The notes beneath the pieces are model-generated. The model was not told the DNA's origin. It searched no databases and worked only from the letters and a program-made list of their open reading frames with translations. This document shows, piece after piece, positions 1-64,000 of a stretch of 64,000 bases of DNA (the first letter of the stretch is position 1; each line of letters opens with the position of its first letter). The DNA comes from Microlunatus phosphovorus NM-1. GTDB taxonomy: Bacteria; Actinomycetota; Actinomycetes; Propionibacteriales; Propionibacteriaceae. The translations under genes and the position numbers were made by a program. The DNA is taken from NCBI RefSeq assembly GCF_000270245.1, contig NC_015635.1, positions 5,394,001 to 5,458,000 on the forward strand. Reading direction: 5' to 3'.

Positions 1-642
1 TCGATCAAGTTGTCCGCGCTCGGCCAGTCGCTGCCCGGCGGCGAGGAGTTGGCCCTGACGAATGCCCGGATCATCTGCGCGGCGGCGGACCGGGCCGGCA
101 GCTGGGTCAACGTCGACGCCGAAGATCACACCACAACCGATTCGACGCTGCGGATCGTGCGCGAGCTGCGTCAGGAGTTTCCGTCCGTCGCGACCGTGCT
201 GCAGGCGTACCTGCACCGGACCGAGGACGACTGCCGAGACCTGGCTGGTCCTGGTTCGAGGATCCGGCTCTGCAAGGGCGCCTACAAGGAGCCTGCCGAG
301 GTCGCCTACCAGAGCAAGGAGGACGTGACGGCCTCCTACCTGCGCTGCCTGAGGATCTTGATGGAGGGTCAGGGATACCCGATGGTCGCCTCGCACGACC
401 CGCAGATCATCTCCTCGGCCCAGGCGTACGCGATCGCCGCCGGACGCGACGCCAGCAAATTCGAGATCCAGATGCTCTACGGCATCCGCGATGCGGAGCA
501 GAGCCAACTGATCAACGATGGTCTCCATGTGCGTACGTACCTGCCGTTCGGTAACGACTGGTACGGCTATTTCATGCGTCGGTTGGCCGAGCGCCCCGCC
601 AACCTGGTCTTCTTCCTGCGCGCCCTCGTCGGCCGCAAGTAG
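1..642 (+). CDS. Proline dehydrogenase, C-terminal part (5' end outside window)
   Basis: FAD-dependent proline dehydrogenase, which oxidises proline to pyrroline-5-carboxylate in the first step of proline catabolism. The frame is open from base 1, so the gene starts upstream. The visible 213 residues contain the SIKLSALGQ strand, RLCKGAYKEP, the YGIRD segment and the C-terminal LPFGNDWYGYFMRRLAER helix that closes over the substrate in this TIM-barrel family. No aldehyde dehydrogenase domain follows, so this is the monofunctional type. It ends in TAG and is followed directly by a partial copy of the dispersed repeat (654-720). The family call is firm; the N-terminus cannot be described. Confidence 0.93.
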   Translation, partial: SIKLSALGQSLPGGEELALTNARIICAAADRAGSWVNVDAEDHTTTDSTLRIVRELRQEFPSVATVLQAYLHRTEDDCRDLAGPGSRIRLCKGAYKEPAEVAYQSKEDVTASYLRCLRILMEGQGYPMVASHDPQIISSAQAYAIAAGRDASKFEIQMLYGIRDAEQSQLINDGLHVRTYLPFGNDWYGYFMRRLAERPANLVFFLRALVGRK

Positions 643-653
643 CGGACCCGCCT

Positions 654-720
654 CCCGTCGCGAGCGACCGAGAGGTGGAGCGACGGCTCCGTCTGGAACG
701 ACGAGCGAGCAAACACGTAT
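654..720 (+). repeat. Dispersed intergenic repeat, partial copy A
   Basis: About 67 bases matching the first half of the repeat at 14976-15117 and, inverted, at 54719-54860. It begins cccgtcgcgagcg and shares the core ggctccgtctgga and acgagcgagca. It lies between the proline dehydrogenase stop and the S41 protease gene. It is more diverged and shorter than the other two copies. No ORF or promoter is evident in it. Confidence 0.75.
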
Positions 721-775
721 CTGGAACCCCAGTGCGGTACACCTTTCCGATAAGGCCATGCGAAAGGTTCCGACG

Positions 776-2734
776 ATGAGCAGATCCACCCAATCCGCAT
801 CCGATGTCGCGCCCCTGCCGGCGCGGGCCGACCTCGAGGGCGGGCTCTCGGTGTCGGAGTTCCTCAAGAACTCGGCCGGCACCCTGACGCTGGCCGATCG
901 GCGTCTCATCGTGGATCAGGCCCTGGTCCTGCTGGAGCAGAACTACGTCCATCTGCCGCTCAAGATCGCGATGCACGCGGTCAATCCGGTCCAGCGGCTC
1001 CGGCTGCTGCGTACCCAGCTCACCCGCGTGACCCAGCAGACGATGGGCCCGGAGTGGCAGTTCCACCGCGAGATGGCCAGCATCTTCATGTCGGTACGCG
1101 ACCTGCACACCAACTACCTGCTGCCCAAGCCCTTCGCCGGACAGGTCGCCTATCTGCCGTTCGTGCTGGAGAAGGCGACCGAAGACGGCATCGACCACTA
1201 CCTGGTGACCAGCATCATCACCGGCTTCAGCGCGCCCGGTTTCGAGCTCGGTGTCGAAGTGACCCATTGGAACGGCGTACCAATCGGCACGGCGGTCGCC
1301 ATCAACGGGCTCCGCCTGGCCGGCAGCAACCAGGCCGCCAACCTGGCCCGCGGGCTGGACTCGTTGACCATCCGCCCGCTGATCACGCAACTGCCGCCGG
1401 AGGAGGAATGGGTGCAGGTCACCTATCTGACCGGGGACGGCAGCGTCGCAGAGACCCGGGTGGCCTGGGAGGTCGGACCGAACCTGCCGCCGACGACCGA
1501 TCTGGACACCCTCTCACCGGCTTCCCTGGCCTCGGCCGTCGATCTCGACGCCGACGCCCGTAACCAGGCCCGCAAGCAGCTTTATCACCACGACGTGGTG
1601 CGGCTGGAGCAGGAGCAGCAGGTGCATGCCGAGAGTGGGCAACCTGCCGAGCCTGCGGCCGTCGGCAGCGCCGATATCCCGACCACCATGCCTGCGGTCT
1701 TCCGAGCTCGGACAGTGCAGACCACGCATGGCACCTTCGGCCAGATCCGGATCTTCACCTTCTCGGTGACCGATCCGATCGCCTTCCGCGACGAGTTCGT
1801 CCGGTTGATCGGACTGTTGCCGCAGCACGGTCTGATCGTCGACGTGCGCGGCAACGGGGGTGGTCACCTGCACGCCAGCGAGTTCACGCTGCAGACGCTC
1901 ACCCCGCGGGCGATCACGCCGGAGCCGGTGCAGTTCATCGCCACCCCGCTCAATCTCGCGCTGTGCCGACGGCATGCCGCCGGCGCCGAGGGCATCGATC
2001 TCGGCCCTTGGTTCCCGTCCCTGGATCAGGCGATCGAGACCGGCGCGACCTTCTCAGCCGGCTACTCGATCACTCCGCCGGCGGGGGCGAACGAGCTCGG
2101 GCAGACCTATCACGGGCCGACTGTGCTGGTGACCGATGCCCGCTGCTACTCCGCCACCGACTTCTTCGCGGCCGGCTGGGCCGATCACGAGATCGGTCCG
2201 ATTCTCGGGGTCGATGATCGAACCGGCGCCGGCGGTGCGAACGTGTGGACCCATCAGCTGCTGCTGCAGCTGCTCGGCGACCGCAGCAGCGAGTCCACCT
2301 CGCCCTACACCCGACTTCCACAGGGCACCAACATGCGAGTAGCCATCCGCCGCGGGCTGCGGGTGGGGGCGCTCGCCGGTACGCCCGTGGAAGACCTGGG
2401 CGTGACGCCGACGGTGCGGCACGAGCTGACCAGGGCCGACATCCTGCACGGCAACGTCGATCTGCTGGAACGTGCCGGGGAGATCCTGGCCGGAATGCCG
2501 ATGCGACGGCTGGCGGTCTCGGCCACCCGGATCGGCTCCGATCTCAGCATCGTGGTGGACGCCGACGGCGTCGATCGAGTCGATGTGTCGGTGAACGGCC
2601 GCCCGGTCGCCTCCCCCGATGTCGCGGGAGCTGCGGTCACCCTGTCCGCCACCGGTGCAGCGGCGGGCACGGTGGTGCTGGCCCAGGGCTATCAGAAGGG
2701 CAACCTGGTTGCCGCCCGGCGCATCGTGGTCTGA
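776..2734 (+). CDS. S41 family peptidase, cytoplasmic, with PDZ-like segment
   Basis: A 652-residue serine peptidase of the tail-specific/tricorn-core class. Residues around 165-215 resemble a PDZ insert (ITGFSAPGFELGVEVTHWNG). The C-terminal half carries the S41 core: VDVRGNGGGH near residue 358 and the nucleophile segment CYSATDFF near residue 458. The last 80 residues form a beta-rich tail. There is no signal peptide or membrane segment, so it probably acts in the cytoplasm on an unknown substrate. I chose ATG 776 because AAAGG (763-767) lies 8 bases upstream; ATG 758 is an alternative. The gene appears monocistronic, with a hairpin downstream. The stop codon sits in a 13-bp direct repeat (2723-2752). 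Confidence 0.85.
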   Translation: MSRSTQSASDVAPLPARADLEGGLSVSEFLKNSAGTLTLADRRLIVDQALVLLEQNYVHLPLKIAMHAVNPVQRLRLLRTQLTRVTQQTMGPEWQFHREMASIFMSVRDLHTNYLLPKPFAGQVAYLPFVLEKATEDGIDHYLVTSIITGFSAPGFELGVEVTHWNGVPIGTAVAINGLRLAGSNQAANLARGLDSLTIRPLITQLPPEEEWVQVTYLTGDGSVAETRVAWEVGPNLPPTTDLDTLSPASLASAVDLDADARNQARKQLYHHDVVRLEQEQQVHAESGQPAEPAAVGSADIPTTMPAVFRARTVQTTHGTFGQIRIFTFSVTDPIAFRDEFVRLIGLLPQHGLIVDVRGNGGGHLHASEFTLQTLTPRAITPEPVQFIATPLNLALCRRHAAGAEGIDLGPWFPSLDQAIETGATFSAGYSITPPAGANELGQTYHGPTVLVTDARCYSATDFFAAGWADHEIGPILGVDDRTGAGGANVWTHQLLLQLLGDRSSESTSPYTRLPQGTNMRVAIRRGLRVGALAGTPVEDLGVTPTVRHELTRADILHGNVDLLERAGEILAGMPMRRLAVSATRIGSDLSIVVDADGVDRVDVSVNGRPVASPDVAGAAVTLSATGAAAGTVVLAQGYQKGNLVAARRIVV

Positions 2735-2752
2735 GGTACATCGTGGTCTGAG
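2723..2752 (+). repeat. 13-bp direct repeat spanning the stop codon of the S41 gene
   Basis: The sequence atcgtggtctgag occurs at 2723-2735 and again at 2740-2752, a 17-base period. The first copy contains the TGA that ends the peptidase gene; the second repeats the last codons and stop in the 3' untranslated region. Confidence 0.85.
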
Positions 2753-2794
2753 CTACAGAGCCCAGTTCCCGCTGACTCGACCGATGGCCCGACT

Positions 2795-2836
2795 AGCTGC
2801 AGGCTGATCCCCGACATCGGGGACGAGCCAGCAGCT
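2795..2836 (+). terminator. Composite hairpin downstream of the S41 gene
   Basis: Nested complementary arms agctgc/gcagct (outer), ggct/agcc (middle) and ccccga/tcgggg (inner) form an interrupted stem. No T-tract follows, which is common in high-GC terminators. It is the only strong secondary structure between the S41 stop and the small ORFs downstream. Confidence 0.45.
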
Positions 2837-2993
2837 GGTGCAGACTCGCGGTCCCGAGGCATACCGGAAAAGCCGTTGCGCTCGATCAGAGCCCCTTCGT
2901 AGGCTTGCTGAGCAGGCGGGATGGACCGCCGATCAACATCAGATCCAGTTGCTCAGGGGATCTCGATCCCCAGGCGAGAGGAGGTGCTTCGGA

Positions 2994-3089
2994 ATGTTCA
3001 CACTCAAGGTCACCGGGGAGTGGCGCGATCGCGCTGCCACGCCCTGCGCCGGAGCCGCCCTCGCCGACGCCGTCGATCTCGGCCGCTGA
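2994..3089 (+). CDS. Possible very small protein (31 aa)
   Basis: A short ORF starting MFTLKVTGEWRDR and ending in TGA. It is preceded by a perfect AGGAGG (2979-2984) with 9-base spacing, and nearly all its codons end in G or C, like the real genes nearby. A small palindrome, ggggatctcgatcccc (2956-2971), lies just before the ribosome binding site. I do not recognise the product. The reading frame is open further upstream to 2838, but that part has no comparable start signal. It could also be a leader peptide. The strong Shine-Dalgarno sequence is the main evidence. Confidence 0.4.
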   Translation: MFTLKVTGEWRDRAATPCAGAALADAVDLGR

Positions 3090-3177
3090 GAGCAACTCTC
3101 CCTCGCGCTCGCGTAGTCGTCTCTTCGGGTTCACCGAAGACGGCCAGGACAGCGGTGATCACTGACACCGACCACGA

Positions 3178-3228
3178 CCCGGGCTGAATCCTGCCCAGGC
3201 CGAGCTCTACCCGGGCTGCATCCTGCCC
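3178..3228 (+). repeat. 19-bp direct repeat upstream of the 57-aa ORF
   Basis: cccgggctgaatcctgccc (3178-3196) recurs at 3210-3228 with one mismatch, offset 32 bases. It lies in the non-coding stretch between the two small ORFs, about 57 bases before the 57-aa ORF. It could be a regulator site pair or a simple duplication. Confidence 0.5.
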
Positions 3229-3284
3229 GAGCTGGACCCTGACCAGTCATCCCACGACAAGCCCATCCCACAAAGGAATTCGTC

Positions 3285-3458
3285 ATGTTCGCATATCAGC
3301 AACAGCTCGTCAGCTGCTACGTCTCCGTCGACCAGTACGAGGTCAGCCGACACGCATCCCAGCGATTCGAGCGTCTGCAAGCGCTCCGAGAGCGGAGGGC
3401 CGAACGTCGGCGCCGCGCTGACCGCCGCAGCCAAGAGTCCTACACCACCGCCGTCTGA
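3285..3458 (+). CDS. Small basic protein (57 aa), unknown function
   Basis: A 57-residue ORF beginning MFAYQQQLVSCYVSVDQYE, with an arginine-rich helix (LRERRAERRRRADRR) and the tail SYTTAV. AAAGGA (3272-3277) lies 7 bases before the ATG, and codon third positions are strongly G/C. A clean hairpin (3492-3530) follows the stop. These signals make it a likely real gene. The basic C-terminal half suggests nucleic acid or ribosome binding, which is inference from composition only. No family recognised. Confidence 0.6.
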   Translation: MFAYQQQLVSCYVSVDQYEVSRHASQRFERLQALRERRAERRRRADRRSQESYTTAV

Positions 3459-3491
3459 ACCCGACGATGGCGGCCGACAAGGAAGGTACCG

Positions 3492-3530
3492 CGACACCCC
3501 CGGTAGCTCACGAGGCAGCCGGGGGTGTCG
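3492..3530. terminator. Bidirectional terminator hairpin
   Basis: Perfect 12-bp stem cgacacccccgg / ccgggggtgtcg with a 15-base loop. It lies between the convergent ends of the 57-aa ORF and the HerA-like gene. No long T-run follows on either side. Confidence 0.75.
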
Positions 3531-3548
3531 TACGTTGTGCAGCGTCGA

Positions 3549-5249
3549 CTACCGCCGGCGGGCGTTGCCGAAGATGCCGCGGACGATCTCGCGTGCCACG
3601 CCGGAACGCAGCACCGAGCCGATCATGTTGCCCGCCTGCTTTCGCTGCCGCGCCGCTTCCCGCTCCTGCGCCTTCGCCTGCCGCTCCGCCTCGGCCCGAT
3701 CGCGGGCTGCCTGCCGCTCGGCGTCCGCTCGCGCCTTCGCGGCCTGCTTCTCGGCGGCGATCCGATCCTTCTCCGCCTGGGTGGCGGCCGCTGCCTGCTG
3801 CTTGGCGTACTCCGCCTGCTGTTTCGCCGCCTCCTGCGCCAGCCGGTCCTGCTCGGCGGCCTGAGCACCCGCTTCGAGCTTGCGCGTGAGCATCTCGTAC
3901 GCGGAGTCTCGGTCGATCGCCTGGCCGTACTTGGTCATCATCGACGACTGAGCGATCCCCGGACGCAGATCGTCGGGCGGGATCGCCGCCATCAGCGACT
4001 GGGGCGCCAGCATCCTGGTCCAGGCCACTGGCGTCGGTGCCCCATCCGGGTCCATCACCGTGACGATCGCCTCGCCGATGCCGAGCGACTGGAGCGTCTC
4101 GGCCAGGTCATAGTGCGAGCTCGGGAACGTCGCCACCGTCTGCTTCAACGCCTTGGCGTCGTTCGGGGTGTGCGCTCGGAGCTGGTGCTGCACCCGGGAG
4201 CCGAGCTGCGCGAGGACATCGTCGGGCACGTCCTTGGGCGTCTGGGTGACGAAGAAGATCCCCACGCCCTTGGAGCGGATCAGCCGCACGGTCTGGGTGA
4301 TCGCGGTCAGGAACGCCTCGGAAGCTCCGTTGAACAGCAGGTGGGCCTCGTCGAAGAAGAACACCAGCTTCGGCTTGTCGACGTCGCCGACCTCAGGCAG
4401 GTCGGCGAACAGGTCGGCCAGCAGCCACATCAAGAAGGTGGAGAACAGCACCGGCTGGCTCGCGAGACTCGGCAATTCCAGCAGCGAGATCACCCCACGG
4501 CCGTCGGCGGTGGTCCGCATCAGATCGGCGGTGTCGAACTCGGGCTCGCCGAAGAACTCATCCGCGCCCTGATCGGCCAAGGTGATCAGACTGCGCAGGA
4601 TCACCCCGACCGTGGTGGAGCTGAGGCCGCCGATCCCCTTCAACTCCCCCTTGCCCTCGTCGCTGGTCAGGTAGGTGAGGACCGAGCGCAGGTCGGCCAG
4701 ATCGAGCAGCGGCAGCCCTGCGGTGTCGGCGTAGTGGAAGATCAGCCCGAGCGAGGACTCCTGGGTCTTGTTCAGGCCCAGCACCTTGGCGAGCAGGATC
4801 GGACCGAACGAGCTGACGCTGGCGCGCAGCGGCACGCCGACGTCGCCGCGACCCAGGGAGTAGAACTCCACCGGGCTGCCCTGGGGCTGCCAGTCCTGGC
4901 CGATCTTCTGGGTCCGGGCCAGGAGCTTCTCGCTCGGCTGCCCCGGCGCGGCGAGACCGGACAGGTCACCCTTCATGTCGGCGGCGAACACCGGCACGCC
5001 CGCGTTGGACAGCGCCTCGGTGAGCACCTGCAGCGTCTTGGTCTTGCCGGTGCCCGTCGCGCCCGCGACCAGACCGTGCCTGTTCAGCATCGACAGCGGG
5101 ATGCGCACGCGTACCTGGCGAACCGGCGCATCGTTCTCCATCAGCACACCGAGATCGATGGCGGGCTCCTCGAAGGTGTAGCCCGCCTGGATCTTGGTCA
5201 CTTCGGGCGGCAGGCCGGCCGGCTCCGATGTCTCCACGGAATCACTCAT
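3549..5249 (-). CDS. HerA-like/DUF853 (YjgR type) P-loop ATPase
   Basis: A 566-residue ATPase of the DUF853/YjgR group, related to HerA helicases. Walker A is GATGTGKT at residues 63-70 and Walker B is VFFFDEAHLLF near residue 300. An arginine-finger region follows around QLGSRVQHQLRAHTPND. The last ~120 residues are a long charged coiled coil rich in alanine, glutamine and arginine, ending in a basic tail. I place the start at ATG 5249 (MSDSVETSEP) because the upstream extension in frame looks non-coding and AGAGG lies just ahead. The gene is divergent from the 97-aa protein at 5374. Cellular role in actinobacteria is not known; DNA translocation is inferred from the fold. Confidence 0.88.
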   Translation of the reverse strand: MSDSVETSEPAGLPPEVTKIQAGYTFEEPAIDLGVLMENDAPVRQVRVRIPLSMLNRHGLVAGATGTGKTKTLQVLTEALSNAGVPVFAADMKGDLSGLAAPGQPSEKLLARTQKIGQDWQPQGSPVEFYSLGRGDVGVPLRASVSSFGPILLAKVLGLNKTQESSLGLIFHYADTAGLPLLDLADLRSVLTYLTSDEGKGELKGIGGLSSTTVGVILRSLITLADQGADEFFGEPEFDTADLMRTTADGRGVISLLELPSLASQPVLFSTFLMWLLADLFADLPEVGDVDKPKLVFFFDEAHLLFNGASEAFLTAITQTVRLIRSKGVGIFFVTQTPKDVPDDVLAQLGSRVQHQLRAHTPNDAKALKQTVATFPSSHYDLAETLQSLGIGEAIVTVMDPDGAPTPVAWTRMLAPQSLMAAIPPDDLRPGIAQSSMMTKYGQAIDRDSAYEMLTRKLEAGAQAAEQDRLAQEAAKQQAEYAKQQAAAATQAEKDRIAAEKQAAKARADAERQAARDRAEAERQAKAQEREAARQRKQAGNMIGSVLRSGVAREIVRGIFGNARRR

Positions 5250-5360
5250 GAACGGAACCTCTCGGTATACCCGGCGGCAGATACACAGGGCATCGTAACG
5301 ACCTCTGATCGAGTAGAAATCGTAATCGGGTCGTGAGCAAGACCCCCGGACTAGGTCGTC

Positions 5361-5366
5361 TAGGGT
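5361..5366 (+). promoter_or_regulatory. -10 element (TAGGGT) for a leaderless transcript
   Basis: TAGGGT fits the actinobacterial -10 consensus TANNNT and ends 7 bases before the GTG at 5374. This places the transcription start on the first base of the start codon. No clear -35 is visible. Confidence 0.5.
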
Positions 5367-5373
5367 TGGGCGC

Positions 5374-5667
5374 GTGATCTTCAAGCGCGTTGGCGATGTG
5401 CGTCCCTACCCTGACCATGGGTACGTGCAGAAGCAGTGGGCTGCTATCGCCCCGCACCAGGTGCGCCTGGACCAGCTCGTCACCACCAAGCGCACGCTCG
5501 ATCTGGAGGCGCTGCTCGAGGAAGACTCCACGTTCTACGGCGACCTGTTCGCCCATGTCGTGTCGTGGCGGGGCGAGTTCTACCTCGAGGACGGCCTGCA
5601 CCGGGCGCTGCGCGCCGCGCTCCAGCAGCGACAGACCATGCATGCCAGAGTCCTCGACCTGAAGTAG
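5374..5667 (+). CDS. Conserved actinobacterial hypothetical protein (97 aa)
   Basis: A 97-residue soluble protein starting at GTG (MIFKRVGDVRPYPDHGY) with the conserved-looking core FYGDLFAHVVSWRGEFYLEDG followed by HRALRAALQQRQ. I know this family from many actinobacterial genomes, usually next to a LytR_C protein as here. It resembles the N-terminal part of ParB-like nuclease folds (a DGLHR segment) and is sometimes labelled a VapB-type antitoxin; I see no toxin beside it and do not support that label. It has a good leaderless -10 element. The LytR_C gene begins 65 bases downstream, probably in the same transcript. The stop region carries an imperfect 11-bp repeat (cctgaagtagt / cctgacctagt, 5658-5679). 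Confidence 0.75.
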   Translation: MIFKRVGDVRPYPDHGYVQKQWAAIAPHQVRLDQLVTTKRTLDLEALLEEDSTFYGDLFAHVVSWRGEFYLEDGLHRALRAALQQRQTMHARVLDLK

Positions 5668-5732
5668 TCCTGACCTAGTCCAGTAACCCCCAGCCTTCGA
5701 TCTCCGGTGGCGCGGAGAAGGGAAACCCAGCA

Positions 5733-6257
5733 GTGATCGGTCGCGTGTTCCGGATTGTCCGGACACCCCTGACGCTGCTGATCCTGCTCGGGGTCCTCTG
5801 CTACGGGGCCTGGTGGGGCTACACGAATGTGCTCGCACCCGTGCCGCCGCTGCCGCCCGAACCGTGTGTGGAGCAGCAGCTGCCGAACTCGCAGCTGCGC
5901 TCGACCCAGGTCACCGTCAACATCTACAACGGCGGCAACCGCCGAGGACTCGCCGGCGACGTGGGCCGGGCCTTGCGCGACAAGGGCTTCCGGGTCTTGA
6001 AGACGACGAACACCAAGGAGAAGATCTCCTCCACCGTCATCGTCGGAGCGAACGCGTCCAACCCTGAGGTCGTGCTGGTCAAGGGCTTCTTCAAGGGTGC
6101 CACCGTGCGTGCCGACAAGCGCAAGGACGGCACCGTCGATGTGCTGGTCGGAGACAAGTACGGCGGCTTCAACAAGAAGGCCCCCAAGGCCGTCACCGTG
6201 AAATCGGCGAAGGCGTGCCTGCCGCCGTCGCAGTCCGCGACACCAGCCGCCAACTGA
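5733..6257 (+). CDS. LytR C-terminal domain (LytR_C) membrane-anchored protein
   Basis: A 174-residue protein with one N-terminal transmembrane helix (residues 9-29, LTLLILLGVLCYGAWWGY). A proline-rich linker leads to an extracytoplasmic LytR_C domain (VNIYNGGNRRGLAGDV through VLVGDKYGGFNKK). It starts at GTG with GAAGGGAAA upstream. LytR_C domains occur on cell-wall teichoic acid/arabinogalactan ligases and as stand-alone proteins, so a cell-envelope role is likely. The exact function is unknown. A convergent hairpin (6300-6349) separates it from the antiporter gene. Confidence 0.85.
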   Translation: MIGRVFRIVRTPLTLLILLGVLCYGAWWGYTNVLAPVPPLPPEPCVEQQLPNSQLRSTQVTVNIYNGGNRRGLAGDVGRALRDKGFRVLKTTNTKEKISSTVIVGANASNPEVVLVKGFFKGATVRADKRKDGTVDVLVGDKYGGFNKKAPKAVTVKSAKACLPPSQSATPAAN

Positions 6258-6299
6258 TTCCGTACGAAGTACGACGCGTCCGCCGGATAGCGGATCGTC

Positions 6300-6349
6300 G
6301 GCCGTCCGGGTGGCCTGGGAGCGCGATCTGGTCTGATCAGCGGACGGCC
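6300..6349. terminator. Convergent terminator hairpin
   Basis: Perfect 9-bp arms ggccgtccg / cggacggcc separated by 32 bases, between the ends of the LytR_C and antiporter genes. The loop is long, so the call is moderate. Confidence 0.45.
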
Positions 6350-6358
6350 AACCCAACG

Positions 6359-7900
6359 CTAGAGGTCTTCCGGAGCTGCGCCGTTTCGTTCGCCGGTCCT
6401 GTTCCGACGTTCTCGGGCGCCCTCGCGCCATTTGGCCAGCCGACCGCGGCGGCTGAGCAGCGCCAGTCGCTGCTCGGTCCGCTCCCGCTCCGCCGACGGC
6501 GTGACGATCAGCAGGTCGTCGCCCACCTTCAGCCGCTCCCGGCCCGCCGGCGCGAACGGTCGCTCGTTGCGGATGATCAGGGTGACCGCGGAATGCGGCG
6601 GCAGTCGCAGCTCGCTCACTTCCAGGCCGGCCATCCGGGATCCGTCGGGAATGCGTACCTGCAACAGGTCGGCGGCGATCTTGTCCAGCGGCGCGACCTC
6701 GATCTCCACATCGCGAGCCGCCTCCAGATCGACCAGGCCGAGCTTGCGGGCGGCGTACGGCAGGGTCGGCGCCTGCAGACAGGTGAACAAGATGACGAAG
6801 ATCAACACCACATCGAACAGGTACGGCGCATTGGGCACCCCCATCGACAGTGGCACGGTCGCCATGATGATCGGGACCGCCCCGCGCAGGCCCGCCCAGG
6901 ACAAGAAGAGCTGCTCCCGGAAGGGCATCCGGAACACCACCGCCGAGACGATCACCGAGACAGGTCGGGCGACGAAGGTGAGGAACAGACCCGCGGCGAG
7001 GGCGACCATCGTCTCCTGCAGGTTCAGCCGGCCCGGGACGGCCAACATGCCGAGCATGACGAACAACCCGATCTGGGCGATCCAGCCGGTGCCTTCCACG
7101 AACGATCGAGTCGCCCACCGGTGTGGCAGCTGGGCGTTGCCGAGCATCAGGGCACAGACGTAGACCGCGGCGAACCCGCTGGCGTGGATCTCGGCGGTGA
7201 CTCCGTAGCTGAACACGATCCACACCATCGTGGCCAACGGGTAGAGGCCGGAGGCGGGCAACGCGACTCGGCGCATCATCTGCACCCCGACCCAGCCGAG
7301 CACCAAGCCCATCCCGATGCCGGCGATCAGTTCCAGGCCGACCAGCGCAACCAGCGCGACCGGGCCGTGCTCGCTGTGGCCGGTCAGGGCTGCCGTGGAC
7401 GCCAAGGTCACCAGCAACACGGTGGGTGCGTCGTTCAGACCGGATTCGGCCTCGACCACACCGCGGAGTCGATAGGGCAGCGGCACATTGCGCAGCACCG
7501 AGAACACCGCAGCAGCATCGGTGGGCGAGAAGACCGCGCCGAGCAGGATCGCGACCCACCAGTCGAGTCCGAGCACGAAGTGTCCGAAGAACGCCATCAA
7601 CGACACACTGATGCCGATGCCGACCGTGGCGAGGACGGCCGCCAACCCGATCGCCGGTCTGATGTCGTTCCACTTCGTTGTCAGGCCGCCTTCGGCCAGG
7701 ATGATCACCAGGGCGCCGAAGCCGAGCGCGTGGGCCAGCTCTGGGTTGTCGAAGGTGACCCTGGTCTCGCCGAGCAGCATGCCGACGCCGAGGAACAGCA
7801 ACAGGGCGGGCAGACCGACCCGAGTCCCCAGCCGAGCAGCGAGAATCGCGACCATCACGACGACCGATCCGACGAGCAGGATCAGGTCGAGATTGATCAA
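6359..7900 (-). CDS. CPA1-family K+(Na+)/H+ antiporter with TrkA-C domain
   Basis: A 513-residue cation/proton antiporter of the CPA1/NhaP2-CvrA type. The first ~390 residues form 12-13 transmembrane helices. GAVFSPTDAAAVF and ESGLNDAPTVLL match the ion-binding helices of the family, with the conserved ND pair. Residues ~400-480 form a cytoplasmic RCK-C/TrkA-C domain that usually senses nucleotides or ions. The start is TTG, supported by GGAGGGGGAGA a few bases upstream. The gene stands alone between a convergent hairpin and the tRNA-Ser terminator. Potassium or sodium specificity cannot be decided from the sequence. Confidence 0.9.
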   Translation of the reverse strand: MINLDLILLVGSVVVMVAILAARLGTRVGLPALLLFLGVGMLLGETRVTFDNPELAHALGFGALVIILAEGGLTTKWNDIRPAIGLAAVLATVGIGISVSLMAFFGHFVLGLDWWVAILLGAVFSPTDAAAVFSVLRNVPLPYRLRGVVEAESGLNDAPTVLLVTLASTAALTGHSEHGPVALVALVGLELIAGIGMGLVLGWVGVQMMRRVALPASGLYPLATMVWIVFSYGVTAEIHASGFAAVYVCALMLGNAQLPHRWATRSFVEGTGWIAQIGLFVMLGMLAVPGRLNLQETMVALAAGLFLTFVARPVSVIVSAVVFRMPFREQLFLSWAGLRGAVPIIMATVPLSMGVPNAPYLFDVVLIFVILFTCLQAPTLPYAARKLGLVDLEAARDVEIEVAPLDKIAADLLQVRIPDGSRMAGLEVSELRLPPHSAVTLIIRNERPFAPAGRERLKVGDDLLIVTPSAERERTEQRLALLSRRGRLAKWREGARERRNRTGERNGAAPEDL

Positions 7901-7953
7901 CGTCTCCCCCTCCAGATGAAACCTCGCCGTAACGTTTCTGCCGACTACGAAGC

Positions 7954-7986
7954 GACCCCGTCCTCAACCAGATCGAAGACGGGGTC
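7954..7986 (-). terminator. Terminator downstream of tRNA-Ser(CGA)
   Basis: Perfect 9-bp stem gaccccgtc / gacggggtc with a 15-base loop, placed 3 bases beyond the encoded CCA of the tRNA on the minus strand. It also lies between the tRNA and the antiporter gene. Confidence 0.7.
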
Positions 7987-7989
7987 CTA

Positions 7990-8077
7990 TGGCGGTGGCG
8001 GCGGGATTTGAACCCGCGGAGGGTTGCCCCTCACGCGCTTTCGAGGCGCGCTCTTTCGGCCGCTCAGACACGCCACC
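7990..8077 (-). tRNA. tRNA-Ser (anticodon CGA)
   Basis: On the minus strand the acceptor arms GGTGGCG / CGCCACC pair. The D arm is followed by the anticodon stem CGCGC/GCGCG with loop CTCGAAA, giving anticodon CGA. A long variable arm (type II) and T arm GCGGGTTCAAATCCCGC follow. The 3' CCA is encoded (7990-7992). It reads UCG codons. A terminator hairpin follows. Confidence 0.95.
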
Positions 8078-8190
8078 GCGGAGAACAGTACCGAACGCGG
8101 GCAGATCAGAGGAAATCCGTTCTCAGGGCAAGACCTCGGGTCGCCCAGGACAATCGACGCTCTTCGGCCAGGCCGGATCAGCGGCCGGGT

Positions 8191-8664
8191 TCAGCGCCCG
8201 AAGAAGGCCCGCAGGGCTTCGCCGCACTCGGTCTCGAGGATGCCACCCCGGACGTCGACGCGATGGTTGAGCCGTGGATCGCGTACGACGTCGAAGAGGG
8301 AGGCGACCGCGCCAGCCTTGGGGTCGTACGCGCCGAAGACCAACCGCTCGATGCGCGCCAGCACCAGCGCACCGGCGCACATCGTGCACGGCTCCAGGGT
8401 GACGACCAGGGTATGGCCGTCCAACCGCCAGCGGCCCTCATCGATACCGCGATGCTGGGCTGCGGCCCGGCGCAGGGCGAGCACCTCCGCGTGGGCCGTC
8501 GGATCGCCGGTCAGCTCACGCTCGTTGGCGGCCACCGAGACCACCTGGCCGGCCGGGTCGAGGACCACCGCCCCGATAGGCACATCAGGCCGGGTGGGTC
8601 GTGCGGCCGCCCGGGCAGCCTCGGCCAGGGCGAGCCGCATCGCGTCATCCCAGCGACCGGCCAT
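8191..8664 (-). CDS. tadA: tRNA-specific adenosine deaminase TadA
   Basis: A 157-residue zinc-dependent deaminase that converts adenosine 34 to inosine in tRNA-Arg(ACG), allowing decoding of CGU, CGC and CGA. The zinc-binding and catalytic motifs are HAE (58-60) and PCTMC (92-96). The substrate tRNA-Arg(ACG) is encoded in this window at 42362-42434. It lies 17 bases downstream of the tadA-associated gene on the same strand, so they are probably one operon. Length is normal for the family. Confidence 0.96.
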   Translation of the reverse strand: MAGRWDDAMRLALAEAARAAARPTRPDVPIGAVVLDPAGQVVSVAANERELTGDPTAHAEVLALRRAAAQHRGIDEGRWRLDGHTLVVTLEPCTMCAGALVLARIERLVFGAYDPKAGAVASLFDVVRDPRLNHRVDVRGGILETECGEALRAFFGR

Positions 8665-8681
8665 GAGCTTGGTCCGAGGAC

Positions 8682-9362
8682 TCAGCCGTGCAGGGCTGCC
8701 TCGGCGACCTTGCGGAACTGCGGCCCGATCTTGATCCGATCGGCGATGTCCATCAGCGCCTGGTCGGACGCGAGATCAAGGTCGTCGACGATCGCGCCGA
8801 GGTCGAACTCGCTGAGACCCAGATCGGCGAAGATGCCCAGATCGCCGATCGATTCTGCGTCGTCATCGGGGTCGGGCAGTTCCTCGCCCAACAGGTCGAG
8901 GACATCGCGAGCGATCGGCCAGTCCAACGCGGCTGCGGTGTCGTTCAGCAGCACTTGGACGTGGCGCCCACGTACCCGAACGATGACCAGCACCTCCTCG
9001 ACCAGGCTGACGAACCCGATGGCACCGGCATCGCCGGGCAGCCGACGCAGCTGGGTGATCAGCTCCTCGAGGTCGTTGGCCAGATCTGCGGCCAACGCGA
9101 CGACATTCAGCTGCCCGTCCTCGCGGTAGGCGGCGACGACGAAGTCGATCTCGTCCGCCTGGGCGTCCTCCGGCTCGTCGTCATCATCCAGGTCGCCCTC
9201 GTCAGGATCGTCGAGTTCGTCGCCATCCTCGAGGTCGTCGGTGTCGTCGGTCTCGGCGGCCTCATCCTCGGCCTCGTCCAGATCCTCGTCGAGCCCGGGC
9301 CGGTCGTCCACGGCGTCGTCCGGCTCGAACGACTCGTAGCCCTCGTCGTCGATCTGCGACAT
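8682..9362 (-). CDS. tRNA adenosine deaminase-associated protein
   Basis: A 226-residue protein with a very acidic first ~75 residues (runs of D and E) and a globular C-terminal ~150 residues (from [16 protein letters not shown]). Proteins of this kind sit directly upstream of tadA throughout actinobacteria, which is the basis of the name. Their biochemical role is not established. GGAGGAG lies 5 bases before the ATG. It is divergent from upp. The acidic arm might mimic nucleic acid or bind a basic partner, which is inference. Confidence 0.82.
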
Positions 9363-9491
9363 GCCATCTCCTCCAACGCCTCGGCCCGAACTGAGCCGTC
9401 CCCATCGTGTCAGACCGGGCCAAGATCCACGACCCCGATATCACCGATCCTCGGGCGTCGAGATCGGCCGCCGACTCGGTACCGTTCGGCT

Positions 9492-10130
9492 GTGGACCTG
9501 TGCATCGTGGATCATCCGCTCGTCGCCCACAAGATCACCACGCTGCGCGACGTGGAGACCGACTCGCCGACTTTCCGCCGGCTGACCGAGGAGCTCGTGA
9601 CGCTGCTGGCGTACGAAGCCACCCGCGAGATCCGGGTCGCTCCGGTCACGGTGCAGACCCCGGTCGCCCCGGCCACCGGGGTGCGGCTGGCTCGACCTCG
9701 GCCGCTGGTGGTCCCGATCCTGCGAGCCGGCCTGGGGATGCTGGAAGGCATGACCCGGCTGATGCCGACCGCGGAGGTGGGCTTCCTCGGCATGGTCCGC
9801 AACGAGGAGACTCTGGCCGCTTCGACGTACGCGGAACGGCTGCCGGAGGACCTGTCCGGACGGCAGTGCTTCGTGCTGGACCCGATGCTGGCGACCGGTG
9901 GCACCCTGGCCGCGGCCGTACGCTATCTGGTGCTGCGCGGCGCCAGCCAGATCACCTGCATCTGTCTGCTGGCCGCACCCGAAGGAATCGAGCGAGTCTC
10001 GGCGCTGCTGGATGATCTGGACACACCGTGCACCCTGGTCACCGCTGCTGTGGACGAGCGGCTCAACGAGCGCGGCTACATCGTGCCCGGCCTCGGCGAC
10101 GCCGGGGATCGGCTGTACGGCGTGGTCTGA
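9492..10130 (+). CDS. upp: Uracil phosphoribosyltransferase
   Basis: A 212-residue pyrimidine salvage enzyme that makes UMP from uracil and PRPP. The PRPP-binding loop [11 protein letters not shown] is at residues 128-138, and ILRAGLGM (near 76-83) and the C-terminal GDAGDRLYG also match the family. I chose GTG 9492 ([10 protein letters not shown]) because the family starts with this strand; the frame remains open upstream only as a shadow of the divergent gene. It converges on the toxin gene at 10148. Length is typical. Confidence 0.95.
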
Positions 10131-10147
10131 GTTCGGGACCGGAGCAG

Positions 10148-10465
10148 TCAGACGCCGACGCGGTCTCGCCAATAGCCGGGTCGCCGCTTCGTATTGGCCA
10201 CCGCAACGATCGTCAGTACGTCGTCCTGCGCGAAGTAGACGACCCGGTACGAGAAGCTGTGGACACCCTTGGACCGCACCACGGGCTCACGATCCCAGCC
10301 CGGCCAAACCGCCCACGCCTCCGGGTCCTGCACCACAGCATCGACGGCTGCACCGACCTGCATCCTGAACCGACGCCCCAGACCAGGCTCTCGATCCTCG
10401 TACCAGAAAACGTCCGCGTCGAACTCAGCATCCGCCTCCGGGTGAAACTCGAAGGCAAGGCTCAT
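10148..10465 (-). CDS. RelE/ParE-family toxin
   Basis: A 105-residue protein of the ParE/RelE fold: HPEADAEFDADVFWYED at the N-terminus, then RFRMQVGAAVDAV, and the C-terminal sheet VHSFSYRVVYFAQDDVLTIVAVAN. Toxins of this group act on gyrase or ribosome-bound mRNA; which one cannot be told here. Its start overlaps the antitoxin stop by 4 bases (ATGA), so the pair is translationally coupled, antitoxin first. Confidence 0.85.
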   Translation of the reverse strand: MSLAFEFHPEADAEFDADVFWYEDREPGLGRRFRMQVGAAVDAVVQDPEAWAVWPGWDREPVVRSKGVHSFSYRVVYFAQDDVLTIVAVANTKRRPGYWRDRVGV

Positions 10466-10716
10466 GCGTTCCGGGCAGCTTCGCGTGCGGCAAGGCGCGC
10501 ATCGATTCGAGCAAAGACCTCTTCGCCGGGGATTGTCTCGACCTTGCCGCTGAGCACGTCATCAATGCGTGAGCCGATCGCAGCCGTCCACGCCTCATCG
10601 ACCGACTCCTGGTCTGCGACCTCAAGCGACTCCAACAGCCGGAGGGCAACGTCCTTCCGCGCCGAAGGAGGCAGGTTCATCCCCGCCTCATAGAACTCCG
10701 ATGCGCTCAGCGACAT
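10462..10716 (-). CDS. Addiction module antitoxin (TIGR02574/PF09720 type)
   Basis: An 84-residue protein with the putative addiction module component pattern: N-terminal helix, then LPPSARKDVALRLLESLE and a helical C-terminus with WTAAIGSRIDDVLSGKVETI. It precedes and overlaps the ParE-like toxin. The family is known to neutralise its partner by direct binding. No DNA-binding domain is obvious, so autoregulation may need the complex. Confidence 0.8.
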   Translation of the reverse strand: MSLSASEFYEAGMNLPPSARKDVALRLLESLEVADQESVDEAWTAAIGSRIDDVLSGKVETIPGEEVFARIDARLAAREAARNA

Positions 10717-10787
10717 GGCCCACAGTCTACGCCCGCTGTCATCTTTCGGCGGGCCGAAAGATCTCCGACGACCAGCATGCCCTCGAC

Positions 10788-11678
10788 TCAGTAGTAGTAG
10801 GGGAAGCGGGACCAGTCAGGTGCGCGCTTCTCCAGGAAGGAGTCACGGCCTTCGACGGCCTCGTCGGTCATGTACGCCAACCGAGTCGTCTCACCGGCGA
10901 ACACCTGCTGGCCGACCAGACCGTCGTCAATGGCGTTGAAAGCGAACTTGAGCATCCGCTGGGCGGTCGGGCTCTTGCCGCAGATCTTGATCCCCCACTC
11001 CAGGCCGATCCGCTCCAGGTCGTCGTGCGCCACCACCTTGTTGACCATGCCCATCCGGTGGGCTTCCTCGGCGTCGTAGACGTCGCCGAGGAAGAAGATC
11101 TCGCGGGCGAACTTCTGCCCGACCTGACGTGCCAGGTACGCCGACCCGAACCCGCCGTCGAAAGAGCCCACGTCCGCATCGGTTTGCTTGAACCGAGCAT
11201 GCTCCCGACTGGCCAGACTCAGGTCAGCCACCACATGCAGGCTGTGTCCGCCGCCGGCGGCCCAGCCGTTGACCAGCGCGATCACCACTTTGGGCATGAA
11301 CCGGATCAGCCGCTGTACCTCCAGGATGTGCAACCGGCCGAGCGCCGCCGGATCCACGGTCTCGGCGGTCTCCCCCTCGGCGTACTGATAGCCGGCCCGA
11401 CCGCGGATCCGCTGGTCACCACCACTGCAGAAGGCCCAGCCGCCGTCCTTGGGGGACGGCCCGTTGCCGGTCAGCAGCACCGCGCCGACATCGGAGCTCA
11501 TCCGGGCGTGATCGAGCACCCGATAGAGCTCGTCCACGGTGTGCGGCCGGAACGCATTGCGTACCTCGGGCCGGTCGAAGGCGATCCGGACGACGGGGGC
11601 GTCAACGGCCCGGTGATAGGTGATATCGGTCAGGTCGAAGCCCGGGACGGGCGACCAGAGCTGCGGGTCGAAGGTCAC
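10788..11678 (-). CDS. menB: 1,4-dihydroxy-2-naphthoyl-CoA synthase
   Basis: A 296-residue crotonase-family enzyme of menaquinone synthesis that cyclises o-succinylbenzoyl-CoA. Family hallmarks are AFCSGGDQRIRG, NGWAAGGGHSLHVVADLSLAS, the DADVGSFDGGFGSAYLARQVG stretch and the C-terminal DWSRFPYYY tail. These separate MenB from other enoyl-CoA hydratases. No other men gene is nearby. The gene stands alone between the toxin-antitoxin pair and the VTT membrane protein. Confidence 0.95.
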   Translation of the reverse strand: MTFDPQLWSPVPGFDLTDITYHRAVDAPVVRIAFDRPEVRNAFRPHTVDELYRVLDHARMSSDVGAVLLTGNGPSPKDGGWAFCSGGDQRIRGRAGYQYAEGETAETVDPAALGRLHILEVQRLIRFMPKVVIALVNGWAAGGGHSLHVVADLSLASREHARFKQTDADVGSFDGGFGSAYLARQVGQKFAREIFFLGDVYDAEEAHRMGMVNKVVAHDDLERIGLEWGIKICGKSPTAQRMLKFAFNAIDDGLVGQQVFAGETTRLAYMTDEAVEGRDSFLEKRAPDWSRFPYYY

Positions 11679-11715
11679 GTCCGGACCCTACCGGCCCAAC
11701 TCGCACAACTTTTGG

Positions 11716-12219
11716 TTACTGGTCCACGTCAGCGGTGGACCAGTGACCAGAACTCCGGTGATTGCGGCGGACCTGCCAGACGATGTAGCCCACCAGGCCG
11801 GAAATCAGGGCGAGCCCGCCGACGACCGCGCCGACGGGCGAGAGCTGATAGAGGCGCGCCAAAGCCGCAAAGGTGACGAGTCCGACCGTCGCGTAGAGGA
11901 CAGCCCAGATCGCGCCACCGATCACCAGTGCCGGCAGATAGCGCCGCAACGGCATCCGGCCGATCCCGGCAGCCAGATTGACCAGGGTCTGGAATCCCAC
12001 GGTGAGGAAGGAGAGGACCACCACCGGAGCGCCCCACCTGGCGAGGAGTTCCTGCGCCCGTTCGAAGCGGGGTGACTCGGCCAGCCGCTGCACCCGGGTC
12101 CGACTGGCGCCAGACCGCGCGGCCCGCCCGAGGGCATATGTGCCACCCGCGCGGAGCAACACGATGACGAACAGAGTCGCCACCGCCAGCGGGAAAGGCA
12201 GCCCTCGAAAGTGCTCCAC
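11716..12219 (-). CDS. VTT/DedA-like membrane protein
   Basis: A 167-residue membrane protein with about four hydrophobic segments: one at the N-terminus, a re-entrant region around PVVVLSFLTVGFQTLVNLAAG, and two C-terminal helices. The motif GAPVVVLSFL and the following G..RMPLRRYLPA match the VTT (SNARE-associated/DedA) domain, whose members act in membrane lipid scrambling or small-molecule transport. Its upstream region carries a possible iron box (12263-12281). Substrate unknown. Confidence 0.75.
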   Translation of the reverse strand: MEHFRGLPFPLAVATLFVIVLLRAGGTYALGRAARSGASRTRVQRLAESPRFERAQELLARWGAPVVVLSFLTVGFQTLVNLAAGIGRMPLRRYLPALVIGGAIWAVLYATVGLVTFAALARLYQLSPVGAVVGGLALISGLVGYIVWQVRRNHRSSGHWSTADVDQ

Positions 12220-12262
12220 TTCAGCGGTCCGCTCGCCTGCTCATAGCGAGCAGTCTACGTAC

Positions 12263-12281
12263 CAAGAACAGGCTTACCTAA
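12263..12281. promoter_or_regulatory. Possible DtxR/IdeR-type iron box
   Basis: The 19-mer caagaacaggcttacctaa matches 14 of 19 positions of the actinobacterial iron-box consensus ttaggtaaggcttacctaa. The right half (aggcttacctaa) is perfect and the left half poor. It lies 43 bases upstream of the VTT gene and about 320 bases upstream of the STAND regulator. The imperfect half makes this tentative. Confidence 0.35.
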
Positions 12282-12335
12282 CCTCTGCCGCTTCCACCCA
12301 GCCCTGATTCACCCAGTCCGACCCGGGGAGCAGAC

Positions 12336-12602
12336 ATGTTTGAAGGGCGACCCCAGCTCCTCGGCCCCCGAAACCGAGTCGCTCCCCGTGGAGTACGCCC
12401 CTCAAGCTTCACGGTCCCAGCGCTAGATCTGGGGATCCCCCGACGCACCTCGACCCGCGACACCGGCAGTCTCGCGCCAGTCCACCGACACCAGCCACGG
12501 ACAACGGACGGACAATGCCCCCAACAGCACCCGGGCGGAGCCGGCGGGTCATGGCCTAGTGTGTGGCTGAACTGGCCGGATCTACCGGGATGGTGCGTGT
12601 GA
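12336..12602 (+). CDS. Questionable 88-aa ORF coupled to the STAND regulator
   Basis: An 88-residue ORF, proline- and arginine-rich, beginning MFEGRPQLLGPRNR. In its favour are GGGGAG 6 bases before the ATG and a stop (TGA 12600-12602) that overlaps the GTG start of the next gene. Against it are low-complexity composition, no recognisable domain and only moderate codon bias. It could be a leader ORF or a chance frame. The rest of 12220-12598 shows no other gene. Confidence 0.25.
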   Translation: MFEGRPQLLGPRNRVAPRGVRPSSFTVPALDLGIPRRTSTRDTGSLAPVHRHQPRTTDGQCPQQHPGGAGGSWPSVWLNWPDLPGWCV

Positions 12603-14995
12603 GCACGTTCGGAAGCGAACTGCGGTGGTACCGACAGCGCGCCGGCATGTCCCAGGAGGGACTCGCCGCTCGAGCAGGGCTCAGCCCGGAGGCCGTTTCG
12701 CTGCTCGAACGGGGCCGCCGCTCCCCGCGAATCACGACCCTCAGTCTGCTGGCCGATGCACTCCGCCTTCGCCCCGACGAGCGAGAGCGCTTCTTCGGCG
12801 CCCTTCTCGCGGCGCCCCCGGCACCGCCGCCGCCTCGTCCGCTGCCCAAGCCCCTGCCCCCGACCTTCGCGGATCCGCTGCTCGGCCGGAGCGAGGACCT
12901 CGCTGCCATCCGGACCCTGCTCGTCGACCACCGGTTGGTGACCCTGACCGGCCCTGGAGGGATCGGCAAGACCCGACTGGCGGCAGCGCTCGCTCACGAG
13001 GCCGCGACACAAACCGACAGCTACCCTGACGGGGCCACCTGGTTGCCGATCGGTGGCGTCGCCCGCGCCGAGGACCTGGTGCCGGCGTTCGCGGCCGTCC
13101 TCGGCATCAGTGGCGATCCCGATATCAGCATCGGCGGAATCGTCGAAGGTCTGATGACCCGCAGACAATTGCTAGTGACCGATGGCGCCCAGGTCCAGCT
13201 CGACCCGGTCCGCGAACTGATCCGCGCCATCGTGGCGGCCTGCCCTGGCATCACCTTCCTGGTCACCACCCGCCATCAGCTACAGCTCCCCGGCGAGGTG
13301 ACCATGGTCATCCGTCCGCTGGGCACACCGGACGTCGGCGACGGCAGCACGCAGATCGCCGAGGCACCTGCCGTACAGCTGTTCTGGGATCGGTCCGGTC
13401 TGGCGACCAGAAGTCGCCCTACGGCACGCCAGTACGCCGCCTCTGCCCGGATCTGCCGGCGTCTCGACGGGCTGCCGCTGGCCATCGAGCTCGCCGCCGC
13501 GCGCGCTCAGGTGCTGTCGGTCGGATCCCTGGCGGATGCCCTGGACGACACCGTCGGCAGCTTGCTGGAACCGGAGAGCACATCCGAGGACAGCCTCATC
13601 GAGCGGGTGGTCGGCTGGAGCTATCGGCTGCTGAGCCCGGCCGAACAGCGGATCCTCGCCCGGCTGTCGGTGTTCATCTGGTTCAGTCACGAGTCGGCGG
13701 CAGCCGTCTGCGACGACCTGTACTCAACCCACGAGGTGCTTGACGCTCTCTCCTCGCTGGCAGCGAAATCCCTGGTCAGCCGTATGTATGAGGCCACCGA
13801 TCCAGCCCGATTCGTCCTATTGCGACTGGTCCGGGAGTTCGCTCGCCAGCAGCTGGAGGCATCCGGCGACGCAGCAATGACCTATCGCCGGCAGGCCACC
13901 TACGTGACCAAGGTGACGGCCGAAGCAGCCGAGCATCTGACCTCGGCCGAGCAGGAGCACTGGTTGCGGGTCCTCGACGCGGAGGCCGGCAACATCCGGT
14001 TGGCCATGGACTACCTGACCGCCAACGACCCCGAGGGCGCCCTTCGGCTGGCCCGCCATCTATGGCGCTGGTGCTATCTGCGTGGCCGCTACACCGAGGG
14101 TCGTAGCTGGATGCGCGGTGCCTTGGATGCCGCCGCCGCCGCGCCTGCGGAGCTGCGTGCTCCGGTGCTGGCCGGAGCCGGGATGCTCTCCTTCCTCCAG
14201 TGTGACTACGAGGTAGCTCGCGAGACGCTGAGCCAGGCGCTGGCCCTGTACGAAGAGCTCGGCGACGACACCGGCATGGCCTCCTGCCTGACCCGACTCG
14301 GGTCGATCGCCCGCGAGCTCGGCGACTACACCACCGCGGAGCGTCGGCATCGTCGGTCGCTGGCGATCGCTCAGCAGCTCGACGACGAGCAGATGGTGGC
14401 GACCGAGCTCAACTACCTCAGCTTCGTCGCCTGGCTGCGCGGGGATCTGGATGCCGCCGACAGCCTCGGCGATGCTGCCATGCACCGGCTGCGCCGCGGC
14501 GGCGATCGCGAGCAGATCGCCTGGGCACTGATCAACAGCGGGGTGACCGCGCGCTATCGCGGTGATCTCGTGGGCGCGGAGATCTTGCTGCACCAGGCGT
14601 TCGAAGTCAGTGAACAGGTGGGCTACGCCGAGGGGATCGCCTGGACTCGCAACCAGCTCGGCGTGGTCGCCAGGTTGACCGGGCAGATCCAGAATGCCCG
14701 CGAGCTGCAGGAGGCGAGCCTGGCCGGGCATTCGCAACTGGGTGACCGGTGGCGGATGGCCAGTGTGCACGACGAGTTGGCAGCGATAGCGGTCGAGACC
14801 GGCGACTTCCGGCAGGCCGCGGCCCAGCTCGGCGCCGCTGACCGCCTCCGCGCCGACATCAAGACCCCGGTCCCGGCGATCGAGCAGGGCGACCGGGCTG
14901 CCACCGTCGCCGCAACCAAGGAGGCCCTCGGCTCCGCCTACCGGGCCGCGACGCTCGCCGGCCTGCTCGACGACTCCCGTCACGAGCGGCCGTGA
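12599..14995 (+). CDS. XRE-HTH / STAND ATPase / TPR transcriptional regulator
   Basis: A 798-residue regulator. Residues 1-60 form an XRE helix-turn-helix (RWYRQRAGMSQEGLAARAGL, then SLLERGRRSPR). A proline-rich linker follows, then an NB-ARC-like ATPase with Walker A GPGGIGKTR at 118-126, a weak Walker B, and the plant-R-gene-like GLPLAIELAAAR motif near 290. Residues ~470-790 are TPR-like helical repeats. Such proteins are signal-integrating transcription factors that switch by nucleotide-driven oligomerisation. I chose GTG 12599 (MSTFGSELRW); ATG 12590 and GTG 12563 are alternatives. The last codons (SRHERP) come from the dispersed repeat starting at 14976. Confidence 0.85.
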   Translation: MSTFGSELRWYRQRAGMSQEGLAARAGLSPEAVSLLERGRRSPRITTLSLLADALRLRPDERERFFGALLAAPPAPPPPRPLPKPLPPTFADPLLGRSEDLAAIRTLLVDHRLVTLTGPGGIGKTRLAAALAHEAATQTDSYPDGATWLPIGGVARAEDLVPAFAAVLGISGDPDISIGGIVEGLMTRRQLLVTDGAQVQLDPVRELIRAIVAACPGITFLVTTRHQLQLPGEVTMVIRPLGTPDVGDGSTQIAEAPAVQLFWDRSGLATRSRPTARQYAASARICRRLDGLPLAIELAAARAQVLSVGSLADALDDTVGSLLEPESTSEDSLIERVVGWSYRLLSPAEQRILARLSVFIWFSHESAAAVCDDLYSTHEVLDALSSLAAKSLVSRMYEATDPARFVLLRLVREFARQQLEASGDAAMTYRRQATYVTKVTAEAAEHLTSAEQEHWLRVLDAEAGNIRLAMDYLTANDPEGALRLARHLWRWCYLRGRYTEGRSWMRGALDAAAAAPAELRAPVLAGAGMLSFLQCDYEVARETLSQALALYEELGDDTGMASCLTRLGSIARELGDYTTAERRHRRSLAIAQQLDDEQMVATELNYLSFVAWLRGDLDAADSLGDAAMHRLRRGGDREQIAWALINSGVTARYRGDLVGAEILLHQAFEVSEQVGYAEGIAWTRNQLGVVARLTGQIQNARELQEASLAGHSQLGDRWRMASVHDELAAIAVETGDFRQAAAQLGAADRLRADIKTPVPAIEQGDRAATVAATKEALGSAYRAATLAGLLDDSRHERP

Positions 14996-15117
14996 GGCGG
15001 AGCGAGGGCTCCGTCTGGACCGACGAGGGAGCAAGACACGTTCTTCGTCTTGCGAGCGAGGAAGGAAGACGGAGTCCTGGGAGCGCAGCCGAACAGCGAG
15101 GGACGACCAACACAGCA
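14976..15117 (+). repeat. Dispersed intergenic repeat, full copy B
   Basis: 142 bases starting cccgtcacgagcggccgtga and ending gacgaccaacacagc. It aligns along its whole length, without a length change, to the reverse complement of 54719-54860, and its first half to 654-720. The first 20 bases lie inside the STAND gene and supply its final codons and stop. The rest fills most of the gap before the small membrane protein gene. Confidence 0.85.
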
Positions 15118-15163
15118 CTAGACTCGGCGACGCACTGATCCTCACCCAAGGAAGAGAAGGCGC

Positions 15164-15415
15164 ATGAAGCTGAAGACACTGGTGTTCGTGGCCGCTGCGG
15201 CCACGGCTGGTTATCTGCTCGGCACGAAGGCCGGCCGGGCCCAGTTCGAGCAGATCAAGGCGAAGGCCGACGAGCTCGCCCACGATCCCCGGGTTCGCTC
15301 GCAGGTGTCATCGTTGGCTGGCCAGGTGAAGTCGCATGCCGACAAGCTCCCCGACCCGGCTTCGAGCGCCGTCCGCGCAGCCGCCGACGCGGTGGAGCAC
15401 GCCACCAAGAACTGA
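15164..15415 (+). CDS. Small YtxH-like membrane-anchored protein (83 aa)
   Basis: An 83-residue protein. Residues 3-20 form a short hydrophobic segment (TLVFVAAAATAGYLLG) with the TKAGR turn typical of YtxH-type proteins. An amphipathic, alanine-rich helical region follows. AAGGAAGAGAAGG precedes the ATG. It is probably an inner-membrane or envelope stress-associated structural protein; function unknown. It is followed 40 bases later by the convergent AidB-like gene. Confidence 0.7.
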   Translation: MKLKTLVFVAAAATAGYLLGTKAGRAQFEQIKAKADELAHDPRVRSQVSSLAGQVKSHADKLPDPASSAVRAAADAVEHATKN

Positions 15416-15455
15416 CACCTGGCGAGACCGGCCACACAGCCGACATCAGCTGCTC

Positions 15456-17060
15456 TCAGCGCACTGCCAGGACGGCATCGGCTTGCTGCCGGCTGACGCC
15501 GGAGCCGATCACCGCGGCAGACTGCGGGCCCAGGCGGGTCGCACAGAAGACGTCGGAGATCACACCGGGTGCGGTGCGTAGCAGCAACGAGGCCTGCAGA
15601 AGCAGGGCGAGCTCACTGGCCAAACGGCGAGCGCTGCTCGGCTCCAGATCTGAGGAGAGCCGGCGCTCCAGGCCCGTCAAGGCAGCGTCGTAGCGGGTGT
15701 CGGCACCGCGGGCCTCGGTTAGTTCGGTCCGCAACGCGGTCGCGGCTGCCTCGTCACGGGTCAAGGCCCGCAGCACATCGAGCGCGATCACGTTGCCCGA
15801 TCCTTCCCAGATCGAGTTGAGCGGGGACTCCCGGAACAGCCGCGGCAGGCCCGATTCCTCGACGTATCCATTGCCACCCAGACATTCCAGTGCCTCTCCG
15901 ACGACCATCGGCGAGCGCTTGCAGACCCAGAACTTCGCGGCCGCCACCGCGATCCTGGTGAGGGCCTGCTCGGTGTTGTCGACCGCCGCCGCCAGCCGGA
16001 GGAAGGTGGCCGTGGCGGCCTCGGACTCCAGCGCGAGATCGGCGAGCACCGCTCGCATCACCGGCTGGTCGATCAGCTGGGCGCCGAATGCGGATCGGTG
16101 CTCGGCGTGATGCCGGGCGAGCGCGTACGCAGCGCGCTGACCAGCGGCCGAGCCGATCACGCAGTCCAGGCGCGTCATGGTGACCATGTCGATGATGGTC
16201 CGTACGCCCTTGCCCTCATGCCCGATCAGCCAGCCCACGGTCTGGTCGAACTCCACTTCTGAGGAAGCGTTGGACCGGTTGCCGAGCTTGTCCTTGAGCC
16301 GCTGCAGAGCGAAGGCGTTCCGCTCCCCGCCGGGCAGCACTCGCGGCACCAGGAAGCAGGAGAGTCCGGCGCCCTCGAGCTGGGCAAGCACCAGGAAGAG
16401 ATCACACATCGGCGCCGAGCAGAACCACTTGTGCCCGGTCAACCGATAGCTGCCGTCGGGCTGCTCGACCGCACGAGTGGTGTTGGCCCGGACATCGGAA
16501 CCGCCCTGCTTCTCGGTCATCGCCATCCCGGCGAGCAGTCCGGGCTTGGTCAGCGGGTCGACCAGTCCGGGCGCGTACGCCTTGGCGGTCAGCCCCGGAC
16601 CGTACGCGGCAGCCAGCTCAGGATTGTGCTGCAGCGCCGGCCAGATTGCGTACGTCATCGAGATCGGGCAGCCGTGCCCGGCCTCGACCTGACTCATCAG
16701 GAAGAAGCCGGCCGCCCGACGAAGATGCGCATGCGGTTCGGGTGATGCCCAGGGGGCAGCGTGCAGGCCGTTCTCCACCGAGGCCTGCATCAGACGGTGC
16801 CAGGCGGGGTGGAAGGAGACCTCGTCGATCCGATGGCCAAAGCGATCGTGGGTCCGCAGCACTGGCGGATTGGCGTTGGCCTGCTCGCCCCATTCCTCGA
16901 CCTCTGGTGAGCCGGTCAGGCTGCCCAGCTCGGCCAAGGAGCGCTCAGTCGACTTTCCGGCGTAGTGCGTCTGTCCGGCCAGCAGCCCTCGGTCGGTCTG
17001 CAGCAGATCGGTCGGCCGGAACGGCGGAACCTGATTGAGCACCTCGTGCGTCGCTGCCAT
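15456..17060 (-). CDS. AidB-like acyl-CoA dehydrogenase family protein
   Basis: A 534-residue FAD flavoprotein of the AidB subgroup. It has the long AidB-type N-terminus (NQVPPFRPTDLLQTDRGL, HPAWHRLM), MAMTEKQGGSDVRANTT in the flavin-binding sheet, GHKWFCSAPMCDLFLVLA, and the C-terminal ECLGGNGYVEESGLPRLFRE. E. coli AidB is induced by DNA alkylation and binds DNA through a basic C-terminal region. That region is short here, so a metabolic acyl-CoA dehydrogenase role is also possible. The gene stands alone. Confidence 0.88.
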   Translation of the reverse strand: MAATHEVLNQVPPFRPTDLLQTDRGLLAGQTHYAGKSTERSLAELGSLTGSPEVEEWGEQANANPPVLRTHDRFGHRIDEVSFHPAWHRLMQASVENGLHAAPWASPEPHAHLRRAAGFFLMSQVEAGHGCPISMTYAIWPALQHNPELAAAYGPGLTAKAYAPGLVDPLTKPGLLAGMAMTEKQGGSDVRANTTRAVEQPDGSYRLTGHKWFCSAPMCDLFLVLAQLEGAGLSCFLVPRVLPGGERNAFALQRLKDKLGNRSNASSEVEFDQTVGWLIGHEGKGVRTIIDMVTMTRLDCVIGSAAGQRAAYALARHHAEHRSAFGAQLIDQPVMRAVLADLALESEAATATFLRLAAAVDNTEQALTRIAVAAAKFWVCKRSPMVVGEALECLGGNGYVEESGLPRLFRESPLNSIWEGSGNVIALDVLRALTRDEAAATALRTELTEARGADTRYDAALTGLERRLSSDLEPSSARRLASELALLLQASLLLRTAPGVISDVFCATRLGPQSAAVIGSGVSRQQADAVLAVR

Positions 17061-17123
17061 GTCCTCATCCTGCCGCTCGGACCAACTGCACGACTCGGTC
17101 GATCTGGTCTCAGGTCCCTGGGT

Positions 17124-18422
17124 TCAGGACAACCGCGGGAGACGTACCTCACTGGCCAGCACCTCGTCGCCGATCCGCAGTGGCGCGATCAGTCGATCCC
17201 GGCGCAGCGTGTGCAGCGCGGCGAGCATCCGGTCGCGGAGCGTCCAGGGATCGATGGTGTTGACGTAGATCTTGGTGCCGCCCTCGAATCCCGCGGGCAC
17301 CGAGATGCGCCACTTCAGCACGATCCGCCACGGCATCGGCCGATCGAGTCCGGGCGGCCGGTAGTGCCACTCCTCGTTGGTCGGCACCGCCGGCCCGGTG
17401 GCGGCGTGCAGCGCGTGCAGCAGGTCCGCCATCGACGCTCGCTCCGCCACTGACTGCTCCCAGGGCAGCTGGTGCAGCGAGGTGGAGTAGACCTCCAGAC
17501 TCGGATAGCGGTGTCCTACCCCGGCCAACGCGATCGCATGGTCGTTGGCCGCCACAACCAGGTGCTCCTTCACGGCCAGATCGAGCACGGCGTGCTGATA
17601 GAGCTGCGGGTCTCCGCTCAGCAGTGCGGCCTCGTGCCGCACCTGCGGTCCGTACGAGTCGATCGCCACCAGCTGCTTGTGCAGATGCTCCAGCGAGGCA
17701 CCCGCCGGTGGCAGCCAGTTCTGGAACACGGCGACGTACGCGGCGGCAGGTTGGGCGCGGAAGATGTCGGCGAGTGTGTCGACGGTGTAGGAGAGGACGT
17801 CGGCGTGCTCGGCCGGGGTCATCGTGCCGGAGGCGGCGAGCTGGTCGCTGGTGGCTGCTCCATCGACCACATGACGCCGAGGGACGATCACGTCGTGGGA
17901 ACCGGCCAGCAGGTCGACGGTCGCTGCGATCAGCGCGGCCCGATCGTCGCGGGCGGGAGCCGGTGGCCCGCCCATCCGGTGCCGGAAGCCGAGAATCGCG
18001 GTGATGTGGTCGATCCCGAGCGGATCGGCCAGATAGTCCTCCGCCCAACTCAGGACCGCGGGCGACGGCCGGAAGCCGTGGTTCAACCGCCAAGAGCGGG
18101 TCGAGACGATCTCGAACAGATTCGCGAACCGGCGTGCGGCAGCCACGCCCTGCTGCAGCCTCGCTGGCAGCCGACCTCGTTCGATCCTGGCGTCGAGTCC
18201 GGTACCGATCAGCCGGGACTTCTCCGGCGTGGTCTCGAGATAGCGCTTCGGGCAGAAGGAGCACAGCCGGTCGGCGTCGTCGCCGACCAAGGGGTGCGAC
18301 GACGCGGCGGCGTGGCTGATCGGGCGGTTCGCCCGACCCGGGATGGTCCACACGTACGTGCCGGTGAGCGGACCGACCTGACGTACGGTGCCGTCCTCCA
18401 GGCGGACCAAAGGCTGAACCAT
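17124..18422 (-). CDS. DUF4921-like protein related to GalT/HIT nucleotidyl transferases
   Basis: A 432-residue protein. The N-terminal third has a CSFCPKR pair (CxxC, probable zinc ligand). The middle has FQNWLPPAGASLEHLHKQLVA, which resembles the HxHxQ active site of galactose-1-phosphate uridylyltransferases with the first histidine changed (LEHLHKQ). This places it in the HIT superfamily near DUF4921. Substrate unknown. It is followed at 68 bases by the helicase on the same strand but precedes nothing obviously related. Confidence 0.7.
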   Translation of the reverse strand: MVQPLVRLEDGTVRQVGPLTGTYVWTIPGRANRPISHAAASSHPLVGDDADRLCSFCPKRYLETTPEKSRLIGTGLDARIERGRLPARLQQGVAAARRFANLFEIVSTRSWRLNHGFRPSPAVLSWAEDYLADPLGIDHITAILGFRHRMGGPPAPARDDRAALIAATVDLLAGSHDVIVPRRHVVDGAATSDQLAASGTMTPAEHADVLSYTVDTLADIFRAQPAAAYVAVFQNWLPPAGASLEHLHKQLVAIDSYGPQVRHEAALLSGDPQLYQHAVLDLAVKEHLVVAANDHAIALAGVGHRYPSLEVYSTSLHQLPWEQSVAERASMADLLHALHAATGPAVPTNEEWHYRPPGLDRPMPWRIVLKWRISVPAGFEGGTKIYVNTIDPWTLRDRMLAALHTLRRDRLIAPLRIGDEVLASEVRLPRLS

Positions 18423-18489
18423 CGGCCAAGCATGACAGTGCTACGTCTGGTTGCGGCTGGATGCGGTCGAGTCTGGAGCGGTCGAGGTG

Positions 18490-21042
18490 TCACCAGGACG
18501 CGGTGCGACCAACCCCGGTCAGCCGGATCACCGCCTCACCGGCTTCGTCGCTGGCGGCCAGGTCGACCTCGGCGGTGAGTGAGTAGTCGTGATCGCCCTC
18601 GGGATCGTCCAGGATCTGGCGTACCTGCCAGGTCGCCGGCTGTCGGTCGATGATCAGCAAGGCCGGGCCGCGGGCATTGGCGCCGGTCTGGATGGTCGTG
18701 TGCTCGGCGAAGTAGTCGACCATCGCCGACTCCCAGCGGGCGGTGTTCCAGCCCGATTCTCGGTCCAGCTCGCCGAGCTCGTACCAGTTGCGGCGTGCCG
18801 CGAGCTCCACCCGACGGAACAGCGCATTGCGGACCAGCACAGTGAAGGCACGAACGTTGGTAGTGACCGCCGGCGGGCGACGGTCCGCCTCGGCGACCAG
18901 CTCGGCCTCCGGATCCGCCACGCCGCGGAGCGGCACAGAATCACCCTGCCGCAACTTCTCCCACTCGTCCAGCAGGCTGGAGTCGACCTGGCGGACCAGC
19001 TCTCCCAGCCAGGCGATCAGGTCCTCCAGCGCCTCGGTCCGCTTCGTCTCGGGCACGGTCTGCCGCAATGCCTTGTAGGCATCGGCGAGATAGCGCAGCA
19101 CCAGCCCTTCGGCTCGCGCCAGCCGATAGAACGCCACGTATTCGGTGAAGGTCATCGACCGCTCGAACAGGTCGCGCGCCACCGATTTGGGCGCCAGTTC
19201 GTGATCGAGCACCCAGGGATGGCTCCGCGCGTACGCCCGATAGCCCACCTCGAGAAGCTCGGCCAGCGGCTGCGGATAGGTGACGTCCTCGAGCAGCTCC
19301 ATCCGCTCCTCGTAGTCCAGTCCCTCCCGCTTCATCGCCTCGACGGCCTCACCGCGAGCGATGGAGCGCTGCGCCGAGAGCACCGGCCGGGGATTCTCCA
19401 GGATCGACTCGATCACCGAGAGCGCATCCAGGTGATAGGTCTCCGACTGCTGATCCAGCAGATCGACCGCAGCCAGCGCGAACGGCGACAACGGCTGGTT
19501 CAGCGCGAAATCGGCCTGCAGGTCGACGGTCAGCCGAGCCAACCGGCCCTGGTCGTCAGGCCGGTCCAACCGTTCCACCACGCCGGTCTGGAGCAGCCCG
19601 CGATAGATGGTCAGCGCATCGTGGACATGCTTGCGACGGCGCTTGGGAGGCTCGTCATTGTCGGTCAGCAGCTGCTCCATCGCAGTCCAGCAGTTCCCTG
19701 GCCGGGAGATGACGTTGATGATCATGGCGTGGGTGACCGCGAAGCTGGACTCCAACGGCTCCGGCGGTGCGCTGATCAACCGCTCGTACGTCGGCTCGCC
19801 GTAGCCGACCGTACCTTCCGGCGGCTTCTTGCGGACCACCTTGCGGCGCTTCTTCGGGTCGTCGCCGGCCTTGGCCAAGGCTTTGAGGTTGGCCACCACA
19901 TGATCCGGCGCCTGCACCAAGACGGTGCCCGACGAGTCATACCCGGCGCGACCGGCCCGGCCAGCGATCTGGTGGAACTCGCGGGCGGTGAGTAACCGCG
20001 GCTTCACCCCGTCGTACTTGCTGAGCGAAGTGAACAGCACCGTGCGGATCGGTACGTTGATGCCGACGCCGAGGGTGTCGGTGCCGCAGATGATCTTGAG
20101 CAGCCCGGCTTGGGCGAGCAGCTCGACCAGCCGACGATATTTGGGCAGCATGCCGGCGTGATGCACACCGATGCCGTTGCGGACCAGCCGGGACAGCACT
20201 TTGCCGAAGCCGGCGGCAAACCGGAAGTTGCCGATCAGATCGGCGATCTGGTCCTTCTCCTCACGAGTGCAGACCCGCAACGAGTTGAGCGCCTGAGCCT
20301 GTTCGATCGCCGCGGCACGGCTGAAGTGCACCACGTAGATCGGCGCCTGGTGGGTGGCCAACCGTTCCTCGATCGTCTCGTGCACCGGCGTGGTCACCCA
20401 CTCGTAGTGCAGCGGCACGGGGCGTTCGGCCGAGGTGATCACCGCCGTCGGCCGACCGGTCCGCCGGGTCAGATCCCGCTCGAATCGGGTGACATCGCCC
20501 AGCGTGGCCGACATCAACAGGAACTGGGCATCGCGTAGCTCCAGCAGTGGCACCTGCCAGGCCCAGCCCCGATCGGGCTCGGCATAGAAGTGGAACTCGT
20601 CCATCACCACGCTGGCAATCCGTGCCTCCGGGCCCTGACGAAGTGCCAGGTTGGCGAGCACCTCGGCGGTGCAGCAGATGATGTCGGCGTCGGCGTTGAC
20701 CGAGGCGTCGCCGGTCATCATGCCGACCCGCTCGGCACCGAAGATCTCGGTGGCGGCGAAGAACTTCTCGCTGACCAGGGCCTTGATCGGCGCGGTGTAG
20801 AAGGTCCGACCGCCCTGCGCCGCGGTCGCGTACTCCAGACCGGTCGCCACCAGGCTCTTGCCGGATCCGGTCGGCGTCGCCAAGATCACGTTCGAGCCGG
20901 TGACCAGCTCCAGCAGTGCGTCGTCCTGGGCCGGATAGGGCGTCAGCCCGCGTCCGGCGGCCCAGCCGACGAACGACTCATAGATCGCATCCGGGTCCGG
21001 GCCGACAGCAGCGGGATCCAGCAGGACGGTCGCGATGGTCAG
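18490..21042 (-). CDS. DEAD/DEAH (Ski2-like) helicase with DUF3516; probable CTG start
   Basis: An RNA/DNA helicase of about 850 residues. RecA domain 1 has Walker [10 protein letters not shown] near residues 55-63, [18 protein letters not shown] and SATLGD. RecA domain 2 has the [14 protein letters not shown] and [10 protein letters not shown] motifs. The C-terminal ~400 residues correspond to DUF3516. Conserved sequence ([20 protein letters not shown], the Q-motif region) continues upstream of the first canonical start, GTG 20889, so that start would delete an essential motif. The open frame reaches a CTG at 21042-21040 that overlaps the TGA of the preceding SDR gene (CTGA). I therefore propose CTG initiation, coupled to SDR termination. 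Confidence 0.85.
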
Positions 21043-21845
21043 CCCCGTCCGACGAACGGCATGGTGGTGGCCATCACCGTCATCGACAAGACATTCGCCT
21101 CGGGCGGCAGACTCGCCATGTAGACCACCGCGCGCGCCACATCGGCCACATCCATCCGCGGCTCAACCAGCTTCTCGTGATTCGCCTGCAGGATCCCGTC
21201 GGCCATGTTCGTGGTCAGATCGGTCGCGGCGTTGCCGATGTCGATCTGGCCGCAGGCGATCCCGTATCGCCGGCCGTCCAATGCGGTGGTCTTGGTCAGT
21301 CCGCTGATCGCGTGCTTGGTCGTGGTGTACGCCACCGACAGCGGCCGAGGCGCGTACGCCGAGATGGAGCCGTTGTTGATGATCCGGCCACCCTGCGGGT
21401 CCTGCCGACGCATCACCCGGAACGCCTCGCGGGTGCACAGGAACGCGCCGTTCAGGTTGACGTCGACGACCGCCTTCCACTCCTTGACGTCGAGCTCGTC
21501 GATCTCCGACGCCCAGGCACCCCGACCGGCATTGTTGAACAGCAGGTCGACCCGCCCATAGCGCGTGACCGTCCGCGCGAACAGGTTGTGCACCGAGGTC
21601 GGGTCGGTCACATCGGTGACGCAGCAGTCCAGGTCCAGCTCCGGATGCTCGGCGACCAAAGTGGTGAGCGGTTCGGACCGCCGGCCGGCCACCACGACGG
21701 TCCACCCGTCACGAGCCAGCGCCAAGGCCGACGCGGCACCGATGCCGGAGCCCCCGCCGGTCACGATCGCGATCCGCTGCCCGGCCGCGTCCGGGGTCGG
21801 TGCCGGGGAGGAAATGCTGGCTTCAAGGCTGTCTGCATCGCTCAC
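21039..21845 (-). CDS. Short-chain dehydrogenase/reductase
   Basis: A 268-residue SDR. It has the cofactor motif [14 protein letters not shown], the catalytic serine region IINNGSIS, and YTTTKH (YxxxK with Y and K present). Substrate unknown. I chose GTG 21845 because TAGCGT (21853-21858) ends 7 bases upstream, a leaderless arrangement; a TTG at 21875 is an alternative without a ribosome binding site. Its TGA overlaps the proposed CTG start of the helicase, so the two genes are probably cotranscribed. Confidence 0.88.
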
Positions 21846-21852
21846 CCACGAA

Positions 21853-21858
21853 ACGCTA
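21853..21858 (-). promoter_or_regulatory. -10 element (TAGCGT) for the SDR-helicase transcript
   Basis: On the minus strand TAGCGT fits TANNNT and lies 7 bases before GTG 21845, predicting a leaderless mRNA. No good -35 at 16-18 bases is visible. Confidence 0.35.
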
Positions 21859-22039
21859 GCGGCACCCGCTGACAATCCGATCAGCGGCTCGACTCTTGCT
21901 CGGGTTGTCGGCCTCGCTCGGGTCGGTTGGCTGGACGGGTTGCCGGAGTCTCATTTGTCACATCCGTCACTTCCCTACCAGATTGCGGAACGAGCGGCAC
22001 CCTGTTCGTGCCTTCGTGGTTCACCGAAAAGGAGAAGTG

Positions 22040-22109
22040 GTCCTCGAAAAGGCGCGGTTACAGGTCAAACGGGCGATTTGACCTGCAACTGCTCCTTCTC
22101 GGTGGACCT
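22040..22109. repeat. 70-base long inverted repeat in the SDR-MFS intergenic region
   Basis: The core arms gttacaggtcaaa (22058-22070) and tttgacctgcaac (22078-22090) pair with one mismatch around a 7-base loop. Outer arms ggtcc/ggacc and cgaaaagg/ccttctcg extend the stem to 22040-22109 with small bulges. It could be a terminator for the MFS gene, which ends 157 bases away, or a structured RNA. The 420-base gap 21846-22265 otherwise holds no gene I can support. Confidence 0.6.
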
Positions 22110-22123
22110 GCCCCAACCCTTGT

Positions 22124-22168
22124 GATCGAATACGTAGCCGATTAGCATCAGAACATGTATTCGATCAG
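22124..22168. repeat. Perfect 11-bp inverted repeat
   Basis: tgatcgaatac (22124-22134) and gtattcgatca (22158-22168) are exact complements separated by 23 bases. The arms are AT-richer than the surroundings. A regulator operator or hairpin are both possible. Confidence 0.55.
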
Positions 22169-22265
22169 CGAGGAGCAGGTGGACAGTCACACCGCCGGGC
22201 AGAAACTCGCCGGTCCGGCGGCACGAAACCGCCTCGGTCTTGCACAGGGACGGCCCCGACCAGAC

Positions 22266-23702
22266 TCAGTGCGGGGCGGCCGCCTCGGTCTTGCGCAGCG
22301 AGAGCGCCAACCCGACGGCCACGGCACCGATACCCGCGGCGACCGCGAACGACAGATGCAGCCCGGACACCTCGGCGGCTACCGCCTCGGTGCCACCGGC
22401 CTGGGCAGCCACCATCCGCAGCGTCATGACCGCCACGAGCAAGGCGACGCCCGCGGCACCCGCTACCTGCTGCATGGTGGACAGGATCGCGCTGCCGTGC
22501 GAGTAGAGATGCGGCGGGAGCGGATTCAGGGCGGTGGTGAACGCGGGCGTGAACAAGAAGGCGAACCCGGTCGACAGCACCAGGTGGATGCCGAGCAGCA
22601 CCGGAACCGGCGTCGTCGGGGTGACCTGGGTCAGAGCGAGCATCGTGAGCATCAACAAGGTGGCACCGCTGGTGGCCAGCCAGCGCGGGCCGTACCGGTC
22701 GAACAGCCGGCCGACGAAGGGTCCGAGCAGACCCATCAGCAGCCCGCCGGGCAGCAGCAGCATCCCCGTCCCGAGGGTGCTCAGCCCACGGATGTTCTGG
22801 AAATAGATCGGCAGCAAGATGATTGCCCCGAACAGCGCGACCGCGGCGATGACGAGCAGCGCGACGCCGCGACGGAACATCGCGTAGCCGAACACTCGGA
22901 GGTCGAGCAGCGCACCCTTGCCCTTCACCAGCGCCTGCTGGCGCAGCACGAACAGCACCACGCAGATCACCCCGATGCCGAGCGCGACCGGCCCGAGCCA
23001 GCCGACGCCACCGTTGCTGGACTCGCCGAGCTGACTGAGCCCGAACACGATGCCGCCGAAGCCCGGCACCGACAACAGCACCGAGACGATGTCCAGCGGC
23101 TGGTCGCCCTCGGCGTTCACGTTGGTCAGGCCACGAAGCCCGAAGACCAAGGCGGCCAGGGCGATCGGCAGCACCAGCAAGAACATGAAGCGCCAGGGCA
23201 GATACTGCAGGATCAGCCCGGACAGCGTCGGCCCGACTGCCGGCGCCACGGAGATGACGATGCTGACATTGCCCATCACCGCGCCTCTCCGGGACACCGG
23301 GACCAGAGTCAAGATGGTGGTCATCAGCAGCGGCAGCATGATGGCGGTGCCGCTGGCCTGCACGATCCGGCCCAGCAACAGCACCCAGAATCCTGGAGCA
23401 ATGCCGGCGAGCAGAGTGCCGGCGCTGAACAGGCCCAGCGCCATGCCGTACATCCTGCGAGTCGAGAACCGCTGCAGCAGGAAGCCGGTGGTCGGGATCA
23501 CCACGGCCATGGTGAGCATGAACGCTGTGGTCAGCCATTGCACGGTGCCGGCCGACAGGTGCAGATCCTCCATCAGCACCGGCAGCGCGACGCCCATGAT
23601 GGTCTCGTTGAGGATGACGACGAAGGTCGCCACCAGCAACGTCGCGATCACATTGCGGTGGCGGCGAGGCAATTTTGTCTCGGCGACAGCGGCCGTCGTC
23701 AT
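22266..23702 (-). CDS. DHA2-type MFS drug exporter (14 TM)
   Basis: A 478-residue proton-coupled multidrug exporter of the EmrB/QacA class with about 14 transmembrane helices. Family signatures are WLTTAFMLTMAVVIPTTGFL (motif D region), the arginine in LGRIVQASGTA, and the motif-C-like VAPAVGPTLSGLI. I chose ATG 23702 (MTTAAVAETK) because AGGAG lies 7 bases upstream; it is too close to the ATG at 23708. The 15 bases gcaagaccgaggcgg near its 3' end are repeated about 50 bases downstream of the stop. No adjacent regulator. Confidence 0.9.
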   Translation of the reverse strand: MTTAAVAETKLPRRHRNVIATLLVATFVVILNETIMGVALPVLMEDLHLSAGTVQWLTTAFMLTMAVVIPTTGFLLQRFSTRRMYGMALGLFSAGTLLAGIAPGFWVLLLGRIVQASGTAIMLPLLMTTILTLVPVSRRGAVMGNVSIVISVAPAVGPTLSGLILQYLPWRFMFLLVLPIALAALVFGLRGLTNVNAEGDQPLDIVSVLLSVPGFGGIVFGLSQLGESSNGGVGWLGPVALGIGVICVVLFVLRQQALVKGKGALLDLRVFGYAMFRRGVALLVIAAVALFGAIILLPIYFQNIRGLSTLGTGMLLLPGGLLMGLLGPFVGRLFDRYGPRWLATSGATLLMLTMLALTQVTPTTPVPVLLGIHLVLSTGFAFLFTPAFTTALNPLPPHLYSHGSAILSTMQQVAGAAGVALLVAVMTLRMVAAQAGGTEAVAAEVSGLHLSFAVAAGIGAVAVGLALSLRKTEAAAPH

Positions 23703-23770
23703 GATCATGCTCCTGTAGGTCGGTCTGGAGGGCCTGGATCAGGCCGACGGCGTAGGATCATCGCAGACAT

Positions 23771-24892
23771 ATGAATCAAGAGCAGCCCGTTTATTCGTCC
23801 CAGCAGCATCCCGATCCCCTGCCCGGCATGCCCGTCGCAGGCTCAACCACCGGACCGCAGCCGGCATTCCCGCCTGCAGCACCGTCTCCATACCCAGCAC
23901 CCCCATACCCGGCTCACGCGCCGTACCCAACCCAGGGGTATCGACCGTTGGGACCGACGGCGTGGCGTGACCCACTGCCACCAGCCGGCAGCGAGTACCA
24001 CCGGTTCTTCCGCACCCCTCGCAATGTGTGGTGGAAGGGTGTGGTGGCGATCGGGAGCTTCGTCGTCGGCTATCTGCTGATCACCAGTGCGCTCACCGTC
24101 GCGGCCATGATCATCGACTTCGCCACCGGACGCGCCGCCTGGGAATCGGTCAGCACCGGGGCCGTCGAGTTCACCCCGGCGCTGTTCCTGGCCACCAATA
24201 TCGGCAACGCCTTGGCGATCCCGCTCGCCATGCTGGTCCAGTGGCTGGTCTGGGGTCAGCCGGTCCGCTGGCTGCACTCGGTGACCGGATACGTCCGATG
24301 GCGGCTGATGGCACGCAGCGCCCTGATCGTGGTGCCACTGTGGATTGCCTACATGGTGATCTCAGCGGTGGCGTTTCCCGCACCGGCCGGTACCCCATCA
24401 GGCGGCGGCTTCACCGCCGAGAGCGTCGCGCTGCTGATCATCATGCTGTTGACCACGCCACTGCAGGCGGCCGGTGAGGAGTACGGGACGCGTGGCCTGA
24501 TCATGCGAGCTGCCGGCTCCTGGGTGGCTTCCCCGCTGCCCGGCCTGATCATCGCTGCCCTCGTGCCGTCGGTGCTCTTCATGCTCGCCCACGGCGCCGG
24601 CGACCCGTGGCTGAACGTCTACTACTTCCTGTTCGGCGTCACGATGTCGATTCTCGCCTGGCGTACGGGCGGACTCGAAGCCGGCATCGTGCTGCACGCG
24701 GTCAACAACATGCTGGCCTTCGGCGTCGTGATCCTGGCCGGCCAGGAGATCAACCTGGACCGCAGCGCCGGAGTCGGCGGCGCCTTCATGCTGGTGCCGA
24801 TGGCGGCGTTGCTCATCGTCACCGCGGTGCTGGTCCTGTTCGCGCGGCGGTGGCAGGTGCAGCGGACCTATCAGCCGATCAGCCCAGCGTGA
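23771..24892 (+). CDS. CPBP-family (CAAX/Abi) intramembrane protease
   Basis: A 373-residue membrane protein with a proline-rich cytoplasmic N-terminus (~70 residues) and about eight transmembrane helices. The CPBP/CAAX motifs are all present: EEYGTRG (EExxxR-like), FMLAHG and LHAVNN, which hold the glutamates and histidines of the glutamic-type active site. Such proteins process prenylated or bacteriocin-related peptides, or serve as scaffolds. A TAGGAT -10 element (23753-23758) lies just upstream. Its TGA stop lies inside a TGATCA tandem repeat shared with the convergent GH15 gene. Confidence 0.85.
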   Translation: MNQEQPVYSSQQHPDPLPGMPVAGSTTGPQPAFPPAAPSPYPAPPYPAHAPYPTQGYRPLGPTAWRDPLPPAGSEYHRFFRTPRNVWWKGVVAIGSFVVGYLLITSALTVAAMIIDFATGRAAWESVSTGAVEFTPALFLATNIGNALAIPLAMLVQWLVWGQPVRWLHSVTGYVRWRLMARSALIVVPLWIAYMVISAVAFPAPAGTPSGGGFTAESVALLIIMLLTTPLQAAGEEYGTRGLIMRAAGSWVASPLPGLIIAALVPSVLFMLAHGAGDPWLNVYYFLFGVTMSILAWRTGGLEAGIVLHAVNNMLAFGVVILAGQEINLDRSAGVGGAFMLVPMAALLIVTAVLVLFARRWQVQRTYQPISPA

Positions 24893-24936
24893 TCAGTGGA
24901 GGGTGATCAGTCGGCAGGGTGATCAGTCGGCAGGGT
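24891..24936. repeat. 16-bp tandem repeat containing both convergent stop codons
   Basis: gatcagtcggcagggt occurs twice exactly (24905-24920, 24921-24936), preceded by a shorter 14-base unit (24891-24904). Each unit boundary makes a TGATCA palindrome, which is a TGA stop on both strands. The CPBP stop uses the first TGATCA and the GH15 stop uses the third. Confidence 0.85.
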
Positions 24937-26911
24937 GAGGTTGTGAGCTCATCATGGTGTCCTCCTGCCGGTTGCCGTCGTGATGATGCCGCGCCTCGAG
25001 CTTGATCACGTGTAGTACGGCATTGATCAGGGCCAGATGGGTGAACGCCTGCGGGAAGTTGCCGAGATGCTGGCCGGTGTGTGCGTCGATCTCCTCGCCG
25101 TACAGGTTCAGCGCCCCGGCGAACGACAGCAGCTTGGCGCACAGTTTGCGGGCCCGCTGATACTCCCCGATCTCGCAGAGGGCTGAGACCAGCCAGAACG
25201 AGCAGATGGTGAACGAGCCCTCTTCGCCGGAGAACCCGTCGTCGGTCTCCTCCACCTTGTAGCGCAGCACCAGGTCGTGCACGGTGAGCTCGTCGGCGAT
25301 CGCCAGCACCGTGGCGCGGATCCGCGGGTCGTCGGGCGGCAGGAACCGGAGCAGCGGCGCCAGCAGCAGCGATGCGTCCAGGGCAGTGGTGTCGTAGTGC
25401 TGGGTGAACACCCCGCGCTTGTCGACGCCGTGGGTGAGGATGTCCTCCTTGATCTCCTCGGCGGCCAGCTCCCACTCCTGCGCCTTGCCCGTCTCCCCCA
25501 TGATTCGGGCCAGCTTCGCGCCGCGATCCACCGCGACCCAGCACATGATCTTGGACGAGGTGAAGTGCTTCAGCCCGCCGCGTACCTCCCAGATCCCGGC
25601 GTCGGGTTCGCGCCAGTGCTTGAGCGCCTCGTCGACCTGCTTGTTGAGGATGGGCCACATCCGCCCGTCGAGGTGGTCGGCGGTCTTGGCGTGCAGATAG
25701 ACCGAATCCAGCAGGGCGCCCCAGACGTCGTGCTGCTGCTGGTTGTATGCGGCATTGCCGATCCGGACCGGCCGGGAATTGGCATAGCCCGGCAGATGGT
25801 CCAGCTCGTACTCGTCCAGCTCCCGTTCCCCGGCGATGCCGTACATGATCTGGACGTGGTCGTCGCGGGTCGCCACATCGGCGATGAAGGAGAAGAAGTC
25901 CAACGCCTCCCAGTCGAAACCGATCGAATAGAGCCCCCACAGCGCGAACGTCGCGTCCCGCATCCAGGTGTAGCGATAGTCATAGTTCCGGCCACCACCC
26001 AGGGTCTCGGGCAGCGAGGTGGTCCCGGCGGCAGCAATGGCGCCGGTCGGGGTGTAGGTGAGTCCCTTGAGCGTGAGGGCGCTGCGTTGCAGGTAGGTCC
26101 GCCAGGGATGATCCGGGAACTTGCCCCGGGCCAGCCAGTGCTGCCAGTGATGCGCGGTCCAGACCTGGCGAGAATAGGCCTCGGCGTACGTCAGCGGCGG
26201 CGGCTTGCTGCCCCACGACAAGGCAACGAAGCGGGTGTCCCCCTCCTTGAGCAAGGTGCGAGCATTCGCCTGCCCACCCTCGAAGCCCAGCCGCAGATCG
26301 GTGGTCAGGGTCAGCCGGAGATCCTCACCGTCAGCCGTCGCCTGGCCTTGGTGGTAGCCGTGCTCGGTGTAGTCCCACGAAGCGGTCTTGCGGCCGTAGT
26401 CGAACACCGGCTCGCACTCCATCGAGACCTGCACCTCGCCAGAGACGCAGCGCACCGTCCGCAGCAGCACATGCTCCGCGTCATAATCGGTCGGCGTCCG
26501 ACGGTGGGTCTTGGACCGGGTGTCCTCATGCCGCCACGGGCCCATCAGCAACGCGTCCCGGACCACGATCCAGCCGGTCGGCGTGCCCCAGCTGGTCTCG
26601 ATGATCATCGTGCCCGGCAGATAGCGGACGTCGGCCGGCACCTCGATATCGACCGGTGAGATCCGGAACGCGCCGGCATGGCGCCCGAGAACCCGGCCGA
26701 AGAGGCTCGGCGAGTCGAATCGTGGCACGCACATCCAGTCCACCGACCCACCCGGAGAAATCAGCGCATTCACCTCACCGTCGCTGAGAAACCCATAGTC
26801 GGCGATCGGCACCAATCGGGCTTGGTGCGGTGGGGCCGTGTTTCCGACCGGATGAGATGGGGCTGCCTGCTGACTTTTCGACGTTTTGCTGGTCGCCATA
26901 GGAGGCAGCAT
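24923..26911 (-). CDS. Glycoside hydrolase family 15 (glucoamylase/trehalase-like)
   Basis: A 662-residue intracellular GH15 enzyme. An N-terminal beta-sandwich (IADYGFLSDGEVNALISPGG, VDWMCVPRFDSPS) is followed by the (alpha/alpha)6 barrel with YRYTWMRDATFALW, the catalytic-region segment YGIAGERELDEYELDHLPGY and EEGSFTICSFWLVSALCEIG. Mycobacterial members of this branch are trehalases, so trehalose is the best guess; other alpha-glucosides are possible. No signal peptide. ATG 26899 (MATSKTSK) is an alternative start; neither has a clear ribosome binding site. It is divergent from oleA. Confidence 0.88.
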   Translation of the reverse strand: MLPPMATSKTSKSQQAAPSHPVGNTAPPHQARLVPIADYGFLSDGEVNALISPGGSVDWMCVPRFDSPSLFGRVLGRHAGAFRISPVDIEVPADVRYLPGTMIIETSWGTPTGWIVVRDALLMGPWRHEDTRSKTHRRTPTDYDAEHVLLRTVRCVSGEVQVSMECEPVFDYGRKTASWDYTEHGYHQGQATADGEDLRLTLTTDLRLGFEGGQANARTLLKEGDTRFVALSWGSKPPPLTYAEAYSRQVWTAHHWQHWLARGKFPDHPWRTYLQRSALTLKGLTYTPTGAIAAAGTTSLPETLGGGRNYDYRYTWMRDATFALWGLYSIGFDWEALDFFSFIADVATRDDHVQIMYGIAGERELDEYELDHLPGYANSRPVRIGNAAYNQQQHDVWGALLDSVYLHAKTADHLDGRMWPILNKQVDEALKHWREPDAGIWEVRGGLKHFTSSKIMCWVAVDRGAKLARIMGETGKAQEWELAAEEIKEDILTHGVDKRGVFTQHYDTTALDASLLLAPLLRFLPPDDPRIRATVLAIADELTVHDLVLRYKVEETDDGFSGEEGSFTICSFWLVSALCEIGEYQRARKLCAKLLSFAGALNLYGEEIDAHTGQHLGNFPQAFTHLALINAVLHVIKLEARHHHDGNRQEDTMMSSQPHPAD

Positions 26912-27022
26912 GGCGGCAATGTGATCTCAGGCGCAATAGGGCATGCGAAAAGAACGTGCCACGATAGGGCGGCACAAGTCGTACGAGCAACCTGGGATCG
27001 GCGTCCCCGGGAGAGGACGAGG

Positions 27023-28048
27023 ATGAGCGGGAATGCAACCTATCGGCTGAGCAACACCACCATCTTGGCGGCCTGCGCGGTCGAAGCGCCGATCGTGGCG
27101 ACGTCCGCCGCCTTCGACGAGCGGCTGGCCGAGACCTACCGGCGGGTGGGGACCAGGCCGGGTCTGCTGGTGCGGCTGGCCGGCGTGCAGGAACGTCGCT
27201 GGTGGCCGGAGGATGTGACCTTTGCCGATGCGGCGGCGATGGCCGGAGCGAAGGCGCTCGCCGAGGCCGGGATCCGACCAGAACAGGTCGGTGTGGTGAT
27301 CAACACCTCGGTCTGCCGCAGCCATCTGGAGCCCTCGGTCGCGGTCGCGGTCCACCACCAGCTGGGGCTGCCGACCAACTGCTTGAACTTCGACGTCGCC
27401 AACGCCTGTCTGGGCTTCGTCAATGCCATCCAGCTGGCGGGCACCTTGATCGACTCGGGTCAGCTCGACTACGCGCTGATCGTCGACGCCGAGGGCTCGC
27501 GCCAGATTCACGAGCTGACCCTGGACCGGTTGTCGTCACCGACCGCGACCGCGGCCGAGTTCAAGGAACAGTTTGCGTCGCTGACCATCGGCTCCGGGTC
27601 CGCCGCCTTCGTGTTGGGTCGGGCCGATCGGCACCCGGAGGGTCATCGGGTGATCGGCGGCGCCAGCCGGACCGGCTCCGAGCACCACGATCTGTGTGTC
27701 GGCAGTCTGGACATGATGCGAACCGACAGCAAGAAGCTGTTCGATCATGGCATCGCCTTGGCCGTGGCGACCTGGGAGGACGCCAAGGACGAGTTCGACT
27801 GGGACGGTGCCGTCGACTGGTTCATCGCCCACCAGACCTCGACCGTGCATCTACGAGCGATGGCCAAAGCGGTCGGTGTGAGCTCGGCTCACTTCCCCAC
27901 GACGGTGGAGAAGTACGGCAACATGGGCCCGGCCGCCGTGCCGTTCACCCTGGCCCACCACGCCGACCGGATGCGGGCCGGGGATCGCATCGTGCTGATC
28001 GGCATCGGCTCAGGGCTGAACACCTCCTTCGCCGAGATCGTCTGGTGA
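27023..28048 (+). CDS. oleA: OleA, head-to-head acyl-CoA condensing thiolase
   Basis: A 341-residue thiolase-superfamily enzyme that joins two fatty acyl-CoAs without prior elongation chemistry, giving a beta-keto acid for long-chain olefin synthesis. The catalytic triad is visible: Cys129 in VANACLGF, His near 271 in IAHQTS and Asn near 300 in YGNMGPAA. GAGAGGA lies 6 bases before ATG 27023; the open frame upstream is not coding-like. Its TGA overlaps the GTG of oleBC (GTGA). The identity rests on the family plus the unmistakable oleBC-oleD context. Confidence 0.95.
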   Translation: MSGNATYRLSNTTILAACAVEAPIVATSAAFDERLAETYRRVGTRPGLLVRLAGVQERRWWPEDVTFADAAAMAGAKALAEAGIRPEQVGVVINTSVCRSHLEPSVAVAVHHQLGLPTNCLNFDVANACLGFVNAIQLAGTLIDSGQLDYALIVDAEGSRQIHELTLDRLSSPTATAAEFKEQFASLTIGSGSAAFVLGRADRHPEGHRVIGGASRTGSEHHDLCVGSLDMMRTDSKKLFDHGIALAVATWEDAKDEFDWDGAVDWFIAHQTSTVHLRAMAKAVGVSSAHFPTTVEKYGNMGPAAVPFTLAHHADRMRAGDRIVLIGIGSGLNTSFAEIVW

Positions 28049-30789
28049 ACTCCGCAAGGACGGCAGCGGCGCCGTTGTTGGACGGCCTGCCCGGAATCGA
28101 TCCCACCTGGTCACGGCGGGTCGACGTGCCCGACGCCGACCAGATCGTGAGGACCTGGCACTTGCTGGAGCGACCAGCCAACTCCGAATCGCCGATCGGC
28201 ACCATGATCTGTCTGCACGGGAATCCGACCTGGTCCTACCTGTGGCGCCGCTTCCTGCAGCTCGCGCCGGACGGCTGGCGGGTGATCGCTCCCGATCAGC
28301 TCAGCATGGGCTGGTCCGAGCAACTCGAGCAACCGCGCAGTCTGGCGCAGCGGATCGACGATCTCGCTCGGTTGACCGAGGCGCTCGGCGTGACCGGACC
28401 GGTGGTCGCCGTGGCACACGATTGGGGCGGGCCGGTGCTGCTCGGCTGGGCCGAACGCCATCGCGATCAACTGGCCGGCATCGTCTTGACCAACACGGGC
28501 GTCGCGATTCCGGCCGGCACCACCCTGCCCCCGCTGATCCGGATCGCCCGCTCTGCACCGATGTTGGAATCGGTCTGCGTCCGCACCCCGGCCTTCGTCC
28601 GGGGTGCCACGGCGATCTCCCGGCCACGACTGCCGAAGGAGATCCGCGACGCGTACGCCAGTCCGTACGCGATCGCCGGCCGTCGTCGGGCCGTCCGGGA
28701 CTTCGTCGCCGACATCCCGCTGGAGTCCGACCATCCCAGCCGGGCTGCGCTCGACCAGGTGGTCGACGGACTCGCGAATCTGGCAGACGTGCCGACCCTG
28801 CTCGCCTGGGGCCCCCGCGACCCGGTGTTCTCGATCCGCTATCTGCACGATCTGCGTCGCCGGCTCCCCCAGGCCGACATCCAGCTCTATCCCGCCGCAT
28901 CGCACCTGGTCGTCGAGGATGCGCCCACCGCGGCCGCCGACATCTGGGAGTGGGTGCAGCAGGCACCCCTCTCCGCCGACCCCCACCGGGCTCTCCGGCA
29001 CCCGGCCGACCCCGAATCCGAGATCACCACCGAGGTACGCCCGCTGTGGGCCGGGCTGCTGGAGCGGGCGGACGATCCCGCCACCGCAATCGCTGAGCTG
29101 GGTCCGCGAGGCGTCGTCCCGATCAGCTTCGCGGCGCTTGAACGCCGGGTGGCCGACCTCACGATCGGGCTGGTCCGAGCCGGAGTCGGGCCGGGCCAGC
29201 GGGTGGCCGTGCTGGTTCGGCCGGGGATCGACCTGACTGTCGCGGTGTACGCCTGCTGGCGCGCCGGAGCCGCGATCGTGGTGGCCGACGCCGGTCTCGG
29301 CCTGCGCAATCTTGGCCGGGCGCTGCGCAGCGCCGATCCTGATCACCTGATCGCCATTCCGGCCGGGCTCACCGCCGCCCATGCCCTCCGCGTACCGGGG
29401 CACCGGATCGTCGCCGGCGATCTGCCGCCGATCATGCGGGCCCGGATGCGAGTCAGCCACACACTCGCCGAGCTCGAAGAGCTTGGCCGGCACGCGCGCC
29501 AGCTCGATCAGCGGGCCGGCATCCCCGAGCTGACGCCCCCCGCTGAGCTGACTGAGCTGGCCGCGATTCCGCCCAGCCCCGGCCCAGACGCCGAGGCAGC
29601 CGTGCTGTTCACCTCCGGCGCCACCGGTCCGTCCAAGGGTGTCGTCTATCGGCACCGCCAGCTGCGTGCGCAGATCGACCTCTTCGGCCGGGTGGGCGAT
29701 CTCCGACCGGGCGCCCGGCTGGTTGCCGCGTTCGCACCGTTCGCGCTCTATGCGGCTGCGCTGGGCGCGGCCGCCGCAGTGCCGGACATGGATGTCACCA
29801 AACCCGGCACCTTGACGGCGAAGGCGCTGGCCGAAGCGGTCGCCGCGGTCTCGGCCACGGTGGTGTTCGCCTCGCCCGCTGCGCTGCGCAACGTCGTCGC
29901 GACCGCAGACGGGCTGACCGACGACCTCCGCGCCCAGCTGGGCAGCGTGCGAATCCTGCTCTCCGCGGGAGCGCCGGTGCCGCTGCCGCTGCTGCGCCGA
30001 GTGCAGGCGCTGCTGCCCAACGCCGAGCTGCATACGCCGTACGGCATGACCGAGGCACTTCCGGCTACCGATGTCACCATGGCGGAGATCGAACAAGCGG
30101 TAGCCGAGGTCGGCAGCCGGGCCAACGGCGTCTGCGTGGGCCGGCCGGTGCCGGGCGTACGGATCGGCATCGCGCCGCTGGGCCCGGACGCAGTTCCCGC
30201 CGGCGAGCCGGTCGACGTCACCGACCGCACGGACCTCACCGATTGCACGGGCGAGATCTGCATCTCCGCGACGCATGTCAAGGACCACTATGACCGGCTC
30301 TGGCTGACCCAGCAGCGCAGCGTGGCCGCCGGCCAGCAGCAGGCTGGCCAACGACGGACGGGCTGGCATCGCACCGGCGACGTCGGCCATGTCGACGCGC
30401 GGCAGCGACTGTGGGTCGAAGGTCGGCTCGTGCACGTGATCACCAGCCCAGCCGGACCGATCACGCCGGTCGGCATCGAGCAGCGGGTCGAGGCGCTGCC
30501 AGGTGTCGAGCTGGCTGCAGCGGTCGGCGTCGGGCCCGCCGGCACCCAGCAGACGGTCGTCGTCCTCGTCCCGACCGGCGGCGCCACCGCTCGGCGGCCC
30601 TTGGCCCCGGCCGCTCTGGCGGCGAGCGTGCGGCAGGCCGCCGGCAGCCCCATCGCCGCCGTGCTGGTCACCGACCGGCTCCCGGTCGACATCCGACACG
30701 CCTCCAAGATCGACAGATCCCGGGTGGCCCGATGGGCTGAGCAGGTGCTGGCCGGAGATTCACTCCTGCATCGGGATCGCCGACCATGA
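28045..30789 (+). CDS. oleBC: OleBC fusion: beta-lactone decarboxylase + beta-lactone synthetase
   Basis: A 914-residue two-domain enzyme. Residues 1-300 are an alpha/beta hydrolase of the haloalkane dehalogenase type (LHGNPTWSYLWRRF, nucleophile HDWGG near 125-129, catalytic histidine in ASHLVVED), matching OleB, which decarboxylates the beta-lactone to a cis-olefin. Residues ~320-914 are an AMP-forming ligase (FTSGATGPSKG near 521, TPYGMTEALP near 663, WHRTGDVGH near 773), matching OleC, which makes the beta-lactone from the beta-hydroxy acid. Fused oleBC genes are known from actinobacteria such as Micrococcus. The GTG start overlaps the oleA stop, and the stop overlaps the oleD start. Confidence 0.95.
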   Translation: MNSARTAAAPLLDGLPGIDPTWSRRVDVPDADQIVRTWHLLERPANSESPIGTMICLHGNPTWSYLWRRFLQLAPDGWRVIAPDQLSMGWSEQLEQPRSLAQRIDDLARLTEALGVTGPVVAVAHDWGGPVLLGWAERHRDQLAGIVLTNTGVAIPAGTTLPPLIRIARSAPMLESVCVRTPAFVRGATAISRPRLPKEIRDAYASPYAIAGRRRAVRDFVADIPLESDHPSRAALDQVVDGLANLADVPTLLAWGPRDPVFSIRYLHDLRRRLPQADIQLYPAASHLVVEDAPTAAADIWEWVQQAPLSADPHRALRHPADPESEITTEVRPLWAGLLERADDPATAIAELGPRGVVPISFAALERRVADLTIGLVRAGVGPGQRVAVLVRPGIDLTVAVYACWRAGAAIVVADAGLGLRNLGRALRSADPDHLIAIPAGLTAAHALRVPGHRIVAGDLPPIMRARMRVSHTLAELEELGRHARQLDQRAGIPELTPPAELTELAAIPPSPGPDAEAAVLFTSGATGPSKGVVYRHRQLRAQIDLFGRVGDLRPGARLVAAFAPFALYAAALGAAAAVPDMDVTKPGTLTAKALAEAVAAVSATVVFASPAALRNVVATADGLTDDLRAQLGSVRILLSAGAPVPLPLLRRVQALLPNAELHTPYGMTEALPATDVTMAEIEQAVAEVGSRANGVCVGRPVPGVRIGIAPLGPDAVPAGEPVDVTDRTDLTDCTGEICISATHVKDHYDRLWLTQQRSVAAGQQQAGQRRTGWHRTGDVGHVDARQRLWVEGRLVHVITSPAGPITPVGIEQRVEALPGVELAAAVGVGPAGTQQTVVVLVPTGGATARRPLAPAALAASVRQAAGSPIAAVLVTDRLPVDIRHASKIDRSRVARWAEQVLAGDSLLHRDRRP

Positions 30790-31790
30790 GGGTCTTGCTG
30801 ACCGGGGGCCGGAGCATGCTCGGGGCGGCCGTGGCGCGGCAGCTCGCCGACCGGGGCGACCAGGTGACGCTGCTGCAGCGCCGTCCTGCCGGGCTCGGGC
30901 TGCCCGAGGTCCTTGCCGACCTGGCCGATCCGGCGGCCGGCAGCGCGGTCCGCCGTGCTGTGGACGGTCAGGACGCCGTCCTTCATCTCGCCGCCAAGGT
31001 CGGCATCTCCGGCAGCTGGCCGGAGTTCGTCGCCACCAATGTGACGGGCACCGCCACCATCGTCGCCGCCTGCCGCGAGCTGGGCATTCCCCGCCTGGTG
31101 TACGTCTCCTCGCCCTCGGTCGCGCACAGTGGCTCGGCCTTGATCGGCGTCGGGGCCACGCCCGCCGATCCCGACCAGGCCAGCGGTCACTACGCCCGGA
31201 GCAAGGCAATGGCCGAGCAGCTCGCGCTGGCGGCCGATCAGCCCGATCTCCGGGTGCTGGCCATCCGCCCGCACGTCGTATGGGGTCCCGGCGACACTCA
31301 GCTCGTGGCGCGGATCGTCGATCGGGCTCGCCGCGGCAGCCTGCCGGTGCTCGGCACCGGAGCCGCGTTGGTCGACTCCACCTATGTGGACAACGCCGTC
31401 GACGCCACCGTCGCGGCACTCGATCGGGTCGACCAGGTGCACGGCTGCGCGCTGGTGATCACCAACGGCGAGCCGCGGCCGATCGCCGAGCTGATCGCCG
31501 GGTTCGCCATCGCCGGCGGCGCTCCGGCACCGCACCGCCACCTCCCGGCCGCTGTCGGGAGAGCCGCCGGTGGCGTGGTCGAGGCGGTCTGGGGCGCCCG
31601 TCGGCTCCTCGGCCGGCCGGCCGCCGACGACCCGCCGATGACCCGGTTCCTCGCCGAGCAGTTGAGCACCGCGCACTGGTTCGACCAACGGCAGACCCGC
31701 GACCTGTTGCGCTGGCAACCGCGGATCGACCTCGACACCGGCTTTGCCCGGCTGGCTGCGGCGTACGCATTCCGCCTGACCTGCAGGTAG
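30786..31790 (+). CDS. oleD: OleD, 2-alkyl-3-ketoacid reductase
   Basis: A 334-residue extended SDR (3-beta-HSD type) that reduces the OleA product to the beta-hydroxy acid using NADPH. The cofactor motif is TGGRSMLG. The catalytic region has VSSPSVAHSG and YARSK (YxxxK). The C-terminal half contains RPHVVWGPGD and the STYVDNAVDA signature. It is coupled to oleBC by an ATGA overlap, so the three genes form a single operon with all four activities. Confidence 0.94.
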   Translation: MRVLLTGGRSMLGAAVARQLADRGDQVTLLQRRPAGLGLPEVLADLADPAAGSAVRRAVDGQDAVLHLAAKVGISGSWPEFVATNVTGTATIVAACRELGIPRLVYVSSPSVAHSGSALIGVGATPADPDQASGHYARSKAMAEQLALAADQPDLRVLAIRPHVVWGPGDTQLVARIVDRARRGSLPVLGTGAALVDSTYVDNAVDATVAALDRVDQVHGCALVITNGEPRPIAELIAGFAIAGGAPAPHRHLPAAVGRAAGGVVEAVWGARRLLGRPAADDPPMTRFLAEQLSTAHWFDQRQTRDLLRWQPRIDLDTGFARLAAAYAFRLTCR

Positions 31791-31936
31791 CAACCACCCC
31801 CGTTCCGCGCGGCCCCGGCTCCAAAACGCGTGTGCCACAGTGAACAGCGGGGGTGTTACCCAGAGCACAGCGTCGCCGCCGGCGAGCGACCAGGGTTGAC
31901 GTATAGCAACCAGAGCTCGCAGACGGGACAACGATC

Positions 31937-32563
31937 GTGACTATCTCTTTCACCACCATCGATATCGAGGATCTTGTCCACGGCGCCCGGGAAGGCGATC
32001 AGGACTGCTGGCGCGAGCTCGTTCTCCAGCACCAGCCGATCATCGATGCGGTCACCCGGCGCTACCGGCTCGGCCATGAGGACGCCGCCGATGTGAGCCA
32101 GACCGTCTGGCTCCAGCTGACCAGCCATCTGGACTCGATTCGCGAGCCACGCGCCCTGCCGGGCTGGATCAAGGTCACTGCGGAGCGCGAGGCGTTCCGG
32201 CTGATCCGGATCGGACGGCGGACGACCTCGCTGGAGCCCATCGCCGACTTCTACGAGGGACAGGCCAGTCCTGCTGAGCTCCGGTTCTCCAGCAGCGTCG
32301 AGGAGATCGACACCGACCTGCTGCGGACCGAGGAGCAGGCCGCGATCCGGGCGGGTCTGGCGACCTTGAAGGCCAACCAGCGAGATCTGCTGCTGATGCT
32401 GGTCGCCGAGCCGGCCGTGCCGTACGCACAGATCAGCACCGAGCTCGGACTGCCGATCGGCAGCATCGGTCCGACTCGGGCGCGCTGCCTGCGCAAGCTG
32501 CAGTCGGCACCATCGGTCCAGGCGTTGCTGACGACCGGCGACGAGGTGTTGCTGGCAGCGTGA
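31937..32563 (+). CDS. ECF-type RNA polymerase sigma factor
   Basis: A 208-residue sigma-70 family factor. Region 2 is residues ~20-90 (ILDAVTRRYRLGHEDAADVSQTVW equivalent, then LPGWIKVTAEREAFRLIR). Region 4 is ~125-185 (LKANQRDLLLMLVAE, then YAQISTELGLPIGSIGPTRARCLRKLQ). It has the minimal ECF architecture. GTG start; the 146-base upstream gap contains an 18-base hairpin ggttg...caacc and complementary cacccccg/cgggggtg arms, but no promoter I can assign. It lies 78 bases before the next gene and probably leads the cluster it controls; no anti-sigma factor is recognised nearby. Confidence 0.88.
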   Translation: MTISFTTIDIEDLVHGAREGDQDCWRELVLQHQPIIDAVTRRYRLGHEDAADVSQTVWLQLTSHLDSIREPRALPGWIKVTAEREAFRLIRIGRRTTSLEPIADFYEGQASPAELRFSSSVEEIDTDLLRTEEQAAIRAGLATLKANQRDLLLMLVAEPAVPYAQISTELGLPIGSIGPTRARCLRKLQSAPSVQALLTTGDEVLLAA

Positions 32564-32641
32564 CCTGATGAGGTGCGACGCCCTCATTTATCGTGGAACT
32601 GTGAAATCCCCGACGATGGGCCCGCGACACCGGAGCCGAGC

Positions 32642-33985
32642 GTGACCAGCGCGGACACGGCCACGCAGCCCGTGAGCGACGCGCTGGCAAAGTACGCCAT
32701 GCTGAGCGTCTACTACGACTCGATCGACGACCAGTTCACCGTGTCCGGTGCGCCATCGATCGCGATCCCACCAGAGGTCAAACCGCTTCCCTTGGCCGAG
32801 GCACTTGGGATCCTGCGAAACGATCCGGATCGGCTCGCCAAGGCGCTGTGGCAGATCGTCCGCACCACCCCGATCCGCCAGGCCCACGACGATGACCCGC
32901 GCTATCCCCAAGAGATCGAGCCGTACCTGTCGCGAGCGGACCAACTCGAGCTCGACGACGAGCGGATCAAGTACCGCCGGGGCGCCAGCTTGGTCAGCGC
33001 CTGTCTGCGGGCCTGTCACCACGATGACCGCCCGCTGTTCGACGCTCTCCGCCAGGCGACCGAGGTCGGAACACTGCGGCAGAATCAGGGCTTCAAGGAT
33101 GTCGTTCGGCTGCTGTTCAACGAAGAGCCGGAGGCCTTCATCAGCCGGATCGACGAGCACTGGTCGGACACCTGGCGACAGATCGACGATGTCGAGCGCG
33201 AGGTCGGCATCGGCATCGCCGCCTATGTCGAGCAGTTGGCCGCGACCGCGGCGTACCAGGCCTTCATCGAGAAGCGTCCACGCTGGCGCAATGACACCAA
33301 GCGGGCTCCGCTGACGGTCTATCCGGTGTCCTCGGTGATCAAGCAGAGCACCGAACAGCTGTGGACCAGAGCCACCGTGACCACCCTGGCCACCGGCAAC
33401 TATCACGACCTGTTGAAGGCCGCCGATCCGGCCAACTGGCACGACGGCAGCGACGTGATCAGCCGATCGGACTACATCAGCGACCCGATGCGTCCCGATG
33501 ACCACTCGCAGACCGCACCGAAGCCGGGGGTCACCGGATTCCTGCACGAGGTGGCGGCCATGACCTGGGGAGATGACCAGGCGCAGCGGGCTGAGTTCCG
33601 CAATGTGTTGAACGTGACGCAGTCGGTCGAGAAGCCACCCCGGCCCGCGCGGCCCACCATCAAGGTCAAGTTCTCCTTGTGCCGCAGCATCTCCAGCGAT
33701 GTCTTGTGGGATCACCGCCGCGGCGGCATCACGATGAACGAGGGCTTCCTGCGGATCACCCCGCTCGGCCGAAGCCATTGGCGGATCACCTCCCGTAAGC
33801 TGCTCAAGTTCAGCGACCGGACGCCGTACAGCGGTGGCACCGGCCTGACGGACTTCGGGCAGATGCTCAACTACCTCGCCCCCGCGGCCTTGAGCTGGTG
33901 GGTGGAGACTGAGACCTACAGCCTGGGACAGCGGGCGGCAGCCAGTCAGCTGTCGGCCCCGACCAGCGAGGATGGAGCAGCATGA
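32642..33985 (+). CDS. Unknown conserved-looking protein (447 aa)
   Basis: A 447-residue soluble protein with no signal peptide or membrane helix. The first ~230 residues are mostly helical and charged (RACHHDDRPLFDAL, WRQIDDVEREVGIGIAAYVE). The C-terminal ~120 residues look beta-rich (ITPLGRSHWRITSRKLLKFS, ending LNYLAPAALSWWVETETYS). I do not recognise the family. GTG 32642 has CCGGAG 7 bases upstream; ATG 32573 is a weaker start. Its stop overlaps the next start (ATGA). Position after the sigma factor suggests a function tied to that regulator. Confidence 0.75.
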   Translation: MTSADTATQPVSDALAKYAMLSVYYDSIDDQFTVSGAPSIAIPPEVKPLPLAEALGILRNDPDRLAKALWQIVRTTPIRQAHDDDPRYPQEIEPYLSRADQLELDDERIKYRRGASLVSACLRACHHDDRPLFDALRQATEVGTLRQNQGFKDVVRLLFNEEPEAFISRIDEHWSDTWRQIDDVEREVGIGIAAYVEQLAATAAYQAFIEKRPRWRNDTKRAPLTVYPVSSVIKQSTEQLWTRATVTTLATGNYHDLLKAADPANWHDGSDVISRSDYISDPMRPDDHSQTAPKPGVTGFLHEVAAMTWGDDQAQRAEFRNVLNVTQSVEKPPRPARPTIKVKFSLCRSISSDVLWDHRRGGITMNEGFLRITPLGRSHWRITSRKLLKFSDRTPYSGGTGLTDFGQMLNYLAPAALSWWVETETYSLGQRAAASQLSAPTSEDGAA

Positions 33986-34626
33986 GCGAGAACGAGAAGA
34001 AGTCGACGACATCGACTGCCGATCAGCAGGCGGTCAAGGACGCCTGGAATCAGGTCGGCATCTACATGGAGACGGCCCAGCAGACCTGGACCCGCCTCGC
34101 CCAGCGGAACTTCGACTTCTGGAAGGACGTCGCAGGCAGCCTGCGGACCGGTCCCGTCACCGCGGACACCCTCGCCGCCAACACTGCCCGTGCCATGTCG
34201 GTCGCGATGGAGACGGCGCAAGATCTGTGGCTGACCGCTTTCGAGCCGGCCCAGCGCGAGGTGTACGCGCAGACGCTGCCCACGGCGTTCATGTACTTCA
34301 CCAAGAATCCCGATCAGTCGGGCGGCCACGACAATCCCGATCCGGTGCACATTCCGGTCAACCACCAGCGCGAGACTCTGGCCGACTCCGCCGAGATCAC
34401 CATCAGCGGCAATCCCACCGATCCCAAGGCGTCGGCCGGCAAAGCACTCCGCGCGCTCGACCTCCGGTTGCGGGCCAACCGGGACGGCAGTGCCCGCTCC
34501 TATCTGTTGGAAGCCCTCAACTTCGACGCAGCCGAGAGCAAGCTGATCGCGGGCACCTACGTCGGACTGATCTATCTGACCGGTCCGCCGCTGCCGCTGG
34601 CGAACCTGCGAGTCGTGGTCGAGTAG
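33982..34626 (+). CDS. Phasin-like helical protein with C-terminal beta domain (214 aa)
   Basis: Residues ~15-95 are amphipathic helices resembling phasins (AWNQVGIYMETAQQTWTRLA, then ARAMSVAMETAQDLWLTAF). The C-terminal ~90 residues look like an Ig-like beta-sandwich ending IAGTYVGLIYLTGPPL and LRVVVE. The protein at 40036 in the same cluster has a similar layout. No signal peptide. Phasins coat hydrophobic granules, so binding to a lipid or polymer surface is a reasonable but unproven inference. It starts on an ATGA overlap. Confidence 0.65.
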   Translation: MSENEKKSTTSTADQQAVKDAWNQVGIYMETAQQTWTRLAQRNFDFWKDVAGSLRTGPVTADTLAANTARAMSVAMETAQDLWLTAFEPAQREVYAQTLPTAFMYFTKNPDQSGGHDNPDPVHIPVNHQRETLADSAEITISGNPTDPKASAGKALRALDLRLRANRDGSARSYLLEALNFDAAESKLIAGTYVGLIYLTGPPLPLANLRVVVE

Positions 34627-34721
34627 CCGTCACCGGTCCGGGGGATGCGAGGATGTCGGATCGAGGGTCGTAGGAGTCTGTCAAGTAGTGATCGCCATGA
34701 TGCAGCCGCCGAGGCACCGGC

Positions 34722-37700
34722 ATGCCTAGCTCGCGGATCGCGAGCCGGATCGCCGACCTGCTGAGTGATGCCCAGGAAGCGCGAGACGCCGGCGACTGGA
34801 AGACCGCGAGCTCCTTGCTGGACGCGGTCAACGCGCTCGACCCGGGCAACGCGGACGCGGCCGCGATGCGCGCGGGCGCTGCCACCAGACGGCAGATGAC
34901 GCTGCTCTTCTGCGACGTCGTCGGCTCCACCGAGCTCGCCGACCAGCGCGATCCGGAGGAGGTCACCGCGATCATCGAGCAGTATCGCGCGGCCTGCGTC
35001 GAGGCGGTCGCCGAGTTCGACGGCTACATCGACGATCATCGTGGCGACGGGATGCTGGTGCTGTTCGGCTATCCGCAGGTCGATGAGGACGACGCTCGGC
35101 GCGGCGTGCTGTGCGGACTGCAGATGGTCGAGCGGGTGCAGCGGCTGTCGGTCGCCGGGTTGCCGGGCTCACGACTGCAGGTCCGGATCTCGGTGCACAC
35201 CGACCTGGTGGTGGTGGCCGATGGCATCACCGGGTCGACCGCCAACGAATGCGCCCGCATCCAGGCGCTGGCCGCGCCGGACACCGTCGTGATCAGCGAC
35301 ACCACCCAGGACCTGGTGTGGCCGTGGTTCGAGACCGAGTCCCTCGGCCCTCAATCGCTGCGCGGCGTCTCGCGTCCGATCGAGGTGTTCACCGTCAAGG
35401 CCGCCCTGCCGGCTCCTCGTGGCCGGACCTGGCGAGACCGGGTCAGCCCGTTCGTCAACCGGGAGGCGGAGTTCGGCAAGATGGCCTGGCTGGCGCCAGT
35501 CCCATTGCCGTCCGGCAACGACAGCGATGACAGCCCCGACGCCGACGGCCCAGCCCCGGCGGACGATCAGGAATCCGCCCCCACCGTGGCTCGCGCGGTC
35601 TGCGTGATCGGTCCGGGCGGCATGGGCAAGACCCGGTTCACCATGGAGACCGCGCGCCGGTTGGGTCTGCGGCCACTGGTCTGCGCCTGCTCGCGGATGC
35701 AACGAGATGTCAGCCTGCACCCGTTCCGGGATCTGCTTGCCCAGGCCTGCGGCATGACGGTCGACGATCGCCCCGAGGTCCGGTTGGCGAAACTTCGGGC
35801 CCGGGTGCAGGCCACGAGCAGCAACCCGGAGCCTGAGCCGGGCACCGATGCCGCTGCTGGTGGCGACCTGCCGTTCCTCGCGGCAGTGTTCGACATCGGA
35901 TTGGAGTTGATCTCGCCCCCCAGCGAGGTGCAGCCGGACCGACTGCGCCGCCAAGCACTGCTCGCCGCCGCGCAGCTCGCCCACGCTCATGCCGGCCGGG
36001 AGCCTTCGTTGGTGTTCGTCGACGACATCCAGTGGGCAGATCAGTCCACCCTCGACCTGCTCGCCGTGCTGCTCACCCTGCCTGAGCTCAAGATCGTCAT
36101 CGCGGCGCGCGACGGGTACGAGCCACCCTGGCCGGAGACGCTGGTGCGGCGCATCGTGCTCAACCCGCTGGACGCCGACGCGACCACCGAGCTGGTCCGC
36201 CACGCTCCCGGAGCGGCCATGCTCAGTCCGGAGCGGAGTCGCGAGCTGATCGAGCGCAGTGACGGGGTGCCGCTGTTCGTCGAGGAACTGCTGGTGACGG
36301 CGGCTCAGACCGAGTCCGGTGGGATCCCGCACCGCTCGCTGCAGTTCAGTGCCTACAAGATCCCGCCCGCGCTCCGCGATCCGCTGCTGGCTCGGCTGTC
36401 CCGTCCCGAGGTCGATCTGGAGCTCGCGCAGCTCGCCTCGATCATCGGTCGCGATGTCGATCGGGACCTGCTGCAGCGGGCCGCGGGAATCGAGAACGCC
36501 GAGTTCGAGCGCCGGCTGCGGACGCTGCTGGACGCCGGTCTGATGGAGCTGACCGGCGCCAAACTCCGGTTCCGTCACGAGCTGATCCGCGAGGTCGCGT
36601 ACGAGACGCAGCGGCGTACCGTCCTCCGGGAACGGCACAGCACCCTCGCCGATCTGCTGGCCAGCGGCGAGGGCGCCGGGCATCGCGCCACCCAGGTCGC
36701 GGCCGCCCATCACCTCGAACGCGCCGGGCGTCTGGCCCACGCCGTGGCGGCCCATATCCAGATCGCCCAGGCCGATCAGGCCCTCGGCGCTCACGAGGAA
36801 GCGGCGGGACGGCTCACGCGCGTGCTCGAGCTGCTGGAGCCGACCCCGGCCGGGCTGGAACGTGACCGCACCGAGCTGGCGGTCCGCGAGCTGCGGAGCT
36901 TCAGCGCAGTCACGGCGCGTGGCTACGCCGCGACGGAGACCGCCGAGGACTATCCACGCTGCCGGCAGCTGATCGAGGAGTCGGTCCGCGACGCCGAGGT
37001 GCTGCCGTACCTGATCCGACAGTGGACCTATTACAGCGCGCGCGGCGATTTCGTCCAGGCCGAGGAAATCAACAACGACGTCATCCGCCGGACCGAAGCC
37101 GCCGGGATCTATTTTCCTGGCGTCTCGCTGGGCAAGGGCGTCGTCGACTTCTTCCAGGGAGACTTCGCCGAAGCCGCCAGGCAGCTGCGCGACGCCGTGG
37201 ACAACGGTTGGACCGCCGACCTGCAGCTGCCGCCGGAGTGGACCCTGCCGAATGATCCCCGGGCCGCCGCCTTCGCGCATCTCGTGCCGACGCTGGTGGC
37301 GCTGGGTGACCGCGCGGCTGCCGAGCAGGCTGCCGACGAGGGACTTGCGCGCGCGGAGTCGCTGCCTTACCCCATCGGCCCCTTCAGTGGCCAGTACGTC
37401 GACAGTCTGCTGGCCACCGCACGCAGCATGGACGGCGACCCCGTGGGCGCTGCCGAGATAGGCCAACGCCTGGTCAAGGTCGGGGACCGCCACGGGTTTA
37501 CGATCTGGAGCCTGTCGGGTCGGATGCACTGTCTCTATTCCGGGATCCGGCTCGGCGATCACAGTCTGCTGCCGGCATTCGCCGAGACGGTCGACGCCTG
37601 GCACCACGTGGTCGCGATCGACTCGTGGACACCGCAGTGGTTCGCCGATCTCGGCTTCGCTCACCTGCTGGTCGGTGATGCGACCTCGGCGCTCGCCGCG

Positions 37701-37904
37701 TTCGACCGGTCGCTGCAGATCGCGTACGCCAACGGCAGCCGGTTCTATGAGGCTGAGGCCCTCCGCGGCCGGGCCCAGGCCAAGTCCGCCCTCGGCCGAC
37801 CCGGTGCGCTGGAGGACTGTCGGCAGGCACTGTTCGTGGCCGAGCGGCAAGGGGCGAAGCTGTTCGCAGCTCGCGCACACGATGCCCTGGCCGTCACGGC
37901 ATGA
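34722..37904 (+). CDS. Class III nucleotidyl cyclase / STAND ATPase / TPR protein
   Basis: A 1060-residue signalling protein. A short TPR-like N-terminus precedes a class III cyclase domain (~55-220): FCDVVGSTE and GDGMLVLFGYP contain the two metal-binding aspartates, and GSTANECARI carries the conserved Asn/Arg pair. The adenine-specifying lysine position is not canonical, as in many cyclases of this AAA-linked group. An ATPase follows (Walker A GPGGMGKTR near 297-305, Walker B SLVFVDDIQW near 430), then TPR-like repeats (~660-1050). Cyclic AMP is the likely product but not certain. GAGG precedes ATG 34722. The 95-base gap upstream could hold its own promoter. Its stop overlaps the FAD gene start (ATGA). 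Confidence 0.88.
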   Translation: MPSSRIASRIADLLSDAQEARDAGDWKTASSLLDAVNALDPGNADAAAMRAGAATRRQMTLLFCDVVGSTELADQRDPEEVTAIIEQYRAACVEAVAEFDGYIDDHRGDGMLVLFGYPQVDEDDARRGVLCGLQMVERVQRLSVAGLPGSRLQVRISVHTDLVVVADGITGSTANECARIQALAAPDTVVISDTTQDLVWPWFETESLGPQSLRGVSRPIEVFTVKAALPAPRGRTWRDRVSPFVNREAEFGKMAWLAPVPLPSGNDSDDSPDADGPAPADDQESAPTVARAVCVIGPGGMGKTRFTMETARRLGLRPLVCACSRMQRDVSLHPFRDLLAQACGMTVDDRPEVRLAKLRARVQATSSNPEPEPGTDAAAGGDLPFLAAVFDIGLELISPPSEVQPDRLRRQALLAAAQLAHAHAGREPSLVFVDDIQWADQSTLDLLAVLLTLPELKIVIAARDGYEPPWPETLVRRIVLNPLDADATTELVRHAPGAAMLSPERSRELIERSDGVPLFVEELLVTAAQTESGGIPHRSLQFSAYKIPPALRDPLLARLSRPEVDLELAQLASIIGRDVDRDLLQRAAGIENAEFERRLRTLLDAGLMELTGAKLRFRHELIREVAYETQRRTVLRERHSTLADLLASGEGAGHRATQVAAAHHLERAGRLAHAVAAHIQIAQADQALGAHEEAAGRLTRVLELLEPTPAGLERDRTELAVRELRSFSAVTARGYAATETAEDYPRCRQLIEESVRDAEVLPYLIRQWTYYSARGDFVQAEEINNDVIRRTEAAGIYFPGVSLGKGVVDFFQGDFAEAARQLRDAVDNGWTADLQLPPEWTLPNDPRAAAFAHLVPTLVALGDRAAAEQAADEGLARAESLPYPIGPFSGQYVDSLLATARSMDGDPVGAAEIGQRLVKVGDRHGFTIWSLSGRMHCLYSGIRLGDHSLLPAFAETVDAWHHVVAIDSWTPQWFADLGFAHLLVGDATSALAAFDRSLQIAYANGSRFYEAEALRGRAQAKSALGRPGALEDCRQALFVAERQGAKLFAARAHDALAVTA

Positions 37905-39988
37905 GTGGGTCCGAGCCCGCTCGCCCTCGCAAGATCGCGATCATCGGGGGCGGCATGGCCGGCATGACGGCAGCCTGGCGGTTGAGCCACGCGGTCGGCG
38001 AGCCGGACCAAGGACCGATCGAGATCACCGTCTACGAGCAGAGCTGGCAGCTCGGCGGCAAGGGCGCCAGCGGCCGTGGCGTCCACGGACGCATCGAGGA
38101 GCACGGCCTGCATGTGTGGCTCGGCTACTACGAGAACGCGTTCCGGCTGATCCGCGAGGTCTACACCGAGCTGGACCGTGCGCGCACCGCCCCGGGGTGT
38201 CCGATCAAGACCTGGCGGGACGGGTTCGCACCCGCCGGCCGGGTCGGCGTCGAGGAGAAGACCGGACAGAGCTGGCAGCACTGGGTCGCCACCTTCCGGG
38301 CCACCAGCGGAGAGCCTGGCGATGCCGGCGCGGTGGGCGGGACCGCGGCGCCGGCGGAGTTCCTGCGCCGTGCCGTCGGGCTGCTGGCCGACTTCTCCGC
38401 CTCGCTGCTGGAGATGCGCGCCGCCGACCAGGCCGCCTCGACACCGGCGGTCGTGCTGAGCGGGTCTCCGCAACCGCCGCCGATTCCCAGAGCGGGTCGC
38501 CGGGATCTCGGCGGGTTGCTGCAACAGGCCCGCTTCGCGGCCGTGATCGCCACCATCGAAGGGATCCGGTTGCTCGGGGAGTCCGTGCCACCGGGCATGT
38601 TCGATGCGCTCACCGAACAGCTGGACCGGATGCGGGTCGACCTGGATGTCGTGGTCAGTCGCGGGGATCCGAGCCTGCGACGCCTCGGCGAGCTGGCCGA
38701 CCTGGTCGTCAGCTGCTGCCTGGGCATCGTTCAGGACCGGCTGCTGACCGATCCACGGGGCTTCGGAGCGATCGACGATCTCGACTTCCGCGACTGGCTG
38801 CGTCGGCACGGGGCACGTCCTCCCACCTTGGAGTCGGCCCTGGTCCGCGGCATGTACGACCTGGTCTTCGCCTATCGCAACGGCGACCGGACGCAGCCGC
38901 AGTTCTGCGCCGGGCTCGGTCTGTTCCTGGCCGGCAAGTTCTTCTTCGACTATCGCGGCTCGCTGTTCTGGCACCTGCAGGCCGGAATGGGTGACGTCGT
39001 GTTCGCCCCGATGTATCAGGTGCTGCGAGCGCGCGGCGTACGGTTCGAGTTCTTCCATCGACTCGACCGGCTGGTGCTCGACGCGGATCGACAGCAGATC
39101 GCGGGTCTCCGCCTGACCCGGACCCGCTCGGTGACAGCGGCGGAGTATGCGCCGTTGATCAGCGTCGAGGGCCTGCCCTGCTTCGGTGCTGAGCCCGACG
39201 AGACGCAGTTGATGCCCGGCGACGAGTCCACCGAGTTCGAGCTGCGGGCCGGTGACGATTTCGACACGGTCGTGCTGGCCGCCTCGATCGGCTCGCTGCC
39301 GGAACCCTGCGTGGAGCTGATCGAGAGCTCGGCGCGCTGGCAGGCGATGATCGCCGATGTGGCGACGGTCGCCACCCAGTCCCTGCAGCTGTGGCTCCGA
39401 CCCGCCGAGGCCGCCCTGGGCTGGAGCTTCCCCGCTTCCACCGTCAGCGGCTATCTGCCGCCGTTCGACACGTACGCGTCGATGACCCACCTACTGGCCC
39501 GGGAGGCGTGGCCGGAGAAGAACCGGCCGGAGACGCTGGGCTACTTCTGTGGCTCGCTGCAGCTGAGCGATGCCGCCGCTGATCCGGTCGAGGTCGTCAC
39601 GACCAACGCGATCCGATTTCTCGACCGGCATGCTGGACACTTCTGGCCTGCGGCAGCCAGTTCCACCGGCTTTCGCTGGGAGCTGCTGGCCGACGGCACG
39701 AGTTCGCCGACCGAATCTGGCCGACGGCTGGCCGGGCAGTACGTCCGGGCCAACGTCACCGGATCCGAGCGCTATGTCCAGTCGATACCGGGAACGCAGC
39801 GATCCCGGCTCCGGGTCGACGAGTCCGGCTACCGGAATCTGGTGCTGGCCGGCGACTGGACCAACTGCGGGCTCAATGCCGGCTGCGTCGAGGCGGCGGT
39901 GCTCAGCGGTTTGGAGGCGGCGAACACGGTGCTCGGTCGCCCGTTGATGAGCGATGTCTCCGGTTCCTGGTACGGAGTTGAATCGTGA
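37901..39988 (+). CDS. FAD-dependent phytoene-desaturase-like oxidoreductase
   Basis: A 695-residue flavoprotein of the amine oxidase/phytoene desaturase superfamily. The N-terminal Rossmann motif is IIGGGMAGMTAAWRL, followed by QSWQLGGKGASGR and HGLHVWLGYYEN. The C-terminal FAD-contact region is NLVLAGDWTNCGLNAGCVEAA. It is about 150-200 residues longer than bacterial carotene desaturases. The extra length is a variable helical region (~residues 140-330) between the cofactor motifs. Neighbouring polyprenyl synthase suggests an isoprenoid substrate. Its TGA lies in the first unit of a 17-bp tandem repeat. Confidence 0.85.
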   Translation: MSGSEPARPRKIAIIGGGMAGMTAAWRLSHAVGEPDQGPIEITVYEQSWQLGGKGASGRGVHGRIEEHGLHVWLGYYENAFRLIREVYTELDRARTAPGCPIKTWRDGFAPAGRVGVEEKTGQSWQHWVATFRATSGEPGDAGAVGGTAAPAEFLRRAVGLLADFSASLLEMRAADQAASTPAVVLSGSPQPPPIPRAGRRDLGGLLQQARFAAVIATIEGIRLLGESVPPGMFDALTEQLDRMRVDLDVVVSRGDPSLRRLGELADLVVSCCLGIVQDRLLTDPRGFGAIDDLDFRDWLRRHGARPPTLESALVRGMYDLVFAYRNGDRTQPQFCAGLGLFLAGKFFFDYRGSLFWHLQAGMGDVVFAPMYQVLRARGVRFEFFHRLDRLVLDADRQQIAGLRLTRTRSVTAAEYAPLISVEGLPCFGAEPDETQLMPGDESTEFELRAGDDFDTVVLAASIGSLPEPCVELIESSARWQAMIADVATVATQSLQLWLRPAEAALGWSFPASTVSGYLPPFDTYASMTHLLAREAWPEKNRPETLGYFCGSLQLSDAAADPVEVVTTNAIRFLDRHAGHFWPAAASSTGFRWELLADGTSSPTESGRRLAGQYVRANVTGSERYVQSIPGTQRSRLRVDESGYRNLVLAGDWTNCGLNAGCVEAAVLSGLEAANTVLGRPLMSDVSGSWYGVES

Positions 39989-40039
39989 GCAGGGTTGAAT
40001 CGTGAGCAGGGTTGAATCGTGAGCAGGGTCGGAGTGTGA
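39977..40039 (+). repeat. 17-bp triple tandem repeat forming a chain of GTGA-coupled mini-ORFs
   Basis: gttgaatcgtgagcagg occurs three times in a row (39977-39993, 39994-40010, 40011-40027). The FAD gene ends in the TGA of the first unit. That GTGA opens a mini-ORF (39985-40005, MSRVES) whose own TGA opens a second (40002-40022, MSRVES), then a third (40019-40039, MSRVGV). The third stop overlaps the GTG of the next gene at 40036. Each unit carries AGCAGGG as a weak ribosome-binding element. Confidence 0.85.
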
Positions 40040-40620
40040 AGGAGTCGGAGCGGGACCAGACAGCGCCGATCAGCGAATCCGTCCTCGAGGATCGAGTGCT
40101 GCAGGCCGCGGAAGAGGCCTTCGCCAGAGTGATGGCCGGGGTGCCCGAACAACTGGCGACCATGCCACCCGATCTGGACCTCGCCGACGCCATCCGCTGG
40201 GCCGGCGACCGAGTCACCGAGCTGCTGGCGGGTCTGTCGGAGCTGCCGCTGGAGTCGTTGTTGGGTCTCGATCACGAGTCCGGAGCCACCACACCGATGC
40301 CGAACGGCGAGCCGGTGCGGGTGCAGGCCACGGCCGGCACGGTGGCCGAGGCCCGGGTCTGGGTGCATCCGGTGGGGGATCTCGCCTCCGGCGCGCTGCA
40401 TTTCCTGCTCAGCGACCTGGTCACCGCGAGCGGTGGGACGATTCCCGGGTCGCTGGCCGGCTTCACACCGGAACAGATCGCCACCCCGGTCACCGCCGGC
40501 GCGGGCACTCTTTTGAGGCTCTGGGTGCCGGCCGGCGCAGCTGCTGGCTGCTACCACGGGCACGTCTTCGCCCACGGGGTGATCGGTGCCGCCGTACCGA
40601 TCGTGGTGACCCTGACATGA
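40036..40620 (+). CDS. Unknown protein with helical N-terminus and C-terminal beta domain (194 aa)
   Basis: Residues ~15-75 are helical (LEDRVLQAAEEAFARVMAG, DAIRWAGDRVTELLAGLSEL). The rest is beta-rich and ends RLWVPAGAAAGCYHGHVF followed by PIVVTLT, resembling an Ig-like/NEW3-type strand pattern. A similar helix-plus-sandwich plan is seen in the 214-aa protein at 33982. No signal peptide. Start GTG 40036 overlaps the third mini-ORF stop; ORF reading from TTG 40012 is possible but would run through the repeat. It is flanked on both sides by mini-ORF relays. Confidence 0.65.
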   Translation: MKESERDQTAPISESVLEDRVLQAAEEAFARVMAGVPEQLATMPPDLDLADAIRWAGDRVTELLAGLSELPLESLLGLDHESGATTPMPNGEPVRVQATAGTVAEARVWVHPVGDLASGALHFLLSDLVTASGGTIPGSLAGFTPEQIATPVTAGAGTLLRLWVPAGAAAGCYHGHVFAHGVIGAAVPIVVTLT

Positions 40621-40652
40621 GAACCTGGACATGAGCACGCTGACATGAGAAC
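40611..40652 (+). repeat. 14-bp triple tandem repeat forming ATGA-coupled mini-ORFs
   Basis: Three imperfect 14-base units (cctgacatgagaac, ctggacatgagcac, gctgacatgagaac). The stop of the 194-aa gene overlaps ATG 40617, which opens MRTWT (40617-40634). Its stop overlaps ATG 40631, which opens MSTLT (40631-40648). That stop overlaps ATG 40645 of the polyprenyl synthase gene. Confidence 0.8.
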
Positions 40653-41652
40653 TGCCACCGAGCTGCTGGAGTCGTATGCCTGCCTCACCCGCGCAGCCAT
40701 GGCCGAGACCGTGGCCGGCGGCGCCCCCGGCAGCTATCTCTATGAGCTGCTCCGGGACTACACCGACCGGCAGGGCAAAGGTCTGCGTCCCGGGCTGCTG
40801 CTGGCCGCCGCCGAAGCCTGTGGCGCGTCGATCCGGACCGCGCTGCCGGCGGCAACGGCCCTGGAACTGCTGCACACGTCGTTCCTGATCCATGACGACG
40901 TCGAGGACCACAGCCGGCTGCGCCGCGGCAAGCCCACGCTGCACGAGCTACACGGGGTCCCGCTGGCGATCAACGCCGGTGATGCGCTCGCCAACCTCGC
41001 CACCCAGCCGTTGATGTCGAGCGCCTTCCCGCGCTATCGGTCCCGGGAGGTGCTGGCCGAGCTGCGGATGGCGATCCGGCAGACGACGGAGGGGCAGGCG
41101 CTGGAGCTCGGCTGGCGTCGTCACACGGTGGTGGACCTGACCGAGGTGGACTACCTGGAACTGGTAGGTCGGAAGACCTGCTGGTACACGACGATGGCGC
41201 CACTGCGGATCGCTGCCCTGCTCGGGCGCTGGCAACCGGCATCAGCCGCACTGGACCGGCTGGGGTTCCTGGCCGGCTGTGCCTTCCAGATCCGCGACGA
41301 TCTACTGGATGTCACTCCCGGCGGGCAGGAGGGCAAGGAACCGCACAGCGACATCGCCGAGGGCAAGCGCACAGTGATGTTGATCCACCTGTTGTCAGTC
41401 ACTCCCCCGGACCAGCGGCAGTGGATCGTCGGCTACCTCGGCAAGGCAGAGCACGAGCGAACTCAGCTCGAGCAGAGCCAGCTGCTGAGGATGATGGTCG
41501 AGGCCGGCAGTCTGGCGTACGCCGAACAGCTGGCCGAGGTGCTTGGCCAAGCCGCCCGCCGCAGCTTCGACGAGGCATTTGCCGACCTGCCGGCCTCCGC
41601 CGAGTTGGACTCGCTCCGGGCGCTGGTCGACTATCTGATCGACCGAAGCTGA
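40645..41652 (+). CDS. Trans-polyprenyl diphosphate synthase (IdsA/GGPP synthase type)
   Basis: A 335-residue all-trans prenyltransferase that extends an allylic diphosphate with isopentenyl diphosphate. The two aspartate-rich motifs are intact: DDVED at residues 84-88 and DDLLD near 217-221, with GKGLRPGLLL, RRGKPT and the GxxFQIRDD pattern (GCAFQIRDD). The residues before the first motif (LELLHTSFLIH) have no clear bulky pair, so chain length (C15-C25) cannot be fixed. It is the last gene of the operon and ends 14 bases from the convergent crp stop. Confidence 0.93.
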   Translation: MRTATELLESYACLTRAAMAETVAGGAPGSYLYELLRDYTDRQGKGLRPGLLLAAAEACGASIRTALPAATALELLHTSFLIHDDVEDHSRLRRGKPTLHELHGVPLAINAGDALANLATQPLMSSAFPRYRSREVLAELRMAIRQTTEGQALELGWRRHTVVDLTEVDYLELVGRKTCWYTTMAPLRIAALLGRWQPASAALDRLGFLAGCAFQIRDDLLDVTPGGQEGKEPHSDIAEGKRTVMLIHLLSVTPPDQRQWIVGYLGKAEHERTQLEQSQLLRMMVEAGSLAYAEQLAEVLGQAARRSFDEAFADLPASAELDSLRALVDYLIDRS

Positions 41653-41666
41653 CCTTGATGGGCCCG

Positions 41667-42359
41667 CTAGAGCCCGGCCCGGCGGCGGAGCGCGGCGGCG
41701 TCCCGGATCTCGATCGTCTTTCCGTCGACGTCGATCCAGCCCCGCCCGACCAGGCTTTGCAGCACCCGGTTGACCGCCGGACGCGAGGCACCAACCATCT
41801 GCGCCAGCTCGGTCTGCGTCAGATGGAGGTCGACCGACAGGCGGCTGGCGGCCCTGCCAGGCTGCCGCTCGGCAGTCTGGACGAGCAGCTTGGCCACCCG
41901 GCCGCCAAGGTCGAGGAACACCAGATCACTGGCCTGCTCGGTGAGCCGCCGAACCATCGCACCCAAGGTCCGCAGCAACTCATCGAGCAACACAGGACTG
42001 CGTTGCATCGCCTGGAGCAAGGCGGCACGGTTGACGACCAGGGCCGTGGTCGCCTGCACGGCGACCGCCGAGGCCGACCGTGGACCCTGGTCGATGAGGG
42101 ACAACTCGCCCAACACCTCGCCGGCACCGACCGTGGCCAGCACCATCTCGTCCCCGCGATCGGAGGTCACCGTGATCTTGACCAGCCCTTCGACGACCAC
42201 CGCCAGATGATCACCGGGGTCGCCTTGATACATCAGGTACTGATCCCGACGGTAGGTGCGCGGCACGCAGACAGCGGCCAACTCGCCCAAAGCGGTGCCA
42301 TCGAGCCCACCGAACACACTGGTCCGGCGAAGCGTGGCAAGAACCTCGTCGCGGTTCAT
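41667..42359 (-). CDS. Crp/Fnr-family cyclic-nucleotide-responsive regulator
   Basis: A 230-residue CRP-type transcription factor. The cyclic-nucleotide pocket motif is GELSLIDQGPRSASAVA (the RSA[ST] phosphate clamp is present). A long dimer helix and a winged helix-turn-helix follow (LTQTELAQMVGASRPAVNRVLQSL). No Fnr-type cysteine cluster is seen, so cAMP rather than iron-sulfur sensing is likely. The only usable start is ATG 42359, which begins two bases after the 3' end of tRNA-Arg on the same strand, leaving no room for a ribosome binding site unless it lies in the tRNA. It converges on the cyclase-containing operon. Confidence 0.92.
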   Translation of the reverse strand: MNRDEVLATLRRTSVFGGLDGTALGELAAVCVPRTYRRDQYLMYQGDPGDHLAVVVEGLVKITVTSDRGDEMVLATVGAGEVLGELSLIDQGPRSASAVAVQATTALVVNRAALLQAMQRSPVLLDELLRTLGAMVRRLTEQASDLVFLDLGGRVAKLLVQTAERQPGRAASRLSVDLHLTQTELAQMVGASRPAVNRVLQSLVGRGWIDVDGKTIEIRDAAALRRRAGL

Positions 42360-42361
42360 CG

Positions 42362-42434
42362 CGCACCCGTAGGGATTCGAACCCCAAACCTTCTGATCCG
42401 TAGTCAGATGCTCTATCCGTTGAGCTACGGGTGC
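42362..42434 (-). tRNA. tRNA-Arg (anticodon ACG)
   Basis: Minus strand; acceptor arms GCACCCG / CGGGTGC, anticodon stem TCTGA/TCAGA with loop CTACGGA (anticodon ACG), T arm around GGGGTTCGAATCCCT. CCA is not encoded. This is the TadA substrate (A34 to inosine). The ATG of crp follows at once. Confidence 0.95.
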
Positions 42435-42593
42435 CCTCGCACCTCGACGATCTCATATCGAGGCAACGACGCCAGAGTCTAGCCGCATGTGTCACGCTTG
42501 CCCAACTCGGTTGATCACCCCCGCACGGCTTTGACAGAACCACTGGCTCACTGGTACTAGCCGTTGTGCAACTTTCGGGTCTTGTGACCTATT

Positions 42594-42611
42594 GTTCACT
42601 TCACGTTCGTC
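42594..42611 (+). promoter_or_regulatory. Possible PHO box upstream of the phosphate transporter
   Basis: gttcact (42594-42600) and gttcgtc (42605-42611) are spaced exactly 11 bases start to start, as in actinobacterial PhoP direct repeat units (consensus gttcacc). The first matches 6 of 7 and the second 5 of 7 positions. They lie 72-89 bases before the transporter start, next to a possible -10 (tattgt, 42590-42595). Confidence 0.4.
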
Positions 42612-42682
42612 GCTTTAACGTCGAGTCGTAACCCGGTGTTGGTTGACACCGACATTCCCCCCTTCCCAGATGGGACCTCTAC

Positions 42683-43927
42683 GTGACTGTGCTGTTCGTG
42701 GTGATCACCGTCATCGTTGTCGCGCTGATCTTCGACTTCACCAATGGGTTCCACGACAGTGCCAACTCCATGGCGGGGCCAATCGCCACCGGAGCACTCA
42801 AACCGAAGACTGCCGTGCTGATTGCAGCCGTCCTGGATGTGGTCGGCGCCTGTCTGTCCACCGAGGTCGCCAGGACGATCTCGGGCGGCTTCTTCGATGA
42901 CACGCTGATCACTGCACCGATCGTGCTCGCGGGACTGGTCGGCGCCATCATCTGGAACCTGGTCACCTGGTTGCTCGGCCTCCCGTCCAGTTCCTCCCAC
43001 GCCTTGTTCGGCGGCCTGATCGGCGCCGTGATCGTAGGCGCCGGCTTCGCCAGCGTTCACTACTCGGTGGTCGTGTCCAAGGTGCTGCTGCCGGCCCTGG
43101 TCGCGCCGGCCGTCGCAGGTATCGCTGCCGCCGGAGCGACCGCGCTGGCCTACCGTGTCACCCGGAGAACCCCACGTAAGTACAGCGAGAAGGGGTTCAA
43201 GCGCGGCCAGGCGTTCACCGGGTCACTGGTCGCGCTCGCCCACGGCACCTCCGATGGACAGAAGACCATGGGCGTGATCACCCTGGTGCTGATCGTCTCC
43301 GGCTTCCAGGCCTCCGGCACCGGGCCGCACTGGTGGGTCGTGCTGGCGGCCGGTCTCGCGACCGGCCTGGGCACCTACTCCGGTGGCTGGCGGATCATGC
43401 GCACCATGGGCAAAGGGATCGTCGACATCGAGACTCCCCAGGGGGCTGCCGCGGGTGCGGCGACCACCGCCACGATCCTGGCGTCGGCGAACCTCGGTTT
43501 CGGTCTGTCCACCACTCATGTGGCCACCGGCAGCATCCTCGGCTCCGGGCTCGGGCGTCGCGGCGCGACCGTACGGTGGAGTGTCGCCCGGCGGATGGTA
43601 ACTGCCTGGGTGCTGACTCTGCCCGGTGCCGCGATTGTCGGCGGGCTCGCCGCGTTGCTCGCCGAGCACGGCGTGGTCGGCTCGATCATCCTGGTCAGCT
43701 TGCTCGCCATCGCCTGCGTGGTGATCTGGCGGCTGTCTCGTCGCAACCAGATCAGTCATCACAACGTGACCGACAGCGCCGATGTCGCGGTCCTGTCCTC
43801 GGCTGCGGCCTCGGACACTCCTGGCGAACCGCAGCTGAACGGCTCTCGGCGGAGCGACATCGCGCCGCCGGCCAAGGCCGAGCGACCGAAGCAGAAGAAG
43901 CGCAAGAAACAGAGGAGTGCCGCATGA
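42683..43927 (+). CDS. pit: PiT-family inorganic phosphate transporter
   Basis: A 414-residue low-affinity phosphate permease with about ten transmembrane helices. The two inverted PiT signatures are present: FDFTNGFHDSANSMAGPIAT near the N-terminus and ALAHGTSDGQKTMGVITLVL in the middle; LPSSSSHALFGGLIG and GFGLSTTHVATGSILG are the partner loops. The last ~70 residues are a soluble basic tail (KAERPKQKKRKKQ). The GTG start is followed by ACTGTG. Its stop overlaps the next start (ATGA). Regulation by phosphate is suggested by the upstream PHO-like repeats. Confidence 0.94.
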   Translation: MTVLFVVITVIVVALIFDFTNGFHDSANSMAGPIATGALKPKTAVLIAAVLDVVGACLSTEVARTISGGFFDDTLITAPIVLAGLVGAIIWNLVTWLLGLPSSSSHALFGGLIGAVIVGAGFASVHYSVVVSKVLLPALVAPAVAGIAAAGATALAYRVTRRTPRKYSEKGFKRGQAFTGSLVALAHGTSDGQKTMGVITLVLIVSGFQASGTGPHWWVVLAAGLATGLGTYSGGWRIMRTMGKGIVDIETPQGAAAGAATTATILASANLGFGLSTTHVATGSILGSGLGRRGATVRWSVARRMVTAWVLTLPGAAIVGGLAALLAEHGVVGSIILVSLLAIACVVIWRLSRRNQISHHNVTDSADVAVLSSAAASDTPGEPQLNGSRRSDIAPPAKAERPKQKKRKKQRSAA

Positions 43928-44157
43928 TGAAGATCGATTGGGCCGCTCTCGGCGTGGTCGCCATCGTCTCGATCTTCGTCACGCTGGCTTTCACCGCACT
44001 TCTCTCCGGCGGAATCCGACTCGTCGCGCAGGGCGCCACTCCGGTTGAGCAGTCAGCCGGCTCACAGGTCGTCAAGCTCGCCGGCTACGCGCTGCTCGGC
44101 TTGGCCGGTCTGTTGGTGCTCTTCGGCATCTACCTGCTGATGCCCATCTCGGGCTGA
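43924..44157 (+). CDS. Small two-helix membrane protein coupled to the phosphate transporter
   Basis: A 77-residue protein with two transmembrane segments (ALGVVAIVSIFVTLAFTALL and LAGYALLGLAGLLVLFGIYL) and a short loop. The ATG overlaps the transporter stop (ATGA); ATG 43927 is an alternative one codon on. Small proteins of this kind often follow actinobacterial pit genes. A role in assembly or control of the transporter is inferred from the coupling only. A strong terminator follows. Confidence 0.75.
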   Translation: MMKIDWAALGVVAIVSIFVTLAFTALLSGGIRLVAQGATPVEQSAGSQVVKLAGYALLGLAGLLVLFGIYLLMPISG

Positions 44158-44184
44158 GCTTCGACACAGTCAGGCCTCGAAATG

Positions 44185-44220
44185 TCACTCGCCTGGGCCG
44201 AAGGCGACCCAGGCGAGTGA
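44185..44220. terminator. Strong bidirectional terminator
   Basis: Perfect 13-bp stem tcactcgcctggg / cccaggcgagtga with a 10-base loop, followed by TTCT on the plus strand. It separates the pit operon from the convergent tRNA-Ser(GCT), 6 bases beyond the encoded CCA. Confidence 0.85.
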
Positions 44221-44226
44221 TTCTGG

Positions 44227-44320
44227 TGGCGGAGGCGGCGGGATTTGAACCCGCGATGGGCTTTAAGACCCAAACCCGCTTAGCAGGCGGGCGCCATAGA
44301 CCGGACTAGGCGACGCCTCC
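44227..44320 (-). tRNA. tRNA-Ser (anticodon GCT)
   Basis: Minus strand; acceptor arms GGAGGCG / CGCCTCC, anticodon loop CTGCTAA (anticodon GCT), long type II variable arm (GGTTTGGGTCTTAAAGCCCA region), T arm GCGGGTTCAAATCCCGC, encoded CCA (44227-44229). Reads AGC/AGU codons. Confidence 0.95.
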
Positions 44321-44633
44321 CCAATGCTGCGACTCACGAATCCTCAGGGAACCCGCGGAACCGCCCGGTAAGCGTACCGATGTGCGGCGAACGGAGCAAA
44401 AGCAGCCGCCCTGCGATCAGTGGGCCGCAGTCCGACCAACTCCGTACGAACTCCGAGTGACCCGACTGTGAACCTCTACCAACGCTTCAGATGGCGCGGA
44501 CTTCCTAGTCACACGTACAGTGGTTGCCGCGATCCATACCAGAAGGCAGCCGGACTCCGGCCAAGCGACACTCGGGAGGAGCGAAAAAGCCGATCCGGTC
44601 TGGGGCGGTGCGGAGAAGTGAAAGGGATGGTCG
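44321..44633. other. 313-base intergenic region upstream of the LCP gene
   Basis: This stretch holds the promoter regions of tRNA-Ser(GCT) (leftward) and the LCP gene (rightward). A 73-aa ORF (44420-44641) runs through it but has poor codon bias and overlaps the LCP start, so I do not call it. cgggaggagcg (44571-44581) is purine-rich, but no start with usable spacing gives a long frame. I looked for a riboswitch-like fold and could not support one. Confidence 0.4.
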
Positions 44634-46205
44634 ATGGCTGACGAGGACCGTAGCGCAGCGGAAACTACCGCCGTCGGGACCAATCAGGCACCTCCCCAAC
44701 CCGCGTCCGACCCGCACTTCCGACGCACGATGGGCTTCACCGTGGCAGGGACGATCATCCCTGGTCTCGGACTGCTCGCGGCCAGGCGACGCATCGCCGG
44801 TGGCATCGTGCTTGCGGTCTTCCTCGGCGTGATCGTGGTCGTCGCCGGCTGGGCGATCTCCGATCCGCAGGGACTCGCCGCCCTGGCAGTTCGGCCGTCG
44901 ATCCTCAACGCTCTGGCCGTCATCCTGGTCGTCACGGCAGTCATCTGGGTCGGGATCGTGATCGCCACACACCTTGCCCTGCGCACCACGCCGAGCAAGC
45001 CGCAACGCATCGCCGGGGGCATCCTGGTCGGTGTGCTGGCCTTCGCAGTGGCTGCTCCGATGGCGGTCGCGGCTCGCTACAGCTATGACTCCGCCAGCTT
45101 GATGTCCACCTTGTTCAAGAGCGACAAGGAGACCAAGTCCGCGACCAAGCCGAGCGCCTGGGAGAAGCCGTCCGATCAGCCCTCCGCCGATCCGTGGGCC
45201 AAGAAGCCCCGGTTGAACATCTTGCTGCTCGGTGGTGACGCCGGAAAGGGACGCACCGGCACCCGGACCGACACCGTCATCGTCGCCAGCATCGACACCA
45301 AGACCGGCGACACCACCTTGATCAGCCTGCCGCGCAACACGGGCCGGATGCCGTTCCCGAAGAACTCCCCGTTGCATGAGCGCTGGCCGAACGGCTTCAC
45401 CGACGGCAACGGTGACAATGCCGAATACTTCCTCAACTCGATGTACGACAACGTGCCGCAGCAGGTCCCGCACGACATTCTGGGCGAGACCGACAATCTC
45501 GGTGCCGATGTGATGAAGCTCTCCGTCGGGGAGGCCACCGGGCTGAAGATCGACTACTACGTGCTGATCAACCTGGCCGGCTTCGAGAAGATGATCAACG
45601 CGCTGGGCGGGATCACGGTCAACATCAACACCTATATCCCGATCGGCGGCAACACCGACCTCGGCATCCCGCCGGATGACTATCTGAAGCCCGGGCCGAA
45701 GCAGCACCTGAAGGGCCGGGAGGCGCTCTGGTATGCCCGTGGCCGCTACGGATCCGACGATTTCGCCCGGATGGACCGGCAGCGCTGTGTCATCAACGCG
45801 ATCATCAAGCAGGCCAATCCAGCGAACATGCTGGCTCGCTACGAGGAGATCGCCAAGGCCGGCAAGCAGATCGTGAAGACCGATATCCCCCAGGAAGTGC
45901 TGCCGCTGATGGTGGATCTGTCGTTGCGGGTCAAGGACGGCAACGTCCGCAGCGTGGTCTTCAAGCACGGCGTCGACGGATTCTCCAGCCCGCACCCCGA
46001 CTTCGCGCTGATGCGCAAGCGGGTCAAGGACGCCCTCAGCGAGACGAAGAACGAGAAGCCGTCCTCGGGCTCGACCAAGAAGTCGACGAAGTCGCCGAAG
46101 CCGTCGACGAGTGGCGGATCGGGTAAGAGCCAGGCCAGTGAGGACATCGCCGACTCGTGCGCGTACCAGCCCTCGGTGGCCGCCACGGCACAACCCGCGC
46201 GGTAG
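44634..46205 (+). CDS. LytR-CpsA-Psr (LCP) family cell-wall ligase
   Basis: A 523-residue membrane enzyme that transfers lipid-linked glycopolymers to peptidoglycan. Instead of the usual single anchor, about four hydrophobic segments occupy residues 30-145. The LCP domain (~190-400) has LNILLLGGDAGKGRTGTRTD, the arginine-rich TLISLPRNT segment, and KGREALWYARGRYGSDDFAR with the conserved pyrophosphate-binding arginines. The C-terminus is a low-complexity Ser/Lys linker (SSGSTKKSTKSPKPSTSGGS) with no LytR_C domain. AAGGG precedes ATG 44634. Confidence 0.92.
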   Translation: MADEDRSAAETTAVGTNQAPPQPASDPHFRRTMGFTVAGTIIPGLGLLAARRRIAGGIVLAVFLGVIVVVAGWAISDPQGLAALAVRPSILNALAVILVVTAVIWVGIVIATHLALRTTPSKPQRIAGGILVGVLAFAVAAPMAVAARYSYDSASLMSTLFKSDKETKSATKPSAWEKPSDQPSADPWAKKPRLNILLLGGDAGKGRTGTRTDTVIVASIDTKTGDTTLISLPRNTGRMPFPKNSPLHERWPNGFTDGNGDNAEYFLNSMYDNVPQQVPHDILGETDNLGADVMKLSVGEATGLKIDYYVLINLAGFEKMINALGGITVNINTYIPIGGNTDLGIPPDDYLKPGPKQHLKGREALWYARGRYGSDDFARMDRQRCVINAIIKQANPANMLARYEEIAKAGKQIVKTDIPQEVLPLMVDLSLRVKDGNVRSVVFKHGVDGFSSPHPDFALMRKRVKDALSETKNEKPSSGSTKKSTKSPKPSTSGGSGKSQASEDIADSCAYQPSVAATAQPAR

Positions 46206-46219
46206 CTGGTGTCGTGTAG

Positions 46220-46693
46220 TCAGTCGATGCGATAGCCGCGGCTGGCGTCCAGTCGGGCGGCCAGCAAGGACCCCAGGGCCTGGAATCCCGGCTGACCGAT
46301 CTGACGCGGGTTCACGTACGCGACCATCGGCTTGCTGCCGTCGACCGGACTCACCACCAGTCGAGCACCCTTGACATTGATCTCGGCGATATCGCGCCAG
46401 TTGAACACCGTCCGCCGCCGGCCCGACGTGACGGTCAGCGTGTCCCGCTGGACCAGCAGGGTGGTCTGGAACATCCAGGTCAGTACCGTCGCGGCCAGCG
46501 CCAGCAGCAGCGCGAGCAGTAGGACCGCGATGCCGACCACCCCGAGCACGAGGTGCCAGCCGGACTGCCAGCCGACGACCAGCACGGCACCGATGACCGA
46601 GCCGACGGCGGCGATCAGATAGGCACGGATCGGCGGTGTCGCCCGGAGTGCGAATCGCTGGCTGTCCTCCGGCCGCAGGGCTGGATTGCTCAC
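46220..46693 (-). CDS. Bacterial PH-domain membrane protein
   Basis: A 157-residue protein with two adjacent transmembrane helices (residues ~25-75) and a C-terminal bacterial PH-like domain (LLVQRDTLTVTSGRRRTVFNWRDIAEI through YVNPRQIGQPGFQALGSLLA). Function unknown. It converges on the LCP gene with 14 bases between the stops. It lies 61 bases downstream of tRNA-Ser(TGA). Confidence 0.78.
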   Translation of the reverse strand: MSNPALRPEDSQRFALRATPPIRAYLIAAVGSVIGAVLVVGWQSGWHLVLGVVGIAVLLLALLLALAATVLTWMFQTTLLVQRDTLTVTSGRRRTVFNWRDIAEINVKGARLVVSPVDGSKPMVAYVNPRQIGQPGFQALGSLLAARLDASRGYRID

Positions 46694-46754
46694 CTGATCG
46701 AATCCTTAAGGTCATCGGCCGGGAACCGGCGTGCGTCGTCTCGGGGGTGGAGGG

Positions 46755-46843
46755 CGGCGAGGGTGGGATTCGAACCCACGGAACGGTTTGTGCCGCTCGG
46801 CCGCTTTCAAGGCGGCTGCACTAGTCCACTATGCGACCTCGCC
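46755..46843 (-). tRNA. tRNA-Ser (anticodon TGA)
   Basis: Minus strand; acceptor arms GGCGAGG / CCTCGCC, anticodon stem GCCGC/GCGGC with loop CTTGAAA (anticodon TGA), type II variable arm, T arm GTGGGTTCGAATCCCAC. CCA is not encoded (CCC follows). Third tRNA-Ser in this window. Confidence 0.95.
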
Positions 46844-46877
46844 CACGTCGCGGGACATCCTAGCGTGACCCGCCTCT

Positions 46878-46953
46878 CCCACTTCGCACCATTTGATGCG
46901 ACTGCGCACAGGGTACGCCCGGTGCGCAGTCGCACTACCTGGTGCGAAGTGGG
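46878..46953. promoter_or_regulatory. 76-base two-part perfect palindrome upstream of quinone oxidoreductase
   Basis: Outer arms cccacttcgcacc (46878-46890) and ggtgcgaagtggg (46941-46953) and inner arms gcgactgcgcac (46898-46909) and gtgcgcagtcgc (46922-46933) are exact complements. They are separated by two 7-base internal loops and a 12-base apical loop. It ends 31 bases before ATG 46985. It could be a double operator or a transcript hairpin; the tRNA-Ser(TGA) promoter must lie in or near it too. Confidence 0.75.
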
Positions 46954-46984
46954 GATCGGGGGTCCGTATGCAAGGTTGGCAGGC

Positions 46985-47989
46985 ATGCTGGTGGTCGTCG
47001 CTCCCGAGCCGGGTGGTCCCGAACAGTTGCAGGTGGCCGAGCGGCCGGTCCCGGAGCCCGGACCGGGCGAGGTGCTGGTCCGGGTGGTCGCCGCGGGCGT
47101 GAACCGGGCCGACCTACTGCAACGCCAGGGGCACTACCCGCCACCTCGCGGAGCGAGCGAGGTCCTCGGGCTGGAGTGCGCCGGGTACGTGGCTGGTCTC
47201 GGCCACGCGAGTGTCAGCAGTCCGGCGGAGCAGCCGTCCAGTTGGCGGATCGGCGACCCTTGCCTGGCCTTGCTGGCCGGGGGTGGCTACGCCCAGTTCG
47301 TCAGCGTGCCCGCCGGCCAACTGCTGACGGTTCCGGAGGGCGTCGACCTGGTGACCGCGACCGGGCTGGTCGAGGTGGCCGCGACGGTGGTGTCCAATTT
47401 CGATGCCGCGGCCGTGCGGCCAGGCGAGGTCGTCTTGATCCACGGCGGGGCGGGCGGGATCGGCTCGATGGCGATCCAGTACGCCAAGGCGCTCGGCGCG
47501 GTGGTCGCGGCCACTGCCGGCTCGCCGGGCAAGCTCGACTACTGCCGCTCGATCGGTGCCGACCTGGCGGTCTCCTATCGTGACGACTGGGTCGGCGCGG
47601 TACGCGATCTCTCCCATGGTCGCGGCGCCGACGTGATCTTGGATGTGATCGGCGCCAAGTATCTGGAGCAGCATGTCCGGTTGCTCGCCACCGGCGGTCG
47701 GCTGGTGGTCATCGGGTTGCAGGGCGGCACCAAGGCCACGCTGGATCTGGGTCGGCTGCTCGGGATCCGCGGGTCCGTGCTGGCGACCACGTTGCGTTCC
47801 AGGCCTATCGACCAGAAGGCCGCCATCTGCCGTCGCGTCGAGGAAGTCATCTGGCCGCTGGTGGCCGAGGGCGCGATCGTCTCAGCCCCGCAGACTCGAT
47901 TCACCCTGCAGCAGGTCGTCGAAGCCCACCGGCACCTGGAATCCGGCGACAACCTGGGCAAAGTGGTTCTCACGATCGACACCGCATGA
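46985..47989 (+). CDS. NAD(P)H-quinone oxidoreductase (PIG3-type MDR)
   Basis: A 334-residue medium-chain reductase without catalytic zinc ligands, of the quinone oxidoreductase/PIG3 type. It has AAGVNRADLLQRQGHYPPP at the N-terminus, the cofactor motif LIHGGAGGIGSMAIQYAKALG, and GGRLVVIGLQGG with DLGRLLGIRGSVLATTLRSRP, which is typical of PIG3 proteins. It probably reduces quinones or enals. ATG 46985. The stop overlaps the next start (ATGA), so it leads a two-gene operon under the large palindrome. Confidence 0.9.
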   Translation: MLVVVAPEPGGPEQLQVAERPVPEPGPGEVLVRVVAAGVNRADLLQRQGHYPPPRGASEVLGLECAGYVAGLGHASVSSPAEQPSSWRIGDPCLALLAGGGYAQFVSVPAGQLLTVPEGVDLVTATGLVEVAATVVSNFDAAAVRPGEVVLIHGGAGGIGSMAIQYAKALGAVVAATAGSPGKLDYCRSIGADLAVSYRDDWVGAVRDLSHGRGADVILDVIGAKYLEQHVRLLATGGRLVVIGLQGGTKATLDLGRLLGIRGSVLATTLRSRPIDQKAAICRRVEEVIWPLVAEGAIVSAPQTRFTLQQVVEAHRHLESGDNLGKVVLTIDTA

Positions 47990-49155
47990 CCGGAATGGTC
48001 CAAGTCGGCGTTGTGGGCTTCGGGGTGCGGGCCTCGCTGGCCTCAGTCGTGCAAGCCAGCGGTCTCGGCGAGGTGACCGCAGTCTGGGATCCGAGCACAC
48101 GTGGCCGCTCCGACGCGCGACGCATGCTCGGCGCGGAGATTCGGCTCACCGACTCGCTGACCGAGTTGCTCGGTTCCGGAGTGGAGGCGGTCCTGGTGCT
48201 CAGCCCCGACTACACCCACCATGACGTGGCCGTCGCTGCGCTGCACGCCGGCATCCCGGTGTTCTGCGAGAAGCCGCTGGCCACCAGCGTCGCCGACTGC
48301 GACGACCTGCTTGCGGTGGCGTATGCAACGCGCACTCGGCTGTATGTCGGGCACAACATGCGGCACATGCCCGTCATCCACCTGCTTCGCGGAGTGATCG
48401 CCTCCGGTCGGATCGGCGCTGTCCGCTCCATCTGGTGTCGACACTTCGTCGGCCACGGCGGGGACTACTACTTCAAGGACTGGCACGCCGAGCGGAGCCA
48501 TTCCACCGGCCTGCTGCTGCAGAAGGGCGCTCACGATCTCGACGTCATCCACTGGCTGGCGGGCGGCTACACACGGCGTACGTCGGCGATGGGTCAGCTG
48601 GCCGTGTACGGATCACTCACCGCCCGGCGCGACCAGGGAGAGGCGCGGATGACCGACTGGCACGACCCGACCGGCTGGCCCCCGGCCTCCTTGACCGACC
48701 TCAACCCGGTGGTCGATGTCGAGGATCTGTCGCTGATGCTGATGGAGCTCGACAACGGTGTGCTGGCCTCGTATCAGCAGTGTCACTTCACCCCGGACTA
48801 CTGGCGCAGCTACACCGTCATCGGTGACGCCGGGCGGATCGAGAACTTCGGTGACGGTCCGGGTGGTCGCGTGGCGATCTGGGATCGGCGGCATCCCAGC
48901 TGGGCTCCGCCCGACGAGGAGATCCCCATCACCGGCACCCAGGACGGCCACGGCGGTGCGGACGAGCTGATGGTGGCCGAGTTCCTGCGATTCGTCCGTA
49001 CCGGTGAGCCCACCCAGACCTCGCCCGTCGCGGCCCGGCAGGCCGTGGCGGCCGGAGCCACGGCCACCGAGTCGCTTCGGGGCGACGGGTCTGCCCTGCA
49101 GGTGCCCGAACTCGATCCGGCCTTGCGGTCCTACTTCGACGCCGGCCAGGTCTAG
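47986..49155 (+). CDS. Gfo/Idh/MocA family oxidoreductase
   Basis: A 389-residue NAD(P)-dependent sugar/inositol-type dehydrogenase. The Rossmann domain has VGVVGFGVRASLA, and the catalytic lysine motif is FCEKPLATS. The C-terminal alpha/beta domain contains KGAHDLDVIHWLAGG. Substrate unknown. Coupled by ATGA to the quinone oxidoreductase; it converges on the ABC transporter genes with only a 4-base overlap of their ends (49152-49155). Confidence 0.9.
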   Translation: MTGMVQVGVVGFGVRASLASVVQASGLGEVTAVWDPSTRGRSDARRMLGAEIRLTDSLTELLGSGVEAVLVLSPDYTHHDVAVAALHAGIPVFCEKPLATSVADCDDLLAVAYATRTRLYVGHNMRHMPVIHLLRGVIASGRIGAVRSIWCRHFVGHGGDYYFKDWHAERSHSTGLLLQKGAHDLDVIHWLAGGYTRRTSAMGQLAVYGSLTARRDQGEARMTDWHDPTGWPPASLTDLNPVVDVEDLSLMLMELDNGVLASYQQCHFTPDYWRSYTVIGDAGRIENFGDGPGGRVAIWDRRHPSWAPPDEEIPITGTQDGHGGADELMVAEFLRFVRTGEPTQTSPVAARQAVAAGATATESLRGDGSALQVPELDPALRSYFDAGQV

Positions 49156-51086
49156 CTGGTCCAAGCCCGCCAGAGGGCCGCGTACTCCCCGTCGGCGGCG
49201 ACCAGCTCCTCATGGCTGCCGAGCTCGGCGACCTGCCCGTCGATCACGACCGCGATCCGGTCCGCATCGTGCGCCGTGTGCAGCCGGTGGGCGATCGCGA
49301 CGACTGTCCGTCCGTCCAGCAGCGAGGCCATCGACCCCTCGAGGTGCCGCGCCGTCCGCGGGTCGATCAGCGACGTCGCCTCGTCCAGCACCAGCGTGTG
49401 TGGGTCCGCCACCACCAGCCGGGCCAGGGCGACCTGCTGCGCCTGCGCCGGAGTGAGTGTCAGGTGCCCGGCGCCGATCATGGTACGCAGCCGCTGCGGC
49501 AGCTTGTCGACCCATTCGGCGCCCTCGACCGCCCGCAACGCCTCCCACACCCGATCGTCGGAGGAGTCCTCCCGAGCCAGCACGATGTTGTCCCGGATGG
49601 TTCCGGTGAACACGTGATGCTCCTGGGTCACCAGAGCCACCTCGGTACGCAACTGGTCCAGCGGCAGCGACACCAGATCGACCCCACCGACGGTGGCCCG
49701 ACCGGATCCTGGCGGGTTGATGCCGGACAGCAGCCGACCCAAGGTCGACTTGCCCGATCCGCTCGGTCCGACAATCGCCAGCCGCTCGCCCGGGGTCAGC
49801 TCCAACGAAACCCCGTGCAACACCTCCTGGCCCTCCCGGTAGGAGAACCACAGATCGTGTCCAGCCAGCTGAGTCCCGGCCGGCTGCTCGTCACCGGCAA
49901 CCCGGTCCTGCGGCACCTCAGCGATGCCGAGCAACCGGGTCGTCGAGGCCACCCCGACCTGCAGTCGGTCCAGGTTGCGGATCAGTCGATCCAGCGGCTC
50001 GATCAGCGCCTGCAGATACAGCGTGGCGGCGGTGATCTGCCCCAAGGTCAGGCTGTGATTGGCGTAACCGATCCCGCCGATCACCATCACCATCACCAGA
50101 GGCGTGTCGTAGGCCAACCCGATGAACGCGAACAAGATGTTGCGCAGCGACATGGTGTAGCGCTCGGCCTGCGCCGACACCGCGATGTCCTCGTCACCGA
50201 TCGCGATCCGCTCCCGCTGCAGCCCGAAGGCCTCGACGGTCCGCGCTCCCTCGACCGTCTCGGTCAAGGTGGTGTTGATCGTGGAATAGGTCGAACCCTC
50301 GGTGATGTAGCCCTTCGGCGCACGGGCCAGATAACGCCGGACGCTGACCACCAGCAGCGGCGCGACGACCAGCAACGGCAGGGTCAAGACCACCGAGTTG
50401 AGCAGCATCGCCACCAGCGTCAGCGCAGCGGTCACCGCCGCGATGACTGCCTCCGGCAGCCCATACCGAACGCTCTCGCTCATGGTCGAGACATCCCGGG
50501 TGACCCGAGTGACCAGGTCACCCGAGCTCGCGCTCTCCACCTTGCCCAGCGGCAGCCGCAGCACCGTACGAACGATCCGTTCCCGGGCGCTCGCAAGCAC
50601 GTCCTGACTGAACACCGTCGAGGCCAGCAGTGCGCCGAACGTGAGCAGGGCTTGCAGCACCACGACCGCACCGACAGCCAGACCGAGGTAGGTCAGCTGT
50701 GAGGCCACCGTGCCCGGTGCCGCCGCCCGGTCCACCAGGTTGCCGAGGATCCGGGGCACGATCAGCCCCGCGATCGCCGCCAGGGCATGCAGCGCCAGCA
50801 GCACCACGACCATCCACCGCCGGCGGGCCAGCAGCTCGGTCAAGAAGGTCACCACGGCCGGCATGCTCGCCACCGGCAGACCGCGTTCCGGGTTCCGCGA
50901 CCGCGCAAAGGTGTCGCGCGCTCGTTGCTCCCGCTCCAGGTGGCGGGAGTGCCACAGCCGAAGCCGCTCTCGGCCCGAGGCGCTGGCCGGGGGCGGCGGC
51001 AGCAAGGTGGCAGGCACCCGAGGCTCGGCAGGCCCGGTACGCCAGGTCTCGGCCGACCCGGTCAGCCGTGTCACGACCTCAGTCAT
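49152..51086 (-). CDS. ABC exporter half, canonical Walker A/B but degenerate signature
   Basis: A 644-residue fused membrane-ATPase protein with six transmembrane helices (~residues 80-380). The ATPase has Walker A GPSGSGKST, Q-loop VTQEHH, Walker B with catalytic glutamate LVLDEATS, and H-loop AHRLHTA. The LSGGQ signature is replaced by LTPAQAQQ. It pairs with the product of the upstream gene, whose defects are complementary. The ATG overlaps the upstream stop (ATGA). Substrate unknown; heterodimers of this kind export drugs or lipids. Confidence 0.92.
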   Translation of the reverse strand: MTEVVTRLTGSAETWRTGPAEPRVPATLLPPPPASASGRERLRLWHSRHLEREQRARDTFARSRNPERGLPVASMPAVVTFLTELLARRRWMVVVLLALHALAAIAGLIVPRILGNLVDRAAAPGTVASQLTYLGLAVGAVVVLQALLTFGALLASTVFSQDVLASARERIVRTVLRLPLGKVESASSGDLVTRVTRDVSTMSESVRYGLPEAVIAAVTAALTLVAMLLNSVVLTLPLLVVAPLLVVSVRRYLARAPKGYITEGSTYSTINTTLTETVEGARTVEAFGLQRERIAIGDEDIAVSAQAERYTMSLRNILFAFIGLAYDTPLVMVMVIGGIGYANHSLTLGQITAATLYLQALIEPLDRLIRNLDRLQVGVASTTRLLGIAEVPQDRVAGDEQPAGTQLAGHDLWFSYREGQEVLHGVSLELTPGERLAIVGPSGSGKSTLGRLLSGINPPGSGRATVGGVDLVSLPLDQLRTEVALVTQEHHVFTGTIRDNIVLAREDSSDDRVWEALRAVEGAEWVDKLPQRLRTMIGAGHLTLTPAQAQQVALARLVVADPHTLVLDEATSLIDPRTARHLEGSMASLLDGRTVVAIAHRLHTAHDADRIAVVIDGQVAELGSHEELVAADGEYAALWRAWTS

Positions 51087-53032
51087 GATCGGCTCCCCTC
51101 ATCCTCGAATTTCCCCTCGTCCTCGTCCAGCGACCGCACGACGACTCGGCGGTAGCCGGCACTGCGTGCCAGCAGTTCGTCGTGGGTGCCCACGTCGACG
51201 ACCTTGCCTGCCTCCAGATAGGCGACCTGGTCGGCGTGATGCAGCAGCAGCGGCGACACCGTCATCGCGACCGTGGTCCGTCCCCGCCGATGCTCGGCGA
51301 GCCGCGCGGCGATCGCGGCCTCGGTATGCGCATCCACCGCCGAGGTCGGCTCGACCAGCACCAGGATCTCGGGATCGGCGGCCAGCGCCCTGGCCAGCAC
51401 CAGTCGCTGCCGCTGCCCACCGGACAGCCCCCGGCCGCGCTCGTCGATCTGGCCCTGCCAACCGGCCGGCATCAGCTGGAACACGTCCTCGGCAGCCGCG
51501 GTCAGCAACGCCCGCTCTGCTTCCTCCCGGGTCAGCCGGCCGGCGGGGTCGACGGTGTCCTGCAACGTGCCGGCGAACACCACAGCGGCGGTGTGGCTCA
51601 CCAGGATCCGATCGCGTACGTCCGCGATCGGCACGTCCGCCAGGTCCACCGAGCCCAGGGTGACGCCCCACCGCCGGGCAGCCAGCGCCGCGTCCCTGGC
51701 CTTCAACTCGGCCCGCTGCTGGGCCTTCCGCTGGCGAGCACGCCGAGCGGCTCGGCCGCTCAGCCCGTCCTCGACGTCGAGTCCCACCGGATCGTGATCG
51801 CTGGGCAGATAGCGACCCAACCGGTCAGCCAGCGCCGCCGAGTCCTCCGGCGTGCCCGACACCACGATGGTGAAGCGACCATGACCTGCCACGAATCCCG
51901 ACTCGAGATCATGCAGATCGGCTCCGTGCGGCAGCGTCAACGGCTGCTCCGGTTGTTGCCACGGCGGCTGCTGCTCCATCACCGCGACCGTCTTGCGCGC
52001 GGCGACCAGAGCCCGGACCCACTTCTGGGCGAGCTCGAAGAAGGTCTGGATGGGCCAGACCATGAAGACCGCGTACCCGAAGAAGCTGACCAGCTGACCC
52101 ACCTGCAACTCGCCGGCAGCGACTTCCCGCGCACCGAGCACGGTCAAGGTCACCAAGAACATGCCGGAGAACAGCACGCTTGCGGCGTCCACCGCTGCCT
52201 GCCAGCGTCCGGCGGAGACCGCGGCCTGCCGGGTGAGCTGCGACTGGTCGGCGTAGTTGCCCGCGAAGGTCTGCTCGCCACCGATGCCGCGCAGGATCCG
52301 CAGCCCCGCGACGATATCGGTCGCCAGCGAGGTGAGATCGGACAACCGGGTGCGCTCCCGTTCCTGGCGACGCTCCAACGGCTTCAGCAACGGCATGGCC
52401 AAGATGACCAGCAGCGGGGCGGTCAGCAGCACCACCACGCCCAACTCGAACGAGGTGTGCAGGACAATGCCCGCGATGACCAGGTACGCCAGCAGCGCGC
52501 CGACGGCTCGGGTCAGCACCTCAGTGAGGGCACCCATCTGGTCGGAGTCCCCGCTGGCGACGCTCAGCACCTCACCGGTCGGCACCCGCTGCGGCAACAC
52601 ATGGCCCAGCTGAGTGGTCTTGCGGGTGATGAGCTTCATCGAGCCGTACATCGCGATCAGCCAGGAGCGCACCACGACCGTGTGGCCGAGGACGCCGGCC
52701 GTCACGCCGACCAGCGCGAGACCGAGCAGGCCCGCTGCGTACCTCCAGACCGCTGAGCTGTCACCGCCGAGCAGGCCCTGGTCGATGATCTGGCCCACCA
52801 GATAGGGCCCGACGGCCCCCGGGAACCACTGCAGCATCGCGAGCAGGCTGAGCACGACCAGCACCGGCCATTGCTGTCGCAGCAGCCACCAGAGGTAGCG
52901 CGCGGGCGAGGAGGTGTCTGGCTCGGCGAAGGACCACCGGCGCGCGGAACGCCCGCCGCGGCCGGTGACGATGGTCGATTCGCTGGCCACGACGGTGCTG
53001 AACTCCGGAACATCCGGCGGGAAGTCGCGCAT
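51083..53032 (-). CDS. ABC exporter half, canonical signature but degenerate Walker A/B
   Basis: A 649-residue fused membrane-ATPase protein. The P-loop is replaced by VVSGTPEDSAALADRL, the Q-loop glutamine by histidine (LVSHT), the Walker B aspartate by valine (LVLVEPTSAVD), and the H-loop histidine is missing (MTVSPLL). LSGGQRQRLVLARAL is intact. An arginine/alanine-rich insert (RAARRARQRKAQQRAEL) occupies the lost P-loop helix region. I chose ATG 53032 (MRDFPPDVPEF); longer starts would run into the divergent bpa promoter. First gene of the exporter operon. Confidence 0.9.
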   Translation of the reverse strand: MRDFPPDVPEFSTVVASESTIVTGRGGRSARRWSFAEPDTSSPARYLWWLLRQQWPVLVVLSLLAMLQWFPGAVGPYLVGQIIDQGLLGGDSSAVWRYAAGLLGLALVGVTAGVLGHTVVVRSWLIAMYGSMKLITRKTTQLGHVLPQRVPTGEVLSVASGDSDQMGALTEVLTRAVGALLAYLVIAGIVLHTSFELGVVVLLTAPLLVILAMPLLKPLERRQERERTRLSDLTSLATDIVAGLRILRGIGGEQTFAGNYADQSQLTRQAAVSAGRWQAAVDAASVLFSGMFLVTLTVLGAREVAAGELQVGQLVSFFGYAVFMVWPIQTFFELAQKWVRALVAARKTVAVMEQQPPWQQPEQPLTLPHGADLHDLESGFVAGHGRFTIVVSGTPEDSAALADRLGRYLPSDHDPVGLDVEDGLSGRAARRARQRKAQQRAELKARDAALAARRWGVTLGSVDLADVPIADVRDRILVSHTAAVVFAGTLQDTVDPAGRLTREEAERALLTAAAEDVFQLMPAGWQGQIDERGRGLSGGQRQRLVLARALAADPEILVLVEPTSAVDAHTEAAIAARLAEHRRGRTTVAMTVSPLLLHHADQVAYLEAGKVVDVGTHDELLARSAGYRRVVVRSLDEDEGKFEDEGSRS

Positions 53033-53165
53033 AACCAGACCACCGTATGTGGCAGCACCGACAGCCCACCAGCGAGTTTTCGCCGCCACGGCTGAGCGGA
53101 TCAGCCGAGGCGGGCGAGACCGGCTGCGCCGAGGTGTGTCGGTGGCGCTACCTATGATCGCGACC

Positions 53166-53738
53166 ATGAGTGAACAGCCCGAGGAGCCGAGCACCCGCGG
53201 GATCGCAGGCACGACCGACGACGGCCGTGTCTATGTGGTCACACCGACCTCGATGGCCGTCGAGGGCCCACCGCCGGTGGAGGTCGAGGATGCGGGGCAG
53301 GACCAGAAGTCCGTCACCGAGATGGTGGCGCAGCCGGACAAGGTGATGCGGATCGGGAACATGATCCGGCAGCTGCTGGAGGAGGTGAAGTCGGCGCCAC
53401 TGGACGAAGCCAGCCGACAACGACTACGCGACATCCACTCCGCCTCGATCGCCGAACTCAAGCAAGGTCTGGCCCCGGAGCTGGTCGCCGAGCTGGAACG
53501 CATCAGTCTGCCGTTCGGCGAGGACGTCACCCCGACGGACGCGGAGCTGCGGATCGCCCAGGCCCAGTTGGTCGGCTGGCTGGAGGGTCTCTTCCACGGC
53601 ATCCAGACCGCGCTCTTCGCCCAGCAGATGGCTGCCCGCGCCCAGCTCGAGCAGATGCGACGCGCTCTGCCGATGGGTCAGGCGCATCCGGGTCCGGACG
53701 CCGCTCCACCGCCCGGCGCTGGTGGCATGTACCTGTAG
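53166..53738 (+). CDS. bpa: Bacterial proteasome activator Bpa
   Basis: A 190-residue ring-forming activator (DUF2587) that opens the actinobacterial 20S proteasome without ATP. The four-helix core is highly typical: KVMRIGNMIRQLLEEVKSAP, LDEASRQRLRDIH, then AELRIAQAQLVGWLEGLFHG. The C-terminus GGMYL is a HbYX-type tail (M-Y-L) that docks into the proteasome alpha ring. This implies a proteasome elsewhere in the genome; prcBA, mpa and pup are not in the window. Divergent from the ABC exporter operon. Confidence 0.95.
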   Translation: MSEQPEEPSTRGIAGTTDDGRVYVVTPTSMAVEGPPPVEVEDAGQDQKSVTEMVAQPDKVMRIGNMIRQLLEEVKSAPLDEASRQRLRDIHSASIAELKQGLAPELVAELERISLPFGEDVTPTDAELRIAQAQLVGWLEGLFHGIQTALFAQQMAARAQLEQMRRALPMGQAHPGPDAAPPPGAGGMYL

Positions 53739-53926
53739 GCCCGACAACCCGAAGTGAGAGGTGGATCACTAGAAAAGAATCGGCAGACGATGTATCTCCA
53801 CGGCCGGAGCCGACTCGGGAGCAGTCAGAGGATTCGTCAGGGATCTTCTGTGGTGCGGAGGGAACCGATAGCTCAGGAGGAACGTCTCATCCGCGCCCTG
53901 TAAGCGCCGAAGAGACTGGAGATCGC

Positions 53927-54640
53927 ATGCCGACCATTGTTGTCGACCGCCCCTACTCCCCTGTCCGTGATAGCAACCCCGTCCGCCCGAGCAGCGCTGT
54001 CCGTCAGAGGAACGCTATCCGTCAGAGCAGCGCTGTCCGTCAGAGCAGCGCCCAGCCCTGTGTGCCGGTGGAGCCCCAGCGGTACGTCGAGCCGGGCCAG
54101 CCGGCCTGCGCGGCGTACCCGGAGCTCTTCCTCGATCCTGCCCTGGAGACCGAGCCGGTGCCGAGCGCGCCTGCCCGAGTACGCAGGCAGCATGCCGCGC
54201 TCGCCGCGGCGGCCACGGAGGTCTGCGCTTCCTGCCCGCTGCTGACCGCGTGTCTCTACCGCGCCGTGGTCGAGTACGACGTGGCCGGCTTCGTCGCCGG
54301 CACGACCGAGCGGCAGCGGTCAGCGATCCGCGATCTGCTGGAGATCGAGGTCGAGCCGGAAGACCTCGACAATCTCGCCGGAGTGGTCGGCGGTCAGCGC
54401 ACGGTGGACCACGACGAGGTCGTACGGCTGCGCAAGGCCCATCCCGAGGAGAGCCTGGAACGGATCGCCCGACGCCTCGGCTGCTCCCTTTCGACCGTGA
54501 AACGGCACCTGCGGAAGGAGCGTAAGCAGCCGTCCGGTGCCTCGCTGGCGGCCAGGCCGCGACCCACGCACACCGAGGTCCGGCAGGCCACGGCAGAAGT
54601 TCTTGCCGAAAACTCAGGATCCCGTCGCGCTGCGGCCTGA
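53927..54640 (+). CDS. WhiB-like iron-sulfur protein fused to a C-terminal helix-turn-helix
   Basis: A 237-residue regulator. The WhiB domain has four cysteines, C61 and C100-x2-C103-x5-C109, followed by GFVAGTTERQR (121-131), a variant of the usual GVWGG turn. Unlike typical 80-130-residue WhiB proteins, it has a ~40-residue N-terminal hexapeptide repeat region and a C-terminal helix-turn-helix (ESLERIARRLGCSLSTVKRHL, ~165-190) followed by a basic tail. GGAG precedes ATG 53927. It probably binds a [4Fe-4S] cluster and DNA; the target is unknown. A terminator and repeat copy C follow. Confidence 0.85.
   Translation: MPTIVVDRPYSPVRDSNPVRPSSAVRQRNAIRQSSAVRQSSAQPCVPVEPQRYVEPGQPACAAYPELFLDPALETEPVPSAPARVRRQHAALAAAATEVCASCPLLTACLYRAVVEYDVAGFVAGTTERQRSAIRDLLEIEVEPEDLDNLAGVVGGQRTVDHDEVVRLRKAHPEESLERIARRLGCSLSTVKRHLRKERKQPSGASLAARPRPTHTEVRQATAEVLAENSGSRRAAA
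53959..54048 (+). repeat. 18-bp tandem repeat (five units) inside the WhiB-like gene
   Basis: Units of 18 bases: three close copies (53995-54012, 54013-54030, 54031-54048, core cgctgtccgtcagagcag) preceded by two degenerate ones. They encode the hexapeptide series SPVRDS, NPVRPS, SAVRQR, NAIRQS, SAVRQS. Confidence 0.8.
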
Positions 54641-54660
54641 GAAACGGTACCTTTCAACTG

Positions 54661-54700
54661 AACGCTCACCTGGGAGACCGCAGGGCCTCGGGTGGGCGTT
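54661..54700 (+). terminator. Terminator of the WhiB-like gene
   Basis: 10-bp stem aacgctcacc / ggtgggcgtt (one G-T pair) with a 20-base loop, followed by ccctttactc. It begins 20 bases after the stop. Confidence 0.75.
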
Positions 54701-54718
54701 CCCTTTACTCATCACTCG

Positions 54719-54860
54719 CTGTGCTGGTCGTCACTCGCTGTTCCGCTGCGCGCCGGTTGATTCTGTCTTCCCTCGTCGTTCGCAGACGATAAAGCGTTGT
54801 CTGCTCACTCCTCAGTCCAGACAGAATCGGGCGCTCCGCTTCACGGCCGCTCGCGACGGG
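54719..54860 (-). repeat. Dispersed intergenic repeat, full copy C (inverted)
   Basis: The reverse complement aligns over 142 bases with 14976-15117, including both ends (cccgtcgcgagcggccgtga and gacgaccagcacagc). It fills most of the gap between the WhiB-like gene and serS. No ORF is evident. Confidence 0.85.
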
Positions 54861-54950
54861 GACTCGCTCGCTGACGCTCCCTCGTGGACCCCCGGCAGAG
54901 TCGCGCGGCCGCTCGCGACGGGGACTCACTCGCTGACGCTCGTTCGTGGA
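54844..54950 (+). repeat. 45-bp direct repeat overlapping copy C
   Basis: Two 45-base units, 54844-54888 and 54906-54950, differ at three positions; both begin cggccgctcgcgacgggg. The first overlaps the edge of the dispersed repeat, so the edge itself was duplicated. The second ends 35 bases before the serS stop. Confidence 0.85.
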
Positions 54951-54984
54951 TCCGGTCAGGGCCGTCCTAGCACTCGCGGCCGCG

Positions 54985-56256
54985 TCACACCGGGGAGAGG
55001 TGCGTGCGACCGCCGAGGAAGGGCTGGAGTGCGGCCGGCACCCGGACCGAGCCGTCCGCCTGCTGGTGGTTCTCCAGCAGCATGATGATCATCCGCGGCA
55101 TGGCGCACAGCGTCCCGTTCAGGGTGGCGACCGGTCCGACGCCGCCGGCGAACCGGCCCCGGATGTTCAGCCGTCGTGCCTGGAACTGGGTGCAGTTCGA
55201 GGTCGAGGTGATCTCCCGGTAGCGCTGCTGGGTCGGCAGCCAGCCCTCGCAGTCGAACTTGCGGGCCGCGCTCAGCCCGAGATCGCCGGCCGCGACATCA
55301 ATCACCCGGTACGGGATCTCGAGGGCATCGATGAACTGCTTCTCCCAGCTCAGCAGCCGAGCGTGCTCGGCCTCGGCGTCCTCAGGCGCGCAGAACACGA
55401 ACATCTCGACCTTGTCGAACCAGTGCACCCGGAAGATGCCGCGGGTGTCCTTGCCGTGGGCGCCCGCTTCACGTCGGAAGCAGGGGCTGTAGCCGACGTA
55501 GCGGCGTGGCAGTGACTCGGCGGGGAGGATCTCGTCGCTGTGGTACGCCGCCAGCGGCACCTCGGCCGTACCGACCAGATAGAGGTCATCGTCGGGCAGG
55601 TGATAGACGTCCTGGGCGGCCTGACCCAGGAATCCGGTGCCCTCCATCGCCGAAGGCCGCACCAACGACGGCGGGATGATCGGGACCAGCCCATTTCGCT
55701 GGGCTGTGCCGATCGCCAGGTTCAGCAGGGCAAGCTCGAGTTCGGCCCCTTGACCGGTCAGGAAGTAGAACCTCGATCCCGAGACCTTCGCACCGCGCTC
55801 GACGTCGATCGCACCCAGCAGCTGCCCCAACTCGAGGTGATCCCGAGGGGTGAAGCCCTCGGCGGCGAAGTCGCGAACGGTGCCTCGCTCCTCCAGCACC
55901 ACGAAGTTGTCCTCGCCACCAGCCGGGACGCCGTCGATGATCAGGTTCGGCACCGCTTTGAGCAACCGGTCGAAGCTCTCGCCGGCGTCACGCTCGGCGG
56001 CCTCGGCCTTCTTCACCTGCTCGGCGAGCTCCTTGGTCCGACCGAGCAGCTCGACCCGCTCCTCAGCCGAAGCCCGCGGGATCTGTTTGCCGAGTTCCTT
56101 CTGTTCGGCACGCAGCGCCTCGTACGCAGCGATGGACGCCCGACGCGCACTATCGGCCGCCAAGGCCTCGTCGACAATCGCCTCCGACTCCCCGCGAGCG
56201 CGTTGCGACGCCTTGATCCGGTCGGGCTCAGCGCGTAGCACCTTGACATCAATCAC
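54985..56256 (-). CDS. serS: Seryl-tRNA synthetase
   Basis: A 423-residue class II synthetase that charges all tRNA-Ser species (three are in this window). The N-terminal coiled-coil arm (residues ~30-100) recognises the long variable arm. Motif 2 is [20 protein letters not shown], and motif 3 includes [29 protein letters not shown] lies between. Length is standard. ATG start ([12 protein letters not shown]). It is divergent from the lipid kinase fusion. Confidence 0.97.
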
Positions 56257-56332
56257 CGTGGCAGCCTATCCAGACCTGGTGTGACACGCACCGCGAATAC
56301 TTCAGTGCGGGCTCCAGGCCGGTGACGATGGG

Positions 56333-58045
56333 ATGATTCTGCCCATGACGCGCCGGCGCCGCAGGACGAGCTCCATCATCATCACCGTTTCCTTCGGCGT
56401 GGCGTTCATCGCCTGGTCGTTGTTGCTGTTCCATTCGCCGGCGCTGTGGGCCCTGGACGAGCGGCTGGTGGCGCCACCGCTCGATCCCATGTCCATCGGC
56501 GCGCAGGTGATGGCCGCCTTTGCCCTGCTGACCTGGCCGGGCCTGGAGTACATCGCCTTGGCCTGCCTGGCCGTCTGGGCCTTCCGACGGCGATTGCGTG
56601 CGCTCGCCACGGCCCTGCTGCTGACCGTGGCTCTCGGCTGGGGGTCCGCCGACCTGCTCAAGATCATCATCGCCCGGCCTCGACCGGCCGATCATCTGGA
56701 CGTCATCACCGCGATCGGCTACTCCTACCCCTCCGGGCACATGGTGGGCGTGGTGGCCTCCTGCGTCGCAGTCGGCGCGATCTTCCGCGTGATCCGGCGT
56801 AGTCCCGAGGCCAGGCTGCGATGGATGGTCGGTGCCTTGGTCCTGATCGCGTTGGTCGGCTTCAATCGGTGGTTCCTGGGCGCCCATCACATCGGTGATC
56901 TGATCGGGGGCGCCCTGCTCGGCGCCTTCGTCGCCAGCTTCAGCCTGGTCGTCTGCGGCGTCACGGTCCCCACCCCACACATCGACGTGGTCGAGATCGT
57001 CCGCGAGCGGCAGGTGGCGGCGAGTCCGCCGCCCGCCGCACCGCTGAAGCGATGCGCTGTCATCTACAACCCGGTGAAGGTCGTCGACAGTGTGGTCTTC
57101 CGTCGCCATGTGGAGTACGAGCTCACGTCCCGAGGCTGGGGTCCACCGCTGTGGCTGGAGACCACGGTCGACGACCCGGGGCGGGCCCAGACCGCCCAGG
57201 CGGTGGCTGAACGGGTCGACCTGGTGCTGGGTGCGGGCGGCGATGGCACCATACGGGTGATCTGCTCCGGTCTGGCCGGCACCGGCATCCCGTTCGGACT
57301 GATCCCGGCCGGTACGTCGAACCTGCTCGCTCGCAATCTCGGCATTCCTCGGGACGAGGCGGCAGCGCTTCGGGTTGCCCTGGACGGGCACGGCAAGACG
57401 ATCGACCTGGTCCGGCTGACCGCCGACGGCGGAAGTGAGGACTACTTCGCGGTGATGGCGGGCGTCGGCGTCGACGCGGTGATCATGCAGGACACCAATC
57501 CCGATCTGAAGAAGACCGTCGGCTCCGCTGCGTACTTCGTCTCGGCGGCCAAGAACGCCAACCATCCCGCGCTGCATGCCACCATCCGGGTCGACAACCA
57601 GCCGCCGATCCGGCGCAAGGCGGCGGTGATCGTGGTCGGCAACGTCGGTCTGCTGCCCAGCGGCATCCTGCTCATCCCCGACGCCAAGCCGGACGATGGT
57701 CTGCTCGATGTGCTGGTCGCCTCACCGCGGACGCTGCGGGACTGGACCCGGCTGATCACGCAGGTGCTGGCTCGCCGGCAGCGAGACGACGAGCAGCTCG
57801 ACCGGCTCACCGGACGGCGGGTGGAGATCACCGTCGAGCCTCGCGATCAGTATCAGATGGACGGCGACACGGTGGGCGACTGCGCTCGACTGGTGGCGGA
57901 GGTCGTTCCTGGTGCGCTCACAGTCCGGGTGGCACCGGTCCCGACTCAGCCCACTCCGGCGGCCGAGTCGAGCGACCAGAGCGATGAGGCCCAGGACGAG
58001 ACGCCGGCCTCCGCAGAGCCGGAACCGGTCCCCAGCCCACACTGA
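56333..58045 (+). CDS. PAP2 phosphatase - diacylglycerol kinase fusion
   Basis: A 570-residue protein joining two opposing lipid enzymes. Residues ~1-215 form a six-helix PAP2 phosphatase with KIIIARPRP, YPSGH and RWFLGAHHIGD (the three phosphatase motifs intact). Residues ~240-530 are a YegS/DgkB-type lipid kinase (VIYNPVKV, GAGGDGT near 300, PFGLIPAGTSNLLARNLG, MAGVGVDA). A proline/glutamate-rich tail ends the protein. It probably acts at the membrane on lipid phosphates. ATG 56333 or 56345 could be the start; neither has a strong ribosome binding site. Confidence 0.88.
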   Translation: MILPMTRRRRRTSSIIITVSFGVAFIAWSLLLFHSPALWALDERLVAPPLDPMSIGAQVMAAFALLTWPGLEYIALACLAVWAFRRRLRALATALLLTVALGWGSADLLKIIIARPRPADHLDVITAIGYSYPSGHMVGVVASCVAVGAIFRVIRRSPEARLRWMVGALVLIALVGFNRWFLGAHHIGDLIGGALLGAFVASFSLVVCGVTVPTPHIDVVEIVRERQVAASPPPAAPLKRCAVIYNPVKVVDSVVFRRHVEYELTSRGWGPPLWLETTVDDPGRAQTAQAVAERVDLVLGAGGDGTIRVICSGLAGTGIPFGLIPAGTSNLLARNLGIPRDEAAALRVALDGHGKTIDLVRLTADGGSEDYFAVMAGVGVDAVIMQDTNPDLKKTVGSAAYFVSAAKNANHPALHATIRVDNQPPIRRKAAVIVVGNVGLLPSGILLIPDAKPDDGLLDVLVASPRTLRDWTRLITQVLARRQRDDEQLDRLTGRRVEITVEPRDQYQMDGDTVGDCARLVAEVVPGALTVRVAPVPTQPTPAAESSDQSDEAQDETPASAEPEPVPSPH

Positions 58046-58071
58046 CCACCGCCTTCAGGCTTGTTGAGGCG

Positions 58072-58998
58072 TCAGGCGTGCCGGGCGCCCTCGTGCGCAG
58101 CGTGTCCGACCGGTTCCAGCTGGAACGTGCAGTGCTCGACGTCGAAGTGATGGCCGAGACACTCCCCCAGCCGGTCCAGCACTTCCCCGGACCGCCCTTC
58201 GGCCAGACACGCATCGTCGACCACCACGTGCGCGGACAGCACCGGGACTCCGCTGGTGATCGTCCAGGCGTGCAGGTCGTGGACGTCGACCACTCCGGGA
58301 AGCGTACGGATGTGCTCACGGACCATCGCCAGATCCACGCCCTTGGGCGCCGCCTCGAGCAAGACGTCGACCACGTCACGGAGCAGTGACCAGGCCCGAG
58401 GAAGGATCAGCACCACGATCGCCAGCGAGGCGACGGCGTCGGCGCGAACCCAGCCGGTCACCGCGATGACGACCGCGGCGACGATGACCGCGATCGAGCC
58501 GATCAGGTCGCCGAGCACCTCCAGGTAGGCACCACGCAAGTTGAGGCTCTCGTCTTTTCCACCCCGCAGGATCAGCAACCCGGCGGTGTTGGCGACGGCA
58601 CCGACGACGGCGACGCCGAGCATCAGATCGGAGTCCACCTGCTCGGGCTCCGACCAGCGCTGCACTGCTTGGATCAGCACCCACACCGCGATCCCGACCA
58701 GCAGCAGCCCGTTGCTGAGGGCGGCCAGGATCTCCACTCGCTGCAGTCCGAAGGTGCGGTTGGGCGTCGCCGGTCGCGCTGCCAGTGACGCTGCGATCAA
58801 GGCGATGATCAGACCGGTCGAATCGGTCAGCACGTGCCCGGCATCGGCCAGCAGCGCGAGCGAGCCGGAGAGCAGGCCGCCGATCACCTGCAGCACGAAG
58901 ACCCCCGCGCTGACGGCGAGGACGGCTATCAGTCGGCGTCGGTGCCTGCCGGTGGCCGTTCCGGCGCCGTGATCGTGGCCGTGTCCATGGCCGGTCAC
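58072..58998 (-). CDS. CDF-family divalent metal efflux transporter
   Basis: A 308-residue cation diffusion facilitator with a histidine-rich N-terminus (GHGHGHDHG) and six transmembrane helices. Metal site motifs are HVLTD in helix 2 and GDLIGS in helix 5 (LADAGHVLTDS, LEVLGDLIGSIAV). The cytoplasmic domain carries VHDLHAW and a histidine-containing tail. It probably exports zinc, cadmium or cobalt. The GTG start overlaps the ArsR stop (GTGA), so the exporter is translated only behind its repressor. Confidence 0.92.
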   Translation of the reverse strand: MTGHGHGHDHGAGTATGRHRRRLIAVLAVSAGVFVLQVIGGLLSGSLALLADAGHVLTDSTGLIIALIAASLAARPATPNRTFGLQRVEILAALSNGLLLVGIAVWVLIQAVQRWSEPEQVDSDLMLGVAVVGAVANTAGLLILRGGKDESLNLRGAYLEVLGDLIGSIAVIVAAVVIAVTGWVRADAVASLAIVVLILPRAWSLLRDVVDVLLEAAPKGVDLAMVREHIRTLPGVVDVHDLHAWTITSGVPVLSAHVVVDDACLAEGRSGEVLDRLGECLGHHFDVEHCTFQLEPVGHAAHEGARHA

Positions 58999-59408
58999 TC
59001 GATCACCGCTCCGGCGGTGGCGGCTTCGACCGGGTTGGCAACCCCGATGGCGTTCGTCGAACACAAGGCGACAGCGTCTCCGGTGGCAGCGAGCAAGCGC
59101 TCGGCCGCACCCAGCACATCCATCAGCTCGGGTTGCACAGCGAGCGAGTAGTGCGAGGAACGCCCGACCACGCGGACCGAGACCAAACCGCAGTCGCGTA
59201 GACAGGCGAGGTGAGCCGAGGTCGTGCTCTGGGCCAGGCCGAGGTGCGCGGTGAGATCGACCACCCGATGCTCACCCAGCGTCAGATGGCGCAGAATCGC
59301 CAGCCGGGCCGGATCGGCCAGGCTGCGGAACAGCGCGACGGCGGCCGTGACGTCGGACTCGGCCACGTCTTCGAGCGGCAGGGTCAGCTCCTCGCGATTC
59401 ATCGTCAT
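58995..59408 (-). CDS. ArsR/SmtB-family metal-responsive repressor
   Basis: A 137-residue winged-helix repressor: LFRSLADPARLAILRHLTLGEHRVVDL, recognition helix LGLAQSTTSAHLACLRDCGLV, wing VVGRSSHYSL. Cysteines in LRDCGL and ALCSTN could be metal ligands. I chose ATG 59408 (MTMNREELT) because a TTGACA/TTACAT promoter places the transcription start there (leaderless). It forms a self-regulated operon with the CDF exporter. Confidence 0.9.
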   Translation of the reverse strand: MTMNREELTLPLEDVAESDVTAAVALFRSLADPARLAILRHLTLGEHRVVDLTAHLGLAQSTTSAHLACLRDCGLVSVRVVGRSSHYSLAVQPELMDVLGAAERLLAATGDAVALCSTNAIGVANPVEAATAGAVIE

Positions 59409-59414
59409 ACGTCG

Positions 59415-59444
59415 ATGTAATCGGATCTGACCGTTGAATGTCAA
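59415..59444 (-). promoter_or_regulatory. Promoter of the arsR-CDF operon
   Basis: Minus strand TTGACA (59439-59444) is a perfect -35; TTACAT (59415-59420) is a fair -10, 18 bases apart. The -10 ends 6 bases before ATG 59408, predicting a leaderless mRNA. The repressor operator probably overlaps this segment, but I see no clean palindrome. Confidence 0.65.
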
Positions 59445-59468
59445 GAGGGCGTGAGTCAAAGGCCGCGG

Positions 59469-59717
59469 ATGCGCAAGAATCGAGCCATGCCAGCCGATCC
59501 GCCGCGCCGACGACGTACTCCCGGACCGCCGGGCACGAACATCCGCGCCGATATCGCGAAGACGGCCCGACTCTGGGGGCTGTCGCTGGTCTGCGCGACG
59601 GTCGGCGCGTACGTGGTCTGGCGGACGGACACCCTGCTGCCCGGCATCTACGCCTTCCTCATCACCTTGGCGGTGCTCGGCTTGGCCTTGTATGCCTACG
59701 AGCGACGACGGCGCTGA
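59469..59717 (+). CDS. Small membrane protein (82 aa), unknown function
   Basis: An 82-residue protein with a basic, proline-rich N-terminus and two transmembrane segments (WGLSLVCATVGAYVVW and LLPGIYAFLITLAVLGLALY) followed by a basic end (YERRRR). AAAGG lies 6 bases before ATG 59469; GTG 59451 and ATG 59487 are alternatives. Divergent from arsR. No family recognised. Confidence 0.6.
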   Translation: MRKNRAMPADPPRRRRTPGPPGTNIRADIAKTARLWGLSLVCATVGAYVVWRTDTLLPGIYAFLITLAVLGLALYAYERRRR

Positions 59718-59731
59718 GGTCCGGACTCGCG

Positions 59732-60439
59732 CTATCGATAGCCCAACGTGCTGATCGAGGCGTCCAGCACCTCGAGAGTCGACTTCGGGGTGTCGTTCGG
59801 CCGGCTGGAGAAGTAGAGCGAGTACGCCCCATCATCCAGGGGCAGCGCGATCACGAGGACCCGGTCGTAACGACTGGGCAGCCCGGCTACCCGGTAGTGC
59901 ACCTCACCGGAGACGACCGCGACCTCGTGGCCGCCGAGCCGGACCGTGTCGGCGGCCTGGTCGGTCAGCGTCGTCTTCTGGTCGGCGAAGAACCTGACCC
60001 TGATGTCCTCGAAGGCGGCCTGGGCAGTGGCGGCGGCGGTCGGCTTTGCGAGCTCGGCAGACAGCAGCCCGAAGCCGGCTGTTGCCGACCAGTTGTCAGT
60101 GCCGCGGAAGTTCGAGTGGACGGCGGCATCACAGACGACCGCGTCAGTGAGCAGCGAACCCAGCGGCCGGGGCGAGCGAGGACACAGGTACGGGTCGTTC
60201 GGCATGGTCACCGAGACCGGGCCCACAGTCGCCTTCCGCGTCGAGGCGGAATAGCCCAGCGTGGGTGCCGGCGGCGGGGGCGGGTCCAACGCGGGCCCGG
60301 TCGGCAGCCGGTCCGCGGTGAGCGTGACCGCGAGACTGACCAGCGCCAGCGCCGCAACGATGGCCGCCACAACCAACCCGATGGCCTTCGGCACCGCCAC
60401 GCCCTCCGGGCGTGGTTCCGTCGTGACCTGGGTGGACAT
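59732..60439 (-). CDS. Membrane-anchored exported protein (235 aa), unknown function
   Basis: A 235-residue protein with one N-terminal transmembrane helix (IGLVVAAIVAALALVSLAVTL, ~residues 20-40), a proline-rich spacer and an extracytoplasmic domain with two cysteines (YLCPRSPRPL, AVVCDAAV) that may pair. I chose ATG 60439 (MSTQVTTE), because TATCCT (60447-60452) ends 7 bases upstream (leaderless). No family recognised. It is convergent with the small membrane protein at 59469. Confidence 0.65.
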   Translation of the reverse strand: MSTQVTTEPRPEGVAVPKAIGLVVAAIVAALALVSLAVTLTADRLPTGPALDPPPPPAPTLGYSASTRKATVGPVSVTMPNDPYLCPRSPRPLGSLLTDAVVCDAAVHSNFRGTDNWSATAGFGLLSAELAKPTAAATAQAAFEDIRVRFFADQKTTLTDQAADTVRLGGHEVAVVSGEVHYRVAGLPSRYDRVLVIALPLDDGAYSLYFSSRPNDTPKSTLEVLDASISTLGYR

Positions 60440-60498
60440 GCTGGTCAGGATAGGCAACAGCTGGATTCGTATCCCTCAGCGTTGCCCGAAGGCGCAGA

Positions 60499-60528
60499 TA
60501 TGCGCATACATTGCTAGAATATGCGCAT
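60499..60528 (+). promoter_or_regulatory. Operator pair and -10 of the Xre-RES toxin-antitoxin module
   Basis: The palindrome tatgcgcata (60499-60508) and a second core atgcgcat (60521-60528) are 21 bases apart, two helical turns. The -10 TAGAAT (60515-60520) lies between them and ends 6 bases before ATG 60527. Binding would block the promoter directly, fitting antitoxin autorepression. Confidence 0.75.
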
Positions 60529-61114
60529 GACTGTCACAGCGCAGGATGTCCTCGCGCGACACTTCCCTGGGCTTACACCGGAAGAGGTTGACGTCGAGCT
60601 CAGCCGTACGCCGACAGCGGGTGCTGCACCGATCTCAGCGACCGCGATGCACTACCTCGCGGAGCACGGGGGCGAAGAGGCTCGCGCGGCGCTCGAACGG
60701 TACGACGAGATTGCCGTTCAACAGGACCAGGCGGTCACCACGGCACAGACGTTGGAGCAACTGCTGCGAACAAGTCTGACGATCAAGGAGGTGGCGACGG
60801 CGCTGGGCTTGTCTCGGTCCCGGATCTCGCATCGGATCAGGGACCGGAGCCTGTACGCGATCACCCTCCGGGACCGGCGCTATCTCCCCCGCTGGCAGTT
60901 CCGTCAGGAACCCGATGGGGGTTCGCAAGACACCATTCCCGGACTGACACAGATCGTGCCGGCCATCCCACGAGAGATGCACCCACTCGCGGTCGAGGCG
61001 TTCATGACCGAGCCCTTGGACGACCTCGGCGGCAGGTCACCGGTTGAGCACGTGTGCTCGTACGGGTCGGTCGAGGTCATCAAGGAGTGGCTGGACGCGC
61101 TGGGGAATCGGTGA
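60527..61114 (+). CDS. Antitoxin of the RES module (HTH protein)
   Basis: A 195-residue protein with a central helix-turn-helix (LTIKEVATALGLSRSRISHRI, ~residues 85-105) and a C-terminal domain resembling the Xre/MbcA/ParS toxin-binding domain (HPLAVEAFMTEPLDDL, then SVEVIKEWLDALG). It precedes and overlaps the RES-domain gene. The predicted mRNA is leaderless with ATG 60527; ATG 60521 is the alternative. It probably binds the two palindromes at its own promoter. Confidence 0.82.
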   Translation: MTVTAQDVLARHFPGLTPEEVDVELSRTPTAGAAPISATAMHYLAEHGGEEARAALERYDEIAVQQDQAVTTAQTLEQLLRTSLTIKEVATALGLSRSRISHRIRDRSLYAITLRDRRYLPRWQFRQEPDGGSQDTIPGLTQIVPAIPREMHPLAVEAFMTEPLDDLGGRSPVEHVCSYGSVEVIKEWLDALGNR

Positions 61115-61743
61115 GTCCTCGGTACCCCAAGCGCCCGACCAAGCCGCAGGCGCCGCTCACCCGCCGTGACAGCGACGTCCTGGTCGAACAGCCGGTCCTG
61201 TGGCGCGTCCACCGAACCGTCGGCGAGAACGTGCTGGCGTGGTCGGCGCTGCGGCACTGGGGACCGGCGGTCACCATGCGATTCGATCCGCATCCACCCC
61301 CAGCAGGGATCCATCGGGAGATCGGCGTCAGCTATGTCGCACTTGACCTCGCCACCGCCGTGGTGGAGGTCTTCCAGCAGCAGCGGGTCATCGATGTCGC
61401 AGGCGGTCGTCCCAAGGCGACCTCGTGGCGACCGACCCGGCCGTTGCACTTGCTGGACCTGACTGGCGATTGGGCACTGCGCAACGGTGCCTCCCACTCC
61501 CTGGTCTCGGGCCCGAGGTCAACCTGCCGGACCTGGGCCCGCGCGATTGCCGAGACCTGGCCGGATCTCGACGGACTCTGGAGCCAGAGCACACTGACGG
61601 GCCGCACCAACATCACCTTGTGGACCCCCGCCGCCGACTCGTTCCCCACCAACCCGGACTTCTCCGAATACCTCGATTCGGCTCCGCTCTGGGCGATCCT
61701 GCGAGAGATCACCCTGCGCTACCCGAGCTACCGGCTGATCTGA
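61111..61743 (+). CDS. RES-domain toxin
   Basis: A 210-residue RES-domain protein. The namesake residues are visible in order: Arg in LWRVHR, Glu in ATAVVEVF and a later Ser in the C-terminal half. Characterised RES toxins degrade NAD+ (for example MbcT). GTG 61111 overlaps the antitoxin stop (GTGA). Codon use and length are normal for the family. Confidence 0.85.
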   Translation: MSPRYPKRPTKPQAPLTRRDSDVLVEQPVLWRVHRTVGENVLAWSALRHWGPAVTMRFDPHPPPAGIHREIGVSYVALDLATAVVEVFQQQRVIDVAGGRPKATSWRPTRPLHLLDLTGDWALRNGASHSLVSGPRSTCRTWARAIAETWPDLDGLWSQSTLTGRTNITLWTPAADSFPTNPDFSEYLDSAPLWAILREITLRYPSYRLI

Positions 61744-61805
61744 GGCGCCTCCGCTGTCAGTGCCCGCAGATCTCGGACTCGAAGACAGTCTCGTGTGGTC
61801 GGCCA

Positions 61806-62387
61806 TCACGCGTCCCGCGCAGCGATGACCTGCTCGAGGTCGCCGACGACATCCTGGCTGCGGTCAAATCCTCTGGCGACGATGAGCGCGACAGCTTCGC
61901 GCGCCTGTGCGATGTCGGCCTCGACTGCTGCGGCGAGCAGCGCGTCGAGGTCGGTCAGGTCCTGGCCGCGTCGAGCTAGCACCTTGAGGGCGATCAGGTG
62001 TCCCGTCGAAGCGACCGGCACCCGAAGGTCGGGCAGGATCTCGATCGAGGTCGCGGCCGCGACGATCTCGGCTTCGATCCCCGAACTGGCGAAGAGCAGA
62101 TCGACGGCGACGTTCAACGGGTCGGCGATGAGGCGGACGGTCGAGAGACGCTCGAGGTACTCGTGTTCGACGATCCCCTGAGGCGGGTAGCCGCGAGCGC
62201 CGAGTTGATGGATGACCAACTCGGCGGCCGCGTCGTCGTCGACTGCGACGATGAAGTCGACATCCTTCGTGAATCGCGGGATCGACCGGGCAGCAACCGC
62301 CAGCCCACCGATCATCGCCCAACGTGCTTCGACCTCGTCCAGGTCGTTCGCGGCTCGCTTCACGGCGGCGTCGAAGGCGCTCACCAT
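61806..62387 (-). CDS. AbiEii-like nucleotidyltransferase (possible toxin)
   Basis: A 193-residue protein with the minimal nucleotidyltransferase motif GGLAVAARSIPRFTKDVDF (GG...R.T.D.D), then VAVDLLFASSG and a helical C-terminal half (GHLIALKVLARRGQDLTDLDALL). This matches the AbiEii/DUF6036 group, many of which are toxins of two-gene modules. I chose ATG 62387, which overlaps the end of the upstream small gene. Toxicity is inferred from family and context only. Confidence 0.75.
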   Translation of the reverse strand: MVSAFDAAVKRAANDLDEVEARWAMIGGLAVAARSIPRFTKDVDFIVAVDDDAAAELVIHQLGARGYPPQGIVEHEYLERLSTVRLIADPLNVAVDLLFASSGIEAEIVAAATSIEILPDLRVPVASTGHLIALKVLARRGQDLTDLDALLAAAVEADIAQAREAVALIVARGFDRSQDVVGDLEQVIAARDA

Positions 62388-62614
62388 GCCCGATCCCCCA
62401 GCGCATTCCGGAGCCGGTCGGGTTGCGGCGGTGCGATCAGCCACGCGCGAGTCAAGGCATCGATCTCCACGTCGTCAGCGTCGGGGTTCTCCCGGCGCAT
62501 TCGTTGGCGGTAAAGCGCCACCCCGAACTCATGCAAGTCGAAGACGTCACGCACGCGCTGGCCCTCGGGAGTCGGCACGAACTCCGACTCCGAGCCCTCA
62601 GCAGTAGCGCTCAT
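62381..62614 (-). CDS. Small protein upstream of the nucleotidyltransferase (possible antitoxin, 77 aa)
   Basis: A 77-residue, acidic, helical protein (VFDLHEFGVALYRQRMRRE, EIDALTRAWLIAPP) whose stop lies inside the first codons of the nucleotidyltransferase (ATGGTGA). The frame is open to 62716, but ATG 62614 gives a more natural N-terminus. I do not recognise the family. Coupling and order (small acidic protein first) fit an antitoxin. Confidence 0.6.
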   Translation of the reverse strand: MSATAEGSESEFVPTPEGQRVRDVFDLHEFGVALYRQRMRRENPDADDVEIDALTRAWLIAPPQPDRLRNALGDRAW

Positions 62615-62748
62615 CGCGCGATCCAAGCGTTGCGGGTACGCCGACGGCAGGTCACGGCGCAGGTAGAGCCACCAAGGCTCACCAACGTTGCCGCACTGAG
62701 AGTGCGGCTGTGCCAACTTCGTCGCATCCTGATAACCATCAACTCAAC

Positions 62749-64000
62749 TCAATGCATCATGTCCGCGAAGCGACTGTAGTGGCCTTGGAAGGCGACGGTG
62801 ATGCTCTTGGTCGGTCCGTTGCGGTGCTTGGCCACATCGAAGTCGGCCTCGCCGGCCCGGTCGGACTCCTTGTCGTACAGATCAGGACGGTTGAGCAGGA
62901 TGACCATGTCGGCGTCCTGCTCCAGCGAGCCGGACTCACGCAGGTCCGAGAGCATCGGCCGCTTGTCGGTGCGCTGCTCCGGGCCACGGTTGAGCTGGGA
63001 GAGGGCGACCACAGGCACCTCGAGCTCCTTGGCCAGCAGCTTGATCTGGCGGGAGAACTCGCTCACCTCGAGTTGACGGGACTCGACCCGCTTGCCGGAG
63101 GTCATCAGCTGGATGTAGTCGATCACCACCAGCTTGAGATCATGCCGTTGCTTCAGCCGCCGGGCCTTGGCCCGGATCTCCATCATGGTGAGGTTCGGGG
63201 AGTCGTCGATGTAGAGCGGCGCTTCCGACACCTGGCCCATCTTCGCCGCGACCCTGCTCCAGTCGTCGTCACTCATCCGGCCGCCACGAATATGGCCGAG
63301 CGGGATCTGCGCCTCGGCCGAGAGCAGCCGCATGGTGATCTCGATCTGGCTCATCTCCAACGAGAAGATCACCGAGGTCAGACCGTTCTTGATCGACGCC
63401 GACCGCGCCAGATCTAGTGCAAGGGTCGATTTGCCGCAGCCAGGTCTCGCGGCCACGATCACCATCTGGCCCGGATGAAGTCCGTTGGTCAGCTCATCCA
63501 GCTCGGAGAAGCCGGTCGGCACGCCGCCGAAGGACCCATCCCGGGAGGAGATGGCCTCCATCTCGTCCAGGGTCGGCTGCATCAGTTCTGACAGCGGCTT
63601 GTAGTCCTCGGTGGCGCGGCGCTCGGTGACGGCGTACACCTCGGCCTGAGCCCGGTCGACGATCTCGTCGACCTCACCCTCGCCCGAGTACGACATCTGG
63701 GCGATCCGTACGGACGCGTCGGCGAGTCGGCGCAGGATCGCCTTCTCCCGCACGATGTCGGCATAGAAGCCGGCATTCGCCGCCAGGGGCACACTCTGCA
63801 GCAGGTCGTGCAGGTAGGGCGCACCACCGACCCGGAGCAGTGAGCCGCGCTTGCCCAGCTCCGCCGCCACGGTGACGGCATCGGCGGGCTCGCCCCGGCC
63901 GTAGAGGTCGATGATCGCGTCATAGACCAGCTCGTGGGCCGGGCGATAGAAGTCGTTGCCGCGCAGTGCCTCGACGACCTCGGCGATCGCATCCTTGGAC
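62749..64000 (-). CDS. dnaB: Replicative DNA helicase DnaB (5' end outside window)
   Basis: The C-terminal ~417 residues of the hexameric replicative helicase. The end of the N-terminal domain is present (ALRGNDFYRPAHELVYDAII, HDLLQSVPLAANAGFYADIV), then the RecA-type domain: Walker A ARPGCGKST, SLEMSQIEITMRLL, Walker B LKLVVIDYIQLM, and the DNA-binding-loop and RESGSLEQDADMVILLNR motifs. No intein is seen in the visible part. It ends 134 bases before the small TA-like gene on the same strand. Confidence 0.96.
   Translation of the reverse strand, partial: SKDAIAEVVEALRGNDFYRPAHELVYDAIIDLYGRGEPADAVTVAAELGKRGSLLRVGGAPYLHDLLQSVPLAANAGFYADIVREKAILRRLADASVRIAQMSYSGEGEVDEIVDRAQAEVYAVTERRATEDYKPLSELMQPTLDEMEAISSRDGSFGGVPTGFSELDELTNGLHPGQMVIVAARPGCGKSTLALDLARSASIKNGLTSVIFSLEMSQIEITMRLLSAEAQIPLGHIRGGRMSDDDWSRVAAKMGQVSEAPLYIDDSPNLTMMEIRAKARRLKQRHDLKLVVIDYIQLMTSGKRVESRQLEVSEFSRQIKLLAKELEVPVVALSQLNRGPEQRTDKRPMLSDLRESGSLEQDADMVILLNRPDLYDKESDRAGEADFDVAKHRNGPTKSITVAFQGHYSRFADMMH

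Follow-up and report, generated by a model that had tools for sequence, protein, structure and literature searches.

A chain of mini-ORFs at an operon junction of Microlunatus phosphovorus, probably derived from a coupling site by tandem duplication

The MIRUs, which are said to go back to Supply et al. 1997, are repeats with a unit length of about 50-100 bp. The passages of PMC12548453 that deal with them describe them as mobile and present in many mycobacteria, with an ORF inside the repeat that is coupled to the neighbouring gene at -4 nt, for which reason their insertion is expected to have little effect on expression. Coupling by termination-reinitiation at ATGA or TGATG overlaps is established, as set out in the corresponding part of PMC6728339. 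A third system is found in Beggiatoaceae, where TAACTGA direct repeats place stop codons just upstream of starts and a role in translation has been suggested; the abstract of PMC4679880 locates this single heptamer at many places in the genome, proposes that it is a binding site and describes no overlapping start/stop chain. The array analysed here lies between two genes (A and B) of an operon of Microlunatus phosphovorus NM-1. It resembles a MIRU in its position at a gene junction and in the ORF of its unit, coupled at -4 nt. It differs in that the A-B unit is not dispersed, that the units (17 bp here, 14 bp at the next junction) are short and that the A-B array seems to have arisen by duplicating the junction in place. 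Since its unit is undispersed and much shorter, the array is, as far as its sequence goes, a new variant of coupling and not a MIRU. Each link of the chain is a 4-nt overlap like those of ATGA/TGATG coupling, but where that coupling involves a single overlap of two genes, the chain has several in series, connected by mini-ORFs five or six codons long. With the TAACTGA repeats it shares short direct repeats with stops near starts. Our literature search, which reached only a minor part of the subscription papers, turned up MIRUs and single-overlap coupling and, among the papers listed, no comparable short array; absence is not proven.

The locus belongs to a closed 5.68-Mb chromosome, and all genes of the operon are on the plus strand (Table 1). 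Positions are those of the window, by which we mean the whole stretch of 64,000 nucleotides that was analysed, unless the chromosome or another genome is named. The stop codon of the cyclase/AAA gene overlaps the start of gene A by ATGA (37901-37904), and the stop of gene A falls inside the first 17-bp unit. Gene B has no family match in Pfam or NCBIfam at E <= 0.001. The best NCBIfam match of gene C is NF041169, a family 2 encapsulin cargo polyprenyl transferase, with a score of 176 bits that is far under the cut-off of 450. Gene C is adjoined by a gene for a Crp-like cNMP-binding regulator on the opposite strand (41667-42359). Further upstream, the region 26903-31790 includes a gene resembling ketosynthase III, which scores above the cut-off of NF006720, as well as one like OleD, whose match to NF042422 (297 bits) stays under the cut-off of 580; we read this cluster as similar to those of olefin biosynthesis (Ole).

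Table 1. Genes, arrays and mini-ORFs of the operon, and the gene upstream of a third array (chromosome coordinates in the last line only)
Feature	Position	Strand	Basis or remark
Cyclase/AAA gene	34722..37904	+	ORF; Pfam PF00211, PF13191
Gene A, FAD/amine-oxidase-like, 695 aa	37901..39988	+	ORF; Pfam PF01593, PF13450
Array, three exact 17-bp units	39977..40027	+	match runs on two bases to 40029
Mini-ORF 1, VSRVES	39985..40005	+	GTG overlaps gene A TGA
Mini-ORF 2, VSRVES	40002..40022	+	
Mini-ORF 3, VSRVGV	40019..40039	+	TGA overlaps predicted gene B start
Gene B, 194 aa, predicted start	40036..40620	+	ORF
Degenerate array, period 14	40612..40652	+	Tandem Repeats Finder
Mini-ORF MRTWT	40617..40634	+	ATG overlaps gene B TGA
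Mini-ORF MSTLT	40631..40648	+	TGA overlaps synthetase start
Gene C, polyprenyl synthetase, 335 aa	40645..41652	+	ORF; Pfam PF00348
DapB-like gene, own genome	1720523-1721266		array downstream

The initial annotation had described three exact 17-bp units over the stop of gene A, linked by GTGA, and both the units and the links were recovered. Tandem Repeats Finder reports a period of 17, 3.1 copies and 100% matches for 39977-40029, with a score of 106 that ranks second among its 58 rows in the window. As in a VNTR, the copies of one unit stand head to tail. GTGA occurs at 39985, 40002, 40019 and 40036 with a spacing of 17 bases throughout, the last interval keeping this spacing despite a divergent sequence. 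The reading frames thus delimited have six codons, as had been stated, and each ends in a stop that forms a 4-nt overlap with the following GTG. The annotation also placed the end of the chain on the start of the 194-aa gene; the frame does reach 40036, but this start is a prediction and TTG 40012 is an in-frame alternative that would give a protein of 202 aa. This TTG is the last member of a second chain (TTGA at 39978, 39995 and 40012) interleaved with the first. The arithmetic that had been pointed out, a period of 17 equal to a 21-base mini-ORF minus the 4-base overlap, is exact but amounts to one condition and not to several coincidences: when an overlap is duplicated with a period of 2 mod 3 and no in-frame stop, the chain follows automatically. 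The chain stays intact if whole units are gained or lost. The exact 17-mer has three occurrences in the 5.68-Mb genome, all in this array. One further place is found with two mismatches and ten with three, against five for the reversed pattern. A mobile or dispersed repeat was rejected on the ground that the 17-mer is confined to the A-B site.

A second chain, absent from the earlier description, is located at the other end of gene B. ATGA motifs at 40617, 40631 and 40645, the last being the start of the polyprenyl synthetase gene, are spaced 14 bases apart and delimit two mini-ORFs. Its sequence and period differ from those of the first chain while the phase is the same, and both arrays obey one rule, a period of 2 mod 3 with mini-ORFs whose length, counting the stop, equals the period plus 4. 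At each link of both chains, stop and start overlap by 4 nt. The chain is real, had been described correctly and recurs in the genome. Some of its regularity does not follow automatically: in the final interval of the A-B array and in the B-C intervals, spacing and frame are kept in spite of a diverged sequence.

Gene A and gene B are both present in two of 20 genomes of the genus, the present one and a relative (G005) whose gene A is 71% identical. Neither the A-B nor the B-C junction of this relative contains a mini-ORF; both are plain 4-nt GTGA overlaps (9220 and 9816, respectively). The junction sequences align (GTACAGGCGTGAGC in G005, GTTGAATCGTGAGC in M. phosphovorus) and, since the G005 junction lines up with the unit, the latter seems to be made up of the final codons of gene A and the old start of gene B. 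Plain overlap is taken as the ancestral state because it is the commonest arrangement, a direction that we infer for this one orthologous locus: in 351 of 544 pairs that have a DTGA stop and lie less than 150 apart, the start over that stop is already in frame with the following gene. At E <= 1e-60, gene A was found in one of 293 genomes of the order, that of M. phosphovorus itself. Of 57 relatives, 11 match at E <= 0.001, nine of them by short partial matches only. A search of genome contigs gave one near full-length match (the G005 relative) and three partial ones, and 11 plasmid records carry distant homologs, with about 30-36% identity among the ten matches listed.

We consider it moderately probable that the array arose when an ancestral GTGA stop/start overlap of 4 nt was duplicated in tandem, and that it would still carry out coupling. 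The first step, a local tandem duplication of the stop/start overlap between two genes of an operon, is well supported. A ribosome that finishes gene A at the first TGA would then restart on the overlapping GTG, make six residues, stop and restart in turn until it reaches gene B, as might be expected from the known coupling described in part in PMC6728339. The hand-over would survive any number of units, since 17 and 14 are both 2 mod 3 and no other in-frame stop occurs in the unit, and expansion would be tolerated where coupling matters. Some ribosomes would be lost at each step, unless nearly all of them restart or scanning carries them past steps. In a third, speculative step, the number of units would alter the output. 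The one relative and the genus-wide control described below support the view that such junctions tend to keep their stop/start coupling.

The control was a survey of 2.878 Mb from five Microlunatus genomes (1.678 Mb from M. phosphovorus, 0.6 from G012 and 0.2 each from G007, G009 and G003), in which a codon-usage caller defined 2524 genes with predicted starts. Pairs were on the same strand, 1-100 nt apart, with a DTGA downstream start and not directly in frame. The controls were CTGA and TAR stops, for which the same frame was read, on the assumption that CTG is not a start. A relay landed on the next start at 50 of 71 DTGA stops, which carry an overlapping start codon, versus 51 of 119 control stops, which carry none (Fisher p = 0.0003), and versus 38 of 80 when CTGA stops alone were considered (p = 0.005). 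The difference held without repeat-bearing junctions (45/66 versus 49/111, p = 0.003) and, among these, for pairs in which both genes have at least 150 aa (36/53 versus 37/80, p = 0.02). It was observed in M. phosphovorus (27/39 versus 33/82, p = 0.0035) and was weak in the relatives alone (23/32 versus 18/37, p = 0.08). Shuffling of the spacers gave expectations of 39.4 +/- 2.8 relays and 2.1 +/- 1.3 multi-step chains, compared with 50 and 11 seen. Direct overlaps that arose by shuffling did not count as relays, so that these expectations are slightly low. Three multi-step chains with equal steps were seen, against a shuffled mean of 0.055 (140 junctions; at most one per round in 200 rounds). 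Two of them lie in the gene A-B-C operon and the third, at 1126409 in G012, has a doubtful start. Coupling sites thus show a moderate excess of relays, owing either to selection for coupling or to descent from former overlaps.

Short repeats over gene ends are themselves frequent. Repeats with a score of at least 40 and a period of 8-60 cover 62 of the 2521 gene stops in the survey, and at 25 of these 62 the following gene has the opposite orientation. Repeats with periods of 14-16 that contain GTGA or TTGA also occur at ends without a co-directional next gene. In the window, other repeats over gene stops are found at 24885-24938 and 2722-2757, convergent ends included. Where a DTGA stop is followed by a gene at no more than 100 nt, a period of 2 mod 3 is not significantly favoured (6 of 10, against 22 of 52 other stops, p = 0.33); a filter on the period, suggested by 7 of 9 such junctions in a smaller set, was dropped after this result in the larger one. 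The array could accordingly be a neutral repeat, one of the gene-end duplications frequent in the genus, with gene B starting alone at 40036 or 40012. That repeats over stops are common even where coupling is impossible, and that the period is not significantly filtered, speak for this explanation, which we hold to be somewhat unlikely. The enrichment of relays at DTGA over control stops argues against it, as does the fact that both operon arrays hold their phase even in diverged sequence. Because such repeats exist at ends with nothing to couple, a mutational origin without regulatory role nevertheless appears at least as likely as copy-number tuning.

Ribosome-binding potential bears on the same point. 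Pairing energies were calculated with the anti-SD sequence. Random sites have a median of -2.3 kcal/mol, and the 164 starts that lie in -4 overlaps have one of -5.8. The three A-B mini-ORFs gave -6.1, -4.8 and -4.8 kcal/mol and the GTG of gene B -4.8; compared with the random median, this suggests that gene B may possess its own binding site, which speaks for a neutral repeat. The mini-ORFs of the second chain gave -2.0 and -2.7 kcal/mol and the synthetase start -3.0. By this measure the putative binding site of the synthetase is weak next to the -4 overlaps, which counts against a neutral repeat.

Identical units might also be a protein-binding site or a folded RNA signal, in which case the chain would be incidental. 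RNA folding is ordinary at the A-B (z = -0.87) and B-C (z = +1.39) junctions, and an RNA hairpin was rejected there since folding is not unusual. With the 17-mer confined to a single site and the neighbouring chain following the same phase logic in a different sequence, such a signal is very unlikely. A variable unit number that determines how much gene A product is made relative to gene B product, as a copy-number dial, would fit the identity of the units and a chain that holds at any number, and each 17-bp unit repeats the stretch GAGCAGGG upstream of a GTG. Against this, no copy-number variation was seen in the comparison, which comprised one genome of the species and the sole ortholog found, that of G005, which has no array. 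Such a dial, which the initial annotation had put forward as tuning of the ribosome supply to the downstream gene, is possible but unsupported, and we rate it as quite unlikely. A tandemly duplicated coupling site that is predicted still to couple is the most likely nature of the chain.

A third array occurs elsewhere in the M. phosphovorus chromosome, with four ATGA motifs at 14-base spacing between a gene that we read as DapB-like and an LmeA-like gene (PF11209). This junction was compared in 19 genomes of the genus including the present one, leaving aside paralog loci and G001, where the gene is split over contigs. It is a direct -4 overlap in six, a direct TGATG in four (G005 has TGATG), a mini-ORF chain in three and neither in six. 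Besides the present genome, a chain with one 14-base step is found in G013, and in G016 TGATG leads into an ORF of two codons that ends in GTGA. The junction often has coupling geometry, of which the chains are local elaborations; this, too, speaks for a duplicated coupling site. At 336527 on the minus strand of the chromosome, a gene read as CobT-like is connected to CobS (PF02654) by a single 17-base mini-ORF step (VSRALA). Two candidates from G012 were set aside. The chain at 1092265 was dropped when its gene pair vanished after the gene caller had been retrained on more sequence. The one at 1126409 was not taken as a further case, its downstream start being doubtful (the hydrolase-like part begins about 24 codons later); it stays inside the survey counts, as the third equal-step chain of the shuffle test.

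If the chain is translated, it would offer a natural test of how many serial termination-reinitiation events can follow one another and of the cost of each step. The array also suggests that a coupling site can absorb an insertion, as a duplication of 2 mod 3 leaves the coupling intact. That mini-ORF chains are regular operon junctions in Microlunatus, and perhaps in other high-GC actinobacteria, with repeats of period 2 mod 3 through which chain length, evolvable and reversible, would set the ratio of adjacent gene products, is an unlikely extension of these observations. The excess of relays in Microlunatus nonetheless suggests that intergenic mini-ORFs, below the size usually considered in gene calling, may be coupling elements.
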